From Synechococcus elongatus PCC 11801 (GTDB lineage: Bacteria; Cyanobacteriota; Cyanobacteriia; Synechococcales; Synechococcaceae): a stretch of DNA of 64,000 bases. The stretch is from assembly GCF_003846445.2 (NCBI RefSeq), contig NZ_CP030139.2, positions 2,593,501 through 2,657,500 on the forward strand, written 5' to 3'. A program made the translations under genes and the position numbers. The notes beneath the pieces are model-generated. The model had not been told where the DNA came from and did not search any database. It was given only the letters and a program-made list of their open reading frames with translations. Below are positions 1 to 64,000 of this stretch, in pieces; within the stretch, counting starts at the first letter, position 1, and each line of letters begins with the position of its first letter.

Positions 1-347
1 TGGCGGATCGCCGCTCGCAACGGGCTGGCACCCTCTCAGGTGGGGAACGCCAGTTGCTGGCGATGGGGCGTGCTTTAGCAGCAGAACCACTACTTTTGGT
101 TCTCGATGAACCCTCAGCTGCCCTCTCGCCATTGATGGTGACAACAGTGTTTGATCAAATTCGCGCGATCAACCGCAGTGGCACCACGATTATTTTGGTT
201 GAGCAAAATACACAGCGAGCCTTGAGACTCGCCGATCGCGGTTGCATTCTTGAAAGTGGACGCGATCGCCAAACCGGCCCTGCCGAAGAACTACTCAATG
301 ATCCACTGCTGGGCGAACTCTATTTAGGGCGATTGCAAAACCATTGA
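1..347 (+). CDS. LivF-type ABC transporter ATPase, C-terminal part
   Basis: The 5' end is cut by the window; frame 3 is open from the first bases. The visible part has the ABC signature LSGGERQ, a Walker B stretch (LLLVLDEPSAALSP) and the VEQN sequence that replaces the usual H-loop surroundings in LivF/UrtE ATPases of branched-chain or neutral amino acid and urea importers. This subunit hydrolyses ATP on the cytoplasmic face of a HAAT-family permease. The partner genes would lie to the left, outside the window, so amino acid and urea types cannot be separated. It converges on the c-di-GMP gene that follows. Confidence 0.9.
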   Translation, partial: ADRRSQRAGTLSGGERQLLAMGRALAAEPLLLVLDEPSAALSPLMVTTVFDQIRAINRSGTTIILVEQNTQRALRLADRGCILESGRDRQTGPAEELLNDPLLGELYLGRLQNH

Positions 348-365
348 TAGCAGTCTCTGGCTGCC

Positions 366-2429
366 TCACCAGTGGTCTTGCAGGAAGTTGCCATGACTGT
401 GAATAAAGTCCGGTAGATCAGTGGCCAGTAGTGGCTTGCTGAAATAAAAGCCCTGAGCAAAATCACAGTTCCAGGCACGCAGCAGTTGCAACTGATCGAG
501 TGTTTCAACTCCTTCTGCAGTCGTTTTGAGCCCCAGGCGTTTTGCTAGCTCAATGATGGAGCGAACCACGGCTCGCGATCGCTCATCCTCAGCAATGGGG
601 GTAATCAAACTGCGATCGATCTTCAGCCCCTGCGCCTGGAATTGGATGAGATAGGCCATGCTCGAGTAGCCGGAACCAAAGTCGTCCAAGGCAACATCGA
701 CGCCAATCTCTTGAAGATAGGAACTCAGCGCGATTGCGGCAGCTGGATCGGCGGCGATCGCACTTTCGGTGTACTCAATAATCAACTTCGAAGGCAGTAG
801 CTGACTGCCCTGGAGGGCTGACTTGACAGTGGTGATCCAGCGCTCTGTCTTGAGATCGACAAAACTGCAGTTCACCGAGACTCGCAAGTGAGCCAGCACT
901 GGTTGCTGAGACCATTCAGCGAGCTGCCGACAGGCCTCATGAACTGCCCATTCTCCGAGTGATTCAATCTGTCCAGAATCTTCGGCCAAGGGAATAAAGA
1001 GAGCCGGTGAAACGTAGCCAAACTGGGGATGATTCCAGCGCAATAGGGCTTCGAGACTGACGACCTTGCCGGTGCGGAGACTGATGATTGGCTGATAAGC
1101 CAGTTTTAATTCCTGCTCGGCGATCGCTTGCCGTAGTGCAAACTGCAGCGCTGCTTCGTGGCGAATGCTGTCATGCGAGGGCAAGTGATAGACAACAGTA
1201 CAATTACCGCCTTGACGCTTGGCGGCATACATTGCCTGATTGGCGCGATCAAGAACCATTTCTTCGCTGAGGTTCTTATCGACAAAGGCAATACCAATAC
1301 TGGCAGTTAAGCTAATGCCAGCTGCTGCTGCCAGTGAACCAGACAGGGCGATCGCCTGCCTGACTTCATCTGCCAAGGTGATTGCATCGGTTTCGCGAAA
1401 ACAGGGAGCCAGCAAAGCGGCAAATTCATCGCCCCCTAGACAGGCGAGTTCGATGCTGCTTCCCAACACCCGCCGCAAGTTGAGCGCTAGGCTGCGCAGC
1501 AAATAGTCACCAAAATGGTAGCCAGCGGCATCGTTGACGCGTTGAAAGCGATCGAGATTGATGCGAAGGAGTGCAAAAGGTTGATTTTGCTCTTCAACGA
1601 GGCTTAGGGCATGCCGAATTGTGCGATACATCCCTTTGCGATTCGGCAATCCAGTCAGAGCATCCGTTTGGAGTTGTTGCTGGGTTCGGATCTCGGCTGC
1701 GGCCTGCCAGGTCAAGTCTTGTTGAACAATGACAATGCTCTCAAGCTCACCATCATCCGTTAGGACTGGCAACAACTTTTCCTGAACCAGATAGAACTCC
1801 TTGTCCTCAGTTTGATATTCAATCTTCCCTTCGATGAGTTGCCCTTGTCGAAGTTCTTGGAGCAGCAAGTGGCGTTCAGTAGGCTGGGTCCGTAGTTGTG
1901 TAAAGTCAGTGCCGATCAGTGCGTCAATCGACTTATTTTGGCGCTCTAGCAGGGCTTGATTGGCCCAAGTGATTAAGCCTTGGCTATTACAGCGCAGCAT
2001 TAAATCACTGCTATGGTCAATCGCTAATTCTTGCAGCCGCAGTCGATCGAGTAACAGAGTAGATAGCCGACTTTCGCCATCCGGAACATCATTGTCGCAG
2101 TCTTTATCGTTTGTTCTGACGGGTGTGATTTGTAGTGATCCTAGATAGCTATAGTGACCATTTTCGAGTGGGTAGGGATAAGCTAAGAGCCGCCATTCTC
2201 GCTCAAAAACACCTGTGCAGAGTGGTCCACGATGTTGCCAGACATCCCACGATTGAATGGCTTGAACAAAACTGTTCTGCCAAGCCTGACTGATTGGACT
2301 ATTCTGCCAAAGCTGTTCGACTGGTGCACCTTGTAACGATTGACACCAGAGCTTTTGGGGATCCAACCATTGCTCAAGATGCCACCCTAAATCGGGTGCA
2401 GTTATCAGTCGAAAGAGAACGGTTGGCAT
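366..2429 (-). CDS. PAS-GGDEF-EAL cyclic di-GMP signalling protein
   Basis: 687 residues. An N-terminal part of about 125 residues resembles no domain I know. A PAS-like domain follows (about 130-240), then GGDEF (about 250-415, motif GGDEF at 332-336) and EAL (about 430-680). The GGDEF motif is intact, so diguanylate cyclase activity is possible. The RxxD inhibitory site expected five residues upstream reads GSSI, so product inhibition is probably lost. In the EAL domain the EAL motif (460-462), the DDFGSGYSS loop (582 on) and AEGVET are all present, so phosphodiesterase activity is plausible. No membrane segment is seen, which suggests a cytoplasmic sensor. It lies 106 bases downstream of the Fur-type gene on the same strand. 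Confidence 0.9.
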   Translation of the reverse strand: MPTVLFRLITAPDLGWHLEQWLDPQKLWCQSLQGAPVEQLWQNSPISQAWQNSFVQAIQSWDVWQHRGPLCTGVFEREWRLLAYPYPLENGHYSYLGSLQITPVRTNDKDCDNDVPDGESRLSTLLLDRLRLQELAIDHSSDLMLRCNSQGLITWANQALLERQNKSIDALIGTDFTQLRTQPTERHLLLQELRQGQLIEGKIEYQTEDKEFYLVQEKLLPVLTDDGELESIVIVQQDLTWQAAAEIRTQQQLQTDALTGLPNRKGMYRTIRHALSLVEEQNQPFALLRINLDRFQRVNDAAGYHFGDYLLRSLALNLRRVLGSSIELACLGGDEFAALLAPCFRETDAITLADEVRQAIALSGSLAAAAGISLTASIGIAFVDKNLSEEMVLDRANQAMYAAKRQGGNCTVVYHLPSHDSIRHEAALQFALRQAIAEQELKLAYQPIISLRTGKVVSLEALLRWNHPQFGYVSPALFIPLAEDSGQIESLGEWAVHEACRQLAEWSQQPVLAHLRVSVNCSFVDLKTERWITTVKSALQGSQLLPSKLIIEYTESAIAADPAAAIALSSYLQEIGVDVALDDFGSGYSSMAYLIQFQAQGLKIDRSLITPIAEDERSRAVVRSIIELAKRLGLKTTAEGVETLDQLQLLRAWNCDFAQGFYFSKPLLATDLPDFIHSHGNFLQDHW

Positions 2430-2535
2430 GGCCTAAGAAAAAGCACTCAATTGTGCGCGAGAAAAGCTTGTTAGTAGCACTCTGCTGTCGTTTTCATGCA
2501 GACGTCTGTGCTAAAGACAACAGTCAACATCGGCT

Positions 2536-2928
2536 CTAGCCTGCCTTTACAGCTTGGCAGGACTCACAGAGGCCAAAAAATTCTAGGGTGTGGTAAAAAA
2601 TGCCGAAGCCGTAAGTCTGCTGTAAGTCTTTCTCCAACGCATGCACTGGGCATTCGTCAATTGCGATCGACGTGTGACAGCGTAGACAGGTGAGGTGATG
2701 ACGATCCTCACGGTGAGCGCTGTAAAGGGACTCCCCTGAAGCGAGCGTTCGCACTTGCAGATGTCCTGATAGCTTCAAAGCTTCCAGTGATCGATAGACG
2801 GTTGCAAGACCTATACTTTGTTGCTGCTTGCGCAACTCAATGTAAAGGTCTTGGGCGGAAATTTCTGTTTTCAACCCTTGGAGTACTTCGAGGATTTTCT
2901 GTTGGTTTTGAGTGCGACGGCTGGCCAT
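2536..2928 (-). CDS. Fur-family metal regulator, Zur-like
   Basis: 130 residues: an N-terminal winged helix (about 1-80, with the LATVYRSLEAL recognition region) and a C-terminal dimerisation/metal domain. Two CxxC pairs, C81/C84 and C121/C124, form the structural zinc site of Fur proteins, and HH at 77-78 belongs to the metal-sensing site. The wording of the N-terminal part (SAQDLYIELR) and the ending (LEFFGLCESC) resemble cyanobacterial Zur more than FurA or PerR as I remember them; this is family knowledge, not a search. It would repress zinc uptake genes when zinc is replete. It is transcribed away from purS. No clear operator was seen upstream. Confidence 0.8.
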   Translation of the reverse strand: MASRRTQNQQKILEVLQGLKTEISAQDLYIELRKQQQSIGLATVYRSLEALKLSGHLQVRTLASGESLYSAHREDRHHLTCLRCHTSIAIDECPVHALEKDLQQTYGFGIFYHTLEFFGLCESCQAVKAG

Positions 2929-3162
2929 GGCATTAAGGTATCAGGCCTGATCTCAGGATTGGAAGGCTCAATGGAGTTTGAGTGCTTGCCAACCTGTTGG
3001 GCGATCGCCAAGTAGGGACTTAAATGCATCTTGGCATGTTGTGACACCATTCCGCTGCGGTGCACTCAGCAACCTTGTCCGAAATGCAAGTCAGTCAGCG
3101 ATCGCCTGCTCTCACCGTCAAGTCGTAAAATTGAGAGCGGTTCTGCCCTGGAGAATGCTCCT

Positions 3163-3432
3163 TTGACCCGCTATTACGCTCGGATCTACGTCACTTTGCG
3201 ACCCTCAGTGCTCGACCCAGCGGGGGCAGCCGTTCAAAGTGGCTTGCAGCACCTTGGCTATGATTCGGTCGAACAAATTCGGATTGGAAAGTATATCGAA
3301 CTATCCCTCCAGGCAGAGACGGAAGCGATCGCGCGCGAGCAACTGGATCAGATGTGCGATCAGTTGCTCGCCAACCCCGTGATTGAGAACTACCGCTTTG
3401 AGCTAGAAGCGGCGGCAGGAGTAGCAGCGTGA
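3163..3432 (+). CDS. purS: Phosphoribosylformylglycinamidine synthase subunit PurS
   Basis: 89 residues from a TTG start at 3163. This start gives the normal PurS length and has GGAG a few bases upstream; the open frame continues to an ATG at 3031 but the extra residues look non-coding. PurS bridges PurL and PurQ in the three-subunit FGAR amidotransferase complex of purine synthesis. The core ([18 protein letters not shown], then [16 protein letters not shown]) is typical. Its end overlaps the start of purQ by four bases (GTGA), so the two subunits are probably translationally coupled. Confidence 0.9.
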
Positions 3433-4094
3433 ACGTTGGCGTTATTGTTTTCCCTGGATCGAACTGCGATCGCGATGTGCAGTGGGTAACCGCAGGTCTG
3501 TTGGGTCAACCGACTCGCATGGTCTGGCATGAAGAGCGCGATCTCTCCGGCTTGGATCTGGTCGTGGTGCCTGGTGGCTTCAGCTACGGTGATTACCTAC
3601 GCTGCGGGGCGATCGCCCGTTTTTCACCCGCGATGCAAGCGACCGTTGCCTTTGCCGAAGCTGGCGGTTTGGTCTTAGGCATTTGTAATGGCTTCCAGAT
3701 CTTGACGGAAGTGGGACTGTTGCCGGGAGCACTCGTCCGCAATCGTGATCTGCATTTTCGCTGTGAAACCACGCCCCTGCGTGTCGAACGGAGCGATCGC
3801 CCTTGGAGCCGCACCTACCGCCAGGGCCAGATCCTCAACTTACCGATTGCCCACGGTGAGGGTCGCTACCATGCAGACCCCGAGACTTTGGCGGAGCTAG
3901 AGGCAAATGGACAAGTACTGTTCCGCTATCTCGAAAACCCCAACGGATCCTGCAACGACATTGCAGGGATTACCAATGCAGCGGGCAATGTGCTGGGTAT
4001 GATGCCCCACCCCGAGCGGGCCGCAGAAGCGATCGCGGGAAGTGTCGACGGACTGGGGCTGTTTTCGGGTCTCCTAGAGCCCGTGGCTGCCTAG
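3429..4094 (+). CDS. purQ: FGAM synthase glutaminase subunit PurQ
   Basis: 221 residues, GTG start overlapping the purS stop (GTGA). This class I glutamine amidotransferase supplies ammonia to PurL for conversion of FGAR to FGAM. The nucleophile elbow LGICNGFQ places the catalytic Cys at 86; the His/Glu pair is H194 and E196 in [10 protein letters not shown]. Length is normal. PurL is not in the window, so the complex is encoded at more than one site. Confidence 0.95.
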
Positions 4095-4162
4095 CCATCG
4101 CCGGCGGGAACTCAGGCCAGACCGGTAGCGACTAGGCTGGAAGCACAGCAGGAGGAGCAGCA

Positions 4163-4597
4163 ATGCGGCGATCGCCTTGGCAATGGATGTTAGCAGGGGG
4201 TGTGCTGGCAGTAGCTTTGGTCGGCTGCGATCGCTTGCCTTGGGCTCCGTCTGAGCAGAGCCAAGACTGGCCCTTGGATAAGCCCGTGTCCGTTGCCCTC
4301 AAAGAACAAGACTCGGTCGATGGCATTATGACTGCGCCCGAGGATGCGCAGGTAACGCTGTCGGTCGAGTCGCTGCGCATCTGCAAAGCGCGTGCCAATC
4401 CTGCAGATTGCCTGTTGATTCGCGGACGCCTGCGGACTCCGACCGAATTTATTGGCACGTGGGAAGCGGCGGGTGACCCTGTCAACAACACTGAGTTTCA
4501 ATGTTCGGTCGCAGCTCAGGAAATTGACTGCGAAGAAAAACGAACTGAAGAAGACGGCAGCGCTGCGACCACTCGCTATTGGTTGGCGCGTAAGTAG
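4163..4597 (+). CDS. Small putative lipoprotein of unknown function
   Basis: 144 residues. A strong Shine-Dalgarno sequence (AGGAGG at 4150-4155) lies seven bases before the ATG. The N-terminus is a lipoprotein signal: basic RR, a hydrophobic run, and lipobox ALVGC with Cys22. The mature part is hydrophilic and acidic, with three further cysteines (in ICKARANPADC and FQCSV) and one in EIDCEEK that could form disulfides in the periplasm. I do not recognise a family. It lies between purQ and the peptide-binding lipoprotein gene on the same strand. Confidence 0.75.
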   Translation: MRRSPWQWMLAGGVLAVALVGCDRLPWAPSEQSQDWPLDKPVSVALKEQDSVDGIMTAPEDAQVTLSVESLRICKARANPADCLLIRGRLRTPTEFIGTWEAAGDPVNNTEFQCSVAAQEIDCEEKRTEEDGSAATTRYWLARK

Positions 4598-4685
4598 ACA
4601 GTTGTCAGTGCTTGGGTGAGCGACCACAATCCTCTAACCCGCCCAAGCTTGAGGGTTTCTTGTGAACAGGTTTTAATTAACGCCC

Positions 4686-6275
4686 ATGCGTCTGCGTCAA
4701 CTGTTGCTGGGCTGTCTTCTGCTCCTCTGGATGTGCGGAGGGCTGGTGAGTTGCGTACCGCTGCCGAAGGCGATCGAGAGCGATCGCATTGTGGTAGGTA
4801 CAGCGGCACGGTTGCGAACTCTCGATCCAGCTGATGCCTACGAACTGCTCTCGGGGGCATTGCTCTACGCGTTGGGCGATCGCCTCTACACAACCCAACC
4901 GAATAGCGTCGAGATTGTGCCACAACTGGCGACGGCCTTACCGGAGATTAGTGAGGACGGCCTGACCTATCGCATCCCGCTACGGCAGGATGTGCAGTTC
5001 CATGACGGCAGCCCGTTCAATGCTGCGGCCATGGCTTTTTCGCTGCAGCGTTTTATCGATAATGGCGGGCGTCCGGCCTACTTGCTGGGCGATCGCGTGG
5101 CTTCAATTCAAGTGACCGGTGACTATGAGCTGACGATTCAGCTCAAGGCTCCCTTTGCGCCTTTCCTCGCGCTGCTGACCTTCCCGGGGCTCTGTGCGGT
5201 TTCGCCGCAGGCCTATCGACCCGCTGCCGATCAATTTTTGCCCCAGCAATTTGTGGGCACCGGTCCTTATCAACTGGAATCTTTTCAGGGCGATCGCCTG
5301 CGTCTGGTCGCCAATCGCAACTACTGGGGTGAGAAACCCCGCAATGAAGGACTCGATATTCAGATCTTCTCTAGTCCGTCTAATCTCTACAGTGCCCTAG
5401 GTACGGGCCTAGTCGATGTGGCCTATCAGGGTTTGGATGCCGAACAAATTCGAGGGTTACGTCAGCAGGCAGAAGCGGGACGGATTCAGATCAACCGCAA
5501 TGATGGCCTCGGTATTTACTACCTGACGGTCAATGTCCTCAGCCCGCCACTCGATCGCCCCGAGGTGCGCCAAGCCTTGGCTTTGGCCATCAACCGTGAT
5601 GTGATCCGCGATCGCGTCTTCTATGGTCAAGTGCAGCCGCTCTATAGTTTGGTCCCGTCAGAATTCCCTGTCTCGGAGCCAGTCTTCCCGCGCAATAATC
5701 CCGGGAAAGTGCGGCAGTTACTCACTGCTGCGGGCTATTCCCCGAGCAATCCCCTACAGGTTGAACTCTGGTATCGCTCCAATCTCAACAGCAATGTACT
5801 GGTCGCTAGTACGTTGCGGGCTTCGGTGCAGCAGCAATTTGGCGGCTTGATTGATCTGCAGCTGCAGGGAGTGGAATCCACGACGGCTTACGAAAACTTG
5901 GAAAAAGGGGCTTATCCACTGTTCTTGCTCGATTGGTTGCCAGACTTTTTGGATGCCGATAACTACCTCCAACCCTTTCTGGCTTGCAGTGAGGGCGATC
6001 CGAAACAGGGCTGCCGAGCAGGGAGCAGTTACTACCAAGGCTCCTTTTATTACAGTGAGCGGGCGAATCAATTGCTGCAGCAAGCAGGGGAAAGCACTGA
6101 GCCTCAAAGCCGCGATCGCTTGTTGCGATCGCTTCAACAGCTGAGTGCTGAGGATGTCCCCTTCATCCCCCTCTGGCAAAACCGTGAGTATCTGTTCAGT
6201 CAGCCCTACATCCAAGGCGGCAATATTCAAGCTTCGGGGGCGATCGCCTTTGGCCAACTTCGCAAGGTGAAGTAA
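4686..6275 (+). CDS. Peptide/nickel-type ABC transporter substrate-binding lipoprotein
   Basis: 529 residues, SBP family 5 (DppA/OppA/NikA type). A lipoprotein signal ends at LVSC with Cys23. Family landmarks are visible: RIVVGTAARLRTLDPADAY, then LTYRIPLRQDVQFHDGSPFNA, and the late FPRNNPGKVRQLLTAAGY region. It should capture a peptide or a similar ligand in the periplasm and pass it to the permease encoded two bases downstream. No ATPase or second permease gene follows, so the rest of the transporter must be elsewhere. The true ligand cannot be read from sequence. Confidence 0.9.
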   Translation: MRLRQLLLGCLLLLWMCGGLVSCVPLPKAIESDRIVVGTAARLRTLDPADAYELLSGALLYALGDRLYTTQPNSVEIVPQLATALPEISEDGLTYRIPLRQDVQFHDGSPFNAAAMAFSLQRFIDNGGRPAYLLGDRVASIQVTGDYELTIQLKAPFAPFLALLTFPGLCAVSPQAYRPAADQFLPQQFVGTGPYQLESFQGDRLRLVANRNYWGEKPRNEGLDIQIFSSPSNLYSALGTGLVDVAYQGLDAEQIRGLRQQAEAGRIQINRNDGLGIYYLTVNVLSPPLDRPEVRQALALAINRDVIRDRVFYGQVQPLYSLVPSEFPVSEPVFPRNNPGKVRQLLTAAGYSPSNPLQVELWYRSNLNSNVLVASTLRASVQQQFGGLIDLQLQGVESTTAYENLEKGAYPLFLLDWLPDFLDADNYLQPFLACSEGDPKQGCRAGSSYYQGSFYYSERANQLLQQAGESTEPQSRDRLLRSLQQLSAEDVPFIPLWQNREYLFSQPYIQGGNIQASGAIAFGQLRKVK

Positions 6276-6277
6276 GT

Positions 6278-7303
6278 ATGTCGCGCGCTAGGGACTTGGG
6301 TCGTTACCTGTTGGCAAGGTTGCTATTGCTGCCCTTGATGCTCTGGACGATCGCTACCCTCATCTTTTTGCTGCTGCGGGTGACTCCCGGGGATCCGATC
6401 GATGCGATTTTAGGCCCGAAGGCACCAGCTGCAGCCCGCTTAGCGCTGCGATCGCAACTGGGTCTGGATCGTCCCCTCTGGCAACAGTACTTGGACTATC
6501 TCGGTCAGCTGCTTCGCGGCGATCTGGGAGAGTCCCTGAGTAGCCAAGGCCAGTCTGTTCGGCAAATTATCGGTGAGTATTTTCCAGCGACGGCGGAATT
6601 GGCGATCGCGAGCTTGGCCATTGCGATCGCGATCGGGCTGGGACTGGGATTAATGGCTGCAGCCAAACCCAACAGTCGACGCGAAACGGCCAGTCGTCTG
6701 TTTGGAATTTTGACCTACGCCCTGCCAACCTTTTGGGCAGCGATGCTGGCGCAACTCTTGTTCGCGGTTGATTTGGGCTGGTTCCCGATTGGTACTCGCT
6801 ATCCCGTCACCCTCGATCCGCCGCTAGGACCGACGGGCTTGTATGTCCTAGATGCATTGCTGCAGGCTGACTGGACGGCAGCAGGTTTGGCACTCCGTTA
6901 TTTAGCCTTGCCGGCGCTAACCCTCGGTCTCCTGCTGAGTGGCGTGTTTGAGCGCCTCGTGCGGGTCAATCTGGGGCAGTCGCTTCAAGCAGACTACATC
7001 GATGCCGGGCGATCGCGGGGGCTGTCGGAACGGCGACTGCTGCTGAATCATGCCCTGCGCAATGCCCTGATTCCAGTGGTGACGTTGCTAGGGCTAACGC
7101 TCGCCTCGCTCCTGGGCGGTGCCTTGCTGACGGAAGTGGCTTTCTCTTGGCCGGGGCTAGCCAACCGGCTTTATGAAGCCATTTCCCTACGGGATTATCC
7201 AACCGTACAGGGCATCATTGTTTTCTTTGGCTGCTTGGTGGTGCTAGCCAGCATTGTGGTTGATTTCATCAATGCCCTGATTGACCCGCGAATTCGTTAC
7301 TAA
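6278..7303 (+). CDS. ABC transporter permease, DppB/OppB type
   Basis: 341 residues, about six membrane segments. The N-terminal TM and LLLRVTPGDPIDAILGP motif are typical of the DppB/NikB subunit; the EAA loop is seen around DAGRSRGLSERRLLLNHALRNALIPVV. The end (FINALIDPRIRY) is a standard DppB ending. It starts two bases after the binding-protein stop, so the two are one operon. The DppC-like partner and the ATPases are absent here. Confidence 0.93.
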   Translation: MSRARDLGRYLLARLLLLPLMLWTIATLIFLLLRVTPGDPIDAILGPKAPAAARLALRSQLGLDRPLWQQYLDYLGQLLRGDLGESLSSQGQSVRQIIGEYFPATAELAIASLAIAIAIGLGLGLMAAAKPNSRRETASRLFGILTYALPTFWAAMLAQLLFAVDLGWFPIGTRYPVTLDPPLGPTGLYVLDALLQADWTAAGLALRYLALPALTLGLLLSGVFERLVRVNLGQSLQADYIDAGRSRGLSERRLLLNHALRNALIPVVTLLGLTLASLLGGALLTEVAFSWPGLANRLYEAISLRDYPTVQGIIVFFGCLVVLASIVVDFINALIDPRIRY

Positions 7304-7306
7304 GCG

Positions 7307-7331
7307 ATCGCTCCAACCGTTATGGAGCGAT
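7307..7331 (+). terminator. Hairpin after the permease gene
   Basis: ATCGCTCCA and TGGAGCGAT form a 9-bp stem with a seven-base loop, starting four bases after the permease stop. There is no U-run, so it may be a weak terminator or an mRNA-stabilising end. Part of the stem is a GCGATCGC (HIP1) copy. Confidence 0.45.
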
Positions 7332-7384
7332 TACATCGGCCAAGGGGAAGGGTACGATGCTGAGAGCTTTTCTGTCTTGTCGCC

Positions 7385-8428
7385 ATGAGCTGGCAGCGGC
7401 GCCTTAAGTATTCCATTGCGACCCTCCAGCCATTTATTTGGCTGCCGGCCATTCTGCTCAATGCTTGGTGCGTGCTGCTGGTCTGGGATTACTTCCGAGG
7501 TCCTATTTCCATTTTTCTCTCAGCAGCGCTGCTGTCCTTCATCTTGGGGTTGCCGGTGCGACTACTCGAACGCTGGCGCGTGCCTCGACTACTGGCGGTG
7601 TTGCTCATTTTGGCCGCGATCGTGACAGTGATGTTGCTGGTGACCGTGACATTGCTGCCGATTTTGATCAACCAAGTCTCAGCCCTAGCTAACACGCTGC
7701 CGCGATCGCTGAACGATGGTTTTCAGCAATTTCAGCTCTTGGAACAGCACCCCTTTTTCAGCCGTATTCCTCTGGATTTGCGGGCAGTGTTGGGGAACGT
7801 CGTCAGTCGCCTATCTGAGCAACTACAGGCGTTGACGAGTCGCTTGCTAGAACTCCTGTTAGGGGTTGCCAGTGGCGCTTTGCAGACGATGCTGACCTTG
7901 GTCATCAGTTTCTATCTGCTGCTGCGCGGTGAGGAAGTGTGGAATGGCCTGTATAACTGGCTGCCGCTACGCTGGCGAGCACGGGCGCGATCGGCGTTGG
8001 AACTGAGTTTCCGCAATTATCTGCTCAGCCAGCTGACGATCGCGTTTCTGATTGGTAGCACCGCGACGATCGTGTTGTTCTTGCTGGGCTTGCGCTTTTG
8101 GCTATTGCTGGGTTGTGGCATTGGCCTCCTGGCAATCTTTCCGTTTGGGGGCAGCATCAGCATTGTTGGCTTGGCGATCGTGCAGATGTTCAGCAATCCT
8201 TGGCTGGGCATCCGCATCTTGGTGTTCTGCTGGGGCACGGATCAGCTGATTGAAAACCTGATTGCCCCGCGCCTGTTTGGCAAGTCGATCGGGGTTCATC
8301 CGGTCTGGGTGTTGATGGCAATTTTGATTGGTGCTCAGTTGGGTGGTTTGCTGGGTGTGATCTTGGCAGTGCCAACGGCAGGCTGTCTGCGAATTTTGTT
8401 GGATGACTATCGTGTGGTCCCCAATTAA
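7385..8428 (+). CDS. AI-2E family membrane transporter
   Basis: 347 residues, polytopic, with about seven hydrophobic segments. The layout is that of the AI-2E/PerM family: two TM segments with RLLERWRVPRLLAVLLI, a soluble insert of about 80 residues (DGFQQFQLLEQHPFFSRIPLD), and the conserved C-terminal block ending in a long helical hairpin (LIENLIAPRLFGKSIGVHPVWVL split over two segments). Members export or exchange small solutes, but the substrate is unknown for most, and an AI-2 role should not be assumed. Its last 26 bases overlap the next gene. Confidence 0.88.
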   Translation: MSWQRRLKYSIATLQPFIWLPAILLNAWCVLLVWDYFRGPISIFLSAALLSFILGLPVRLLERWRVPRLLAVLLILAAIVTVMLLVTVTLLPILINQVSALANTLPRSLNDGFQQFQLLEQHPFFSRIPLDLRAVLGNVVSRLSEQLQALTSRLLELLLGVASGALQTMLTLVISFYLLLRGEEVWNGLYNWLPLRWRARARSALELSFRNYLLSQLTIAFLIGSTATIVLFLLGLRFWLLLGCGIGLLAIFPFGGSISIVGLAIVQMFSNPWLGIRILVFCWGTDQLIENLIAPRLFGKSIGVHPVWVLMAILIGAQLGGLLGVILAVPTAGCLRILLDDYRVVPN

Positions 8429-10112
8429 GTCCCTTCAGTCGACGATCGCGCAGTTGTTTACCCCTACTCAACGGGTACGCTGGGTGGCGCTACTGACCGC
8501 GATTGCCGGCATCTTCAATCTGCTGATTGCCGTCTCGCCGCAGATCTCGGCGCGATCGCGGTTGTTGGAACGGCTGACGGCTCTGACCGTGGAAACTCAG
8601 GGGCGGATCGCTGCAGCAGTGATCGGCTTTATCCTGCTGACTTTAGCGGGACAACTGCTGCGCCACAAGCGAGTGGCGTGGCTGTTGACGGTGCTACTGC
8701 TGGGTCTGTCCTTAGCCCTAAAAGGGATGCGATCGCACCATCCACTGGTGGCGATTCTCGATGGTGTCTTGCTGGGGTTTTTGCTCGTTGACCATCGGCA
8801 CTACACAGCGCGATCGGATGCGCCCTCGCGGGTGCGAGCGGTGCGGGTTCTACTGGGGGCGCTGCTGTTTAGCTTGGCCTACGGTACTTTGGGTCTCTTT
8901 TGGCTCGATCACCACTATGCTCGCGATTTTGATTTGCTGACTGCTCTGCAGCAGGTGTTGCAGCTGTTCTTTAGCTGGGATGTCAGCAGCACCCTGCCCC
9001 AAACACGTTTTGGACGCCTGTTTGCTGAATCAATCTACAGTGTCAGTCTGCTAACGCTCGGCTATGCCTTTTTGCTGTTGCTGCAACCCGTTTGGCAACC
9101 GCCTGCTACTGCTGCAGAGCGAAAACGAGCGATCGCGATCGTGCGTGCACACGGGCACACATCTCTGGCCAAGCTGACGCTGCTGGATGACAAGTCTTAC
9201 TGCTTTAGCCCCAGCGGCGAAAGTCTTGTGGCTTTTGTGCAACGGGGCCGTGGGGCGATCGCCCTCGGGGATCCAATCGGGCCAGCCCGCGATCGCGAGG
9301 CCATGATTCAGCAGTTTTTGCGCGAATGTCGCCAGAACGACTGGTTACCGGCCTTTTATCAGGTGCTCCCCGATGACTTACCGCTCTACCAGCGTCAAGG
9401 CTTAGCCGCGGTGCAAATTGGTCAGGAAGCGGTCATTCCACTGCGAGACTTTACCCTACAGGGCAAGCGGGGACGGGGCTTTCGCAGCACTCTCAGTCGC
9501 CTAGAACGGGTGGGCTATCGCTTTGAAGTGATTCCAGCCGCAGAAACATCGCCCTTGCTACCCGAGTTGCGCCTTGTCAGCGATGCCTGGCTGAAGCGAA
9601 TGAAAGGGCCTGAAAAACGCTTTTCAGTGGGCTGGTTCGATCGCGATTACCTCACCAGTGGCAGCATTGCTGTGGTGCGATCGCAGGATGGTCAAATCCA
9701 GGCCTTTGCCAACTGGGTCGAGGAATTTCAGCGTAATGAACTCACGCTTGATTTGATTCGCTTTTTACCGCAAGCCGAAAGCGGCACGATGGAATTTTTG
9801 CTGGTCAATACGATTTTGTCAGCTAAGGATCGTGGCTTCGATAGCTTTAGTTTGGGTTTGTCAGCACTGTCTGGCCTCGATCAACTCGACCAACCGACTC
9901 AGGTGGAGCAGGGCCTAGATTACCTCTATCGCCACCTCGATCGCTTCTATCGTTTTCAAGGGCTTCACAGCTTTAAAGAGAAGTTCCATCCCGACTGGCA
10001 ACCGCGCTACTTGGTCTATCCCAATTTGGCGTCACTTCCCAATCTCGTAGTTGCTTTGATTCGGGCTGACTCCGGTGATCGCTGGCTCGATTATTTCCGC
10101 CCTAACGATTGA
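8403..10112 (+). CDS. MprF-like membrane protein with DUF2156 (aminoacyltransferase-like) domain
   Basis: 569 residues. About six N-terminal membrane segments (to roughly residue 235) are followed by a cytoplasmic GNAT-fold DUF2156 domain as in phosphatidylglycerol lysyltransferases (MprF). Visible landmarks are SLVAFVQRGRGAIALGDPIGP, a central PLRDFTLQGKRGRGFRSTLSR segment, and the end HSFKEKFHPDWQPRYLVYP. By family it could transfer an aminoacyl group to a lipid head group, but the first flippase half of classic MprF is shortened, so activity is inferred. The start at 8403 lies inside the end of the AI-2E gene; a GTG at 8412 is an alternative. Confidence 0.85.
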   Translation: MTIVWSPIKSLQSTIAQLFTPTQRVRWVALLTAIAGIFNLLIAVSPQISARSRLLERLTALTVETQGRIAAAVIGFILLTLAGQLLRHKRVAWLLTVLLLGLSLALKGMRSHHPLVAILDGVLLGFLLVDHRHYTARSDAPSRVRAVRVLLGALLFSLAYGTLGLFWLDHHYARDFDLLTALQQVLQLFFSWDVSSTLPQTRFGRLFAESIYSVSLLTLGYAFLLLLQPVWQPPATAAERKRAIAIVRAHGHTSLAKLTLLDDKSYCFSPSGESLVAFVQRGRGAIALGDPIGPARDREAMIQQFLRECRQNDWLPAFYQVLPDDLPLYQRQGLAAVQIGQEAVIPLRDFTLQGKRGRGFRSTLSRLERVGYRFEVIPAAETSPLLPELRLVSDAWLKRMKGPEKRFSVGWFDRDYLTSGSIAVVRSQDGQIQAFANWVEEFQRNELTLDLIRFLPQAESGTMEFLLVNTILSAKDRGFDSFSLGLSALSGLDQLDQPTQVEQGLDYLYRHLDRFYRFQGLHSFKEKFHPDWQPRYLVYPNLASLPNLVVALIRADSGDRWLDYFRPND

Positions 10113-10122
10113 TAAATCTGCG

Positions 10123-10155
10123 GAAACCTTCAACGACGCACTGCTTAAAGGTTTC
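10123..10155. terminator. Shared hairpin between convergent genes
   Basis: GAAACCTT and AAGGTTTC (8 bp) flank a 17-base loop in the gap between the DUF2156 gene (+) and the NlpC/P60 gene (-). It could end both transcripts. The long loop and missing U-run keep confidence low. Confidence 0.4.
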
Positions 10156-10172
10156 TCTAAGCAGCTCAGTCA

Positions 10173-10907
10173 TCAACTTGGCAGCCACTCAGAAAAATGA
10201 TCGCAACCCCCTTGGTAACTGCGGGTGATCCGGCCTGCACCGCGTAACTGGCGCCAATAGCGATCGCTGACCGCATCAGCACTTGGGTCAAGCCAGTCAA
10301 TCCCGATGCCATTGCGCCCAATTTCGCGCCCTGAACTATGGAGATAAGCGCGATCGCCCAAATACAGCGCTACATGGGTACAACGATCGGGTCGGCCAAA
10401 GAAGATGAGATCGCCTGGTTCTGCGGCTTCCCAACTGGGTAATGACTCGCAGAATTGTTCCTGTTGCCAAGCATCGCGCGGTAGCCAAATTCCCTGTGCA
10501 GCAAAAGCAGCTTGCACCAATCCCGAACAATCATAATCAGGCCCTAGGCAACCACCCCAAAGGTAGATATTCAGTTGAGCTGCAGCTGCTTGGGCAAAAG
10601 CGATTGCATCTGGAATGACGGCCTCAATTGCGGTGCGATCGTGTTGGCTGGGTCGATAAATACTGTTGGACGGTTGAAAGTGTTGGCAATCACTGACTGG
10701 AATCCAACCCGGATAGTCATCTTCGGCTAGGCGCACCAGCCAAGCCTGATCCTGCTGCTCCAAAATTCGCAACTGTCGACCCGCTGCCGCTTGCGTGGCT
10801 AGGCGATCGCAGACCGGGGAATCAAACAAATTCAGGTCAGCGGTAATCTGCCAGTGAGTTAGCACCGGCAATTCGGTAGACTCGAGGCTTCTGGGTGGAA
10901 GGTTCAC
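10173..10907 (-). CDS. SH3-NlpC/P60 cell-wall peptidase
   Basis: An N-terminal bacterial SH3-like domain (DLNLFDSPVCDRLATQAAAGR to YPGWIPVSD) is followed by an NlpC/P60 papain-like domain: the nucleophile in DYDCSGLVQAAF, a His in RCTHVALYLGD and a third polar residue in YLHSSGR. Close relatives, such as the Anabaena enzyme of about 234 residues, cleave gamma-D-Glu-diaminopimelate bonds in wall peptides. No signal peptide is seen, so it may act on recycled peptides. The frame runs open to 11126, but that overlaps the next gene deeply. I chose GTG at 10907 (244 aa); TTG at 10871 (232 aa) is equally possible. Confidence 0.88.
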   Translation of the reverse strand: MNLPPRSLESTELPVLTHWQITADLNLFDSPVCDRLATQAAAGRQLRILEQQDQAWLVRLAEDDYPGWIPVSDCQHFQPSNSIYRPSQHDRTAIEAVIPDAIAFAQAAAAQLNIYLWGGCLGPDYDCSGLVQAAFAAQGIWLPRDAWQQEQFCESLPSWEAAEPGDLIFFGRPDRCTHVALYLGDRAYLHSSGREIGRNGIGIDWLDPSADAVSDRYWRQLRGAGRITRSYQGGCDHFSEWLPS

Positions 10908-10909
10908 CA

Positions 10910-11845
10910 ATGCTGTTCTTTGAAACGGATGCCACGCTGGCTCGCTGGGGCGAGGACGTGCTTGCCGCCACCTGGGCAGAGTTTCCACAGTTGGCACGCA
11001 ACCAATTAGCGCTGACTTGGATTGTCTACGACGATCCGGTTCCTGTGAATACGGGTGGTGCGATCGCCCCCCAAAGTTTTTGGTCGCTACCGATTCGAGG
11101 CTTCCACTATCGCGGCGATGAAGCAATTTATCCCGCTAGCATCGTCAAGCTCTTTTATCTAGTGGCAGCACTGGAGTGGCTCCAGCAGGGCATGATTCAG
11201 CCCAGTGCGGAACTCGATCGCGCCCTGCGCGACATGATCGTTGATTCCAGCAACGATGCGACAGGCTACATTGTCGATTTACTGAGCGGCACCACCAGCG
11301 GCCCCGAATTGGGCGAAGGGCCATTCAAGACTTGGCAATTCCAACGCAACATCGTCAATCGCTATTACCAGTCGTTGATGTGGCCGGAATTGCAGCCCAT
11401 TAACGTCAATCAAAAAACCTGGGGTGATGGCCCCTATGGTCGGGAGCGAGCTTTCTATGGCCCCGAGTTTGAGAACCGCAATAAGCTGACAACCAATGCG
11501 ACGGCGCGGTTACTGCATGCGATCGCGGGTGGGGTTGCCGTTTCGCCTTCCGCCTCACAGCGCATAATGAATCTGCTAAATCGACCTTTCGATCCGCGAT
11601 CGCTGGCAGATGATCCTGAAAACCAAGTCGCAGGTTTTCTCGGACAGGACTTGCCCCAAGGCAGTCAACTCTGGTCCAAAGCGGGTTGGATGAGCCGGGT
11701 TCGCCACGATGCTGCTTATCTAGAAATTCCAGGTCTGCCGCCGCATCTTTTGGTGGTGTTCACCGAAGGCAAAGAGCACGCCAATAACGAAGCAGTTCTG
11801 CCCTTTATTGCTCAGCAAGTTCGCCAGCAGATCCAGCCAGCCTAG
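10910..11845 (+). CDS. Serine beta-lactamase-like hydrolase
   Basis: 311 residues from ATG 10910, which has GGAAGG seven bases upstream; an in-frame GTG at 10895 lacks this support. Serine beta-lactamase/PBP-fold motifs are present: S77-x-x-K80 (PASIVK), SSN at 113-115 in place of SDN, and a KAG box (LWSKAGW) in place of KTG. There is no evident signal peptide. It is probably a class A-like serine hydrolase acting on peptidoglycan-type substrates or an unknown amide; antibiotic hydrolysis is not shown. It is head to head with the NlpC/P60 gene, which also suggests a wall-related role. Confidence 0.85.
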   Translation: MLFFETDATLARWGEDVLAATWAEFPQLARNQLALTWIVYDDPVPVNTGGAIAPQSFWSLPIRGFHYRGDEAIYPASIVKLFYLVAALEWLQQGMIQPSAELDRALRDMIVDSSNDATGYIVDLLSGTTSGPELGEGPFKTWQFQRNIVNRYYQSLMWPELQPINVNQKTWGDGPYGRERAFYGPEFENRNKLTTNATARLLHAIAGGVAVSPSASQRIMNLLNRPFDPRSLADDPENQVAGFLGQDLPQGSQLWSKAGWMSRVRHDAAYLEIPGLPPHLLVVFTEGKEHANNEAVLPFIAQQVRQQIQPA

Positions 11846-11987
11846 GGTTGGAGTCTGACCAAAGTCAGATCGGGCAAAGTTTCAGCCACCTGACTACTAT
11901 TGAGGTGATCCGCTCGTTCAATTCCGGCCGGATCCTATAACTGATGGAGGACAACGATGCATATCAGTCCTTACAGGAGGTGCAAAT

Positions 11988-12212
11988 ATGGTGCAGCCAA
12001 CCATTCTCGAAAAACTCGAACAACTCCCAGAATCTCTCCAAGTCGAGGTCTTGCATTACATTGAGTTTTTGACTGATCGATATTCTAAAGAAACGATTGC
12101 TGCAGATGAACCACGCAAGAAACGTGGGGGGCTAGGGATTCTCAAAGGTCAGATTTGGATGTCAGATGACTTTGATGAGCCCCTAGAAGAAATGAAGGAG
12201 TATATGGAGTGA
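11988..12212 (+). CDS. Antitoxin of a PIN toxin pair (DUF2281-like)
   Basis: 74 residues with a perfect Shine-Dalgarno sequence (AGGAGG at 11975-11980, seven bases before ATG). The N-terminal helical segment (LEKLEQLPESLQVEVLHYIEFL) is typical of DUF2281/VapB-like antitoxins, followed by a flexible basic linker (EPRKKRGGLGILKG) and an acidic C-terminus that would thread into the toxin. Its stop overlaps the toxin start (GTGA). It probably autoregulates the pair. Confidence 0.85.
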   Translation: MVQPTILEKLEQLPESLQVEVLHYIEFLTDRYSKETIAADEPRKKRGGLGILKGQIWMSDDFDEPLEEMKEYME

Positions 12213-12604
12213 TACAACTCCTGATTGATACGCACATCTTGGTTTGGTATCTGCAGGCTGATCACCATTTAGATGCTAAGACAGCTGAGCTGCTGGAAGA
12301 TACACGATATGACTTGAATGTCAGTATCGTCAGCATCTGGGAAATGGCTATCAAAAGTGGCCTAGGAAAACTAAGTCTAACGATCGAGTTTAAAGACTTG
12401 AAAGACTTGCTGGGACGCCTCTCGATTGCCGTGCTTCCAGTTGAGTTTGAAGATATTCATGAATACTTGAACTTGCCATTCTTTAATGATCATCGAGATC
12501 CATTCGATCGCATGTTAATTGCACAGTCCATGCGGCGATCGCTGAGGATTGTCAGTAATGACTCATCTTTTGATTTGTATAACGTCGATCGAATTTGGAT
12601 ATAG
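12209..12604 (+). CDS. PIN-domain toxin (VapC-like ribonuclease)
   Basis: 131 residues, GTG start overlapping the antitoxin stop. The acidic metal-binding set of PIN nucleases is complete: D7 (LLIDTH), E45 (SIWEMAIK), D97 and D100 (HRDPFDRML), and N117/D118 near the end. The IWEMAIK and HRDPFDRMLIAQ wording is that of the PIN subgroup paired with Phd or DUF2281 antitoxins. It should cleave RNA when freed from the antitoxin; the target is unknown. Confidence 0.92.
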   Translation: MIQLLIDTHILVWYLQADHHLDAKTAELLEDTRYDLNVSIVSIWEMAIKSGLGKLSLTIEFKDLKDLLGRLSIAVLPVEFEDIHEYLNLPFFNDHRDPFDRMLIAQSMRRSLRIVSNDSSFDLYNVDRIWI

Positions 12605-12688
12605 GTCAATAGCGGTAGACGCTGACTTGGCTGATCTTCTCAAAGAGAGTCTATAGTCGAGCCAGCGTCTTGCAGTAGCTTGTTGGAC

Positions 12689-13735
12689 TTAACCTGCAGC
12701 AACAGGATTGAGAGCTGCTTGCAGGGCCTCTGCGTTGAGATCTTCGCCAATGAAAACCAGCTGGCTACGGCGCTCCGCTGGCGATCGCCAAGGACGGTCA
12801 TAGAACCAGTCGAAGCGGGGGCCGACACCCTGAAAAACAAGGCGCATCGATTTGCCCGGAACGGCCAGAAAACCCTTAACGCGATAGAGCGTTTGGGATT
12901 GCTGTAAGGCTTGCAGCCGCTCTACCAAAGCTTCCGGCTGCCATTCTGAATCCAGACTTAAATGGACAGCTGCGATCGCATCATCATGATCGTGCTCTTC
13001 CTCGTGATCGTGATGGCTAGGACGCTGTTCTAAGTCATCTTCGACCGCGGCATTGAAGCCCAGCAAAACATTAGGTTCCAGTTGTCCATTGGTCACCGGC
13101 ACAATTGGCACGCCCGATCGCACCTGTGTACTCAGCCAGCGGCGAACGCGATCGCTGTCCTCTTGTGGCAGACAATCAATTTTGCTGAGCAGGACAAGAT
13201 CGGCACAGGCGAGTTGATCTTCAAAGAGTTCTTCGATCGGTGTTTCGTGATCGAGACTGTCATCTGCTTGGCGCTGCTCTTCCAGAGCATCCAAATCTGT
13301 TGCGAATTGACCCGCTGCAACTGCCACAGCATCCACGAGGGTGACAACACCATCGACGGTTGCTCCGGTGCGAATTTCGGGCCAACGAAAGGCTTGAACT
13401 AACGGTTTTGGCAACGCTAGACCGCTGGTTTCAATCAAAATGCAATCGATTTGTTCACGCCGCTGCAACAGTGTTTGCATGGTCGGCAAAAATTCCTCTT
13501 GCACCGTGCAGCACAGGCAACCATTGGCCAGTTCGAGGATATTGCTGTCTGCTGTTTCTTCCTCGTCGCAGACGCCACAACTGCGCAGCAACTCGCCATC
13601 GATGCCGACCTCGCCAAATTCATTGACGAGAACGGCGATCCGGCGACCTTGATTGTTGAGCAGCAGATTGCGGATCAGGGTCGTTTTGCCGGCTCCCAAG
13701 AAACCGGTGATCACCGTCACGGGCAGCTTATGCAT
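12689..13735 (-). CDS. CobW/COG0523 GTPase with His-rich loop
   Basis: About 348 residues from ATG 13735, just before the P-loop (TGFLGAGKTTLIRNLL); the longer open frame adds 64 residues with no similarity. Other motifs are the CxCC metal site (NGCLCCTV), ETSG, and SKID for guanine binding. A His/Asp-rich stretch (SHHDHEEEHDHDD) sits between the GTPase and the C-terminal CobW_C domain. COG0523 proteins deliver metals, either zinc under low-zinc stress or cobalt for cobalamin. The His-rich loop fits zinc or cobalt handling; no B12 genes are nearby. Confidence 0.88.
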   Translation of the reverse strand: MHKLPVTVITGFLGAGKTTLIRNLLLNNQGRRIAVLVNEFGEVGIDGELLRSCGVCDEEETADSNILELANGCLCCTVQEEFLPTMQTLLQRREQIDCILIETSGLALPKPLVQAFRWPEIRTGATVDGVVTLVDAVAVAAGQFATDLDALEEQRQADDSLDHETPIEELFEDQLACADLVLLSKIDCLPQEDSDRVRRWLSTQVRSGVPIVPVTNGQLEPNVLLGFNAAVEDDLEQRPSHHDHEEEHDHDDAIAAVHLSLDSEWQPEALVERLQALQQSQTLYRVKGFLAVPGKSMRLVFQGVGPRFDWFYDRPWRSPAERRSQLVFIGEDLNAEALQAALNPVAAG

Positions 13736-13791
13736 CGATCGCTCTCGCAGAAAGACATGCTTGCACCCTAGCCGATCGTGGCGATCGCTCC

Positions 13792-14160
13792 CTAAACCGG
13801 CAGGGCATGGGCTTGCAAATCCGCCAAGCTGACGTAGCGGAGAGCGCTTTTTTCGGTTGATTGCAAAACCACAGGCGGTGCCATGCCTGCCTCGAAGGCT
13901 TCTTGCCAGCGACTGGCACAAAGGCACCAGCGATCGCCAGCTTTTAGTCCGGGGAAGTTGAACTCGGGGCGGGGCGTAATCAGGTCGTTGCCGCGATCGC
14001 GCGAGAACAGCAAAAATTCTTCCGTCATTTCAGCGCAGACGGTGTGGCTGCCGCGGTCCTGGGCATCCGTTTGGCAAAAGCCATTGCGATACCATCCGGT
14101 CATGGGGGCACAGCAACAGACTTCGAGGTCCTGACCGAGGACATTTTGACCTTGACCCAT
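13792..14160 (-). CDS. DUF2237 family protein
   Basis: 122 residues from ATG 14160, which has AGGGAA about eight bases upstream. This is a small conserved family of unknown function, with the hallmark GYYRNGFC-like segment (here GWYRNGFCQT), DRGSHTVCAEMTEEFL and a C-terminal DRWCLCASRWQEA. Several conserved cysteines (CCC near residue 15, then in NGFC, TVC, WCLC) hint at metal binding or redox chemistry, but this is not established. It lies 56 bases upstream of cobW on the same strand, so they may be co-transcribed. Confidence 0.85.
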   Translation of the reverse strand: MGQGQNVLGQDLEVCCCAPMTGWYRNGFCQTDAQDRGSHTVCAEMTEEFLLFSRDRGNDLITPRPEFNFPGLKAGDRWCLCASRWQEAFEAGMAPPVVLQSTEKSALRYVSLADLQAHALPV

Positions 14161-14424
14161 GCTGGAATTCCCTAGAAAACAGCGCCTTTCGATCGTAGCG
14201 ACACCTGGGGCCAGCGACTGAGCACCACCCAAACTGGGGGACAGGTGGTATATTTACTCACGACGGTGTATCGCCGCTCCTAGGCGATCGCGTTTTCGGC
14301 CCTTCAACCTCTTCCCCGCCGAAACGACGAGAGGACTCTAGTGATTGTCCTTTCTACCTCTCGACTGTCCCTCAGGTTGCTTGTTCGCAAGCCCTGGTGG
14401 TGTGAAGAGTTCAATTCCTGATTC

Positions 14425-14757
14425 TTGAAACAATTCATCTTTGCGGGTTCCGCAGCGATCGCGCTGTTGGCCCAAATGCCTGCCATGGCTGCCGAAGTCT
14501 GGGCAACGGTTTACCATTCGTCCTACCACAACGGTCGTACGGCGAGTGGTGAGCGCTTTGACTACTACGGCTACACCGCAGCCAGTGCGCGCTATCCCTT
14601 GGGCACACAGCTACAGGTCAGTCGCGGTGGTCGCAGTGTGACGGTGCGCGTCAACGATCGCTGCCGTTGTGATCTCGATTTGGCCTACGGTGCCATGCGC
14701 GATTTGGGTGGCCACAGCAACTGGAGCGGTCCGGTAACGGTGCGCGTCCTCCGCTAG
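14425..14757 (+). CDS. Secreted RlpA-like double-psi beta-barrel protein
   Basis: 110 residues from a TTG start. A signal peptide (MKQFIFAGSAAIALLAQMPA then MAAE) probably is cut after AMA. The mature part of about 87 residues is a minimal double-psi barrel: ATVYHSSYHNGRTASGE, ARYPLGTQLQV, VRVNDRCRCDLDLAYGAMRDLG. RlpA relatives are lytic transglycosylases or glycan-binding proteins; the catalytic Asp and His (VNDR; SYHNG) are visible. The SPOR domain of enterobacterial RlpA is absent. Confidence 0.85.
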   Translation: MKQFIFAGSAAIALLAQMPAMAAEVWATVYHSSYHNGRTASGERFDYYGYTAASARYPLGTQLQVSRGGRSVTVRVNDRCRCDLDLAYGAMRDLGGHSNWSGPVTVRVLR

Positions 14758-14850
14758 GAACCGAGATTTCGACTGGATTTAATCGCCCTGAGACCTTCAG
14801 AGGCTGCGGTTTGCGGTTTCAATGGAAAGTGTCTTGCGATCGGCATCTGT

Positions 14851-16239
14851 ATGACTTCGGAGCGCATTGTTGACCTGCTTCGCCACGGCCAACCCGGCCA
14901 GACTGTTGAGGTACGGGGTTGGATTCGCACGGCTCGTCAACTGAAGGAATTTACCTTCGTTGAGGTCAACGATGGCTCCTGTCTTAAGGGCATCCAAGTC
15001 GTCCTAGGACAGGATTTGGCGGACTACGAGGCGATCGCTAAGCAGCTGGACACCGGCGCGGCGATCGCGATCGCGGGCAGCTTAGTCGAGTCGCCAGCCA
15101 AAGGGCAGCGGGTCGAACTACAAGCAGCCACGGTTGAAATCGTTGGTGGTGCTGACCCCGAACAGTATCCGCTCCAGAAAAAACGCCACTCCTTTGAATT
15201 TCTGCGCACGATCGCCCATCTTCGGCCTCGTACCAATTCGATCGGGGCGGTGATGCGGGTGCGCAATGCGGCAGCAACTGCCATTCACGACTTCTTTCAA
15301 GAGCGGGGCTTCCTCTGGGTGCACACGCCGATCATTACGGCGAGTGATTGCGAGGGCGCCGGTGAACTGTTCACGGTCACTAACCTCAATTTAGAAAAGC
15401 TGGCGCAATCCCAAAAAGCACCGGATTTTGAGCAGGACTTTTTTGGCAAACGTGCCTATCTAACGGTCAGCGGCCAGCTCGAAGCGGAAATCATGGCGCT
15501 GGCGTTCAGCAACGTCTACACCTTTGGCCCCACCTTCCGCGCTGAAAACTCCAACACCTCCCGTCACTTGGCGGAATTTTGGATGGTCGAGCCGGAGATG
15601 GCTTTTTGCGATCTCGGCGGTGACATGGACTTGGCCGAAGCCTTCTTGAAATTCGTCTTCCAGCGAGTCAGCGATCGCTGCAGCGAAGATCTGGAATTTT
15701 TCAATCAGCGCATTGATTCCGAAGTCCTCAATCGCGTTGAAACAATCCTAAGCAACGACTTCGAGCGGGTCAGCTACACCGATGCGATCGCCCTGCTCGA
15801 AAAAGCCGATCGCAGTTTTGACTATCCGGTGGCCTGGGGTATCGACCTCCAGTCAGAGCACGAGCGCTACCTTGCTGAGGAGCATTTCCGTAAGCCGTTG
15901 ATTGTCTACGACTATCCGCGCGAAATTAAAGCCTTTTATATGAGGCTCAACGATGATCAAAAAACCGTTGCCGCAATGGACGTGCTGGCACCGGGCATCG
16001 GTGAAATTATCGGTGGCTCCCAACGGGAAGAACGGCTCGATGTTCTGAAACAGCGCCTTGCCGAAGCGAATCTGCCCGAGGAGAACTACTGGTGGTACTT
16101 AGATCTACGGCGCTACGGCAGTGTCCCCCATGCTGGGTTTGGCCTAGGCTTTGAACGACTGGTGCAATTCATCACGGGCATGGGCAACATCCGCGATGTG
16201 ATTCCCTTCCCGCGCACGCCCCAAAACGCTGAGTTTTAG
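14851..16239 (+). CDS. asnS: Asparaginyl-tRNA synthetase
   Basis: 462 residues, class IIb. The N-terminal OB fold binds the anticodon ([21 protein letters not shown]). Class II motif 2 is [15 protein letters not shown] and motif 3 is [10 protein letters not shown]. It charges tRNA-Asn directly, so the amidotransferase route is not the only source of Asn-tRNA. It converges with the AT-rich membrane-protein pair. Confidence 0.97.
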
Positions 16240-16261
16240 GCCGTAGAGTCAGTCCCTATCA

Positions 16262-16299
16262 GCGCTCACAGTTTCTCCACATACCTGAACTGCGAGCGC
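16262..16299. terminator. Long hairpin between asnS and the membrane-protein pair
   Basis: GCGCTCACAGTT and AACTGCGAGCGC form a 12-bp stem with one mismatch and a 14-base loop, midway between convergent genes. It has no U-run on either side but could serve both transcripts. Confidence 0.5.
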
Positions 16300-16320
16300 C
16301 ATGTTACATCTTCAAAAGCC

Positions 16321-16569
16321 TCATAAGTTACTGCGATTACTTTTGATATTCCAATTTTTGTATAGAGCCAAGAAAAAGTAAAAAATGCAGAGGGCAGAGA
16401 AGAAGCTGATTTCAGGCAAACCTCTGTGATCAATAAGGAGTCCGGTCTGAATAAATAGGTCATCTGCCCGGGATCCCGGCAAAAAACTGACATACCATCT
16501 GAGTATTTCTCCAAGAAATTGGAGGATGGCTCCTGTCAAGCCAATTCGTATTGCTATTTTGAGACTCAT
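16321..16569 (-). CDS. Small two-helix membrane protein, unknown
   Basis: 82 residues. Two hydrophobic helices (IAIRIGLTGAILQFLGEILRW; FFSALCIFYFFLALY) are separated by a polar segment and followed by a short basic tail. Its ATG overlaps the stop of the upstream membrane gene (ATGA), which argues that both are real and coupled. I recognise no family. The DNA is AT-rich and lacks HIP1 sites, unlike nearly all neighbours, so it may be acquired. The layout (short N-terminus, GxxGA helix, polar loop, aromatic second helix) loosely matches the first half of the upstream protein. Confidence 0.55.
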   Translation of the reverse strand: MSLKIAIRIGLTGAILQFLGEILRWYVSFLPGSRADDLFIQTGLLIDHRGLPEISFFSALCIFYFFLALYKNWNIKSNRSNL

Positions 16570-16973
16570 TTAACCTCTAAATCCTTGTGAAACAAAAAAC
16601 TATTTTTTTGACTCTTGCCTTCAATTCCAAGAGCAACCAAAAATAGCATTATAAAGGCCGAAGACATTAAAGGTCTAAAGACAGCTACAGGCGAAAAGAA
16701 GAGTTTAACTACTGAACCTATAGCACCTGCAACGATAGCTGCCCTCAAGTTGTCTGACATCCCATTTCTTTTTCCTTGGAGAAAAAGAATCATAAAAAAC
16801 ACTAGAAAGCATAGAGAAGAGACACCACAAAGCAAGTATCTACCATAAGGAAGAATCTGTTCGCTGCTGTATCTGAATACCACAAATAAAGTATCTGAAT
16901 AAACTTGTGATCCAGCCCCAATAACTCCCATCAAGGAAGCAGTTTTCATATTTATTAATCTTGATATGTTCAT
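16566..16973 (-). CDS. Four-helix membrane protein, unknown
   Basis: 135 residues with four probable membrane segments (near 13-33, 47-67, 78-96, 98-118). There are GxxGA/AGAIG small-residue patterns in helices 1 and 3, and a polar C-terminal tail (GKSQKNSFLFHKDLEVK). I do not recognise a family. It is translationally coupled to the 82-residue protein by an ATGA overlap. Base composition is markedly AT-rich. No signal of function; accessory or horizontally acquired status is inferred. Confidence 0.6.
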   Translation of the reverse strand: MNISRLINMKTASLMGVIGAGSQVYSDTLFVVFRYSSEQILPYGRYLLCGVSSLCFLVFFMILFLQGKRNGMSDNLRAAIVAGAIGSVVKLFFSPVAVFRPLMSSAFIMLFLVALGIEGKSQKNSFLFHKDLEVK

Positions 16974-17182
16974 GACTTTAGTCAGCTGGCTTCATAGTAT
17001 TTTACACTGACGCGCTTACTTCGCACTCTAGAGTTTTATGTTAAGCTTTATTTAACCCAGATTGTTCTACTAGTCTGCAGACTTAAATCACTTGCCCTTT
17101 GTACATACCGTACTCGATCACAATGTCGACAGCAGTGAGTGTGCAGTTGGATAGCCTTGCGATCACTGTTGGGATATTGAGC

Positions 17183-17325
17183 AAAGAAAAAGCGGTCTAG
17201 GCCGACCGCAAGCATGCTTCAACTAAGGTCCCATCGCCCAACATGCAATGGAGATGCGACTAGCATGCCGAGTCTTGAGGCGATCGGGGCGATCCCTCAA
17301 CATTGCCTGACGAACCGATCCAAGA
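17183..17325 (-). ncRNA. Candidate small RNA
   Basis: On the minus strand a possible -10 box (TAAATA, about 17332-17337) is followed by about 130 bases. These contain the hairpin TTGAGG..CCTCAA (17275-17300) and end in GCGGTC-TAGGCC-GACCGC (17192-17209) followed by CTTTTTC, a Rho-independent terminator form. No open frame of note is present. The -35 box is poor, so this is a weak call from structure alone. Confidence 0.3.
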
Positions 17326-17378
17326 CTTCATATTTACAGTGCAGCGATCGCGGACTAAGCAGTCCTAAAAATAGAGAT

Positions 17379-17403
17379 CAAAAAAGGGTGAATTGCTTCA
17401 CCC
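17379..17403 (-). terminator. Terminator of the DUF1400 gene
   Basis: Read on the minus strand: GGGTGAA-GCAA-TTCACCC (7-bp stem) followed by TTTTTTG. It lies about 85 bases beyond the DUF1400 stop. Confidence 0.75.
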
Positions 17404-17489
17404 TCAATTGGCTTTAGTAATGCTTAGGATGGCTCCCTGATCGTGCGGCTTGCGGCTAACATCAATCAGGGAGAGATGACCTTCAATGT

Positions 17490-18140
17490 CTACCAGAGGC
17501 CCCGAACGGGTGCTGGCTGTTGAACAGGCAGCGGCTCTTGTTGCGCAAAGTCACGGTTGAACAAGCTGTTTTCGTTCTGAGCAATCATCCAGTCAATGCT
17601 GGTTCTTTGCATTGCAACCTGTTGATTGTTATCCAGGAAGGCCAAAACATCGGGGATGAATTTGGCATCAGCAGCGAACAGGGCACCTAAGTTGATCCGA
17701 GCATCCGTCGGATAGTTTTGGATGATTTCTAGTGGTGTGGTCTTATTGTCATCTAACAGGGAAAGGACGATGGCACTCCGAAGGGCTTGGCGACCATCGG
17801 TGTCAGCCGTCCGTGGAGCCATTACCTGGCCGATTTGGTCCAACAGTTTTTCGCCGGCAGCACTGTTCAGCAGGTAGTCTGCCTCAATCATCTTGTAGTT
17901 GATTGGACGATTCAGAAAGCTCCGTACCGTTTCGAATTGGGTATGCGTAATGTTGACAGCATCCCTAGTAAAGCCCTGAGCTTGGTCTTGTTGTGCCATC
18001 GCTTGCAAGTCGTCGATGGTGACCGAGCGTGCCCAAGCGCCATTAATGAGAGTGACATTATCTGCCGCTTGCGCGATTCCCGGCATGAGCAGCGCTGCTG
18101 CAGTAGCAGTTGCGAAAGCACCACAAAGAAGTGTTTTCAT
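17490..18140 (-). CDS. Secreted DUF1400 family protein
   Basis: 216 residues from ATG 18140, chosen because it begins a clean signal peptide (MKTLLCGAFATATAAALLMP, cut after AQA). The mature part (DNVTLINGAWARSVTIDDLQAM, then RSFLNRPINYKMIEADYLLNSAAGEKLLDQIG) matches the cyanobacterial DUF1400 domain, often found in front of alpha/beta hydrolase domains. Here DUF1400 stands alone with no hydrolase part, then a proline-rich end. Function unknown; location periplasmic. It lies beyond the psbA terminator, so it has its own promoter. Confidence 0.8.
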   Translation of the reverse strand: MKTLLCGAFATATAAALLMPGIAQAADNVTLINGAWARSVTIDDLQAMAQQDQAQGFTRDAVNITHTQFETVRSFLNRPINYKMIEADYLLNSAAGEKLLDQIGQVMAPRTADTDGRQALRSAIVLSLLDDNKTTPLEIIQNYPTDARINLGALFAADAKFIPDVLAFLDNNQQVAMQRTSIDWMIAQNENSLFNRDFAQQEPLPVQQPAPVRGLW

Positions 18141-18465
18141 GATCACGAGGTCCTTAACAGCGAGGAGTAGAAGACGAGGAACAAGTGCTGAGGAGCGGGA
18201 GTCATGATTGCTAACCATTCAGCAGCTCTACCCCCTATCTTCGTCAGGGAACTTCGTGGTTTGGCAAAGCAACGATGAAGATTGCTTCTTGGTAATTTAT
18301 TCGCCGTAGGGAATTTTAGGTTCGGTTTAGAAACTGGACTCTATGGGCTTCGACAGGCTGTCTCCGACAAGCCACTCTTGCCAAAAGCGAGAGGGCTCTG
18401 GATTCCAGAGCCCTCTCACAACTACTCAACTATTCAATTGAGCAATGACTTTGCATCAGCGGGAA
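18141..18465. other. 325-bp gap with psbA terminator and DUF1400 leader
   Basis: No gene. It contains the perfect psbA terminator stem and, between it and 18140, the promoter and leader of the DUF1400 gene; TAAAAT on the minus strand near 18310-18315 is a possible -10. Confidence 0.5.
18389..18417 (-). terminator. psbA terminator
   Basis: A perfect 13-bp stem, GAGAGGGCTCTGG/CCAGAGCCCTCTC, with a three-base loop, followed on the minus strand by TCGCTTTTGG. It lies about 50 bases after the psbA stop. Confidence 0.85.
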
Positions 18466-19548
18466 TTAGCCGTTGATAGCAGGAGCGGTCAGAGCAACGG
18501 GGGTTGCTTCGCCAGCAGCCAAGTCGAGGGGGAAGTTGTGAGCATTGCGCTCGTGCATCACTTCCATACCCAGGTTGGCGCGGTTCAGCACGTCTGCCCA
18601 GGTGTTCACCACACGACCTTGGCTATCCAAGATCGACTGGTTGAAGTTGAAACCGTTCAGGTTGAACGCCATGGTGCTGATGCCCAAGGACGTGAACCAG
18701 ATGCCCACTACCGGCCATGCAGCCAGGAAGAAGTGCAGCGAACGGCTGTTGTTGAACGAAGCGTATTGGAAGATCAAGCGACCGAAGTAACCGTGGGCTG
18801 CCACGATGTTGTAGGTCTCTTCTTCTTGACCAAATTTGTAGCCGTAGTTTTGGCTCTCAGCTTCGGTCGTCTCACGCACCAGCGAGCTGGTCACGAGCGA
18901 ACCGTGCATTGCCGAGAACAGCGAACCACCGAACACGCCAGCAACGCCGAGCATGTGGAAGGGGTGCATCAAAATGTTGTGCTCAGCTTGGAACACGAAC
19001 ATGAAGTTGAAGGTGCCGCTGATACCCAAAGGCATGCCGTCCGAGAACGAACCTTGGCCGATCGGGTAGATCAGGAACACTGCAGTCGCTGCTGCAACCG
19101 GTGCGCTGTATGCAACACAGATCCAGGGACGCATACCGAGGCGGTACGACAGTTCCCACTCACGGCCCATGTAGCAGAAGACGCCGATCAGGAAGTGGAA
19201 CACTACCAATTGGTAGGGGCCACCGTTGTAGAGCCACTCGTCGAGGCTAGCGGCTTCCCAGATCGGGTAGAAGTGCAAACCAATTGCGTTGCTGGAAGGA
19301 ACAACAGCACCAGAGATGATGTTGTTGCCATACATCAACGAACCAGCAACAGGCTCGCGGATGCCGTCGATGTCGACGGGAGGTGCTGCGATGAACGCAA
19401 CGATGAAGCAGATGGTGGCGGTCAGCAGGGTGGGGATCATCAACACGCCGAACCAGCCCACATAGAGGCGGTTGTCGGTGCTGGTCACCCACTCGCAGAA
19501 CTGCTGCCACAGGCTGGCGCTCTCGCGCCGCTGCAATGCAGTCGTCAT
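18466..19548 (-). CDS. psbA: Photosystem II D1 protein, form II (Glu130); probably psbAIII
   Basis: 360 residues, the full D1 length. D1 binds the P680 chlorophylls, pheophytin, QB and the Mn4CaO5 cluster in the thylakoid membrane. Residue 130 is Glu (CYMGREWE), which in S. elongatus marks the high-light form D1:2 encoded by psbAII and psbAIII; form I has Gln. The C-terminal extension after LDLA ([16 protein letters not shown]) would be removed by CtpA. From the neighbouring gltB and str-operon genes I judge it to be psbAIII, which rests on memory of the PCC 7942 gene order. In S. elongatus psbAII/III rise under high light while psbAI falls. Confidence 0.98.
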
Positions 19549-19591
19549 GATGTTTTGAGTCCAGTTGATTGATATGTATGTCTAAGGCTTA

Positions 19592-20668
19592 ATGCCTTAT
19601 GAACTCATACTAAACAAAACTTTGCGAATTGTGAAGCACTTCTCAGATCGAATTTTGCGATCGCCTCAACAGTCGGCTGTGATTACCTACAGTCCGGCCT
19701 ATACGCTCGTGCCGACCTATGAATGCTTCAATCGCTGTACCTACTGCAACTTCCGCAAAGAGCCGGGTCAGGATAAGTGGCTGAGCTTGGAAGATGCGAA
19801 ACAACGTCTACTGGAGCAACGCGATCGCGGGATTTGTGAAGTCTTACTCCTCAGTGGTGAAGTCCATCCGCACAGCCCTCGCCGAGCAGCTTGGCTCCAG
19901 CGCCTTATCGATCTAGCAGAGTTAGCCCTGGAGATGGGATTTCTGCCGCATACCAACGCGGGGCCACTCAGCCGAGAGGAAATGACTGCCTTACAAAAAG
20001 TGAATGTTTCTTTGGGGTTGATGCTGGAACAACTAACCCCTCGGCTGCAGCAGACGGTGCATCGCTTGGCCCCGAGCAAAGTTCCTCAACTCCGGCTCCA
20101 GCAGCTAGAGCAAGCAGGCGAACTAGGTATTCCTTTTACAACAGGACTGCTGCTAGGGATTGGAGAAACTGCAGACGATCGCATTGCCACACTGGAGGCG
20201 ATCGCGGCTTGTCACAATCGCTGGGGACATATTCAAGAAGTCATTCTGCAACCCCACGTGCCGGGATCGCAGCAGGCAGTGACACTCCCCTCTTTTCCGG
20301 TAGAAGACCTGATCGCGATGGTGGCGATCGCCCGTCAAATTTTGCCAGCCTCGATCACGATCCAAGTGCCACCCAACTTGCTCAATAAACCTGACTATCT
20401 GACGGCTTGCTTAGCGGCAGGGGCAAGGGATCTGGGTGGAATTGTGCCTCGCGATGAGGTGAACCCTGACTATGAACACCTTGACCTTGCTGAGCTCCAT
20501 CTGGTCTTGGCTCGACAGGGCTGGCAGTTGCAGCCTCGCTTGCCGGTCTACCCGGCTTGGATTGCTTGCCTCCCTGACCATCTGCAGGAAACGGTAGCAC
20601 CGTGGCTGGATCGACAAAATTGCCCAAATGTGATCGCAGAGAGGCGCACCGTTGAGCGATCGCCATAA
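19592..20668 (+). CDS. cofG: FO synthase subunit CofG (radical SAM)
   Basis: Up to 358 residues. The radical SAM cluster motif is CFNRCTYC (CxxxCxxC) in YECFNRCTYCNFR, with the family context VITYSPAYTLVPT before it and LLLSGEVHPHSP after it. CofG with CofH makes 7,8-didemethyl-8-hydroxy-5-deazariboflavin (FO), the antenna pigment of the deazaflavin-type DNA photolyase known from S. elongatus (Anacystis nidulans). The ATG at 19592 overlaps the psbA promoter; TTG 19655 or GTG 19679, directly before VITYSPAYT, may be the true start. cofH is not in the window. Confidence 0.92.
   Translation: MPYELILNKTLRIVKHFSDRILRSPQQSAVITYSPAYTLVPTYECFNRCTYCNFRKEPGQDKWLSLEDAKQRLLEQRDRGICEVLLLSGEVHPHSPRRAAWLQRLIDLAELALEMGFLPHTNAGPLSREEMTALQKVNVSLGLMLEQLTPRLQQTVHRLAPSKVPQLRLQQLEQAGELGIPFTTGLLLGIGETADDRIATLEAIAACHNRWGHIQEVILQPHVPGSQQAVTLPSFPVEDLIAMVAIARQILPASITIQVPPNLLNKPDYLTACLAAGARDLGGIVPRDEVNPDYEHLDLAELHLVLARQGWQLQPRLPVYPAWIACLPDHLQETVAPWLDRQNCPNVIAERRTVERSP
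19607..19635 (-). promoter_or_regulatory. psbA promoter
   Basis: On the minus strand TTCACA (19630-19635) and TAGTAT (19607-19612) are separated by exactly 17 bases, a good sigma-70-type promoter. It would start RNA near 19600 and give a leader of about 50 bases before the psbA ATG. It lies inside the open frame of the divergent cofG gene if that gene starts at 19592. Confidence 0.7.
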
Positions 20669-20695
20669 AAAGGCCTTGACTTTTTAGATCAAGGC
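20665..20695 (-). terminator. Terminator of the DUF1830 gene
   Basis: On the minus strand GCCTTGA and TCAAGGC (7 bp, nine-base loop) are followed by CTTTTTATG. The stem directly follows the cofG stop, so it may also help end cofG from the other side. Confidence 0.75.
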
Positions 20696-20727
20696 TAGGT
20701 GGTAGTGCGTTGCATAAATTGGTGAAA

Positions 20728-21027
20728 TCAAGCAGCCCCCTTCGACTCCAAGACCTCGACTTCATCTAGCTCTTGGCCGATCACGAGATCAGCACAGGTA
20801 ATGCGATCGGTCAAAATAGCACTGGCCATCATGCCAGAGTGAATTTCCAGCATGGCTTCTTGATAGGCCTCAAAAATGAGTCGTTGGCCAGGAAAAACGA
20901 CTCGTTCGAAATACCAACCGGTGATGTTCGTAATCCGAGCGACCTGAATCTTGCTGGTGGCATTGACGTAACAGCACAGAACAACGCTGTCGTTAGTGAC
21001 GGTGATCGAATCTAGGATTTGAGACAT
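20728..21027 (-). CDS. DUF1830 family protein
   Basis: 99 residues. The conserved block VLCCYVNATSKIQVARITNI, then WYFERVVFPGQRLIFEA, defines DUF1830, a family largely restricted to cyanobacteria and without known function. No signal peptide or membrane segment; two adjacent cysteines (CC near residue 18). It has its own terminator and lies between gltB and cofG. Confidence 0.88.
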   Translation of the reverse strand: MSQILDSITVTNDSVVLCCYVNATSKIQVARITNITGWYFERVVFPGQRLIFEAYQEAMLEIHSGMMASAILTDRITCADLVIGQELDEVEVLESKGAA

Positions 21028-21177
21028 AGCAAGGGCTCGGAGGAGTTGAACCGTAATTTTGGGATCACGCTAACACCCGCCCCAGGGGCAAGCTGTGTAT
21101 CCAGTTACGAAACCTGAGGCCCTTAACAATCTCTTCGGAATCTAGAGAACGATCGCAGGGATTGCAGACAGACAGCC

Positions 21178-21205
21178 ATAAAAAAGGGTCTGCGATCGCA
21201 GACCC
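21178..21205 (-). terminator. gltB terminator with HIP1 core
   Basis: GGGTCTGCGATCGCAGACCC is a perfect 20-base palindrome followed on the minus strand by CTTTTTTATGG. The centre of the stem is the octamer GCGATCGC. Confidence 0.85.
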
Positions 21206-21229
21206 TCAGTTAGCAATTTCGATGTGGAT

Positions 21230-24200
21230 CTAGACGGCTGTCAGCTCTTTACTCGCGACTGCGGGGTTGACTTCCGGTGTGTCTGCCTCTGACGGCGGCA
21301 CGACTTGCCAGAACTGTGGCAGGAACTGATCCCAGTTCTGCAAGATTTGCTGAGCTTTCGGGCTACCCGTTTTGTCAGCATGGGCAGTGATCAGCTGCTT
21401 AAGCTGTTGCTCGCCCGCTGTGGTCGAGACCCGCTGCAGTTTGACAATCTCTGGATTGACCTTGCTCGGGAACTGTTCATCCTCATCGAGGAAGTAGGCC
21501 AAGCCACCAGTCATACCAGCACCGACATTGCGGCCACAGGGACCGAGCACCACGATTGTGCCGCCAGTCATGTATTCGCAGCAGTGATCACCAGTACCTT
21601 CCACAACGGCTTGCGCCTTGGAGTTGCGAACCCCAAACCGCTCACCAGCCCGGCCATTGGCAAACAGACTGCCACCGGTTGCACCGTAGAGACAGGTATT
21701 GCCGATGATGCTGCTCTGAGAGGGATCAAAGCGAACGCCTGCTTCAGGCCGAACGATGATCTCACCGCCGTTCATGCCTTTGCCAACGTAGTCATTGGCT
21801 TCACCCACGAGGTTGAGGCTGACACCACTGATGTTGAAGGCCCCAAAGCTTTGGCCAGCACTGCCACTGAAGTTCAGTGTGATTTGCCCCTCAAAGCCGT
21901 AGTTGCCATAGCGCTGGGCAATGGAACCTGCCAAGCGTGCCCCTACGGAACGATCGGTGTTAACGATCGCTTGGTCGATGCTGACGGAGCCTTGGTTAGC
22001 GATCGCAGCAGTCAACGCCGGATTGGTGAGGAGCTGATCATCCAGTACCGGTCCATTGCTATGGACATCGTCATGCACCAACCAGCTGCGATCGGAGCGG
22101 CTATCCGGCAGCTTGATCAGACAGTCCAGGTTAAGAGCTGTAGTCTTGGTCAGCTTCAGGTCAGGACGTGGAGCCAACAGATCGGTACGACCCGTCAGTT
22201 CCGTCAGGCTGCGATAACCCAGTTTGGACAAGATGCTGCGGACTTCTTCAGCAATCAGGATGAAGAAGTTGACGACATGCTCGGGAATGCCGGTGAAACG
22301 CTTGCGGAGTTGCTCTTGCTGCGTGGCGACCCCGACAGGGCAGTTGTTGGTGTGGCAGACCCGCGCCATGATGCAGCCTTCCGCAATCATCGCGATCGAA
22401 CCAAACCCAAACTCTTCGGCACCCATGAGGGCTGCCATCACAACGTCCCAACCGGTCTTGAGACCGCCATCCACCCGCAGCAGCACTCGCTGACGCAGCT
22501 GGTTTTCCATCAGAACGCGATGGACTTCAGTTAAGCCCAATTCCCAAGGACCGCCTGCATGTTTGATCGAGCTGAGCGGTGAAGCACCCGTACCGCCGTC
22601 ATGGCCAGAGACTTGGATGATGTCTGCGTTAGCCTTGGCGACCCCCGCTGCCACAGTCCCGATCCCGATTTCGGCCACTAGCTTGACCGAGACTTGTGCC
22701 TTGGGATTGATCTGGTGCAGGTCAAAAATGAGCTGCGCCAAATCCTCGATCGAGTAGATATCGTGGTGCGGCGGCGGTGAAATGAGCGAAACACCGGGTT
22801 TGGAGTTGCGCAGGAAAGCGATGTAGGGGCTGACTTTTTTGCCTGGGAGCTGTCCACCTTCGCCCGGTTTTGCACCCTGCGAGACTTTGATCTCCAGCTG
22901 ATCGGCGCTCATCAGGTATTCAGGGGTGACCCCAAAGCGACCTGAGGCAATCTGCTTGATGGCTGAACTGGCGGTGTCGCCATTACGCAGACCATGTAGG
23001 TGCGGCAAGGTTGGTGAGTTGCCATCTGCGTCAACATCGCCGAGAACTTTGTAGCGAACTGGATCTTCGCCACCTTCGCCGGAGTTGGACTTGCCACCCA
23101 GTCGATTCATCGCGATCGCGAGAGTCTCGTGGGCTTCTCGCGACAGCGCACCGAGGGACATACCACCCGTGCAGAAGCGCTCCACGATCAACTCGACCGA
23201 TTCCACTTCCTCCAGAGGAATTGAGGGGCGATCGCTGACAAACTGCAGCAAGTCCCGCAACGCTGTGACTGGACGCTCTTCGAGATACTTGCGGTAGACC
23301 TCAAAGTGGTCGTAATTTTTGCCCGCAGCGACCGCTTTGTGCAGCGCTTTCGACATCTCGGGACTGTTCATGTGGTACTCGCCACCGGGACGGTACTGCA
23401 CGAAGCCAAAGTTCTCGAGTTTCTTCTGGTTGAGTTCGGGGAAGGCGCGGGAGTGGAAGCTCATGACCTCATGAGCAACGTCTGCCAAGGTCAGACCGCC
23501 CAACCGTGAAGTCGTGCCTCGGAAAGCGAGATCGACCACTTCCATGCTGAGGCCGATCGCTTCGAAGATTTGTGCCCCGTGGTAGCTAGGTAGGAGCGAG
23601 ATCCCCATTTTCGAAAGGATTTTGAGCAGTCCAGCCTCAACTGCTTTACGGAAGTTTTCTTGGGCTCCCGCTAGGCTGACTTGGGCAATTTTGCCGCGCT
23701 CCATCAAGCTTTGAGTCTTGGGCGCATGCCACCAGTGGCGCACGGTTTCCAGAGCCAGCCATGGGCAGACGGCGCTGGCGCCGTAGCCAATGAGGCAGGC
23801 AAAGTGGTGGGTGCTCCAACATTGGGCAGTCTCAACCACCAGCGAGGCTTTCATGCGCAGCCCTTTGCGGATCAGATGGTGGTGAACTGAGCCAACCGCG
23901 AGCAGTGGCGGAATGTAGCTGATCTGCGGAGCCAGCCCCTCGCCAGCGCGATCGCTCAGGATCAGGATTTGGTGACCAGCTTGGACCGCTTGCTCTGCTT
24001 GCTCACAGAGTGCTGCGATCGCCGCTTGCAAACCATCGGGTCCCTGTTCAATCGCATACAGGGTCGATAGCTCAGCTGCCTTGAGAGAAGACTGCTTGAC
24101 CTGTGCTAGTTCAGCCTCGTTGAGAACCGGTGAATCCAGCTTCAGCAGCCGTGCCGACTCGGGCCCAACCTGCAGGAGATTGTCGCGAGCCCCCAGCGTC

Positions 24201-25840
24201 ATGCTCAGCGACATGACGAGGCTTTCCCGCAGGGGGTCGATCGCGGGGTTGGTCACCTGGGCAAAGCGCTGCTTGAAGTAGTCGTAGAGCAGTCGCGCTT
24301 TGCTCGAGAGCACTGCGAGGGGAATGTCATCGCCCATGCAAAAGGTGGGCTCTTTGCCATCGCTGGCCATGGCCTCGATGACCATGTCTACGTCTTCAGC
24401 GGTATAGCCAAAGCCGGTCTGCAGTCGTAGTAAGTCAAACTCACCCAGGCTGCGATCTTCTGCGAAATCTTGGCTGGCAAGCACTTGACGCTCTTGCAGC
24501 CACTGACCGTAGGGCTGCTGACTGGCGATCCGTTTTTTGATCTCCCAGTTTTTGACGACCTCTTTGGTTTCGAGATCGACTTCGATCATCTGACCGGGAC
24601 CGAGACGCCCTTTCTCGATGATTGTTTCAACCGGCAGATCGACAACCCCCGCTTCTGAAGCGAAGACGATGTAGCCGTCAGCGGTAATGCTGTAGCGGGC
24701 GGGACGTAGCCCGTTGCGATCGAGGCAGGCCCCAACTTTCTTGCCGTCACTGAAGACCAGCAGTGCAGGGCCATCCCATGGCTCTTGCAAACCGCTGTAG
24801 AACTCGTAGAAATCAACGATTTCCGGATGATTCGCCAGCTCTGGCTGATTCTTGTACGCTTCCGGCACCATCACCATCAGCGCTTCTTGCGGGGTCCGTC
24901 CCGAGTTGACCAACAGCTCGAGCGCGTTATCGAGGTTGGCCGAGTCACTGCGGTTCAGGTCAACGACGGGCAGCAGGTCACCGATGCGATCGCCCCAAGC
25001 AGGATGCTGCAGATCAGCCTGCCGCGCCATCATCCAGTTGATGTTGCCCAGCAGCGTGTTGATTTCGCCGTTGTGGCCCAAAAAGCGCATCGGCTGCGCC
25101 AAGGGCCACTTGGGCATGGTGTTGGTGCTAAAGCGGCGGTGGTAGACCCCAAAGTTACTGGCGTAGGCCGGATTGGTTAGGTCGGTATAGAACTGACCGA
25201 GCACCTCCGATCGGACCATGCCTTTGTAGACAACGGTGCGGCTGGAGAGCGAGCAGATGTAGAAGTCTTCGCTTGCTGCACCGAGGGCGGCTTGGACTGC
25301 AGTTTCAACCCGCTTGCGGACGAGATAGAGCTGCCGTTCCAGTTCATCGCCCCGCAGCTGTGCGCTGGCGACAAAGCACTGCTCAATCCGAGGCAGGTTT
25401 GCTCGCGCCTGTTGACCCAAAACTTCGGGACGGGTGGGCACCAAGCGCCAGCCCAAAAACTGCAGGTTTTCCTCAGCAACAATCTGCTCAATCAGTTGCC
25501 GGGCGATCGTGGCTTCAGCACCGTGCTGGGGCAGAAAAACCATCCCCAGGCCAACGCTCGACAGGTCCGCCGGAGCCGCAGCACCGAGCCACGTTTTCAG
25601 TAGCTCAGTCGGGATCGCCGTCATCAGACCAGCACCATCCCCGGAGTCAGCATCTGCACTGCAGCCGCCGCGATGTTCCATGCAGCTCAAGGCCTGCAAA
25701 GACTTCTCAACTAAGTCATGGCTGGCACGCCCCTGCTGGTCGGCAACAAAGCCAACGCCGCAGGCATCACGCTCTTCAACAAGCCAGCGTGGGCCTTGAT
25801 AAGTCGGGTGAGAAGACGAGTGAACAGAATACTGATTCAT
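21230..25840 (-). CDS. gltB: Glutamate synthase large subunit, probably ferredoxin-dependent
   Basis: About 1,536 residues from ATG 25840. The catalytic Cys is at 27 (ERDACGVGF), exposed after removal of a propeptide. Domain order: N-terminal glutaminase (to about 430), central domain, FMN domain with the 3Fe-4S motif C-x5-C-x4-C ([15 protein letters not shown]), and a C-terminal GXGXG beta-helix domain ([21 protein letters not shown]). It makes glutamate from glutamine and 2-oxoglutarate, completing the GS-GOGAT cycle. No small NADPH subunit (GltD) is adjacent, which fits the cyanobacterial ferredoxin-dependent type. An upstream start at 25918 exists but adds a non-conserved leader. Confidence 0.95.
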
Positions 25841-26105
25841 GCTGCGATAACCGGCCAATGGAGAAAGCAGGGAAAAGGCATGGACCCTGAGCAGCGATCG
25901 CCGGAATCGAGGCGACAAACTGACCCCATTGTTTGCCTTAGGGTCTAAGACGAAACAAAGATGAGGTCAGCGTGAGCGCAATCGTTTCGAACAGATCTGG
26001 AATTGCTGGGAATGTACTGCACATTATAAGGAATCGTTTACGGCCCTCTCACGATTTCTCTGGAACTCCTGAGGTCAGGAGAGGGTCGCTAGACACGGCT
26101 GCTGG

Positions 26106-27965
26106 ATGTTGCGATCGCCCCTGCGTTGGGATAGACGGATGAAACCTGTGCTCGGACGTGGACTGATCTGGCTCGGCTGCACGGTCAGTAGTTGGGGTGG
26201 GCTGGCATTGCCAGCGGCTTGGTTACCGACTGCAGTTGCTCAAGCCAGTGCGGTGGTCAATCAAACCGGGGTGCAGATCCAGATCAATGGCCGTGCGATC
26301 GCGGGGGCTTGGGCAGTGGAACCTGCTTCTCAGGGCAACTTTATCTGGATTGAAGAGGCCGCTCTGCGTAATGGTTTGGGCTTAGAACTCTTGCCGGGCT
26401 TGAGTACGACGCGCCAAGCAATTCGTTGGTTCTCGGATGGTCGGGTTGCGGAAGGGGTAGAACAGGTTCCCGCTCGTCGTCAAAACAGTCGCCGCTACTT
26501 AGAAGTTTCAACGTTGGCACGGCGCAGTGGCTGGGCCTTGGCAATCCAAGGGAATCAGTTGCTCATTCAGTTACCAGCGGCAACGTTGCAGAACCTGCGC
26601 GATGGTCAGCAGGGCGCTAACCGTCGGCTTGTCTTGGATTTCGATCGCCCAACTCCTTGGGAATGGGACGCGATTAGCCAACAGCTGCGCTTTGATGGCT
26701 CAGTCCCCACCCAATTGGCTCCCAATTTGCAGCGCTACGGGATTCAGGCTGAACAACAAGGCGATCGCACGAGTTTGCGATTACCCACGGGCGTAGGCGT
26801 GAGAGTCTCTAGCTTGGGATCGCCCGATCGCATCTTCATCGATTGGCCAGCGACAGCTCTCCTGAGTCCCAATCTCAGCCCCTTTCCCAATTCATTGAAC
26901 TCGAGCCCATCTCTGCTGACGCCGGCGCCGTCACAGCCCAGTACACCACTCCAGCAACGCCAAGTCACAGTTGGGGGGGCAACTTTTCCGGTCTATGTCA
27001 TTCAGCTGGACTTGCGCCAGCCTAATGTCCGTTTAGCGCCGATTTGGGCGGGGAATGGGTCGTTGGAGGGCACGCAGGTTCTACAGGCGGTAGCCCGCGA
27101 TCGCGGAGCGGCGATCGCTATCAATGCAGGCTTTTTTAATCGCAATAATCGCCTACCACTGGGGGCCATTCGCCGCGATAACATCTGGTACTCCGGCCCA
27201 ATCCTCAACCGCGGCGCGATGGCTTGGAACGATCAGGGCGAAGTCTTGATTGACCGGCTTGGCCTGCAAGAGACCCTGCAGCTCAGCTCAGGTATACGCA
27301 TTCCCCTCGTTGCCCTCAACAGTGGCTATGTCCGAGCTGGCGCTGCCCGCTACACCGATGCCTGGGGTAGCAGCTACCAAACCATCCTTGACAACGAAGT
27401 CGTGGTAACTGTGCAGGGCGATCGCGTTGTGTCCCAGTCTCAGGCCGGCAAAGCAGGGAGCAACCGCTTTCCTATTCCGAGGAATGGTTATTTAGTCGTG
27501 CTGCGATCGGCAAATAGTTTGCGCAGTGCTTTGACAACGGGAACAACTCTTCAAGTCCAACAGCAAGCCCTACCGGGCCAATTTGAGCGGTTTCCCCATG
27601 CCCTCGGTGGCGGCCCCCTCTTGGTGAAGTCGGGCCAGGTGGTGGTCGATCCCCAAGGGGAAGGTTTCAGTCGCGCCTTTGCGATAGAAGCTGCGCCCCG
27701 CAGTGCGATCGGGTTGCTTCCTGACGGAAGCTTAATCCTAGTGGCGGCCCATGAGCAGAGCCAAGGCCGTGGCCCAACCCTCCCCCAAATGGCCGCGATC
27801 ATGCAGCAGTTGGGGGTCGTCGATGCGCTCAATTTCGATGGTGGAAGTTCGACCTCTTTGATCGTCAATGGTCAACTAGTGAACCGAGCTCGGGGAACAG
27901 CTGCCCGCGTTCATAATGGTCTGGGAGTCTTTTTGGGCCCTCCTGCTCCAGCGAGTCTGCGATGA
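26106..27965 (+). CDS. Secreted phosphodiester glycosidase (NAGPA-like)
   Basis: 619 residues, or 608 from ATG 26139, which begins a better signal peptide (MKPVLGRGLIWLGCTVSSWG, cut after AQA). About 250 residues of an N-terminal beta-rich region with a copper-amine-oxidase-N/AMIN-like look lead through a Pro/Ser linker (about 255-285) to a NAGPA domain: VYVIQLDLRQPNVRLAP, INAGFFNRNN, and VDALNFDGGSSTSLIVNG. NAGPA domains remove N-acetylglucosamine from phosphodiesters; in bacteria the substrate is probably an envelope or exopolysaccharide bond. Its stop overlaps the next gene (ATGA). Confidence 0.88.
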   Translation: MLRSPLRWDRRMKPVLGRGLIWLGCTVSSWGGLALPAAWLPTAVAQASAVVNQTGVQIQINGRAIAGAWAVEPASQGNFIWIEEAALRNGLGLELLPGLSTTRQAIRWFSDGRVAEGVEQVPARRQNSRRYLEVSTLARRSGWALAIQGNQLLIQLPAATLQNLRDGQQGANRRLVLDFDRPTPWEWDAISQQLRFDGSVPTQLAPNLQRYGIQAEQQGDRTSLRLPTGVGVRVSSLGSPDRIFIDWPATALLSPNLSPFPNSLNSSPSLLTPAPSQPSTPLQQRQVTVGGATFPVYVIQLDLRQPNVRLAPIWAGNGSLEGTQVLQAVARDRGAAIAINAGFFNRNNRLPLGAIRRDNIWYSGPILNRGAMAWNDQGEVLIDRLGLQETLQLSSGIRIPLVALNSGYVRAGAARYTDAWGSSYQTILDNEVVVTVQGDRVVSQSQAGKAGSNRFPIPRNGYLVVLRSANSLRSALTTGTTLQVQQQALPGQFERFPHALGGGPLLVKSGQVVVDPQGEGFSRAFAIEAAPRSAIGLLPDGSLILVAAHEQSQGRGPTLPQMAAIMQQLGVVDALNFDGGSSTSLIVNGQLVNRARGTAARVHNGLGVFLGPPAPASLR

Positions 27966-28324
27966 AGGTTGGCGATCGCGAACAGCGCCCTTGGGGGCAG
28001 TTTGAAATTCTTGATCAGGGCAACGGCTACCAAGTCAAACGCCTAGAGGTGCTACCGAGGCAGGAATTGAGTCTGCAACGTCACCAGCAGCGGCGGGAGC
28101 ATTGGCTGGTGGTACAGGGGGTTGCCCAAGTTCAGCTGGGCGATCTGACGCTGTCTCTGACCGTGGGTCAATCCCTAGACATTGCGATTGGACAGTGGCA
28201 TCGTCTCGGCAATCGTGAGGCAGGGCCTCTGATTTTGATCGAGGTGCAAATCGGTCCCTATCTCGGAGAAGATGATATTGAACGTCGAACCGATAACTAC
28301 GGGCGCTGCCTCTCGCCTTCCTAG
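27962..28324 (+). CDS. Cupin, mannose-6-phosphate isomerase type II C-terminal-like
   Basis: 120 residues, a single cupin domain: RPWGQFEILDQGNGYQVKRLEV, LSLQRHQQRREHWLVVQG (metal-binding His set) and HRLGNREAGPLILIEVQIG. This is the stand-alone version of the isomerase domain of bifunctional ManC/XanB proteins. It probably interconverts mannose-6-P and fructose-6-P for GDP-mannose and envelope glycans. The ATGA overlap with the glycosidase gene suggests coupled expression. Confidence 0.87.
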   Translation: MKVGDREQRPWGQFEILDQGNGYQVKRLEVLPRQELSLQRHQQRREHWLVVQGVAQVQLGDLTLSLTVGQSLDIAIGQWHRLGNREAGPLILIEVQIGPYLGEDDIERRTDNYGRCLSPS

Positions 28325-28412
28325 CGAGTGTCGCCACGGTAACCCGTCCGTTGTCATGCTCCCCAATTGCTAAGTGACGACATTGGGCGATCGCCCTCTC
28401 AAGGCCTTGTGC

Positions 28413-28442
28413 TTGACCAAGTGCATCAACCCTCGGTAAAGT
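28413..28442 (+). promoter_or_regulatory. Possible promoter of the str operon
   Basis: TTGACC (28413-28418), an 18-base spacer, and TAAAGT (28437-28442) lie about 46 bases upstream of the rpsL ATG. Spacing and -35 are good, the -10 is fair. Confidence 0.45.
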
Positions 28443-28488
28443 AAGAGATTGTTGTCTTTTCCAAGAGCAGCCGAACCGGCTTTCTGAA

Positions 28489-28863
28489 ATGCCTACAATC
28501 CAGCAGCTGATTCGCGACGAACGCGAAAAAATCACCAAAAAGACCAAATCTCCCGCGCTGAAAAACTGCCCGCAACGTCGTGGCGTTTGTACTCGCGTCT
28601 ACACCACGACCCCGAAAAAACCCAACTCCGCTCTGCGGAAAGTGGCACGGGTTCGCTTGACCTCTGGCTTTGAAGTCACGGCCTACATTCCGGGAATTGG
28701 CCACAACTTGCAAGAGCACTCAGTTGTGATGATTCGTGGCGGTCGGGTGAAGGACTTGCCCGGGGTGCGCTATCACATCATCCGCGGCACCCTCGACACC
28801 GCTGGTGTCAAAGACCGTCGTCAAAGCCGTTCCAAATACGGCGCTAAGCGTCCGAAGGCCTAG
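28489..28863 (+). CDS. rpsL: 30S ribosomal protein S12
   Basis: 124 residues, full length, with the invariant [14 protein letters not shown] loop around Lys43 and the [13 protein letters not shown] segment around Lys88; both streptomycin-resistance positions read as sensitive wild type. It is the first gene of the str operon and a decoding-centre protein. Confidence 0.99.
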
Positions 28864-29032
28864 GTTGCTGGGTGAGCCTTGTCTGCGTTGATCGTGGCAA
28901 CGTCAACTCTGCAAGCTGCTGGGCAGTTGACCTTGCTCGTTCCAGATGTGATTCATCCTCACCCCTGCGATCGCCCCTTCCAAGCTTTCTTTTTTGCGTT
29001 GTAGCCCTTAGCAAGACTTCTGAGATTCACTG

Positions 29033-29503
29033 ATGTCCCGTCGTACCTCTGCCCAAAAGCGTTCGGTCAATCCCGACCCGAAGTTCAACAGCCGCTTGGC
29101 CTCCATGATGGTGGCTCGCCTGATGAACTCGGGCAAAAAGTCACTGGCCTTCCGCATCCTCTACTCTGCTTTTGACCTGATCCAAGAGCGGACGGGCAAC
29201 GATCCCCTTGAGTTGTTCGAGCAAGCTGTTCGTAATGCCACTCCTCTGGTGGAAGTGCGGGCGCGTCGGGTGGGTGGTGCGACCTACCAAGTGCCGATGG
29301 AAGTCCGGTCAGAACGGGGTACGGCAATGGCCCTGCGTTGGTTGGTTCAATACTCGCGTCAGCGTCCTGGTAAGTCCATGGCTATCAAGCTCGCCAATGA
29401 GCTGATGGATGCGGCTAACGAAACTGGTAGCTCGGTTCGTAAGCGCGAAGAAACCCACAAAATGGCAGAAGCAAACAAAGCTTTTGCTCACTACCGCTAC
29501 TAG
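29033..29503 (+). CDS. rpsG: 30S ribosomal protein S7
   Basis: 156 residues, standard length and sequence ([20 protein letters not shown], then [17 protein letters not shown]-like segment read here as [19 protein letters not shown]). It organises the 3' major domain of 16S rRNA. A gap of 169 bases separates it from rpsL; no terminator is evident there. Confidence 0.99.
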
Positions 29504-29577
29504 TCCTAGCGAATACAAATCCCGTTACAATATTTAATACGTTCGATTTAGCGATCGACGCTCTCAAGGAGGTTCCA

Positions 29578-31662
<2,085 letters not shown>

Positions 31663-31688
31663 GTAACCTAAAGGAAGACTGAACGCCA

Positions 31689-32918
31689 ATGGCACGCGCT
31701 AAGTTTGAACGCACCAAACCCCACGCCAACATCGGGACCATCGGTCACGTTGACCACGGCAAAACCACGCTGACGGCAGCGATCACCACTGTGTTGGCGA
31801 AAGCTGGCATGGCCAAAGCTCGCGCTTATGCAGATATCGACGCAGCTCCTGAAGAAAAAGCTCGTGGTATCACGATCAACACCGCTCACGTTGAATACGA
31901 AACCGGCAACCGCCACTATGCTCACGTTGACTGTCCGGGTCACGCTGACTACGTGAAAAACATGATCACGGGTGCTGCGCAGATGGATGGCGCCATCCTC
32001 GTGGTTTCGGCGGCTGACGGCCCCATGCCCCAAACCCGTGAGCACATCCTGCTGGCGAAACAGGTCGGCGTTCCTAACATCGTTGTTTTCTTGAACAAAG
32101 AAGACATGGTGGATGACGCTGAACTGCTGGAACTGGTGGAACTGGAAGTGCGTGAGCTGCTGAGCTCCTATGACTTCCCCGGTGATGACATCCCCATCGT
32201 TGCGGGTTCGGCACTGCAAGCTTTGGAAGCTATCCAAGGTGGCGCTTCCGGCCAGAAAGGTGACAACCCCTGGGTTGACAAGATCCTGAAGCTGATGGAA
32301 GAAGTCGACGCCTACATCCCCACCCCTGAGCGGGAAGTCGATCGCCCCTTCCTGATGGCGGTTGAAGACGTCTTCACGATTACCGGTCGTGGCACTGTGG
32401 CTACCGGCCGGATCGAGCGTGGTAGCGTCAAAGTCGGCGAAACGATCGAAATCGTCGGTCTGCGCGACACCCGTAGCACCACCGTCACCGGTGTGGAAAT
32501 GTTCCAAAAGACCCTCGACGAAGGTCTGGCTGGCGACAACGTGGGTCTGCTGCTGCGCGGTATCCAAAAAACCGACATCGAGCGCGGTATGGTCTTGGCC
32601 AAACCTGGTTCGATCACGCCTCACACCAAGTTTGAGTCTGAGGTTTACGTGCTCAAGAAAGAAGAAGGTGGTCGTCACACCCCGTTCTTCCCGGGCTATC
32701 GTCCTCAGTTCTACGTGCGGACAACCGACGTGACCGGCGCGATCTCGGACTTCACCGCTGACGACGGTTCGGCAGCTGAAATGGTGATCCCGGGCGATCG
32801 CATCAAGATGACGGTTGAGCTGATCAACCCGATCGCGATTGAGCAAGGCATGCGCTTTGCAATCCGTGAAGGCGGCCGCACCATCGGTGCTGGTGTCGTT
32901 TCCAAAATCCTCCAGTAG
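31689..32918 (+). CDS. tuf: Elongation factor Tu
   Basis: 409 residues, the typical cyanobacterial length. G motifs: [26 protein letters not shown]. It delivers aminoacyl-tRNA to the ribosome. It follows fusA by 26 bases. Confidence 0.99.
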
Positions 32919-32935
32919 GATTTAAACCCCTAAGG

Positions 32936-32971
32936 AGTCGGTGGTGAGTCATCACCGACTCTGTCTTTTTG
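32936..32971 (+). terminator. Hairpin between tuf and rpsJ
   Basis: GAGTCGGTGGTGA and TCATCACCGACTC pair with one mismatch, followed by TGTCTTTTTG: a Rho-independent terminator form. As rpsJ follows on the same strand after only 20 bases, it may be a partial terminator or attenuator setting lower rpsJ output. Confidence 0.75.
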
Positions 32972-32991
32972 AACCTTGATAATTAACTCCC

Positions 32992-33309
32992 ATGGCTACC
33001 CTGCAGCAGCAGAAAATTCGGATTCGTCTCAAGGCTTTTGATCGTCGACTGCTGGATACTTCCTGCGATCGCATCGTCGAAACCGCTAACCGCACGAATG
33101 CCACTGCGATCGGCCCAATTCCGTTGCCGACTCGCCGTCGTATCTATTGCGTGCTGCGTTCGCCCCACGTGGACAAAGATTCGCGTGAGCACTTTGAAAC
33201 GCGGACGCACCGTCGGATCATCGACATCTACCAGCCGTCTTCTAAAACGATCGATGCCTTGATGAAGCTCGATCTGCCAGCTGGGGTAGACATCGAAGTT
33301 AAGCTCTAA
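32992..33309 (+). CDS. rpsJ: 30S ribosomal protein S10
   Basis: 105 residues, standard S10 ([55 protein letters not shown]). Besides ribosome assembly, S10 is NusE in antitermination. In cyanobacteria it follows tuf, as here, not the S10 operon. Confidence 0.99.
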
Positions 33310-33327
33310 TCATCACTGAAATCAGGA

Positions 33328-33352
33328 AGCGGGAATCAACTCCCGCTTTTTG
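33328..33352 (+). terminator. str operon terminator
   Basis: AGCGGGA-ATCAAC-TCCCGCT stem (7 bp) followed by TTTTTG, 19 bases after the rpsJ stop. Confidence 0.85.
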
Positions 33353-33522
33353 TTTTTCAACCCATCCGACAACAGACCTTTAGTGGCTTAGTATCGTCCC
33401 TTACAGCGATCAGGTAAAGTTAAGTAACAAGTTTCTGAGACGTCGGCAGGAGTCAACCCGAAAGTTGTTCTTGTCGATCGCGATAGTCTCACACCATTCC
33501 CTTAGACGGCGCGATTAGCCTT

Positions 33523-34185
33523 ATGGCACCTGACTCCCTGTCTGTGCGCGAGCTCCCCCTCTTCCCTTTGCCGGAAGTTGTGTTGTTTCCGGGGCGTCTG
33601 CTGCCGTTACACATTTTTGAGTATCGCTATCGCATCCTGATGCAGACGATCCTGGAGAGCGATCGCCGCTTTGGGGTGCTGCTCTGGGATCCGGCAAAAG
33701 ATGAAGCGGCAACGGTTGGCTGCTGTGCGGAACTGATTCGTCATCAGCGTCTCCCCGATGACCGGATGAATGTTTGGACCCTAGGCCAGCAACGCTTTCG
33801 GGTGCTGGACTATGTTCGGGAAAAACCTTTCCGCGTCGGTCTCGTGGAATGGATTGAAGATGAAGCTACGGATGATGACTTAAAACCACTGGCAACAGAG
33901 GTGGATACCGTCCTACGGGATGTCGTGCAGTTGTCGGGTAAGTTGTCGGATCAAGAGATTGAGCTACCGGATGATCTCCCAGACTTGCCCCGTGAGTTGT
34001 CCTACTGGGTCGCAGGCCATCTCTACGGCGTTTATGAAGAGCAGCAAAGCTTACTCGAGATGCTCAGTACCCGCGATCGCTTAGAACGCGAGTTAGAAAT
34101 TCTAGGCTCAACCCGCAGTCACTTAGCTGCTCGAACCGTGCTCAAAGACACGTTGAATAGCTTTCAAAACCCGAGTGAGTCCTGA
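33523..34185 (+). CDS. Lon N-terminal (substrate-binding) domain protein
   Basis: 220 residues. The LON N domain is clear (LPLFPLPEVVLFPGRLLPLHIFEYRYR split over two lines of the domain), followed by a helical end. The ATPase and protease parts of Lon are absent, so it is a stand-alone LON-N/PUA-like protein (LonN family), common in cyanobacteria. Function unknown; an adaptor role is possible. It has its own leader after the rpsJ terminator. Confidence 0.88.
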   Translation: MAPDSLSVRELPLFPLPEVVLFPGRLLPLHIFEYRYRILMQTILESDRRFGVLLWDPAKDEAATVGCCAELIRHQRLPDDRMNVWTLGQQRFRVLDYVREKPFRVGLVEWIEDEATDDDLKPLATEVDTVLRDVVQLSGKLSDQEIELPDDLPDLPRELSYWVAGHLYGVYEEQQSLLEMLSTRDRLERELEILGSTRSHLAARTVLKDTLNSFQNPSES

Positions 34186-34197
34186 CCTCAAGATGGG

Positions 34198-35061
34198 TTA
34201 GCTGGGCTGGACAACTTGAGTGAAATCGAGACTGTCGTAGCTACCGAGAACCCGGAGTTGCTCAGTACAGTCCGCAACGGCTTGGACAGCTTGAGCGATC
34301 GCAGGCTCCCGCAAATCTGCTTCAAGATCGAGGAAAAACAGATACTCCCCGAGCGATCGCTTGGTTGGTCGCGACTCGATACGGCTGAGGTTGATCTGGC
34401 GCTCAGCCAAAATTTGCAAAGGTTGCACCAAGGCGCCTGGGACGTTGGCATCCAAGCTGAAGCTAAGGGAAGTGCAGGCTCCACCAGGGGTCAGGTTGCG
34501 ACTGACTACCCAAAAACGGGTGCGGTTATCTGGCGAGTCGTTGATCGGGAAGGACTGAATCGGCATCTGATACAGCTCTGCTGCCCGCGTTGAGGCAATC
34601 ACCGCTCGCTGTGGATGACGCTCTAAATCTTGCAGGGCTTCAGTGGTGGAGTTGGTGGGAATCAATTCGGCTTGGGGCAACTGGCGCTGCAGCCACTGTT
34701 GACATTGCGCTAACGCCTGTGGATGGGAGAGCACCTGACGGATGGCGGTGCGATCGTCCTCAAAACTGATCAAAGCATGGGCGATCGGTAAAATCAGAGC
34801 GCGTTGAATCGAGAGTTGAGGCAACTGCCACAGACTATCGAGGGTTGCCGCAACACTGCCTTCCACCGAATTCTCGACAGGTACAACCGCGTAATCAACC
34901 GTCCCATCCGCCAGGGTTTGGAGGGTTGCGGGAATACTCCGACAGGCCAAGAGGTGGCTGGGTTGCTGATCTTGATCGGTTAACCAGGCCTGAAAGCGTA
35001 GTGCTGCCATCTCGGCATAGGTGCCAATTGGACCTAAATGGGCGATCGCCCGCTCGGACAT
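34198..35061 (-). CDS. pheA: Prephenate dehydratase
   Basis: 287 residues from ATG 35061, which has AAGGAG six bases upstream. Catalytic domain: HLGPIGTYAEMAAL, VPVENSVEGSV, and the TRF motif in NRTRFWVVSR. A C-terminal ACT domain with ESRPTKRSLGEYLFFLD binds phenylalanine for feedback control. It converts prephenate to phenylpyruvate. It stands alone without a fused chorismate mutase, as usual in cyanobacteria. It converges with the Lon-N gene (12-base gap). Confidence 0.96.
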   Translation of the reverse strand: MSERAIAHLGPIGTYAEMAALRFQAWLTDQDQQPSHLLACRSIPATLQTLADGTVDYAVVPVENSVEGSVAATLDSLWQLPQLSIQRALILPIAHALISFEDDRTAIRQVLSHPQALAQCQQWLQRQLPQAELIPTNSTTEALQDLERHPQRAVIASTRAAELYQMPIQSFPINDSPDNRTRFWVVSRNLTPGGACTSLSFSLDANVPGALVQPLQILAERQINLSRIESRPTKRSLGEYLFFLDLEADLREPAIAQAVQAVADCTEQLRVLGSYDSLDFTQVVQPS

Positions 35062-35140
35062 AGCTTCTCCTTGTCGCTCCATTCGCTAGCCTTGGGCTGA
35101 GACGCCGTAAAATCGTCGGAAATGGTGCCCATCTCCTCGC

Positions 35141-35698
35141 ATGCTCAGTCGATTTGCTGCAAGCCAAGCGGTTGAATTAACGATTCACCAACCGATAGCT
35201 CGTAGCCTTCAGGATTATCTCAGACAGTCCGAGCGAATCGTTTATACCCTCTTCAACCACGAGCAGTTGCAGGTTCTGGGCAACCATCTCTACCGTTTTG
35301 AAATGCGGCCGCTGCAATTTTTTTCCTTGCAACTGCGACCGATTGTTGATTTAGCTGTATGGACGAATGAGGCTGGCGTTTTGCAAATCCAGTCGCGCGA
35401 TTGTCAGCTGCGGGGATTGGATTTGCTGGCGGCACGATTTCGGTTGGATTTAGAAGGTGAGCTGATGGCGGAGTCCAGTCATGCGCTCACCGGTGAAGCT
35501 CGCCTCAATGTTGAAGTGCAGATGCCACCTCTCTTGCGTTTCACACCCCGCCCCATGCTGGAAGCGGCTGGTAATGCCCTGCTAAAAGGTGTCCTGCTCA
35601 CGATTCGCCAGCAAATTCAACGGCGACTGATTGAGGACTATCTGCTCTGGAGCCAAGAATCCTGCTGCTCTTCTGTGCTGCCACCGCCGTTAGGCTAA
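35141..35698 (+). CDS. DUF1997 family protein
   Basis: 185 residues. It matches the layout of the DUF1997 family found in cyanobacteria and plastids: an N-terminal SRPBCC-like stretch (SLQDYLRQSERIVYTLFN), FEMRPLQFFSLQLRPIVDLAV and a helical end (KGVLLTIRQQIQRRLIEDYLLW). No signal peptide or TM. Function unknown. It is divergent from pheA with about 80 bases between. Confidence 0.8.
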   Translation: MLSRFAASQAVELTIHQPIARSLQDYLRQSERIVYTLFNHEQLQVLGNHLYRFEMRPLQFFSLQLRPIVDLAVWTNEAGVLQIQSRDCQLRGLDLLAARFRLDLEGELMAESSHALTGEARLNVEVQMPPLLRFTPRPMLEAAGNALLKGVLLTIRQQIQRRLIEDYLLWSQESCCSSVLPPPLG

Positions 35699-35745
35699 CC
35701 GAACGATCGCAGACTTGCCTGACAGATATTCCAGAATCAGAGAGA

Positions 35746-36393
35746 TCAGAACAAGCTGATCTGCTTTGGTTGTTGCAGGAGCGATCGCAGAAAGCGGGGG
35801 CGATGGAGTGGAGTAGGGCCGAACTGCAGAAGGGCCTGGCGATGTTGAGCGGTGCCATAGCCTTTGTGCTGGCGCAGTCCATAGTCGGGATAGCGATCAT
35901 CCAAACGCTCCAATAGGCGATCGCGCCAAACTTTAGCCAGAATGCTGGCAGCCGCGATCGTGACACAGTGACGATCGCCCTGCACCACACTGGTCTGAGC
36001 GAGCTCCAGTTTTGGCAAGCGTTGGTTCCCGTCAATCAAACAACGACTGAGGGGGCGATCGATCTTGGCGAGGGCGCGCCGCATCGCTAGAAACGTGGCT
36101 TGCAGAATATTCCAGCGTTCAATTTCTGCCACACTCGACAGTCCCCAAGCAACTGCCTCAGCAGTCTCGCAGATGAGCGGATAGAGCTGCTCCCGCCGTT
36201 GCTGACTGAGTTGTTTACTGTCCGTGACACCAGCCTGCTGCAAGGGTGCGATCGCAGCTTCGGGCAGCACAACCGCCGCTGCCACCACCGGACCAAACAG
36301 ACAGCCGCGTCCGACTTCATCGATCCCAGCGACCGTCTGCCAGCGATCGCCAGGGCCGAAAAAGTCTGTATCTAACCTAGTCTTGGGACTCAC
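35746..36393 (-). CDS. rnhB: Ribonuclease HII
   Basis: 215 residues from GTG 36393. Signature AGIDEVGRGCLFGPVVAAAVVL and the later LIDGNQRLP and SILAKVWRDRLLERL segments with catalytic acidic residues. It removes ribonucleotides and RNA primers from DNA hybrids. The open frame extends upstream to 36543 but that part is the shadow of rne's arginine-rich tail. With the GTG start it overlaps rne by 17 bases, so the two RNase genes are coupled. Confidence 0.93.
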   Translation of the reverse strand: MSPKTRLDTDFFGPGDRWQTVAGIDEVGRGCLFGPVVAAAVVLPEAAIAPLQQAGVTDSKQLSQQRREQLYPLICETAEAVAWGLSSVAEIERWNILQATFLAMRRALAKIDRPLSRCLIDGNQRLPKLELAQTSVVQGDRHCVTIAAASILAKVWRDRLLERLDDRYPDYGLRQHKGYGTAQHRQALLQFGPTPLHRPRFLRSLLQQPKQISLF

Positions 36394-38590
36394 GTTGCGC
36401 CGAAGACCGCCGCCGCCGCCGTCCGGGAGCTGGAGTTGCGGGTTCGCTGGTAAGAGCAGGGGCTTCTGTTGCTTCGCTCGCGACTGCAACCTCAACCGGA
36501 GTGGGGAGTGCCTCAACTGGAGCAGGTTCGGGTGCGACGACAACTTCTTCTGTAACAGCAGTCATTGCTACTTCGGTTATTACGCTGCTGGGCTGCTCAG
36601 TAGGCGGTTCTGCTGCACTGCTCGAATCCGTGCTGGATACAGAACTCGCAGAACTCGTCGTCTCACGGTTGTCGCGGGCGAGAGTCGGGCGTCCACTGTC
36701 ACCGCCACCCCGACGATGGCGCGATCGCTGATCATAGAGGGCTTTTGCTGCAGCGATCGCCGCTTCCTTTTCCGATTCTTGGGCATAGACCCCGACCAGC
36801 ACAGGCTGTCCTGGCTCCGGCTGAGTTTCAGCCCGGATCAAGGGTGAAGCTCCCATCCAGGCGTAGAGTTCTTGCTCTTCAGGGGTTAATTCAACTGCCA
36901 CAATGACTGGTGGCTCGGGCGGTTGTCGCCGAGGCCGGCGACTGATCCCCGTCGATTCCTGTTCGCGATCGGGGGCTGAATCCCGAGTGGTAGCGGCAAG
37001 CGCTTCAGCGAGTCCGGGCGAAGCACTGATCTCAGGGTTGATACCGGTATTGGGCAGGCTAGGGCTAGCATTCCGGCCGCCCCCGCGCCGCCGCCCTCGT
37101 CGTTGGGGCGATCGCTCCAGTAAACCTAGGCTGCTGTAACTATCGCCGTTGTTCTCCAGCTCGCTGGTAGTGGTGGCTTCGTTCAGAAGGGGTGGAACGC
37201 CCGTGGCTCGGGCTAGGGCACTGCGCGCTGGCGAAAGATAACTATCGTTGCTGGGAGCCACCAAATTGGAACTGGCACTCGCTGGGGTGGTTGTCGCCAC
37301 AGGTGTCGTTACCGGTGGGCGCTCGGAGGTGCGTACGAGCGGCTGCGCCCCAACTTCACCCGGCAGATGGGCAACATGACCCAATCCCCCACAGGCGGTA
37401 CAGGGTGTGCTGAAGAGTTCATAGATGTTTTGACCCTGGCGCTTGCGGGTCAGCTCCACCAAGCCGAGTTCTGAGAGCTGTGAAATCTGCGGCCGAGACT
37501 TGTCTTGGCGCAGGGCTCGCGTGAAATGCTCCAGCACCTGCAACTGGTCGCGGCGAGAATCCATGTCAATGAAATCGACAATGATTACGCCAGCGATATT
37601 GCGCAGCCGTAGCTGGCGAGCGATTTCGGCTGCTGCCTCACAGTTAGTCCACAAAACGGTTTCTCGTGCCGTGGCCGATCGCGTGAATGAGCCGGAGTTG
37701 ACGTCAATCACCGTCAGAGCTTCGGTCTTCTCGATGATGATGTAGCCACCTGAGGGCAGATCCACCCGAGGTTTGAGTGCCTCCCGAATGGCGGCATTGA
37801 CTCGGAAGTAATCGAGAATCGAACTGCGATCGCGGTACTGCTCGATTAACAGGCCTGGGGTAATCTCTCCTGCTCCCCAAGTACTGAGGTGCTGCTTGAC
37901 CCGCTTTAATCCCGTGTGGGAGTCCACTACAATCCGGTTGACAGTCTCGTCATACATATCCCGCAGCACGCGCTGGATGAAGTCATCATCGCGGGTGAGT
38001 AGGGCCGGTGCTGGGGTGGAATCGGCCAACTGGAGAGTCTGCTCCCACTGCCGTTGCAGCGCCTCCAGATCCTCAATGATCAGCTCTTCAGCCACGCCAT
38101 CGGCTTCGGTACGCACCAGCAGACCCATGCCCGCTGGTTTGATCAGCACACTAAGTGCCCGCAGTCGATTGCGCTCACTCTCGGACATGATCCGGCGCGA
38201 CAGGCTGACCCCACTGCTGTAGGGCATCAGCACCAAGTAACGACCGGGAAGACTGATGTTGCCAGTCAGGCGGGGCCCCTTGGAACTGGTGGGCTCCTTC
38301 ATCACCTGGACCAGCACTTTTTGCTGGGGTGCGAGTAGCTCAGTAATCGCGCCAGCACTACGCCGTAAGCGCAGGGGGCCTAAATCTGTAACGTGAATAA
38401 AGCCATTTTTCTCGCTGTCGCCGATGTTGACAAACGCCGCATCAATTCCAGGAAGCACATTCTCAACGACGCCGAGGTAAATGTCGCCAATCTGATGAGT
38501 GCCTTTGGCAACAATGAATTCTTCGATCTGGTCTTCGGCAAAAACGGCTGCGATGCGGTGCTGTTCAGCAATAACGATTTGTTTGGGCAT
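36377..38590 (-). CDS. rne: Ribonuclease E/G
   Basis: About 737 residues from ATG 38590 (MPKQIVIAEQHRIAAVFAED). Catalytic half: S1 domain (IGDIYLGVVENVLPGIDAAFVNIG), the DNase I-like subdomain with VIDVNSGSFTRS and IIVDFIDMDSRRD, and the Zn-link CTACGGLG. The C-terminal half (about 410 on) is low-complexity with Arg-rich patches, ending in GRRRRRSSAQ. That ending matches the cyanobacterial nonapeptide reported to bind polynucleotide phosphorylase. It starts mRNA decay and stable RNA processing. A long leader precedes it. Confidence 0.95.
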   Translation of the reverse strand: MPKQIVIAEQHRIAAVFAEDQIEEFIVAKGTHQIGDIYLGVVENVLPGIDAAFVNIGDSEKNGFIHVTDLGPLRLRRSAGAITELLAPQQKVLVQVMKEPTSSKGPRLTGNISLPGRYLVLMPYSSGVSLSRRIMSESERNRLRALSVLIKPAGMGLLVRTEADGVAEELIIEDLEALQRQWEQTLQLADSTPAPALLTRDDDFIQRVLRDMYDETVNRIVVDSHTGLKRVKQHLSTWGAGEITPGLLIEQYRDRSSILDYFRVNAAIREALKPRVDLPSGGYIIIEKTEALTVIDVNSGSFTRSATARETVLWTNCEAAAEIARQLRLRNIAGVIIVDFIDMDSRRDQLQVLEHFTRALRQDKSRPQISQLSELGLVELTRKRQGQNIYELFSTPCTACGGLGHVAHLPGEVGAQPLVRTSERPPVTTPVATTTPASASSNLVAPSNDSYLSPARSALARATGVPPLLNEATTTSELENNGDSYSSLGLLERSPQRRGRRRGGGRNASPSLPNTGINPEISASPGLAEALAATTRDSAPDREQESTGISRRPRRQPPEPPVIVAVELTPEEQELYAWMGASPLIRAETQPEPGQPVLVGVYAQESEKEAAIAAAKALYDQRSRHRRGGGDSGRPTLARDNRETTSSASSVSSTDSSSAAEPPTEQPSSVITEVAMTAVTEEVVVAPEPAPVEALPTPVEVAVASEATEAPALTSEPATPAPGRRRRRSSAQRESQD

Positions 38591-39101
38591 GCCTGAGGCT
38601 CTAGTTGTCTGGCAGTGCGAGCAGAGACGAAAGACCGACAGGAGCTGCGATACGCAACGCAACACCCGTCTGCTGGCGCAGCCTCGAGGATCTGGCTAAA
38701 GCTCAGGATCGTTCGACTGTCTGTTAGCGCTCGACACCGACAGACGCTGCATCAAAACCGGATGTTGCCCTCGCAGGACATCCCTACCGTGAGGCCGGGG
38801 AACTGAAGTCTAGTGAAAGCGACGCTATTGAAGCACGATCGCCATCTGTAAAGGCCTGATCGCGTCGATGGGCGTTGGGCTAGAAGACGTTGAGAAAATC
38901 CGGCAGTTAGAAAAGCCTAGGAGAAGCTCAGAAAGGTTTCCGAGCAAAACTGCACTAATCCGGCAGTAGCCACTCAGGCTTGGAACTGAGGGACTTCTCA
39001 ATTACAGTCCCTGTCTTCGGCAGTCGGGCTAGGTGAAATCTTTTCACTCAGCTTAAGTGCCACATTATCACACTCGCACGACCCGTACCCTCGCGGCGGC
39101 C
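38591..39101 (-). promoter_or_regulatory. 510-bp rne leader region
   Basis: No gene is seen. On the minus strand it is the region between the radical SAM gene and rne and should hold the rne promoter and a long 5' leader. It contains several short inverted repeats (e.g. CTCAG/CTGAG near 38972-38989; GTCTGT/ACAGAC near 38718-38743) and a repeated ATCCGGCAGT (near 38898 and 38957). RNase E genes in other bacteria autoregulate through a long structured leader; the same is inferred here. Confidence 0.45.
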
Positions 39102-41741
39102 TCAGTCCAGATGCAGCGATCGCCGGTGGGCATGACGTAACTGGAACGATCGCCCGCTGACTTGCTGGAGCAGTGTAATCACCTGCTCAGGACGCAGCAG
39201 TGTGCCGTCATTGCGGCAGGAACCAACGTAGCGTAGCCAAAAGCCAGAGTCGCCACCGGTTGCTTGCAAACGCTGCGGCAAGACCCCAGCTTCCGTACGA
39301 GTCAAAGTGTGGAGCCGTTCCCGCAGATTGACTTCCACTTTTTTGCCGGACTTCGTGGTCTGCTCCACCAACACCGTGTCAGCTTCTAGGACTGAGGCAA
39401 CCAATGCCTCAACATCGACAGACTCTTCTGGCTCGATCCAAAGGTCATACTCTGCGCGACTAAGAAGCGCTGTCACAGCCTGGCTCTTGAGGACAACCTC
39501 TGCGGTTTCGTAGATTGGCAATTCTGGATCGAGGTGGGTCGCGAGCCGTTGCTGAAATTCCGCTGGCTCGATCGCCTGGAACAGTTCAAAATCCATCAGC
39601 TCCGCTTCGCTACTCATACCCAAGGGCAGGGCATTGGCGGGCACGATGCGCGGACTGGGGTGGAAGCCACCGCTGAATGCCACCGGCAACTTGGCTCGCC
39701 GTACGGCGCGATCGAAGACCCGCAGCAAATCTAAATGGCTGAGCAGGGTCATTTGGCCGAGTTTGCCAAAGCGAATCCGCAGACGCTGAACTTTTTCGGT
39801 CGGCGGTTGGAAGTGCCCTTGGAAGTTGGGAATGGCTGGCGGTGCTACCACGACGTTGTGGCCAAAATCGACGCCGCAGACGCCGCAGTGACTGCAGCCA
39901 TCAAACGAGCAGTCAGGCACGACCGCTGCTTCGAGGGCTTTTTGCAGATCCTCCTGTAGCCAGCGTTTATCGATGCCGGTATCGAGGTGATCCCAGGGCA
40001 GCGGCGCATCCAAAGCGCGATCGCGGCTTTCCTCACCTTCAAACAGATTCCATTCGCCGGTTTCAACTTGGCGATATTTCCAGTCCAATCCCGCTTCTGC
40101 GATCGCCTGCGTCCAAGCGCCATAGGCTTTGTCGAGACTTTCCCACCAAGCATCCATGCCGGCACCCAGTTCCCAAGCACGGCGAACCACAGCAGATAGA
40201 CGGCGATCGCCTCGCCCGACAAAGTCCTCCATCGCCGAGATGCGTACATCGGTGAAGTTGACCTTGAGGTTGGGGATTTGCTTGAACTCTGCCGCTAGCA
40301 ATTCCTGCTTGCGCTTGAATTCCGTGGTGGACACGGAGTGCCATTGGAAAGGTGTGTGCGGCTTCGGCGTGAAGTTGGAAATCGTCAGGTTAAAGCCCAG
40401 CTTTTTCTTGCGGCCTCGGCATTCTTGCTGCAGCCAGCGCACGGTTTCGGCGATGCCCAGCACATCGGCATCAGTCTCACCGGGCAAACCGATCATGAAG
40501 TAGAGCTTGACGCGATCCCAGCCTTGCTCATAGGCGGTTTTAACACCGCGCAGCAGCTCCTCATTGGTCAGCCCTTTATTGATGATGTCGCGTAGCCGTT
40601 GGGTGCCCGCTTCTGGCGCAAAAGTCAGGCCGCCCTTGCGCGTGCCACCAATGATGTTGGCAATATTGTCGTCAAAGCGATCGACCCGCTGACTGGGCAG
40701 CGACAGGGTAATGTTTTCGTCCTGCAGGCGGTTTTTGATTTCAATTCCGACGGCGGGTAGTGCCAAGTAATCGCTGCAACTGAGTGAGAGCAACGAGAAC
40801 TCGTTGTAGCCGGTGGCACGAATACCGGTTTCGATCGCCTCGACCACTTGCTCTGGTTCCACATCCCGTGCGGGACGGGTGAGCATGCCCGGCTGGCAGA
40901 AGCGGCAACCGCGAGTACAGCCGCGCCGAATTTCAATCGTCAGGCGATCGTGCACGGTTTCAACGTGGGGAACCAAGCCAATCGAATAGGCCGGAATCGG
41001 CGTTGCTACTCGTCGCAACACTTTTGCGGGCACATCGGGTCGATTCGGATGCACTGAGCCATCGGCCGCCATGTCGTAGAAGCGCGGCACATAGACACCC
41101 GGGACTTGGGCAAGATCTAGCAGTAACTCTGTGCGGCTGAGCTGCGATCGCTTGCCCTCTTCGACGATCAGCCCCACCTCAGGTAGTAATTCCTCGCCAT
41201 CGCCCAAGACGATGAAGTCAAAGAACTCTGCATAGGGCTCAGGATTGGAGGTTGCGGTTTGACCGCCGGCAAAAATCAACGGCCAGCCTTCCGGATCGCC
41301 CAAGGTGCGATCGCCCCGCTCTGCCCAAGTCAGCGGTGCCCCAATCAGCGACAGCATTTCCAGAATGTTGGTTGCGCCCAGTTCGTAGCTGAGGCTGAAA
41401 CCCAAAATGTCGAACTCCAGCAGCGATCGCTTCGATTCGACGGCAAACAATGGCGTTTGGGTTTGGCGCAGCTTCTCAGCCAAATCTGCTGCCGGTAGAT
41501 AAGCGCGATCGCAGAGTTGGCGCGGCTGAGCGTTGAGGATGCTGTAGAGGATGATGTGGCCGAGGTTGGAGGCACCCACCTCGTAGATTTCCGGGTAAGT
41601 CAGCGACCAGCGAACGCTTGCTTGCTCCCAAGGCTTGTGGACAGCCCCCAGCTCATTGCCGAGGTAGCGAGCCGGTTTGAGAATTTCAGGCGAGAGCAGC
41701 GTTTCGACGGCAACAGACACAGCGGCGCGACAGCGCAACAA
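39102..41741 (-). CDS. Radical SAM protein with B12-binding-like and DUF2344 domains
   Basis: 879 residues. An N-terminal B12-binding-like region (about 40-215), then a radical SAM core with CTRGCRFCQ (CxxxCxxC), LPGETDADVLGIAETV, a cysteine cluster (CSFDGCSHCGVCGVDFGHN) and a C-terminal DUF2344 domain (LRIRFGKLGQMTLLSHLDLLR, then VAFSGGFHPSPRIVPA). This is the TIGR03960-TIGR03936 fusion, widespread but uncharacterised, in other bacteria often upstream of rne/rng. It is indeed upstream of rne here, hinting at RNA or ribosome modification. The start is uncertain: TTG 41741 or GTG 41720. Confidence 0.85.
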   Translation of the reverse strand: MLRCRAAVSVAVETLLSPEILKPARYLGNELGAVHKPWEQASVRWSLTYPEIYEVGASNLGHIILYSILNAQPRQLCDRAYLPAADLAEKLRQTQTPLFAVESKRSLLEFDILGFSLSYELGATNILEMLSLIGAPLTWAERGDRTLGDPEGWPLIFAGGQTATSNPEPYAEFFDFIVLGDGEELLPEVGLIVEEGKRSQLSRTELLLDLAQVPGVYVPRFYDMAADGSVHPNRPDVPAKVLRRVATPIPAYSIGLVPHVETVHDRLTIEIRRGCTRGCRFCQPGMLTRPARDVEPEQVVEAIETGIRATGYNEFSLLSLSCSDYLALPAVGIEIKNRLQDENITLSLPSQRVDRFDDNIANIIGGTRKGGLTFAPEAGTQRLRDIINKGLTNEELLRGVKTAYEQGWDRVKLYFMIGLPGETDADVLGIAETVRWLQQECRGRKKKLGFNLTISNFTPKPHTPFQWHSVSTTEFKRKQELLAAEFKQIPNLKVNFTDVRISAMEDFVGRGDRRLSAVVRRAWELGAGMDAWWESLDKAYGAWTQAIAEAGLDWKYRQVETGEWNLFEGEESRDRALDAPLPWDHLDTGIDKRWLQEDLQKALEAAVVPDCSFDGCSHCGVCGVDFGHNVVVAPPAIPNFQGHFQPPTEKVQRLRIRFGKLGQMTLLSHLDLLRVFDRAVRRAKLPVAFSGGFHPSPRIVPANALPLGMSSEAELMDFELFQAIEPAEFQQRLATHLDPELPIYETAEVVLKSQAVTALLSRAEYDLWIEPEESVDVEALVASVLEADTVLVEQTTKSGKKVEVNLRERLHTLTRTEAGVLPQRLQATGGDSGFWLRYVGSCRNDGTLLRPEQVITLLQQVSGRSFQLRHAHRRSLHLD

Positions 41742-41845
41742 CCGTTCAATTGTGGCATTTCACCTAGTCAGACTTCATTGATTGGCGATCGCCCAGCTGT
41801 TGCATTCAGTTAAATAGATAAATTTTGGGCCATGTGAGTTGATCG

Positions 41846-42649
41846 CTAAGAGCTAACTTTTCGGAGGCGATCGAGTTGCAATTGGTCTTGCTGGTTAAAT
41901 AAAATCCGAAATGCAAGCAGAATAATACAGAGCGTACTAATTGCTGTACCAGCAGCGATCGCAAAAACAATAATGATTTGATAGCGGACTGCATCTTGTG
42001 GGCTAGCTCCAGCCAAAATTTGGCCAGTCATCATGCCAGGTAGACTGACAATTCCCATGACCATCATCGAGTTGATGGTTGGGATCATGCCAACCCGTAG
42101 AGCTGTATTGATGAGGCCGTGCGCTGCTTCCCAGCCGGTGGCTCCCAAAGCCAGTAACGTTTCGACGCGATCGCGCTGATCCACCAGATCAGTCATGAAG
42201 CGATCGAGAGCCAGGGAGACACCCGTCAAACTATTCCCCAAAATCATCCCAAGCAAGGGAATTAAGTATTGAGGACTGTACCAGGGTGAAACTTGAATAA
42301 TGCCGCCAACAACTAAGCTAGTGAGCAAAAAAGAACCCGCCAGAATCGCGATAAAGCTGTTGAGATAAATCTGGGGAAAACGACGATTAGTACGTGCTAC
42401 AGAAGATTGGCTGGCGAGGCTGGTCATCAATAGCGCCAGTGCAATCACCCAGATAGGGTTTTGAAGACTAAAAACCCACTCAAGGATGTAGCCGACAAGC
42501 AGCAGCTGCACGACCATGCGCACTGAGGCAATCCAGAGTTGCTTGCCTAAATTGAGTTTGAGAGCAAAGGAGAGAATTAGGTTAACGAGAATTAGGAGGG
42601 CGGACAATCCAAGCTGCAGATTGCTAATTAGTACATAGCTACTTTGCAT
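41846..42649 (-). CDS. FetB-like ABC permease (UPF0014)
   Basis: 267 residues, about seven membrane segments. The motifs of the FetB/YbbM family are present: LNLGKQLWIASVRMVVQLLLVGYIL and GMILGNSLTGVSLALDRF, then GATGWEAAHGLINTALR. In E. coli FetAB lowers iron and eases peroxide stress, and related proteins export metals. Its ATG shares one base with the stop of the ATPase gene (TAATG), so they form one unit. Confidence 0.88.
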   Translation of the reverse strand: MQSSYVLISNLQLGLSALLILVNLILSFALKLNLGKQLWIASVRMVVQLLLVGYILEWVFSLQNPIWVIALALLMTSLASQSSVARTNRRFPQIYLNSFIAILAGSFLLTSLVVGGIIQVSPWYSPQYLIPLLGMILGNSLTGVSLALDRFMTDLVDQRDRVETLLALGATGWEAAHGLINTALRVGMIPTINSMMVMGIVSLPGMMTGQILAGASPQDAVRYQIIIVFAIAAGTAISTLCIILLAFRILFNQQDQLQLDRLRKVSS

Positions 42650-43332
42650 TAGCGATCGCCCCGTAATTGAAAAGCCCGTTGGGTCATGCGTTGGCGTTGC
42701 TCGGCATCATGGCTGACCCAGAGGTAGGCGCGTTGCGGATTGTCGGCCTGCCAGTTTTGTACCAGTGTTTCGAGCGAGGCGGTCGATTCAGGATCGAGTG
42801 AAGCAGTTGGCTCATCCAGTAACAAAATCATGGGATCCAGTTGCAAGCCCCGCAGAAAAGCAGTGATTTGACGTTCACCACCGGACAGCATAGAACTGGG
42901 GCGATCGAGAAAGGTTTCATCGCGATTGAGGAGCCGCAGATACTGGAGAATGCGATGACGTTGGTAGCCCCGTCGTCGATGGTGATGTAACTGAAAGACT
43001 TGCTGGAGATTGGCTTCCACACTGCCTTCCCACAGAGCGGGTCGCTGATGCAAGTAGAGCACCTGCGATCGATAGCGGGGCATCGACCAATCACTGAGGC
43101 TTTTGCCTAAGAAGTGAATGTGTCCAGCTTGGATGGGATCTAAACCCGCGATCGCACGCAGTAATAAACTTTTGCCAACGCCCGAAGGCCCCATGATCGC
43201 GAGGCGATCGCCCGCATCCAGCCTGAGCTGAATATTCTGCCAAATCCAGCCCTGTTGTAAGCGTCGCCCCAAGTTTTCGACCACCAATAATGGCGATCGC
43301 CCTGAGTCGGAATCAACAGTGGCAGCATTCAT
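42649..43332 (-). CDS. FetA-like ABC transporter ATPase
   Basis: 227 residues. Walker A GPSGVGKSLLLRAIAGL, Q-loop YLHQRPALWEGSVEANL, signature LSGGERQ, Walker B MILLLDEPTASLD, H-loop WVSHDAEQ. It powers the permease encoded directly downstream. By partnership the substrate is probably iron or another metal. Confidence 0.9.
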   Translation of the reverse strand: MNAATVDSDSGRSPLLVVENLGRRLQQGWIWQNIQLRLDAGDRLAIMGPSGVGKSLLLRAIAGLDPIQAGHIHFLGKSLSDWSMPRYRSQVLYLHQRPALWEGSVEANLQQVFQLHHHRRRGYQRHRILQYLRLLNRDETFLDRPSSMLSGGERQITAFLRGLQLDPMILLLDEPTASLDPESTASLETLVQNWQADNPQRAYLWVSHDAEQRQRMTQRAFQLRGDR

Positions 43333-43378
43333 CGGCTAAATCGATAAGAAAGAGGTGATCGCAGCATTGATGCAAGCG

Positions 43379-43415
43379 TAAAAAAAGCCTGCAATCCGAT
43401 TGAGAACTGCAGGCT
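43379..43415 (-). terminator. alaS terminator
   Basis: On the minus strand AGCCTGCA and TGCAGGCT form an 8-bp stem with a 14-base loop, followed by TTTTTTTAC. It lies 17 bases after the alaS stop. Confidence 0.75.
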
Positions 43416-43431
43416 TAATGACAGCGACTGT

Positions 43432-46062
43432 TTACGCTGCTAAAGCTGTTTTGAGTTGGTCGAGTGCCGCTGCTACAGCTTCCGGCAGCTTGCTAGCATC
43501 CCGTCCACCCGCTTGTGCCAAATTGGGACGACCACCACCGCCGCCACCACAGATTTTGGCGATGCCACCGATGAACTGACCGGCTTTCAGTCCTTTGGTG
43601 ATGATCGCCGGACCAAAGGCTGCCACCAGCGTCACCTTGCCTTCCTCAGGACTAGAACCGAGCACGACTGCACCGGCATCGCCGAGTTTTTGCTGGAGTC
43701 GCTCAGCGGCAGTTTGCAGGGCTGCAGCATCAACGCCAGTCAGGGTTTCAACCAGAACTTGTGCCTCACCGACTGCGATCGCCTGCGATACCAGTGCATC
43801 GGATTTGGCGATCGCTAGCTCCGCTTTCAGCGCCGTCAATTGCTTCTGATTGGCCTTCAGCTCCTCTTGCAGCGCCGTAACGCGATCGCTCAGTTCCTCA
43901 GGTTTAGCCTTGAAGCGATCGCTCAGATCGCGAACCACGGCATCGCGAACGTTGAGGTATTCCAGCACAGCAGGGCCAGCTACTGCTTCGATCCGCCGTA
44001 CACCGGAAGCGACACCGGCTTCGCTGATGATTTTGAACAGGCCAATTTCGGCCGTATTGGCAACGTGGGTGCCGCCGCACAGCTCCATCGAGACGCCCGG
44101 TACATCGATGACGCGGACTTCCGCACCATATTTTTCGCCGAACATGGCGACCGCACCTTTGGCCTTGGCCGTAGCGATCGGCATCACTTCAACCACGGTG
44201 CTGTGGGCTTCGGCAATCCACTGGTTGATCTGGTCTTCGATCTGGCGCAGCTCTTCCGGCGTCACGGCTCGCGGACAGTTGAAGTCGAAGCGCAGGCGAT
44301 CGAAGGCGACCAGTGAACCGGCTTGGGAAATGCCTTCATCAACAATCAGCTTCAAGGCTGCTTGCAGCAGGTGCGTGGCGGTGTGATTGGCTTGGGCCCG
44401 ACGCCGGCAGGCGCGATCGATTTGCGCCGTAACGCGATCGCCGACTTGCAGCAAACCGCGTTCAATTTGGCCGTAGTGAACGAAGAAGCCCGATTCTTTC
44501 TGGACATCTTCGATGCGAACGATTAGGGATTCGCCAGTCAGCACTCCGCGATCGCCGACTTGTCCGCCGGATTCTGCATAGAACGACGTGTGATCCAGCA
44601 CGATCTGAACGCGATCGCCGGCTTCTGCCGCTTCGACGCTCTGGCCTTCGCGCAGGACTGCTGTGACGGTCGCTGTGGCGGCGCTGTCTTGGTAGCCAAC
44701 AAACTCGGTCGGGTGAATCTGTTCCGCGAGGCGATCGAGGGAACCTTGCACCGTCAGGTCGATGGTTTCGTGGGCAGCCTGCGATCGCTGACGTTGGGCG
44801 GTCATCGCCGCTTCAAAACCCGCAAGATCGACGGTCAGGCCTTTCTCTTCAGCGATTTCTTGGGTCAGCTCTAGCGGAAAGCCGTAGGTGTCATAGAGGA
44901 CGAAGGCATCCTCACCGCGAATTTGATCCGTGGCGGCTGCCAGCAGTTCCGCCAACAGCTTTTCGCCGCGTTCCAAGGTTTCCAAGAAGCGCTGCTCTTC
45001 CCGCGTTAGCTCCGCTTTAATCGCCGCTTCTCGTTCCCGCAGGTTGGGATATTGAGCAGCCATCAAGGCGATCGCGGTTTCAGCAATTTCCGCCGTGAAG
45101 GGGCGATCGATACCGATCAGCCGTCCGTGGCGAACGACGCGCCGAATTAGTCGCCGCAGCACATAGCCCCGCCCGAGGTTCGAAGCCGTGACGCCATCAG
45201 CAATCAGATGAGTGACGGCGCGCAGGTGATCGCCGATCACTTTCAGCGAAACTTTGACCGTTTCCGACTCGTTGGCGTAGTCGCGCTGGGCGATCGCCGC
45301 GACCGCTTGAATAATCGGGAAAATCAGGTCGGTTTCGTAGTTGTTGGGCACGCCTTGCAGCACCTGAGCCATCCGCTCAAGCCCCATGCCCGTATCAATG
45401 TTTTGTTTCTCGAGTGCCGTCAGATTGCCTGCCGCATCGCGGTTGTACTGCATGAACACGAGGTTGTAGACCTCGATGAAGCGGCTGTCATCTTCTAGAT
45501 CCAGTCCTTCATCACCCAGCTCAGGATGGAAGTCGTAATAGATCTCGGAGCAGGGGCCGCAGGGGCCGGTCGGACCCGAAGCCCAGAAGTTATCTTTGGC
45601 ACCCAGCCGTTGAATTCGCGCTTCCGGCACACCGATTTGATCGCGCCAGATTGCAAAGGCTTCGTCATCTTCTTCAAAGACACTGACGGCCAAGCGTTCT
45701 GCCGGAACTTGGAAGACTTCGGTGACTAGTTCCCAGGCAAAGGCGATCGCTTCCTTCTTGAAATAGTCACCGAAGCTGAAGTTGCCCAGCATTTCAAAGA
45801 AGGTGTGGTGGCGTGCCGTGCGACCCACATTTTCAATGTCGTTGGTGCGAATGCACTTCTGCGAGGTCGTTGCCCGCGGCACTTCCGCAACCTGCTGCCC
45901 AAGGAAGATCGGTTTGAACGGCAACATGCCTGCGATCGTCAGCAAGACCGTTGGATCTTCTGGAATCAGCGAGGCACTGGGTAGGCGACGGTGCCCCTTG
46001 CCTTCAAAGAATTTCAGAAAGGTTTCGCGGATTTGATCACCGCTGAGTGCAGGGGCAGCCAT
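43432..46062 (-). CDS. alaS: Alanyl-tRNA synthetase
   Basis: About 876 residues from ATG 46062 ([20 protein letters not shown]). Class II catalytic domain ([33 protein letters not shown] in pieces), tRNA-recognition middle, editing domain with zinc ligands ([17 protein letters not shown]) and the C-Ala domain with a glycine-rich end ([15 protein letters not shown]). It charges tRNA-Ala and clears Ser and Gly errors. The 16 residues upstream of this ATG look like non-coding sequence. Confidence 0.97.
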
Positions 46063-46158
46063 GGATTGCCGAAGCGAAATAAAGGACAGGGTGCAGATTA
46101 AACCCATCATGCCGTATCGCTTGGACTGAGCGATCGCAACACCACCCTTCCCTAGTGA

Positions 46159-47139
46159 CTACAGGCTTTCCGTCACTGGTTTACCAAACCAGCGATCGCT
46201 CAACTTGACGTACCAAGCTGCAGCTTGCACCTGAATGATGTAGCTCATGGAAATAATCAGGGCAATTTCAGCGCCTGCTTTCGCCCCAAACACAGTCATG
46301 GCAATAGCCAAGGCGATCGAAAGATTCCGCATCACCGTACCGTAGACGAGAGCGATCGCATCTTCGCGAGAAAACCAGACCTTGCCAACGATCGTGCTCA
46401 ACATAAAGTTGATCAGATAAATCAGCAGCAGTGGCCCAAAGTAGCCGAGAAATATCAACGGCGCGGCTACAATTGCTTTTGCTTTGAGCGCCATTGCCAC
46501 AAACACGATGCCTAAGACACCCAGCGTTGAGAAGACCGGAAATTTTTTCTTTAAATCTCTCTCGTATTTCTGTTGACCAACAGTTGCAATTAGAACGCGC
46601 TTTGTCACCAAGCCAAGAATCATGGGTAAAAAAACCACGATCGCAATTTGCTTAAAGGTTTCCACCAACGGAATTTCAATGGCTCGTCCTAGCAGCGCTT
46701 GGGCATAGAGTGGAGTCGCCAAAGAACCTAAAATCAAGCCGATGACCGTCATTTGAATCGCGGCTGTCAGATTGCCTTTGGCAAAGCCTGTCCAAGAAAT
46801 AGTCATGCCACTTGTGGGCAGTAATCCTGTCAGCAATAGCCCCAACCAGATCAGTGGCTGATCGCGAAAGAATAGCCAGCCAATACCATAGGCCAAGAAT
46901 GGCACAATGCCAAAATTAATCAATTGGGCGACCCCTTGGAGCTTCCAGTTTCCCCCAGCAATTAACTTGCCAAACTGTAGGTTAATCATCATGGGATAAA
47001 CCATGAGAAATGTCAGCGGAACAATTAAATCTTTCAGTCCACTAGGATCGATCAGTAACCCAAATAGAATCCCAGCAATCATGAAGCTGGGGACAGACCA
47101 AACCAGTTGATTCTGTAGCAGTGATAGAAATGTCCACAT
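46159..47139 (-). CDS. BART-superfamily (ACR3/bile acid symporter-like) transporter
   Basis: 326 residues, nine or ten membrane segments. The conserved pair of BART motifs is visible (LVYPMMINLQFGKL; GLLPTSGMTISWTGFAKGN; VYGTVMRNLSIALAIAM). It resembles ACR3-type arsenite exporters and bile-acid:sodium symporter relatives. It lacks an obvious Cys in the fourth helix that is used by arsenite ACR3, so another anion such as a sulfur oxyanion is possible. It lies downstream of the DUF302 gene on the minus arm of a divergent cluster with a sulfide:quinone reductase-like gene. Confidence 0.8.
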   Translation of the reverse strand: MWTFLSLLQNQLVWSVPSFMIAGILFGLLIDPSGLKDLIVPLTFLMVYPMMINLQFGKLIAGGNWKLQGVAQLINFGIVPFLAYGIGWLFFRDQPLIWLGLLLTGLLPTSGMTISWTGFAKGNLTAAIQMTVIGLILGSLATPLYAQALLGRAIEIPLVETFKQIAIVVFLPMILGLVTKRVLIATVGQQKYERDLKKKFPVFSTLGVLGIVFVAMALKAKAIVAAPLIFLGYFGPLLLIYLINFMLSTIVGKVWFSREDAIALVYGTVMRNLSIALAIAMTVFGAKAGAEIALIISMSYIIQVQAAAWYVKLSDRWFGKPVTESL

Positions 47140-47241
47140 TGCTGGTGTTCTCCGATCCGTCAGTCTCAGAACGTTGAATTGCCCTCAATCGCCTAGATAG
47201 TCCGTGAACTCCTCTGCTTCAAAGGCGGATATGAGCTGTGA

Positions 47242-47625
47242 TTAAAGCTGTGCGATCGCCTGTTCCATCAGGGTTTTGGCTTCCAAAGCGATCGCACGAG
47301 TCTCAGGATTTTCGAGCGCGGCAAACATCACTGCCGGATCGATCGCAGAGACCTCAACACAGCCGTTTTCATGTTCTTGCACCACCACATTGCAGGGGTA
47401 GAAAACGCCTGCTTTGTCCTCCGCCTGTAGGATGCTGTAGGCAATGCGGGGATGACAGGCTCCCAAGATGGTGTAGTGCCGGAACTCCACATCAAGCTTT
47501 TGTTTAAACGCCGCTTGGGCGTCAATTTCCGTCAGCACCCCAAAGCCATGCTGTTTCAAAACTTCTTTGGTGTGGCTGAGAGCATCATCAAAGGGCAACT
47601 GGAGAACTTTGCTGAGGTGATACAT
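47242..47625 (-). CDS. DUF302 protein
   Basis: 127 residues from ATG 47625 (MYHLSKVLQLPFDDALSHTK), with GGAG about ten bases upstream; the open frame extends 17 residues further without support. DUF302 features are FRHYTILGACHPRIAYSIL, GVFYPCNVVVQE and VSAIDPAVMF. Two conserved cysteines (in GACHP and YPCNV) are present. DUF302 proteins often sit next to sulfur or thiol genes; activity unknown. First gene of the minus arm opposite the SQR-like gene. Confidence 0.85.
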   Translation of the reverse strand: MYHLSKVLQLPFDDALSHTKEVLKQHGFGVLTEIDAQAAFKQKLDVEFRHYTILGACHPRIAYSILQAEDKAGVFYPCNVVVQEHENGCVEVSAIDPAVMFAALENPETRAIALEAKTLMEQAIAQL

Positions 47626-47785
47626 CTGATCAAACTCCGTCTGGGGTGAGTCGGGGGCTCTGTCAGCGGCAGGCAACTAGCCAACCACAAGCCCAGGAAG
47701 TGCTAGGGCATGATCCGCGGGCGATCGAACTAGCGGGAAGGATTCAGAAGGAATGCGATCGCCTCTAGCTGACTCCGTGAATAAA

Positions 47786-47809
47786 CTATATAACTAAATA
47801 AGTAAATAG
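47786..47809. promoter_or_regulatory. AT-rich inverted repeat, candidate ArsR-family operator
   Basis: CTATATAACT-AAAT-AAGTAAATAG: half-sites agree at seven of ten positions. It lies 22 bases before the flavoprotein start, between divergent arms, where an ArsR-type repressor would control the + arm. The surrounding 30 bases are almost entirely A/T in an otherwise GC-balanced region. Confidence 0.45.
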
Positions 47810-47827
47810 CAACTAAGGGGATCCCCA

Positions 47828-49183
47828 GTGATGGCACAAGTTGTTGTAATCGGTGCAGGGTTGGGCGGATTGCCGACAGCCTATGAACTACGACATTGGC
47901 TCAAAGGCGGGCACCAGGTCACTCTGGTCTCTAATCGTTCTCAGTTCACTTTCATTCCCGGCCTCATTCACGTGGCGTTGGGCAAGATTCCCCTCGACCG
48001 TGTGCAGCTGGATTTAGCTTCCCTGTGTCAGCGCCATGGCCTGAATTGGGTCGATAGCGCCGTAGAGCGGGTTGATCCCGATCGCCGAATTGTGCGCTTG
48101 GCCAATCATCAGACGCTGGACTACGACTATCTCGTCATCGCCAGTGGCCCTTCCTTTGCCTTTGATGAAATTCCCGGTTTAGGGCCGCATGGAGGTTACA
48201 CCCAATCGGTCTGTAACCCAGCCCATGCCTTGGAAGCACGAGAAGCATGGGAGTCCTTTCTCAAAAATCCAACCGATTTGGTGGTGGGTGCTGCGCCTAA
48301 AACAGGTTGCCTCGGGCCTGCCTATGAGTTTGCGCTGGCGGCTGATCAAGCGTTGCGCAAACGTGGCCTGCGCGATCGCGTCACGATTACCTACATCACG
48401 CCTGAACCCTATGCCGGTTATTTGGGGCTGCCCGATCTCTATCTAGCTCGCGAACTGACGGAAGGAGTTTTAGAAGAACAAGGGGTGAAAGTAGTCACCA
48501 ATGCGGCGATCGCCCAAGTGTTTCCCGATCGCGTGGAATTAGCAGATGGCCGCCAATTTCTCTTCGGTTACGCGATGATTCTGCCGGCTTTCCGAGGAGC
48601 GGACTATGTTCAAGTCTCTGGTTTAGGCAACGATCGCGGCTTCATTCCCATCCTGCCGACCCAGCGTCACCGCGACTACGAACGAATTTATGCCCTGGGC
48701 GTGAGCGTGCAGCTAGAGCAGCCCTATCGCACCCCTGTTCCGATCGGTTTGCCAAAAAGCGGTCAGATGAGTGAAGCGATGGGCGCAGCTGTAGCTCACA
48801 ACATTGCCGTCGATTTAGGTACTCTGTCTGGCCCCCACCAAATCCCAACCCTTGAAGCGCTCTGCTTTGCGGAAATGGGTCAAACGGGCATTGCCTATAT
48901 TGCTGCCCCAATTTTGCCCGACCCAGTCAGTGGGCGACGACGCTATTCCTACGCCACCCGAGGCGCATGGGTAAATTGGGCCAAAGCTGCCTTCGAACGC
49001 TACTTCCTACTCAAAATGAAATGGGGACTTGGGCTACCTTGGTTTGAACTGTGGGGGTTGAAATTACTCTTTGGTCTTTCACTCTTGCGCCCCATCAGTC
49101 CCTCCGATCAGTCCGATACGCCCCCCACTCTCCATGCCCCGCACCACGCCTCAGACTCTGTTGAGCTCACCCGGTACCGCTGA
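47828..49183 (+). CDS. Sulfide:quinone oxidoreductase-like flavoprotein
   Basis: 451 residues from GTG 47828 (ATG 47831 is as good; AAGGGG precedes both). FAD-binding VVVIGAGLGGLPTAYEL at the N-terminus. Three cysteines sit where SQR has its catalytic set: C129 (QSVCNPAHA), C161 (KTGCLGPAYEF) and C346 (LEALCFAEMG). A C-terminal amphipathic region (AAFERYFLLKMKWGLGLPWF) would hold it on the membrane, as in SQR. The enzyme would oxidise sulfide and reduce plastoquinone, giving polysulfide or persulfide. It overlaps the ArsR-type gene by about 50 bases. Confidence 0.85.
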   Translation: MMAQVVVIGAGLGGLPTAYELRHWLKGGHQVTLVSNRSQFTFIPGLIHVALGKIPLDRVQLDLASLCQRHGLNWVDSAVERVDPDRRIVRLANHQTLDYDYLVIASGPSFAFDEIPGLGPHGGYTQSVCNPAHALEAREAWESFLKNPTDLVVGAAPKTGCLGPAYEFALAADQALRKRGLRDRVTITYITPEPYAGYLGLPDLYLARELTEGVLEEQGVKVVTNAAIAQVFPDRVELADGRQFLFGYAMILPAFRGADYVQVSGLGNDRGFIPILPTQRHRDYERIYALGVSVQLEQPYRTPVPIGLPKSGQMSEAMGAAVAHNIAVDLGTLSGPHQIPTLEALCFAEMGQTGIAYIAAPILPDPVSGRRRYSYATRGAWVNWAKAAFERYFLLKMKWGLGLPWFELWGLKLLFGLSLLRPISPSDQSDTPPTLHAPHHASDSVELTRYR

Positions 49184-49520
49184 ACTAGAGACATCTAGCA
49201 CCAGTCCTGACCTCGATCGCTTGGCTGAATTGTTCAAAGTCTTGGGCGATCGCAGCCGCCTTGGAATTCTTTGGCGCATCTGCCAAGGGGAATGCAATGT
49301 GACTGAGATCAGTGAATCGACTGGTTTGAGCCAAGCCAATGTCTCGAAGCATTTGCAGATGTTGCGAATGGCTCGTTTGGTGGCTTGCCGCAAGGAGGGC
49401 AATGCTCGAATCTACTTTCTGTCGGATCCTCAATATTCCGGCCTTTGTGCACGTTCCCTGATCGACTTGGCTAGCTTATCGCCCGTGGAAGTCTCTAGCT
49501 GTGACGAGGCCAGAGCCTAA
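49134..49520 (+). CDS. ArsR-family transcriptional regulator, Cys-rich
   Basis: 128 residues from ATG 49134, inside the end of the flavoprotein gene; the frame is open further upstream. Winged helix: LAELFKVLGDRSRLGILWRI, GLSQANVSKHLQMLRMARLV, RIYFLSD. Cysteines at 50, 54, 85, 105 and 123. The CxC metal site of arsenite-type ArsR (CVCDL) is not present (here CNVTE), whereas a pair such as C50 or C54 with C105 is reminiscent of the persulfide sensors SqrR/BigR. It probably represses its own divergent cluster. Confidence 0.9.
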   Translation: MPRTTPQTLLSSPGTAELETSSTSPDLDRLAELFKVLGDRSRLGILWRICQGECNVTEISESTGLSQANVSKHLQMLRMARLVACRKEGNARIYFLSDPQYSGLCARSLIDLASLSPVEVSSCDEARA

Positions 49521-49612
49521 CTGTGGTCTCCATGGGTCTGCAGAGAACCTGAAGGCGATCGCGGATCTACGGGGCAGTGGCTATAAAAACAAGCAGCACA
49601 GCATTCTCTTGC

Positions 49613-49966
49613 ATGATCCATAACTACCCAGACCTAACCGAGAACCTCAATCACTCCCTTGCGCAGTTGCACCATGAAATCCCTGAGACCCTAAAGGGCT
49701 TTGGGCAGATGGCTCGCAGCATTCACAATGACGGGGCGTTGAGCAGTAAAACCAAGGAACTGATTGCTATGGCGATCGGGATTGCAGGTCGCTGCCAAGG
49801 CTGTCTGGGTTTCCATGCCAAGATGCTGGTGCAGATGGGCTGTACTCGGGCTGAGTTTCTGGAGATGCTGCAGGTGGCTATCTACATGGGCGGTGGCCCA
49901 TCGCTGATGACAGCGGCTGAGGCGCTACAGGCCTATGAAGCCTTTGGTGGTGAGCAGGCGGGCTAG
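49613..49966 (+). CDS. AhpD-like (carboxymuconolactone decarboxylase family) protein
   Basis: 117 residues from ATG 49613; a GTG at 49577 would add 12. The core SSKTKELIAMAIGIAGRCQGCLGFHAKM holds the CxxC-x3-H (here CQGC) of AhpD-type alkylhydroperoxidases. A disulfide reductase or peroxidase-like role is likely; lactone decarboxylation is not expected. It follows the ArsR gene by about 90 bases and probably belongs to the same transcript. Confidence 0.87.
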   Translation: MIHNYPDLTENLNHSLAQLHHEIPETLKGFGQMARSIHNDGALSSKTKELIAMAIGIAGRCQGCLGFHAKMLVQMGCTRAEFLEMLQVAIYMGGGPSLMTAAEALQAYEAFGGEQAG

Positions 49967-50217
49967 CGATCGCGGATCACCGGCGTCCATGCTGCGGAGT
50001 GGGGTAATGGAACCTAGAAAAGTCGGTTTGACTGTTCGTTGAATGCTCAGCGTCTAAGTCTGATGCGTCTGTTTCTGAAACAAACGAGTCAGTCGATCCC
50101 CAGTCAAAATCTGCAACCGCGATCCGGTTCATTGCTGCGGGAAAGAGTGGTTGCCACTGAAAGTGAGGCTCTGCGCCCTAAAATCGGGAGATGCGATCGC
50201 CCTGAGGGGTTGAACAG

Positions 50218-50694
50218 ATGGAAGTCTGCGATCGCGGCTGTGCTGGGGTGTTGACCCGCATGACTCGTTCCTCTCTGAGTTTGGCTGAGCGCTGGGAGTC
50301 AGCGAAGGCAGGCTTGCTGGCTTTAGCGACGGCGGTGATTCCGGCAGCAGCGTTGATTGGCTTAGAGATTCAGCGACCGTCTGCTCTGCCGACTTGGACA
50401 ACTTTGGCGGTGCATAGTGGTGCGATTGCGGTCAGCGTCTTTTTATTCGGCGTCACCTACCGCTACGCGATCCGCAGCGACACCAATCCCCATCTGCGCA
50501 ACGGTCTAGTCGGTGCCTTTGGTCTGGTGCGCGGGCTGGGACTCCTGGAAAACGGCGCAACGACGAGTCTGGATTTGCCGTGGTTGACCTCGCAGTTGGG
50601 CGGCAGCCTGCTGCTGTTTGCGCTTTGTGCGACTAGCTTAGATTTTGCGATCGCGCGTGGTTGGTTACGACCCATTCCCTCCTCTCCCCAATAA
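50218..50694 (+). CDS. Conserved four-helix membrane protein
   Basis: 158 residues from ATG 50218 (GAGGGG eleven bases upstream); ATG 50260 is the alternative. About four TM segments (AKAGLLALATAVIPAAALIG; LAVHSGAIAVSVFLFGVTYR; LVGAFGLVRGLGLL; GGSLLLFALCATSLDFAIA). I know similar proteins only from cyanobacteria; no function. It ends four bases before the helicase gene. Confidence 0.7.
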   Translation: MEVCDRGCAGVLTRMTRSSLSLAERWESAKAGLLALATAVIPAAALIGLEIQRPSALPTWTTLAVHSGAIAVSVFLFGVTYRYAIRSDTNPHLRNGLVGAFGLVRGLGLLENGATTSLDLPWLTSQLGGSLLLFALCATSLDFAIARGWLRPIPSSPQ

Positions 50695-50697
50695 CCC

Positions 50698-53600
50698 ATG
50701 GCAGTGCTGCACGGTGGCTGGCTCGGCGATCGCTTTGTTCTGTGGGCCGAAGCTTGGCAGCCCTGTGAGCCACAGTCGGTAGCGGAAATGGCTGCCCATC
50801 CCTATGCGATCGCGGTATCTGAGTTAGAGCGTTGGTGCCAGAAATATGGACTGGGATCGCTGACCGGCAGCGCTGCTACGGAGGTCTTACTCTCCATTCC
50901 TAGCCAGCTCAAGAAAGAGACGGTTTTACCGTTTTTGAGCGGGCAAGACATTCCAGCGGAGGCGCTGCTCTGGCCTTGGCGAATTTCAGGGCTGTCACTG
51001 GAGGCGGCGATCGCCGGTCAATGGTTAGCCACGTTGCCGCTGGGTTCGGCGGAGGATCATCCGTGGTTGGGGCCCGATCTGCGTTTTTGGAGCCACATCT
51101 ATCGCTGGGCGCAAAGTCTGCTGGCGCGGGGTCGCTTTTATCCAGCCTTGGAGTCGAGCGATCGCGGCTTAACGGCGACTTGGTTGCCGCTGTTTAATCA
51201 GGCGGGCGATCGCCAGCGGTTTGATCGCTACAGTCAGCAGTTGCCCTTCAGTCAGTTTTGTTATCAGGCGATCGAGTCAGCAGCGGCTTGTCCTTGGCAG
51301 CCTCAGCCCCAGGATCAGTTGCTTCAGGTCCTGCAACGCTGGTTGACGGCGCGCTTGCAAGTGGCGATCGCGTCAGGAACAGTCGTTTCAGCCGATCTGC
51401 TCGCAGCATGGCAGCGATCGCTGGCCAAGGGCGAACCACTGGAGCTGGAAGATGGCGAGGCCAATCGCTTGCAAACGGCGATCGATCGCTGGTTACTGCC
51501 GGTTCAGAATGGCGCGGCTCAGGCTTGGCGGATGGCGCTGCGTCTCGTCCCGCCCCAGCTGGAAGAACGGCGCTGGCAGTTAGAGTTTGGCCTGCAGGCC
51601 GCGACCGATCCCGATCGCTTTTGGCCGGCATCCTTGCTCTGGCAAGATCCTTTACCGCCCGGCGTGCCCGATCAAGCCCAGGAATTGCTGCTGCGGGGAT
51701 TGGGTCAAGCCTGTCGCCTCTATCCACAGTTGCAAACCAGCTTGGCGACAGCTTGTCCTGAGTTTCATCCCTTGACCACGGCGGAGGTCTATCAGCTGCT
51801 CAAGCAGGTCATTCCCCAGTGGCAGGAGCAGGGAATTGAGGTGCAACTCCCGCCAGGATTGCGTGGGCAAGGGCGGCACCGTTTGGGGGTGGAAGTCAGC
51901 GCCAACCTCCCCAGCGATCGCCCGAGTGTGGGGCTGGAAGCGCTGTTGCAATTCCGTTGGGAATTGAGTTTAGGTGGCCAGCGGCTGACCAAGGCAGAAG
52001 TGGAGCGGCTGGCGGCACTGGAAACGCCCTTGGTGGAAATCAACGGCGACTGGATTGAGGTGCGACAGCAGGATATTGAGTCGGCGCGGGAGTTTTTCCG
52101 CAAGCGCAAGGATCAGCCGAATCTCACTTTGGCGGATGCGATCGCGATCGCCAGTGGTGAGTCGCCGAATATTGGCCGCCTGCCCGTCGTCAACTTCGAG
52201 GCAGCGGGGCTGCTGGAAGAAGCTTTGGCGGTGTTTCAGGGGCAGCGATCGCCCGCAGCTTTACCGGCTCCGCCAACTTTTCAAGGTGAGCTGCGACCCT
52301 ACCAAGAGCGCGGCGTCGGTTGGCTCACCTTTTTGCAGCGCTTCGGGATTGGTGCTTGCTTGGCCGATGACATGGGCTTGGGCAAGACGATTCAGTTGCT
52401 GGCCTTTTTGCTGCATCTCAAGCACAGTGGCGAACTGACGCGGCCAGTATTGCTGGTTTGTCCGACTTCGGTGCTGGGCAACTGGGAACGGGAAGTGCAG
52501 AAGTTTGCGCCGGAATTACGCTGGCGGTTGCACTATGGCCCCGATCGCGCTCAGGGCAAGGCTTTGGCAACGGCACTCAAGGATTGTGATTTGGTGCTGA
52601 CCAGCTATTCCTTGGTGGCGCGAGATCAGAAGGCGATCGCGGCGATCGACTGGCAGGGGATTGTGCTGGATGAAGCCCAGAACATCAAAAACGATCAGGC
52701 GAAACAGACGCAGGCAGTGCGGGCGATCGCGCAAAGTCCGACGCAAAAGCCGCGCTTTCGGATTGCTCTGACGGGGACGCCGGTGGAGAACCGCCTCAGT
52801 GAGTTGTGGTCGATTGTTGAGTTTCTGCAGCCGGGGCATTTGGGCACGAAACCGTTTTTCCAGAAGCGGTTTGTCGCGCCGATTGAGCGGTTTGGGGATG
52901 CGGATTCGCTGACTGCATTACGGCAGCGGGTGCAGCCGTTGATTTTGCGGCGACTGAAAACCGATCGCAGCATTATTGCGGACTTGCCCGAGAAGCAAGA
53001 AATGACGGTTTTTTGTCCGTTAGTACAGGAGCAGGCCGATCGCTATCAACAGTTGGTGACGGAAGCGCTGGACAATATCGAAGCGAGTGAAGGGATTCAG
53101 CGGCGCGGTCAGATTTTGGCGTTGCTGACGCGACTGAAGCAGCTTTGTAATCATCCGTCGCTATTGCAAGAAAAGCCGAAACTAGACTCGCATTTTGGCG
53201 ATCGCTCGGCCAAGTTACAGCGCTTGTTGGAGATGTTGGCAGAACTGACGGATGCGGGCGATCGCGCTTTGGTGTTCACGCAGTTTGCTGGCTGGGGTAG
53301 ATTGCTGCAGCAGTTTTTGCAGGAACAGTTAGGCCGAGAAGTGCTGTTTTTGTCGGGCAGTACCAAGAAGGGCGATCGCCAACAGATGGTCGATCGTTTC
53401 CAGAATGATCCGCAAGCACCGGCGATTTTCATCCTGTCGTTGAAGGCAGGTGGCGTGGGGCTAAACCTGACCAAGGCGAATCACGTCTTCCATTACGATC
53501 GCTGGTGGAATCCAGCAGTTGAAAATCAAGCAACCGATCGCGCTTTTCGGATTGGCCAACGGCGTAATGTGCAGGTGCACAAGTTTGTCTGTGCAGGCAC

Positions 53601-53760
53601 GTTGGAAGAGAAAATCGATCAGATGATCGCTAGTAAGCAAGCCCTAGCCCAGCAAATTGTCGGTAGCGGTGAGGATTGGCTTACAGAACTAGACACCAAT
53701 CAACTCCGACAACTCTTGATCCTTGATCGTTCAGCTTGGGTAGAAGAGGAAGAGCCTTAG
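50698..53760 (+). CDS. SNF2-family DEAD/DEAH helicase
   Basis: 1,020 residues. An N-terminal SNF2-associated region (about 1-520; DUF3670-type in the second half) is followed by two RecA-like lobes: ADDMGLGKTIQLLAFLLHL (Walker A), VLDEAQNIKN (DEAQ), LTGTPVENRLSELWS, VFTQFAGWG, FLSGSTKKGDRQQMVDRF, SLKAGGVGLNLTKANHV and QATDRAFRIGQ. It is a double-stranded DNA translocase of the bacterial SNF2 group; its biological role is not established. It has a zinc-finger-less N-terminus. Confidence 0.93.
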   Translation: MAVLHGGWLGDRFVLWAEAWQPCEPQSVAEMAAHPYAIAVSELERWCQKYGLGSLTGSAATEVLLSIPSQLKKETVLPFLSGQDIPAEALLWPWRISGLSLEAAIAGQWLATLPLGSAEDHPWLGPDLRFWSHIYRWAQSLLARGRFYPALESSDRGLTATWLPLFNQAGDRQRFDRYSQQLPFSQFCYQAIESAAACPWQPQPQDQLLQVLQRWLTARLQVAIASGTVVSADLLAAWQRSLAKGEPLELEDGEANRLQTAIDRWLLPVQNGAAQAWRMALRLVPPQLEERRWQLEFGLQAATDPDRFWPASLLWQDPLPPGVPDQAQELLLRGLGQACRLYPQLQTSLATACPEFHPLTTAEVYQLLKQVIPQWQEQGIEVQLPPGLRGQGRHRLGVEVSANLPSDRPSVGLEALLQFRWELSLGGQRLTKAEVERLAALETPLVEINGDWIEVRQQDIESAREFFRKRKDQPNLTLADAIAIASGESPNIGRLPVVNFEAAGLLEEALAVFQGQRSPAALPAPPTFQGELRPYQERGVGWLTFLQRFGIGACLADDMGLGKTIQLLAFLLHLKHSGELTRPVLLVCPTSVLGNWEREVQKFAPELRWRLHYGPDRAQGKALATALKDCDLVLTSYSLVARDQKAIAAIDWQGIVLDEAQNIKNDQAKQTQAVRAIAQSPTQKPRFRIALTGTPVENRLSELWSIVEFLQPGHLGTKPFFQKRFVAPIERFGDADSLTALRQRVQPLILRRLKTDRSIIADLPEKQEMTVFCPLVQEQADRYQQLVTEALDNIEASEGIQRRGQILALLTRLKQLCNHPSLLQEKPKLDSHFGDRSAKLQRLLEMLAELTDAGDRALVFTQFAGWGRLLQQFLQEQLGREVLFLSGSTKKGDRQQMVDRFQNDPQAPAIFILSLKAGGVGLNLTKANHVFHYDRWWNPAVENQATDRAFRIGQRRNVQVHKFVCAGTLEEKIDQMIASKQALAQQIVGSGEDWLTELDTNQLRQLLILDRSAWVEEEEP

Positions 53761-53982
53761 AACATACGTAACCCCTGTTTTGTATATGCCCAATATCAAT
53801 CCGGCCATATAGAAAGCCTTCTTCATAACTTTTTTAATACCTAAGGATTACCAGGTTCTGGTACGCAAACCGTTAAAAAATTCTGTTCAGTTCTTACAAA
53901 ATATCTAGCCTGTATTTCAATATATCAAGTCAGGTAGTTGGCTGCCTAAGAAAAGCCTCAAACGTAATTTTCCGAATTCATC

Positions 53983-54540
53983 ATGACTCTCCCCGCCAGT
54001 GTTTTTTTATCCCTCTTGACGCCACTTTTGTCAGTTGCCAATACTGAATGGTCTAAAAAAGCTGAGTTCAAGACCTTAAGGCATCTTTCTTACGAGCGTT
54101 TAAGTCGAGAGCTTCATTGGAATGCTGAATGCCTTTGGCGGCTTAGCGATGATCCTTCGTCAAATGAGTATATTAATTTGCTTCGAACAGAGGCTTTTGA
54201 TTCACTAGTGGCAGTGAGTATGCCTCTAGATCTCTTGCTGGGTGAACCTGTAAGAGTTGATTGGCTCGAAGCAGAGCCATATTCCCGCCCACAGTTTAAG
54301 CATCGAATTGAAGATTGCGTAAGTATTTCCGATCTCGTAGACCGTGTCCATAATCGCTTATGGATGCTAAAGCATAGACATAAAAATAATTTAGGGTACG
54401 GAGATATTTTATATTTGATTGACTTATTAGTGTTTACTCTAGCCCACATTAATATGGGTAGATATAATCTACGTCCTAGTCGCCTAACTTTCAACAAGCA
54501 ACTTGATCGGCTCAACCTCTTGAGCCTAGGTCATAAGTAG
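53983..54540 (+). CDS. Unknown helical protein in AT-rich DNA
   Basis: 185 residues. A hydrophobic N-terminus (MTLPASVFLSLLTPLLSVAN) could be a signal or anchor; the rest is mostly helical and charged, with a second hydrophobic stretch near 145-157 (YLIDLLVFTLAHI). I recognise no family. No clear ribosome-binding site. The gene has low GC and no HIP1 sites, unlike its left neighbour, which suggests acquisition. Confidence 0.6.
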   Translation: MTLPASVFLSLLTPLLSVANTEWSKKAEFKTLRHLSYERLSRELHWNAECLWRLSDDPSSNEYINLLRTEAFDSLVAVSMPLDLLLGEPVRVDWLEAEPYSRPQFKHRIEDCVSISDLVDRVHNRLWMLKHRHKNNLGYGDILYLIDLLVFTLAHINMGRYNLRPSRLTFNKQLDRLNLLSLGHK

Positions 54541-54909
54541 ATCATTTATGATTTATGTGAGTTATCTTGATTTTTAAGAATCGAATAAAATCAAAATTTT
54601 ACGCGTCAAGTGATGTTGATAATCTGATCTTAATTGCTCTTTATATCTTTGCCTTAGCCATGCAAGTGGAGTGACCTTCTCTCACTAATTTTACTTGTTA
54701 GTAGCGATCAAAAATAATCAGACAAGACAGTTTTATTATTTTCTGTGACTATGTGCTGTTAGCAATACCTAGATTTTCTTGGCATGGGCCTTTTGGTTTC
54801 TTGCTTAAAATGATCTTGAGGTAATTTTTGTAGAAAAATCTAAAAATAATGCTGTTAGGATTAAATAAAGTTTACTGAAATAAAAAAATAATCTTGGAGC
54901 AACAATTCC
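54541..54909. other. 369-bp AT-rich intergenic stretch
   Basis: No gene seen. It holds the hairpin TTGATTTT/AAAATCAA (54567-54594, then AATTTT), which is probably the terminator of the upstream gene, and the leader of the acetyltransferase gene with GGAG at about 54895. Base composition is strongly A/T. Confidence 0.55.
54567..54600 (+). terminator. AT-rich terminator hairpin
   Basis: An 8-bp TTGATTTT/AAAATCAA stem with a 12-base loop followed by AATTTT, 26 bases after the stop of the unknown gene. Confidence 0.5.
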
Positions 54910-55452
54910 TTGTTTCCTGCTGATTTCTTACCCCAATTATCTGAACGAATCATCTTACGTCGATTTATTGCCCAAGACTTGGAGCGCTTTGTTGGCTATC
55001 GTCAAGACCCTCGAATTAGCCGGTTTCAAGCTTGGTCTCAGTTTTCCAATGAAGATGGACAATTATTTATCAATGAAATGCAAATAGCAAAAATAGGAAT
55101 ACCAGGAGAGTGGTTTCAGATTGCGATCGCACACAAAGAGTCCAACCAGCTTATTGGAGATATTGGAATACTAATTTATGAAGACGACCCTACGACTATA
55201 GAAATTGGTTTTACGCTGAGCTATGGCGACCAAAAGAAGGGATATGCGAGAGAAGCACTAATAACTTTGATAAACTCACTATTCAAGCTTTCATCAATAA
55301 AAAAGATTGTTGCTGTCACTGATATTCGTAATGAGCGTTCTGTCAGTCTTTTGAGATATCTAGGCATGCAGCTGAGTTATGAACAAAAAACTATTTTTAA
55401 AGGTGAATCTTGTGTCGAGCAGGTTTTTAAACTGGAAAATATAGTTAGCTAA
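54910..55452 (+). CDS. GNAT acetyltransferase (RimJ/RimL-like)
   Basis: 180 residues from a TTG start (GGAG upstream). RimJ/L-type GNAT fold: LSERIILRRFIAQDLERF, WFQIAIAHKESNQLIGDIGI, IEIGFTLSYGDQKKGYAREAL (acetyl-CoA loop) and NERSVSLLRYLGM. The substrate is unknown; relatives acetylate ribosomal or other protein N-termini, or small molecules. AT-rich, with one GCGATCGC copy. Confidence 0.83.
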   Translation: MFPADFLPQLSERIILRRFIAQDLERFVGYRQDPRISRFQAWSQFSNEDGQLFINEMQIAKIGIPGEWFQIAIAHKESNQLIGDIGILIYEDDPTTIEIGFTLSYGDQKKGYAREALITLINSLFKLSSIKKIVAVTDIRNERSVSLLRYLGMQLSYEQKTIFKGESCVEQVFKLENIVS

Positions 55453-55566
55453 GTTTTTGATAATTCTTTTTAGAAAAAGTCAATAAACTAGTTGACATCA
55501 ATCATGTTTTATCTTGCTTGCTACACATTTTAGAGGCTATTGATTACATTAAATTATTCTATTAAT

Positions 55567-56145
55567 CTAGGTCGTAAAAGGAGTCCCCCACTGCCGCCAG
55601 TTCTGCTTGTTGAAGGGCGATCGCCAGTAATCAATCAAGATAGTTTCAAGTTGCTGTCGAGGTCGCGTTTGGGTTGGTGCATTCAGCCAAAAGCCAATGC
55701 CTACCTCACAAGCCAAACCATGCTGATGATGGAGTGACTGATAGCGAGCCACATAATCCTTGCAATCGTGCTCTCCCTTCCATCGCTGATTCGCCTTAAT
55801 CGTCTCGCCCACATAGAGCAATAGCGAACAGTGATAGTCAATCACAAAGTAAAGTGCCGCCGTGCCTGCACTTGCTGCTGGCCAACGCCAAAACTCCAAA
55901 CTGCGGCGACGTAACTGCCACGGATCAATACTGTGGGCAATCGCGACTGCTTCCGGCACTTGTCCAAACAAATCAGTGGCTAAAGCTGGGGGCTGCGATC
56001 GCAATGCCGATTGAAAATTGATAATCCGCTGCTTCCAAGCCTGTAACGACTCCGCCGACTGCTCATGCTCTGCTGGCGCACTGCCATAACGCGCCGCCTC
56101 CAACTCCCGCACCTGCGATCGGCCAAACAGTGGCAACTGTTCCAT
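55567..56145 (-). CDS. GIY-YIG nuclease-like protein
   Basis: 192 residues. The C-terminal half is a GIY-YIG domain: ALYFVIDYHCSLLLYVGET, then RW..EHD, a conserved Glu (QLETILIDYW) and SPFNKQNW. The N-terminal 80 residues are helical and of unknown role. Such cyanobacterial proteins are small and unstudied; DNA cleavage is a family inference. It converges with the acetyltransferase gene. Confidence 0.75.
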   Translation of the reverse strand: MEQLPLFGRSQVRELEAARYGSAPAEHEQSAESLQAWKQRIINFQSALRSQPPALATDLFGQVPEAVAIAHSIDPWQLRRRSLEFWRWPAASAGTAALYFVIDYHCSLLLYVGETIKANQRWKGEHDCKDYVARYQSLHHQHGLACEVGIGFWLNAPTQTRPRQQLETILIDYWRSPFNKQNWRQWGTPFTT

Positions 56146-56251
56146 CGTTCTTTGTCAAAGAATTCCTGCTAGATCTAGCATTCCTAAGTCTTAATTTCCA
56201 TACGGGTTTTCTTAGAAGACCCCTCTGTTGTATCGATATCGGAGGAATGCG

Positions 56252-56740
56252 GTGATCGAGATAGCACGAAAGGATGACCTTGCTGCGATCGCTGCCTTGA
56301 CGGTGAAAGCCTACGAGGAATTTGCACCCAAGTTAGCTTGTGGCGCCTGGGAAATAATGCAGAAAAATCTCCAAAATATTGAAGAAAAATCCAAGACTGC
56401 TGAGTTTTTGATCTATCGCCTAAATGACCGTATCGTTGGATCAGTTGCGTACTGTCCAGCTGGCAAGAGTGACCCAGGTATCTTTGAATCAAACATGGCC
56501 TCTCTGCTGTTGTTGGCGGTATGCCCTGAATCCAGAGGTAAAGGGATTGCCAAGGTTTTAACTAAAGCTTGCATTGAGCGAGCGCGCCGAGATGGAGCCA
56601 CAGCGATCGCCCTTTTTACTAGTGAACTTATGCAATCTGCACAGCTTCTCTATCGTGATCTTGGCTTTGTTCTAGATATAGAGTTGCCGCGGCGTTACGG
56701 CGTGCGGTACTTTCGGTTTGTGCTGAAATTCGCTACCTAA
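56252..56740 (+). CDS. GNAT acetyltransferase
   Basis: 162 residues from GTG 56252, which has GGAGGA five bases upstream. The open frame extends to 56228, but that ATG region contains the ribosome-binding site itself. GNAT features: IEIARKDDLAAIAAL, SLLLLAVCPESRGKGIAKVL (acetyl-CoA motif) and AQLLYRDLGFV. Substrate unknown. Confidence 0.85.
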   Translation: MIEIARKDDLAAIAALTVKAYEEFAPKLACGAWEIMQKNLQNIEEKSKTAEFLIYRLNDRIVGSVAYCPAGKSDPGIFESNMASLLLLAVCPESRGKGIAKVLTKACIERARRDGATAIALFTSELMQSAQLLYRDLGFVLDIELPRRYGVRYFRFVLKFAT

Positions 56741-56855
56741 TTATTGAGTGGCAAACGTCAGACTCTGCCTAGAACTACTAGGAAAAATAGTTGTTTGGCA
56801 TGATCTGCTATTCACCTTTTATAGATAAGTTAAAACCTCTCAATCATGAGTTGAT

Positions 56856-57446
56856 TTAAAAACGTAGGAAAGGAAGCCACTGGGCGATCGCCTCGGGAGG
56901 AAGTTGTAAGCGTCGCTGAAAATCTGCCACGTCTTGATAAGGACCACGTAGCAATCGCTGATGGATAATTTCACGAGCGATCGCCTCATTCACCCCCGGT
57001 AGGGTCTGCAGGATCTCCGGATATTTTGCTCGATTCACCCAACAAGGAATGATCGCAACTTCTGGCTCTGAATCGTAATAGCGAAACACCAGAATCGGCG
57101 CGATCGCATTCAGTTGGTTAACGCCTAACCCTAAAGCTTGGGCAACATCTTCTAGCTCTGCAAAGAAGAAGCCTTGCTGCCGTAGCTGCACCAAGAGTTG
57201 TGCTTGTGTGGGCGTCATCTCTGGCAGCCGTAGCCAGTCCTCAACAGCCGCGCAGTTGACATCTAACCGCAGCCCTAAACTCGCGGCCACTTCCACTTCC
57301 AGCGCATTCTGAAAGCGATAGTTCGGGTTTTGCTGCAAGCGTTGCTGCAGGACTTGTTGCAGTTGTCGCCAAGCAGGAGAAGGGCGATCGCGCTGACTGG
57401 TCGCCCACTGTTGCAGGGGTTTGAACCAAGCCGCGATCGCCTCCAT
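56856..57446 (-). CDS. Helix-hairpin-helix (ComEA-like) protein
   Basis: 196 residues with two HhH modules (about 60-105: RLDVNCAAVEDWLRLPEMTPTQ; about 140-185: VNRAKYPEILQTLPGVNEAIA). There is no signal peptide or TM, so unlike classic ComEA it would be cytoplasmic. DNA binding is likely. It lies eight bases downstream of the UbiB-like kinase gene. Confidence 0.8.
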   Translation of the reverse strand: MEAIAAWFKPLQQWATSQRDRPSPAWRQLQQVLQQRLQQNPNYRFQNALEVEVAASLGLRLDVNCAAVEDWLRLPEMTPTQAQLLVQLRQQGFFFAELEDVAQALGLGVNQLNAIAPILVFRYYDSEPEVAIIPCWVNRAKYPEILQTLPGVNEAIAREIIHQRLLRGPYQDVADFQRRLQLPPEAIAQWLPFLRF

Positions 57447-57454
57447 AGTTGCTC

Positions 57455-59203
57455 CTAGCTGTTGCTAACGTTCCCCATCCGTTCACTGCGGCGCAGGCGC
57501 AATTGCGTCCGAATCAACAGCCCCAGCGGAATCAATCCCACTCCAAACGGTGCGATCGCCAGTAATGGCAGTGCGCTCAAACTAACAATGGCAGAGCCAA
57601 CCCACAGCGCTGACGTCAGAATTGCCCAAGTCTGGCTTTGCTGCGTCAGTAAGAGGCGACGTAACAAGCGATCGCTCTCGCTAGCACGTACGCGCACACG
57701 CAAATCGCCCTGCTCTAACTTGTCCAGCGTGTCATCCAAGCGGCGTGGGAGGCCCAAGGCTGAGTTGCCCACCGCAAGGGCTTGACGACTGAACTCATTC
57801 AACAAACCAGCGGCATTGGGGGTAGCGTCAGACATAATCTCTAGGGCGTAGGGTTTGGCGACCGTCATGAAATTGAAGTCGGGATCTAAGCCTTTGCCAA
57901 CCCCTTCCAGAGTCGAAAAAGCTCGCATCACAAAGGTAAAGGTAGCGGGAAAACGAAACGGCTGGTCGTAGGCAATCTCGTAAATATCGTCGCTAATCGC
58001 ACTGATCGATTGGCCTTCGAAGGGGCGATCGAGGAAGTTGTCGAGCAGGTATTGCACCGATCGCCGCACAGGACCCAAATCGCCCGTTGGCAACAGCGCC
58101 CCAAGTTCAACTAGGGCGCTGACAATATCATCAGCATCTTTGCGGGCAATGCCCAAGAAGACCTGCATCAACTTACTGCGGACATCGGTGCGAATCTCGC
58201 CCATCATGCCGAAGTCGTAGAAAATTAGGCGACCCGTAGGGCTAACGGCTAAGTTGCCCGGATGCGGATCGGCATGGAAGAAGCCGTGGTTGAGCACTTG
58301 GCGAAGATAGGCTTCCGCGTTGAGCTGCGAAATTTTCTGGCGATCGAGGTTGGCAGCTTCCAGCGCCGTGTAGTCACTGATTTTGATGCCGGGCAGATAT
58401 TCCAGCGTCAGCACCCGCGGACTGGCATAGCGCCAATAGACACGCGGCACCAGCAACCAATCACAGTCCCGAAAGTCGCGCCGGAAGCGATCGGCATTGC
58501 GACCCTCGCGCAGATAGTCGGTTTCTTGCCAGAGGATGCGGCAGCACTCTTCGTAAATGCCCACCCAGTCTCGCCCTTGGCCCCAACGGCGATGGCGCTG
58601 AAAGTATTCGGCAATGCCCCGCAGAATCGCCAAATCCACGGTGAACAATTGCTGGAGGCCGGGGCGTTGAACCTTGACCACCACAGCTTCGCCGGTTTTC
58701 AGACGAGCGCGGTGCACCTGTCCTAAGCTGGCAGCTGCGAGAGGAACCGGATCAAAGTCGCTGAATAGTGCTTCAGGACTCGCCCCTAACTCACTGGTCA
58801 GGATCTGTTGGACTTGTTCCAGATCGAAGGCTGGGACTTGATCCTGCAGCTTCGAGAGTTCTTCGACATACTCGGCTGGAAACAGATCAGCCCGCGTTGA
58901 AAATAGCTGTCCGACTTTAATAAAGGTCGGTCCCAGATCCAGACAGGTTTCGCGAATCCAACTGGCTAATCTGCGGCGGCGTTGGTTTTGGCGATCGCTG
59001 CTGAACCCCCCAAGATAGGTCCAAGGACGCTGGATCAACCAGAGTCGGAAGCTGAGCAGCAGCACAAACCGCCAGATATCGGCACTGCGCTGCCAGCGCG
59101 GATAGCGCCGCCGATCCCAGCGATAGCGACGACGCGGTGGCATGGGCGGCGAGGGAGCCGCAGCGATCGCGGCTGACTCAACAGAGAGAGCAGTCACAGC
59201 CAC
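57455..59203 (-). CDS. ABC1/UbiB family atypical kinase
   Basis: 582 residues from GTG 59203. The KxGQ box (LGPTFIKVGQLFSTR), the Ala-rich nucleotide loop AAASLGQVHRA, VVKVQRPG, the HRD-like HADPHPGN and YDFGMMGEI. Two C-terminal TM segments. ABC1 kinases support quinone (plastoquinone, tocopherol) synthesis or turnover in cyanobacteria and plastids. It directly follows the 111-residue gene (stop at 59204). Confidence 0.92.
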   Translation of the reverse strand: MAVTALSVESAAIAAAPSPPMPPRRRYRWDRRRYPRWQRSADIWRFVLLLSFRLWLIQRPWTYLGGFSSDRQNQRRRRLASWIRETCLDLGPTFIKVGQLFSTRADLFPAEYVEELSKLQDQVPAFDLEQVQQILTSELGASPEALFSDFDPVPLAAASLGQVHRARLKTGEAVVVKVQRPGLQQLFTVDLAILRGIAEYFQRHRRWGQGRDWVGIYEECCRILWQETDYLREGRNADRFRRDFRDCDWLLVPRVYWRYASPRVLTLEYLPGIKISDYTALEAANLDRQKISQLNAEAYLRQVLNHGFFHADPHPGNLAVSPTGRLIFYDFGMMGEIRTDVRSKLMQVFLGIARKDADDIVSALVELGALLPTGDLGPVRRSVQYLLDNFLDRPFEGQSISAISDDIYEIAYDQPFRFPATFTFVMRAFSTLEGVGKGLDPDFNFMTVAKPYALEIMSDATPNAAGLLNEFSRQALAVGNSALGLPRRLDDTLDKLEQGDLRVRVRASESDRLLRRLLLTQQSQTWAILTSALWVGSAIVSLSALPLLAIAPFGVGLIPLGLLIRTQLRLRRSERMGNVSNS

Positions 59204-59539
59204 CTAGTCTGAAAGGGATTGGCGATACTGCTGCAGGGCAAACCGGGTCGCAGCAATTTCCGCTCGCAGGTCATCCAACAGAGCTTGCAGATCAACAGGA
59301 GGTTGGCTGGCGGATGCAGGGTCTTGCTCCAGATCCGTCTCGGTTTGCTGAATCACTTCCCGCACAAACTGTTGCAGCGTCTGTCGGTACTCCGCTTCCC
59401 AAATGCCGAAGTCACTGAGGCGATCAGCTACCACTTCGCCGAGGGCGCGCTGAAATTCACGGACGAGCGATCGCCCCAAGAAAAAGGCTTCCCGACTGGG
59501 ATCGGACGGAGCAGACAAGATGGCGTTAACAAACGGCAA
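59204..59539 (-). CDS. Small conserved protein upstream of the ABC1 kinase
   Basis: 111 residues, mostly helical: PSREAFFLGRSLVREFQRAL, YRQTLQQFVREVIQQTETDL, and a helical end (LLDDLRAEIAATRFALQQYR). The FFxGR...LRxFxEEV pattern recalls cyanobacterial thylakoid-associated proteins of the DUF6825 type, but I hold this loosely. Its stop abuts the kinase start, so the pair is co-translated and may work together in the membrane. Confidence 0.7.
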   Translation of the reverse strand: MPFVNAILSAPSDPSREAFFLGRSLVREFQRALGEVVADRLSDFGIWEAEYRQTLQQFVREVIQQTETDLEQDPASASQPPVDLQALLDDLRAEIAATRFALQQYRQSLSD

Positions 59540-59586
59540 CAGCGGTCATTATAGCGATCGCGCTTGGTCGGGCTCTGCCGCGATCG

Positions 59587-60159
59587 CTACTGGAGCGGGG
59601 GTGCAGTTGGGCTTGGAGCAGTGGGCTCAGGCATCGAAGGTGCGCTTGGCTCTAGATTTGGGACTGGTGTCGGCTCGGGAGTCGCCCAACTCGGATCGGT
59701 TGCACTCAAGGGTGGCTCTGCAAACGTAGGGTCGGTGACAGGCGGCTCTGCTTGTTCTGCGATCGGATCAAAGGGCGCTTCGATCACAGGGTCAGGCACA
59801 ATCGCCGTGGAAGGTGGGGCAGACCAAGTATCAATACCGGCTGGCGGGTCTACAGCGCCGTGGCGACTTTCCAAAGCACTGTAGGAGGTACCAGGGAAAG
59901 TGGCCTCCGGAAAATCCTGTTCACTCTGCAAAATCGTCGCCATGGGGTTAAATGTCGGGCGACTGAAGCGCAGAGTCAGGGCAAAACTTGCACCAAAACC
60001 ACAGCCGATCGCGATCGCTAACCAAACCCCGCCCCAGACTGCTGGCCGACGAGATTGCTGTACTGAGGAGCTGACGGGGCGTCTCTGTCCCGATTGCGGA
60101 GCCACAGCCCGAGGTTGCTTCGGAGAAACAAGCACCGTGCGATCTTCGGGACGACTCAT
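59587..60159 (-). CDS. Single-pass membrane protein with Pro-rich extracytoplasmic tail
   Basis: 190 residues: a basic N-terminus (about 1-40), one TM helix (VWGGVWLAIAIGCGFGASFAL) and a low-complexity tail rich in Pro, Ala, Glu and Ser (about 85-190). No domain is recognised. The tail resembles wall-spanning spacers. Unknown role. Confidence 0.7.
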   Translation of the reverse strand: MSRPEDRTVLVSPKQPRAVAPQSGQRRPVSSSVQQSRRPAVWGGVWLAIAIGCGFGASFALTLRFSRPTFNPMATILQSEQDFPEATFPGTSYSALESRHGAVDPPAGIDTWSAPPSTAIVPDPVIEAPFDPIAEQAEPPVTDPTFAEPPLSATDPSWATPEPTPVPNLEPSAPSMPEPTAPSPTAPPLQ

Positions 60160-60222
60160 CGGGGTGGTCTCATGAATGGGGCTGAGCAGGGCAGATGGTC
60201 ATCAGACGCGATCGCCCACAAG

Positions 60223-60714
60223 CTAACGATAGTTGGTGAACTGCAGTGGTGCGGGGACATCCTGTTGCTTGAGGTATTGAATCACAGTCTGCAAGTCATC
60301 CTTGGATTTTGCGCTGACGCGCAGTGCATCGCCCTGAATGGAAACCTGCACTTTCTTAAATTGGTCACGAATTTGCTTGGACAGATCCTTTGCGAGTTCA
60401 GTACTCAGGCCGCGCTGGAGCGTGATCACTTGACGCACGCGATTGCCGCTGGCAGTTTCCACTTTGCCAAAGTCGAAGATTTTCAGGGAAAGGTTGCGTT
60501 TGGCGACTTTGGTTTGCAGCAAGGTAACAACTGCATCCAAGCTGAATTCGCTGTCGGTATTGATTGTGAGTGTATCCGCTGTCAGATCCAGCGTTGTTGT
60601 GGAATCTTTGAGGTCGTAGCGGTTGTTAATTTCACGCCGCGCCTGATCAACAGCATTGACCAGTTCTTGCTGATCGAAGTCGCTAACGACGTCAAAAGAG
60701 CTTGCAGTGGCCAT
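60223..60714 (-). CDS. YajQ family nucleotide-binding protein
   Basis: 163 residues, starting [20 protein letters not shown], with two ferredoxin-like halves ([40 protein letters not shown]). Family members bind RNA, tRNA or cyclic di-GMP. The PAS-GGDEF-EAL enzyme elsewhere in this window makes c-di-GMP binding worth testing. Confidence 0.92.
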
Positions 60715-60790
60715 GGCGATTTAAGAACAACAACACAAATCATCCGATCGCAAGGCGATCAGTGAGGCAGGAAAAGGATAGCGAGCACCG

Positions 60791-61309
60791 TCAGTCGAAG
60801 TAGAACAGCGTGACGAGGTGATGCTGATCCTCAGCGTAGCGACAGGTATCCAAAAGGGTGTGGCTGTCGTGGAAGGCAAAGCAGATCAACTGCTGGCAGC
60901 GGGTCACGATCGCCTGGTTGCAGAGGGTGCTAGCTTCTGCCAAGGACAGGTGATCGTTTTCAGGATTTTCGACGAGGTGGATGACCTTCTCGAGCTGCTC
61001 CCGTGACTCGCGAGGTTGGCGATCGAGGCTTTGGGGCAAGATTACTGTCAGCAGGTTGGGATCAGCTCGCATCGCGCCTCGGATGACCGCTGCATTCGTT
61101 CCCTGCGCCCCCGAGGTCATCAAGCGATTGCCCGCCAACACAAGGGCGTAGCTCATCATTTCGATCAGGTGTTGATGCGTGATCGGAACGTGGCGAGAAC
61201 CGAGAATTGCTACACGCTTGGAGCTGGTTTGCTGAATGGCAGCTAGCTCCTGAGCGAGCTCGTCAATGCGATCGAGCTTAGGAATATCGAGGTCGATGGA
61301 CTGGCTCAA
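60791..61309 (-). CDS. LOG/DprA-fold Rossmann protein
   Basis: 172 residues. RVAILGSRHVPITHQHLIEM and MTSGAQGTNAAVIRGA are DprA/LOG-like nucleotide-binding segments. The N-terminal SAM domain of true DprA is missing. Cyanobacteria carry this conserved stand-alone protein; whether it binds DNA or acts on nucleotides is unknown. Confidence 0.75.
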   Translation of the reverse strand: MSQSIDLDIPKLDRIDELAQELAAIQQTSSKRVAILGSRHVPITHQHLIEMMSYALVLAGNRLMTSGAQGTNAAVIRGAMRADPNLLTVILPQSLDRQPRESREQLEKVIHLVENPENDHLSLAEASTLCNQAIVTRCQQLICFAFHDSHTLLDTCRYAEDQHHLVTLFYFD

Positions 61310-61610
61310 CGTCGAAACGATCGCAACGGCTTGCCCATTTTACAGCAACCCTTGAGCCACTCGTTTCCCCTGCGCGATTGCAAGGTAGAGCCATCGTCAA
61401 GTCAATTAGGACACCTTAATCGAGGTGATGACCTGAAGTTTTCAGAGACGCGAAAAGTCTTGTGGGTTGCTAAGACGACTCTGATCACGGCAGCAAACCT
61501 TTCTGTCGTTCCCAGTCTCCTCAGAAAGCAACGCATGTTATCTGCCAATTCTGCCCTCATTGGCAAATAGAGCAGAAGCAGGAGGCTAGTTTGTAAATCG
61601 ATCGCAGTGA
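61310..61610. other. 301-bp gap, no clear feature
   Basis: I see no convincing gene, RNA or terminator. A 79-codon open frame on the + strand lacks a ribosome-binding site and family resemblance. The minus strand should carry the promoter of the LOG-like gene's neighbour downstream and the 3' end of the pabC transcript is not here. Confidence 0.5.
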
Positions 61611-62405
61611 TTAGCGTTGCAGGTGTTCAAAGCGCGATCGCCAGTCCTCTAAATCAGTCTTTAGCGCCCGACCATCCCAGTGGCTGACGGGGCGAAAACT
61701 GAGGCTATTGCTGAGGGCGATCGCATTAATCTGATCTCGTTGTGACCAAGCGATCGAAGCTTCCTGTGCCCAGCCGGTTGCGAGCAAGCGCTGTCGCACA
61801 ATTCCGGGCAAGGCCCCATCGCTGAGGGGCGGAGTCCACCAATGATCGTTCAGGCGGACAAAGACATTGGCTGCTGCCGCTTCGCTGAGGCGATCGCTCG
61901 GGGTCAGCAACAGGGCTTCATCCGCTTGCTGCTGTTCAGCCTCCTGACGCGCCAAAACATTTTCCAGATAGCTGAGGGTTTTGAAGCGCGACAGAATTGA
62001 CTCAGGGCAACGGCGAACGGTTTGAGCCGTCACTAGGCGCAGCGGCTGGAACTGCGGTTGACTCAGGCTCGGCACAATCACCAGCAATGGCTGTAGCGGA
62101 TCCGGCGATTGTAAGCCGCGCTGCCCACAGCCGCGGGTCAGGGTCACCCGTAGAGCTCCCGTCTCGAGCTGATTGCGATCGACTGTGGCTTGCAGTAGGT
62201 CAAGGCTTGCATCCGGTAGCAGAGGAAACCTTAGCTGCTGGGCACTATTCGTCAGGCGCTGCCAATGTTGCTCAGCCAGACAAACCCGCCCTTGCCAGAC
62301 CAGCAAGGTCTCGAATAGCCCATCGCCCAAGCTAAAACCGCGATCGCTGACGGCGATCGTCAGGTCTTTTGTCGGGATCCACTCGCCGTTGCAGTAGCCA
62401 ATCAT
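61611..62405 (-). CDS. pabC: Aminodeoxychorismate lyase (class IV aminotransferase)
   Basis: 264 residues. Class IV PLP fold: YCNGEWIPTKDLTIAVSDRGFSLGDGLFETLLV, PLP lysine in FKTLSYLENVLARQEA, and a pyrophosphate-binding loop near the end (NAIALSNSLSFRPV). It cleaves aminodeoxychorismate to 4-aminobenzoate and pyruvate in folate synthesis. Overlaps pabB by ATGA, which favours PabC over branched-chain or D-amino acid transaminases. Confidence 0.87.
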   Translation of the reverse strand: MIGYCNGEWIPTKDLTIAVSDRGFSLGDGLFETLLVWQGRVCLAEQHWQRLTNSAQQLRFPLLPDASLDLLQATVDRNQLETGALRVTLTRGCGQRGLQSPDPLQPLLVIVPSLSQPQFQPLRLVTAQTVRRCPESILSRFKTLSYLENVLARQEAEQQQADEALLLTPSDRLSEAAAANVFVRLNDHWWTPPLSDGALPGIVRQRLLATGWAQEASIAWSQRDQINAIALSNSLSFRPVSHWDGRALKTDLEDWRSRFEHLQR

Positions 62406-63799
62406 CTGGGTTGCAGCGATCGCAGTAAGGGTTGGACCTTGACTTGCATCTCAGCGTATTCCTCCAGCGGATCAGAGTCGGCAACGATGCCGCAGCCAGC
62501 TTGAGCAAGGACTTGCCCTTGGCTGAGTTGCAGCGTCCGAATCAGAATGCTGGCATCTAGGCTGCCATCGAAGCCGAGCCAAAAGAGGCTGCCACAGTAG
62601 GCTTGGCGGGGAATTGGCTCAAGATCATGGATGATCTCCATCGAGCGGATTTTGGGGGCGCCCGTAATCGATCCACCCGGAAAGGTGGCCTGCAACAAAT
62701 CCACCGCCGTCAAGCCCGATCGCAGCTGACCAATCACCTGTGAGGTGAGGTGATGGACATGCTCATAGCTTTCCAGTTGGCAGAGTTGAGGTACCTGAAT
62801 GGAGTGAGGACGGCAAACGCGACCCAGATCGTTGCGCAGCAAGTCAACGATCATCACATTTTCTGCTCGATCCTTCTCGCTAGCCTGCAAGTCTGCTGCC
62901 CACTGGCGATCGCGAGCAGGATCTGCGCTGCGGGGACGCGTTCCCTTGATCGGGCGCGTTTCCACCCATCCATCGCGATCGAGACGAAGAAAGCGCTCGG
63001 GCGACACCGAGAGCAACTGAAAATCACCACCGGCAAAGTAGGCCGAAAAGGGTTCAGGGCTGAGCTGATAGAGCCGTCGATACAGCTGCCAAGGGCTCAA
63101 ATCCGTCGGTAACTGGGCGCGAAAAGCCGTAGTCAGGTTGGCTTGAAAGATATCGCCGGCACGAATGTGGCGTTGGACGCGATCGACAGCTTGGCAAAAG
63201 TCAGCCTGGGTTTGCAGAGCTTGCCAAGAACTCTGGAGCTGCCAATCAGGCGGTGTCAAAGGCGGGGCTGAGACGAGGCGATCGCAGACCCATTGCAGTC
63301 GTTGTTCAGCCCGCTGCTGGCGATCGCGGGGATCCTGCAGCGGCAGGCCTGAGGAGAATACCCACGTGCGTTGCTGCTGGCGATCGCAGGCGACCACCAA
63401 GTCATAGAGGCCAAAAGACCAAAGCGGCAGGACTGGCTCGACAGGTTTCGGTGTCGGGAGTCGCTCCAGCCAAGCGCCGCACTCATAGGCTAAAAAACCG
63501 CAGATGCCGCCCTGAAATGGAGGGAGATCGGGATTGGGATCCGCTTGCCACTCCACGGCAGCCAGTGCTGTCGCCAAGGCTTGAAAAGGATCAGCCGTAA
63601 CTTCAAGGCTATCGCCCTGCTGAGTGGCATAGGGCGATAGACAGAGATAGGCATAGCGGCTTTCGGGTGTTGCCGGTTCTCCTAGGTCGAGCAAAACAGC
63701 GTGACGATCTTGGGCAAAAGGAGAAAATGCTTGCTGCGGATCGCACCAAGCGATCTCGCGCACCAAAGGTTGCACCACTCGACTGCCGATTGCGGTCAT
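62402..63799 (-). CDS. pabB: Aminodeoxychorismate synthase component I
   Basis: 465 residues, chorismate-binding family. The active-site block SILIRTLQL and [33 protein letters not shown] and [17 protein letters not shown] are diagnostic. The PIKGTRPR Lys is characteristic of PabB-type over TrpE-type (PIAGT). It makes aminodeoxychorismate from chorismate. It is sandwiched between queC and pabC with ATGA overlaps at both ends. The PabA glutaminase is not here. Confidence 0.92.
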
Positions 63800-64000
63800 G
63801 ACTGGAGGCTAATCAGCGATCGACCGATTTCCGTTGCCCACTCGGGGTAACCCGCTTCAATCAGGGCGCGATCGCGGATCCGGCAGGAATCACAGCGACC
63901 ACAGGCTTCAGCACCACCGGCATAGCAAGACCAAGTCGCCGGAATCGGCACACCCAGTGCCACAGCCCGCCGCACGATATCGACTTTGTGATCGTGGATC
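63796..64000 (-). CDS. queC: 7-cyano-7-deazaguanine synthase, C-terminal part
   Basis: The gene enters from the right edge and is cut there. The C-terminal 67 residues are visible. They carry the QueC zinc-site cysteines: WSCYAGG then ACGRCDSC (C..CxxCxxC), after VPIPATWSC. QueC makes preQ0, a precursor of queuosine. Its stop overlaps the pabB start (ATGA). Confidence 0.93.

Follow-up and report, generated by a model that had tools for sequence, protein, structure and literature searches.

A suo-type divergon variant with a BASS-family transporter, probably gained horizontally, in a cyanobacterial chromosome

The window analysed here is a stretch of 64,000 nucleotides (C1:2593501-2657500) from a cyanobacterial genome of 2.80 Mb. 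It contains a chromosomal block, with alaS on one side and a helicase-type gene on the other, that carries five intact open reading frames on two divergent arms. The five genes named in the original prediction are all real, each confirmed by a Pfam family match (SBF, DUF302, Pyr_redox_2, ArsR HTH_5 and CMD/AhpD). The features are as follows.

46125..50166, no strand: inserted block of ~4.04 kb without counterpart in the sister species, where only 2 nt separate the alaS flank from the downstream gene
46159..47139, minus strand: BASS/SBF-family transporter, 326 aa, no Cys (Pfam SBF 2.6e-28)
47242..47625, minus strand: DUF302 protein, SuoC homolog, 127 aa (Pfam DUF302 6e-22; 49% to pSYSM SuoC)
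47787..47808, no strand: predicted SuoR-type operator TATATAACTAAATAAGTAAATA between both arms (match to consensus)
47831..49183, plus strand: type I SQR homolog, SuoS-like, 450 aa, with C128, C160, C345, H132 and Tyr197 (phmmer to A. ferrooxidans SQR 3e-89; 61% to SuoS; tree)
49134..49520, plus strand: ArsR/SmtB-family regulator, SuoR homolog, 128 aa, 5 Cys (NF033788 84 bits, cut-off 55; 61% to SuoR over 101 aa)
49613..49966, plus strand: AhpD-like/CMD protein with CxxC, RCQGCLGFH (Pfam CMD 6.6e-19; phmmer to AhpD 5dik 1.6e-33)

For the SQR homolog the most likely start is ATG 47831, as in SuoS (MAQIVVIGAG), rather than GTG 47828. Its three cysteines had been predicted at 129, 161 and 346; they are present, but the numbers were one too high because the upstream GTG had been taken as the start. 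The DUF302 protein starts at ATG 47625 (MYHLSK; compare MYYFSK in SuoC), and the AhpD-like protein probably at ATG 49613, its frame being open also from GTG 49577. The expected overlapping, cysteine-rich ArsR begins at ATG 49134, shares 50 nt with the end of the SQR gene and carries cysteines at 50, 54, 85, 105 and 123. The AhpD-like protein carries the predicted CxxC, followed by His, in a matching CMD fold. The impression that all five products look thiol-active fails for the BASS protein, which has zero cysteines.

This layout resembles the suo divergon on plasmid pSYSM of Synechocystis sp. PCC 6803 (sll5036-sll5035 / slr5037-slr5038), where the order chrA-DUF302<->SQR-ArsR-DUF3365-DUF3122 corresponds to suoT-suoC<->suoS-suoR. 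In the account given in PMC4307280, SuoR represses the two arms by binding to the promoter they share, and SuoS acts as an SQR of type I; results of the original suo study (Nagy et al. 2014) are cited as relayed in PMC4307280 and PMC5061849. The window likewise has SQR and arsR divergent from a DUF302 gene (SQR 61%, ArsR 61% and DUF302 49% to the pSYSM proteins), with an operator of matching consensus between the arms. It differs in having a BASS transporter in place of the ChrA-type SuoT, AhpD rather than DUF3365-DUF3122 after ArsR, Tyr rather than His at position 198 of the SQR, and a chromosomal rather than a plasmid location. Because the transporter belongs to the SBF family and is not a ChrA-type SuoT, we treat the module as a variant and not as the same operon; judged by sequence, it is a suo-type divergon variant with a different transporter, probably gained horizontally. 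The closest relative is the Limnothrix cluster BASS-DUF302<->SQR-ArsR-DUF3365 (L037, L039, L040), which shares both the operator and the Tyr substitution and differs in carrying DUF3365 where the window has AhpD. The suo architecture supports the earlier reading of a cyanobacterial sulfide/arsenite response. The description of the locus as a less described version holds for the transporter, whereas SQR, ArsR, DUF302 and transporter genes in divergent order were already described in Synechocystis.

The AT-rich palindrome that had been noticed between the arms is real and lies at 47787-47808. It matches 19/22 positions of the consensus TATATAACTAWWTAGTTATATA, derived from aligned divergent regions and common to other loci, a score equalled by none of 1000 Markov resamples. 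The window genome has exactly one such site when up to 3 mismatches are allowed, and a scan of the sister species genome for the operator found none. A candidate promoter of the minus arm, with its -10/-35 at 47812-47785, overlaps the operator, the count of such promoters being not above chance. Upstream sites scoring 16/22 or better were found at 32 of 37 SQR loci, 30 of them with scores reached in at most 1 of 100 shuffles. Four of the five loci without a site (L045, L066, L067, L086) also lack an adjacent arsR in the neighbourhoods examined; at the fifth, L046 (G170), a transposon-like open reading frame parts SQR from a site further upstream. What is new about the palindrome is its status as a predicted conserved operator, TATATAACTAWWTAGTTATATA, that precedes most relatives of this SQR in cyanobacteria.

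Some of these exceptions can be described further. In G170 (L139, 480-1706), the frame between SQR and the upstream operator is IscB/TnpB-like, as judged by eye. The Picosynechococcus loci L066, L067 and L086 have SQR with neither adjacent arsR nor operator, so regulation there must differ.

The operator also occurs away from SQR. As independent checks, an unlinked DUF302 gene in G169 has an upstream site of 18/22 (0/1000 resamples) and an unlinked DUF302-BASS pair in G284 one of 17/22 (1/1000 resamples). At the unlinked DUF302 gene of G114 the best match is 13/22, which does not amount to an operator, and the rhodanese-BASS pair of that genome has a weak site matched by 41/1000 resamples. Across 14 scanned genomes we found 22 sites in 10 genomes, against 6 with the reversed pattern. 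Eighteen of the 22 adjoin sulfide-linked genes, a label given after the genes had been seen. These genes, most of them identified with Pfam, are SQR, alternative psbA (L126, L127), DUF2892-Rieske operons often with rhodanese (L137, L140, L141), Fer4/Hdr-like genes (L133, L135), DUF3365 (L122) and a second SQR-like flavoprotein (L138). Sites beside no sulfide-linked gene are one in G284, an orthologous Limnothrix pair and a remnant in G011. In both Limnothrix genomes (L123, L124, L143), a 19/22 site lies ~300 nt away from a unit of two genes, one of them for an ArsA/GET3-like ATPase. Taken by their neighbours, the operator sites appear to outline a sulfide regulon.

Comparison with the sister species (G386) bears on the origin of the block. 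There the flanks align up to position 742882 and resume at 742885, with 2 nt between, a clean empty site. DNA similarity to Limnothrix extends over ~46151-49469 and stops at the ArsR end. AlaS is 98% identical to its counterpart in the sister species and 74% to that of Limnothrix, whereas identity to Limnothrix is 92-93% for BASS, 85% for SQR and 81-82% for DUF302. The contrast of AlaS at 74% with BASS at 93% and SQR at 85% favours gain over loss in the sister species. Such a loss is possible; the whole 4.0-kb block was probably gained horizontally. No integrase or transposase was found within it. An SQR and an AhpD had already been listed among S. elongatus PCC 11801 proteins absent from PCC 7942 (PMC6226537).

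The nearest structures of the flavoprotein are type I SQRs (A. ferrooxidans 3e-89, Aquifex 8e-74; other types 2e-24 or weaker by phmmer), which places it with type I rather than with other SQR types or flavocytochrome c. C128, C160 and C345 align with C128, C160 and C356 of the A. ferrooxidans enzyme (PDB 3sz0 and variants), and His132, Glu166 and the C-terminal K/F residues (K391 and F394 equivalents) are retained; from the second cysteine to the third, the window protein has ~11 residues fewer. The best-scoring SQR model in NCBIfam, that of the type III selenoprotein, was ruled out, its score of 110 falling short of the cut-off of 525. In A. ferrooxidans SQR, both His132 and His198 are reported to be essential for function (PMC6335251). 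The window protein has H132, but its Tyr197 takes the position of His198. Tyr197 is confined to the window protein and its two Limnothrix relatives, a new observation, while all 31 other cyanobacterial rows and A. ferrooxidans have His; of 60 columns that are otherwise invariant, this is the only one at which the clade departs. Tyr259 is likewise specific to the window protein and both Limnothrix rows. With His198 replaced by Tyr, quinone-reducing activity is not to be assumed, and we class the protein by its descent, as a homolog of type I SQRs.

These two tyrosines, set against an otherwise invariant His198, could mean that the flavoprotein is no longer an SQR and that in this clade another thiol or persulfide is oxidised or another electron acceptor is used. 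We consider this quite unlikely: the three catalytic cysteines, His132, Glu166 and the C-terminal K/F residues all remain, the gene still sits beside regulator, operator and partners, and Tyr might serve proton transfer. A sulfide function of the module is very likely. Deletion of a related SQR in Synechococcus PCC 7002 showed a role in anoxygenic photosynthesis (PMC12466478). We assume the deleted gene to be the pAQ7 SQR gene, which is 51% identical to that of the window.

Distribution was followed through 386 cyanobacterial genomes, counting SQR relatives of ~49% identity or more. Such relatives occur in 33 genomes besides the window genome, one of them as a fragment (G172). BASS lies upstream of SQR in G033, G042 (Limnothrix), G107, G213, G211, G169 and G368, with a fragment in G172; DUF302 stands between the two in five of these genomes, and with ChrA in G083. 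The two arms, expected to be conserved together, are indeed co-conserved, whole or mostly: the core BASS-DUF302<->SQR-ArsR recurs in other cyanobacteria of several families, and BASS, DUF302 and SQR co-occur even when unlinked. A phylum search with BASS alone gave close relatives in 11 other genomes, 10 of which have the same SQR, and all nine other Cyanophyceae with DUF302 relatives have it too, some of the copies being unlinked. Co-occurrence of BASS with SQR and of DUF302 with SQR each has p ~3e-7 at genus level, with deeper relatedness still contained in these values. The exception among the BASS genomes, G011 (L116, 4622-8340), has a truncated BASS beside transposase-like open reading frames with a 20/22 operator remaining nearby, and resembles a decayed module.

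The commoner transporter partner of this SQR is BASS, rather than SuoT/ChrA, which is new. Carriers of BASS, ChrA and DUF302 all fall within one 17-row group of the SQR tree (92/99), through which the BASS rows are scattered while two ChrA rows are nested as a pair (98/94). The simplest reading of this pattern is that BASS would be the older partner, with ChrA replacing it later.

The BASS protein has no BLASTP-detectable similarity to SuoT. Against the ACR3 model TIGR00832 it scored 88 bits, far below the cut-off of 282.8; where ACR3 has its motif Cys (APCTAMVFVWS in the ACR3 of this genome), all members of the BASS clade have Thr, and a true ACR3 (360 bits) is encoded elsewhere in the same genome. 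Identity as ACR3 was rejected on these three grounds. They also weigh on the reading that the locus is mainly an arsenic (arsenite/antimonite) module, in which ArsR would sense As(III), BASS would be an ACR3-related arsenite carrier replacing SuoT, and SQR would have a side function. Its appeal lies in the ArsR family of the regulator, the remote ACR3 likeness of BASS and the role in arsenite transport reported for SuoT in the account of PMC4307280, which also weakens a sulfur reading of the BASS substrate. However, further copies of the operator lie beside psbA, Rieske and rhodanese genes and not beside arsenic-resistance genes, the exception being the Limnothrix site a few hundred bp from the ArsA-like ATPase gene, and we regard an arsenic module as unlikely. 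A sulfur anion as the BASS substrate is favoured by other SQR neighbourhoods, which contain a TauE sulfite-exporter-family or SulP protein. In G114 and G107 (L113, L041) a rhodanese gene directly precedes BASS, in support of a sulfane-sulfur setting for this carrier.

Homology and sequence strongly suggest that a single operator mediates repression of the two arms. Among the five cysteines of the regulator, C85 and C105 recur in almost every complete ArsR encoded next to SQR. The regulator scores 38 bits against 155 for the SqrR/BigR model NF040642. In SqrR the dithiol pair, C41 and C107, lies in helices alpha2 and alpha5; the equivalent positions here, taken from the offset at which SqrR (13ct) matched, are not Cys, with Cys 50, 54, 85 and 105 nearby. 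By analogy we infer the inducer, which may be sulfide, persulfide or arsenite, and the candidate sensing cysteines.

AhpD, predicted as a module member, falls outside the conserved set, the Limnothrix homology ending at the ArsR end, and by its position is a local addition. It is bracketed by 18-nt direct repeats (49555-49572 and 49966-49983, 89% identical) with the HIP1 octamer GCGATCGC. Lying between these repeats and beyond the Limnothrix-like DNA, the gene may have joined separately, like a separate cassette. Close AhpD relatives occur in nine other genomes, eight of which have the same SQR (genus-level p ~1e-4), and linkage to SQR was sought in all nine and found in none. A functional tie is possible, given that AhpD is found mostly in SQR genomes yet never linked. 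Operator-like sites were absent from most of these AhpD genes, with suggestive ones at the AhpD start in 2/9 (exploratory). That AhpD is an unrelated passenger, behind ArsR by chance, fits its place outside the shared block, its flanking repeats and its lack of linkage elsewhere; the shared occurrence with SQR and the two exploratory sites speak against it, and we put this reading somewhat below even odds.

We hypothesize, with a probability of roughly 0.75, that the locus is a suo-type sulfide-response divergon, gained as one horizontally transferred block, that works in the following steps. The SuoR-homolog ArsR would sit on the single palindromic operator and repress both arms until sulfide, persulfide or arsenite reacts with its cysteines and, as proposed from SuoR, releases it. 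The type I SQR homolog would then oxidise sulfide to sulfane sulfur or polysulfide and, by homology, pass electrons to plastoquinone. DUF302 and BASS would handle the product on the other arm; its export by BASS is plausible by analogy, and our best guess for what it would export is a sulfur anion, for example sulfite, thiosulfate or a polysulfide. AhpD would be an added accessory, probably reducing peroxides or persulfides. No persulfide dioxygenase gene was found within the inserted block, which counts against the proposed mechanism. In Staphylococcus, the cst operon comprises a regulator, TauE, rhodanese, persulfide dioxygenase and SQR. The two systems are alike in logic, with a thiol-sensing repressor over SQR, persulfide-handling genes and an anion exporter, and differ in regulator family (CsoR type versus ArsR), exporter family and gene set.

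The proposed divergon would provide a freshwater cyanobacterium with a compact, switchable gene cluster for toxic sulfide, with an exporter that differs from its Synechocystis counterpart. The natural empty site in the sister species permits a clean gain-of-function test of whether the 4-kb block confers sulfide tolerance, and strict co-occurrence with SQR gives BASS and DUF302 a functional context. Tentatively, and at just under even odds, TATATAACTAWWTAGTTATATA may define a cyanobacterial sulfide regulon under a SuoR-type ArsR that includes SQR, alternative D1 (psbA), alternative Rieske, rhodanese, Hdr-like and DUF302/BASS genes; the window module would be its smallest, horizontally mobile form, and BASS a new sulfur-anion exporter family. 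In itself the module has only moderate novelty, and the regulon defined by the operator deserves more attention. How cyanobacteria change over from oxygenic photosynthesis to electron flow driven by sulfide, and back, is poorly understood; a regulon built on a 22-nt operator common to SQR, alternative D1 and Rieske genes could be tested directly.
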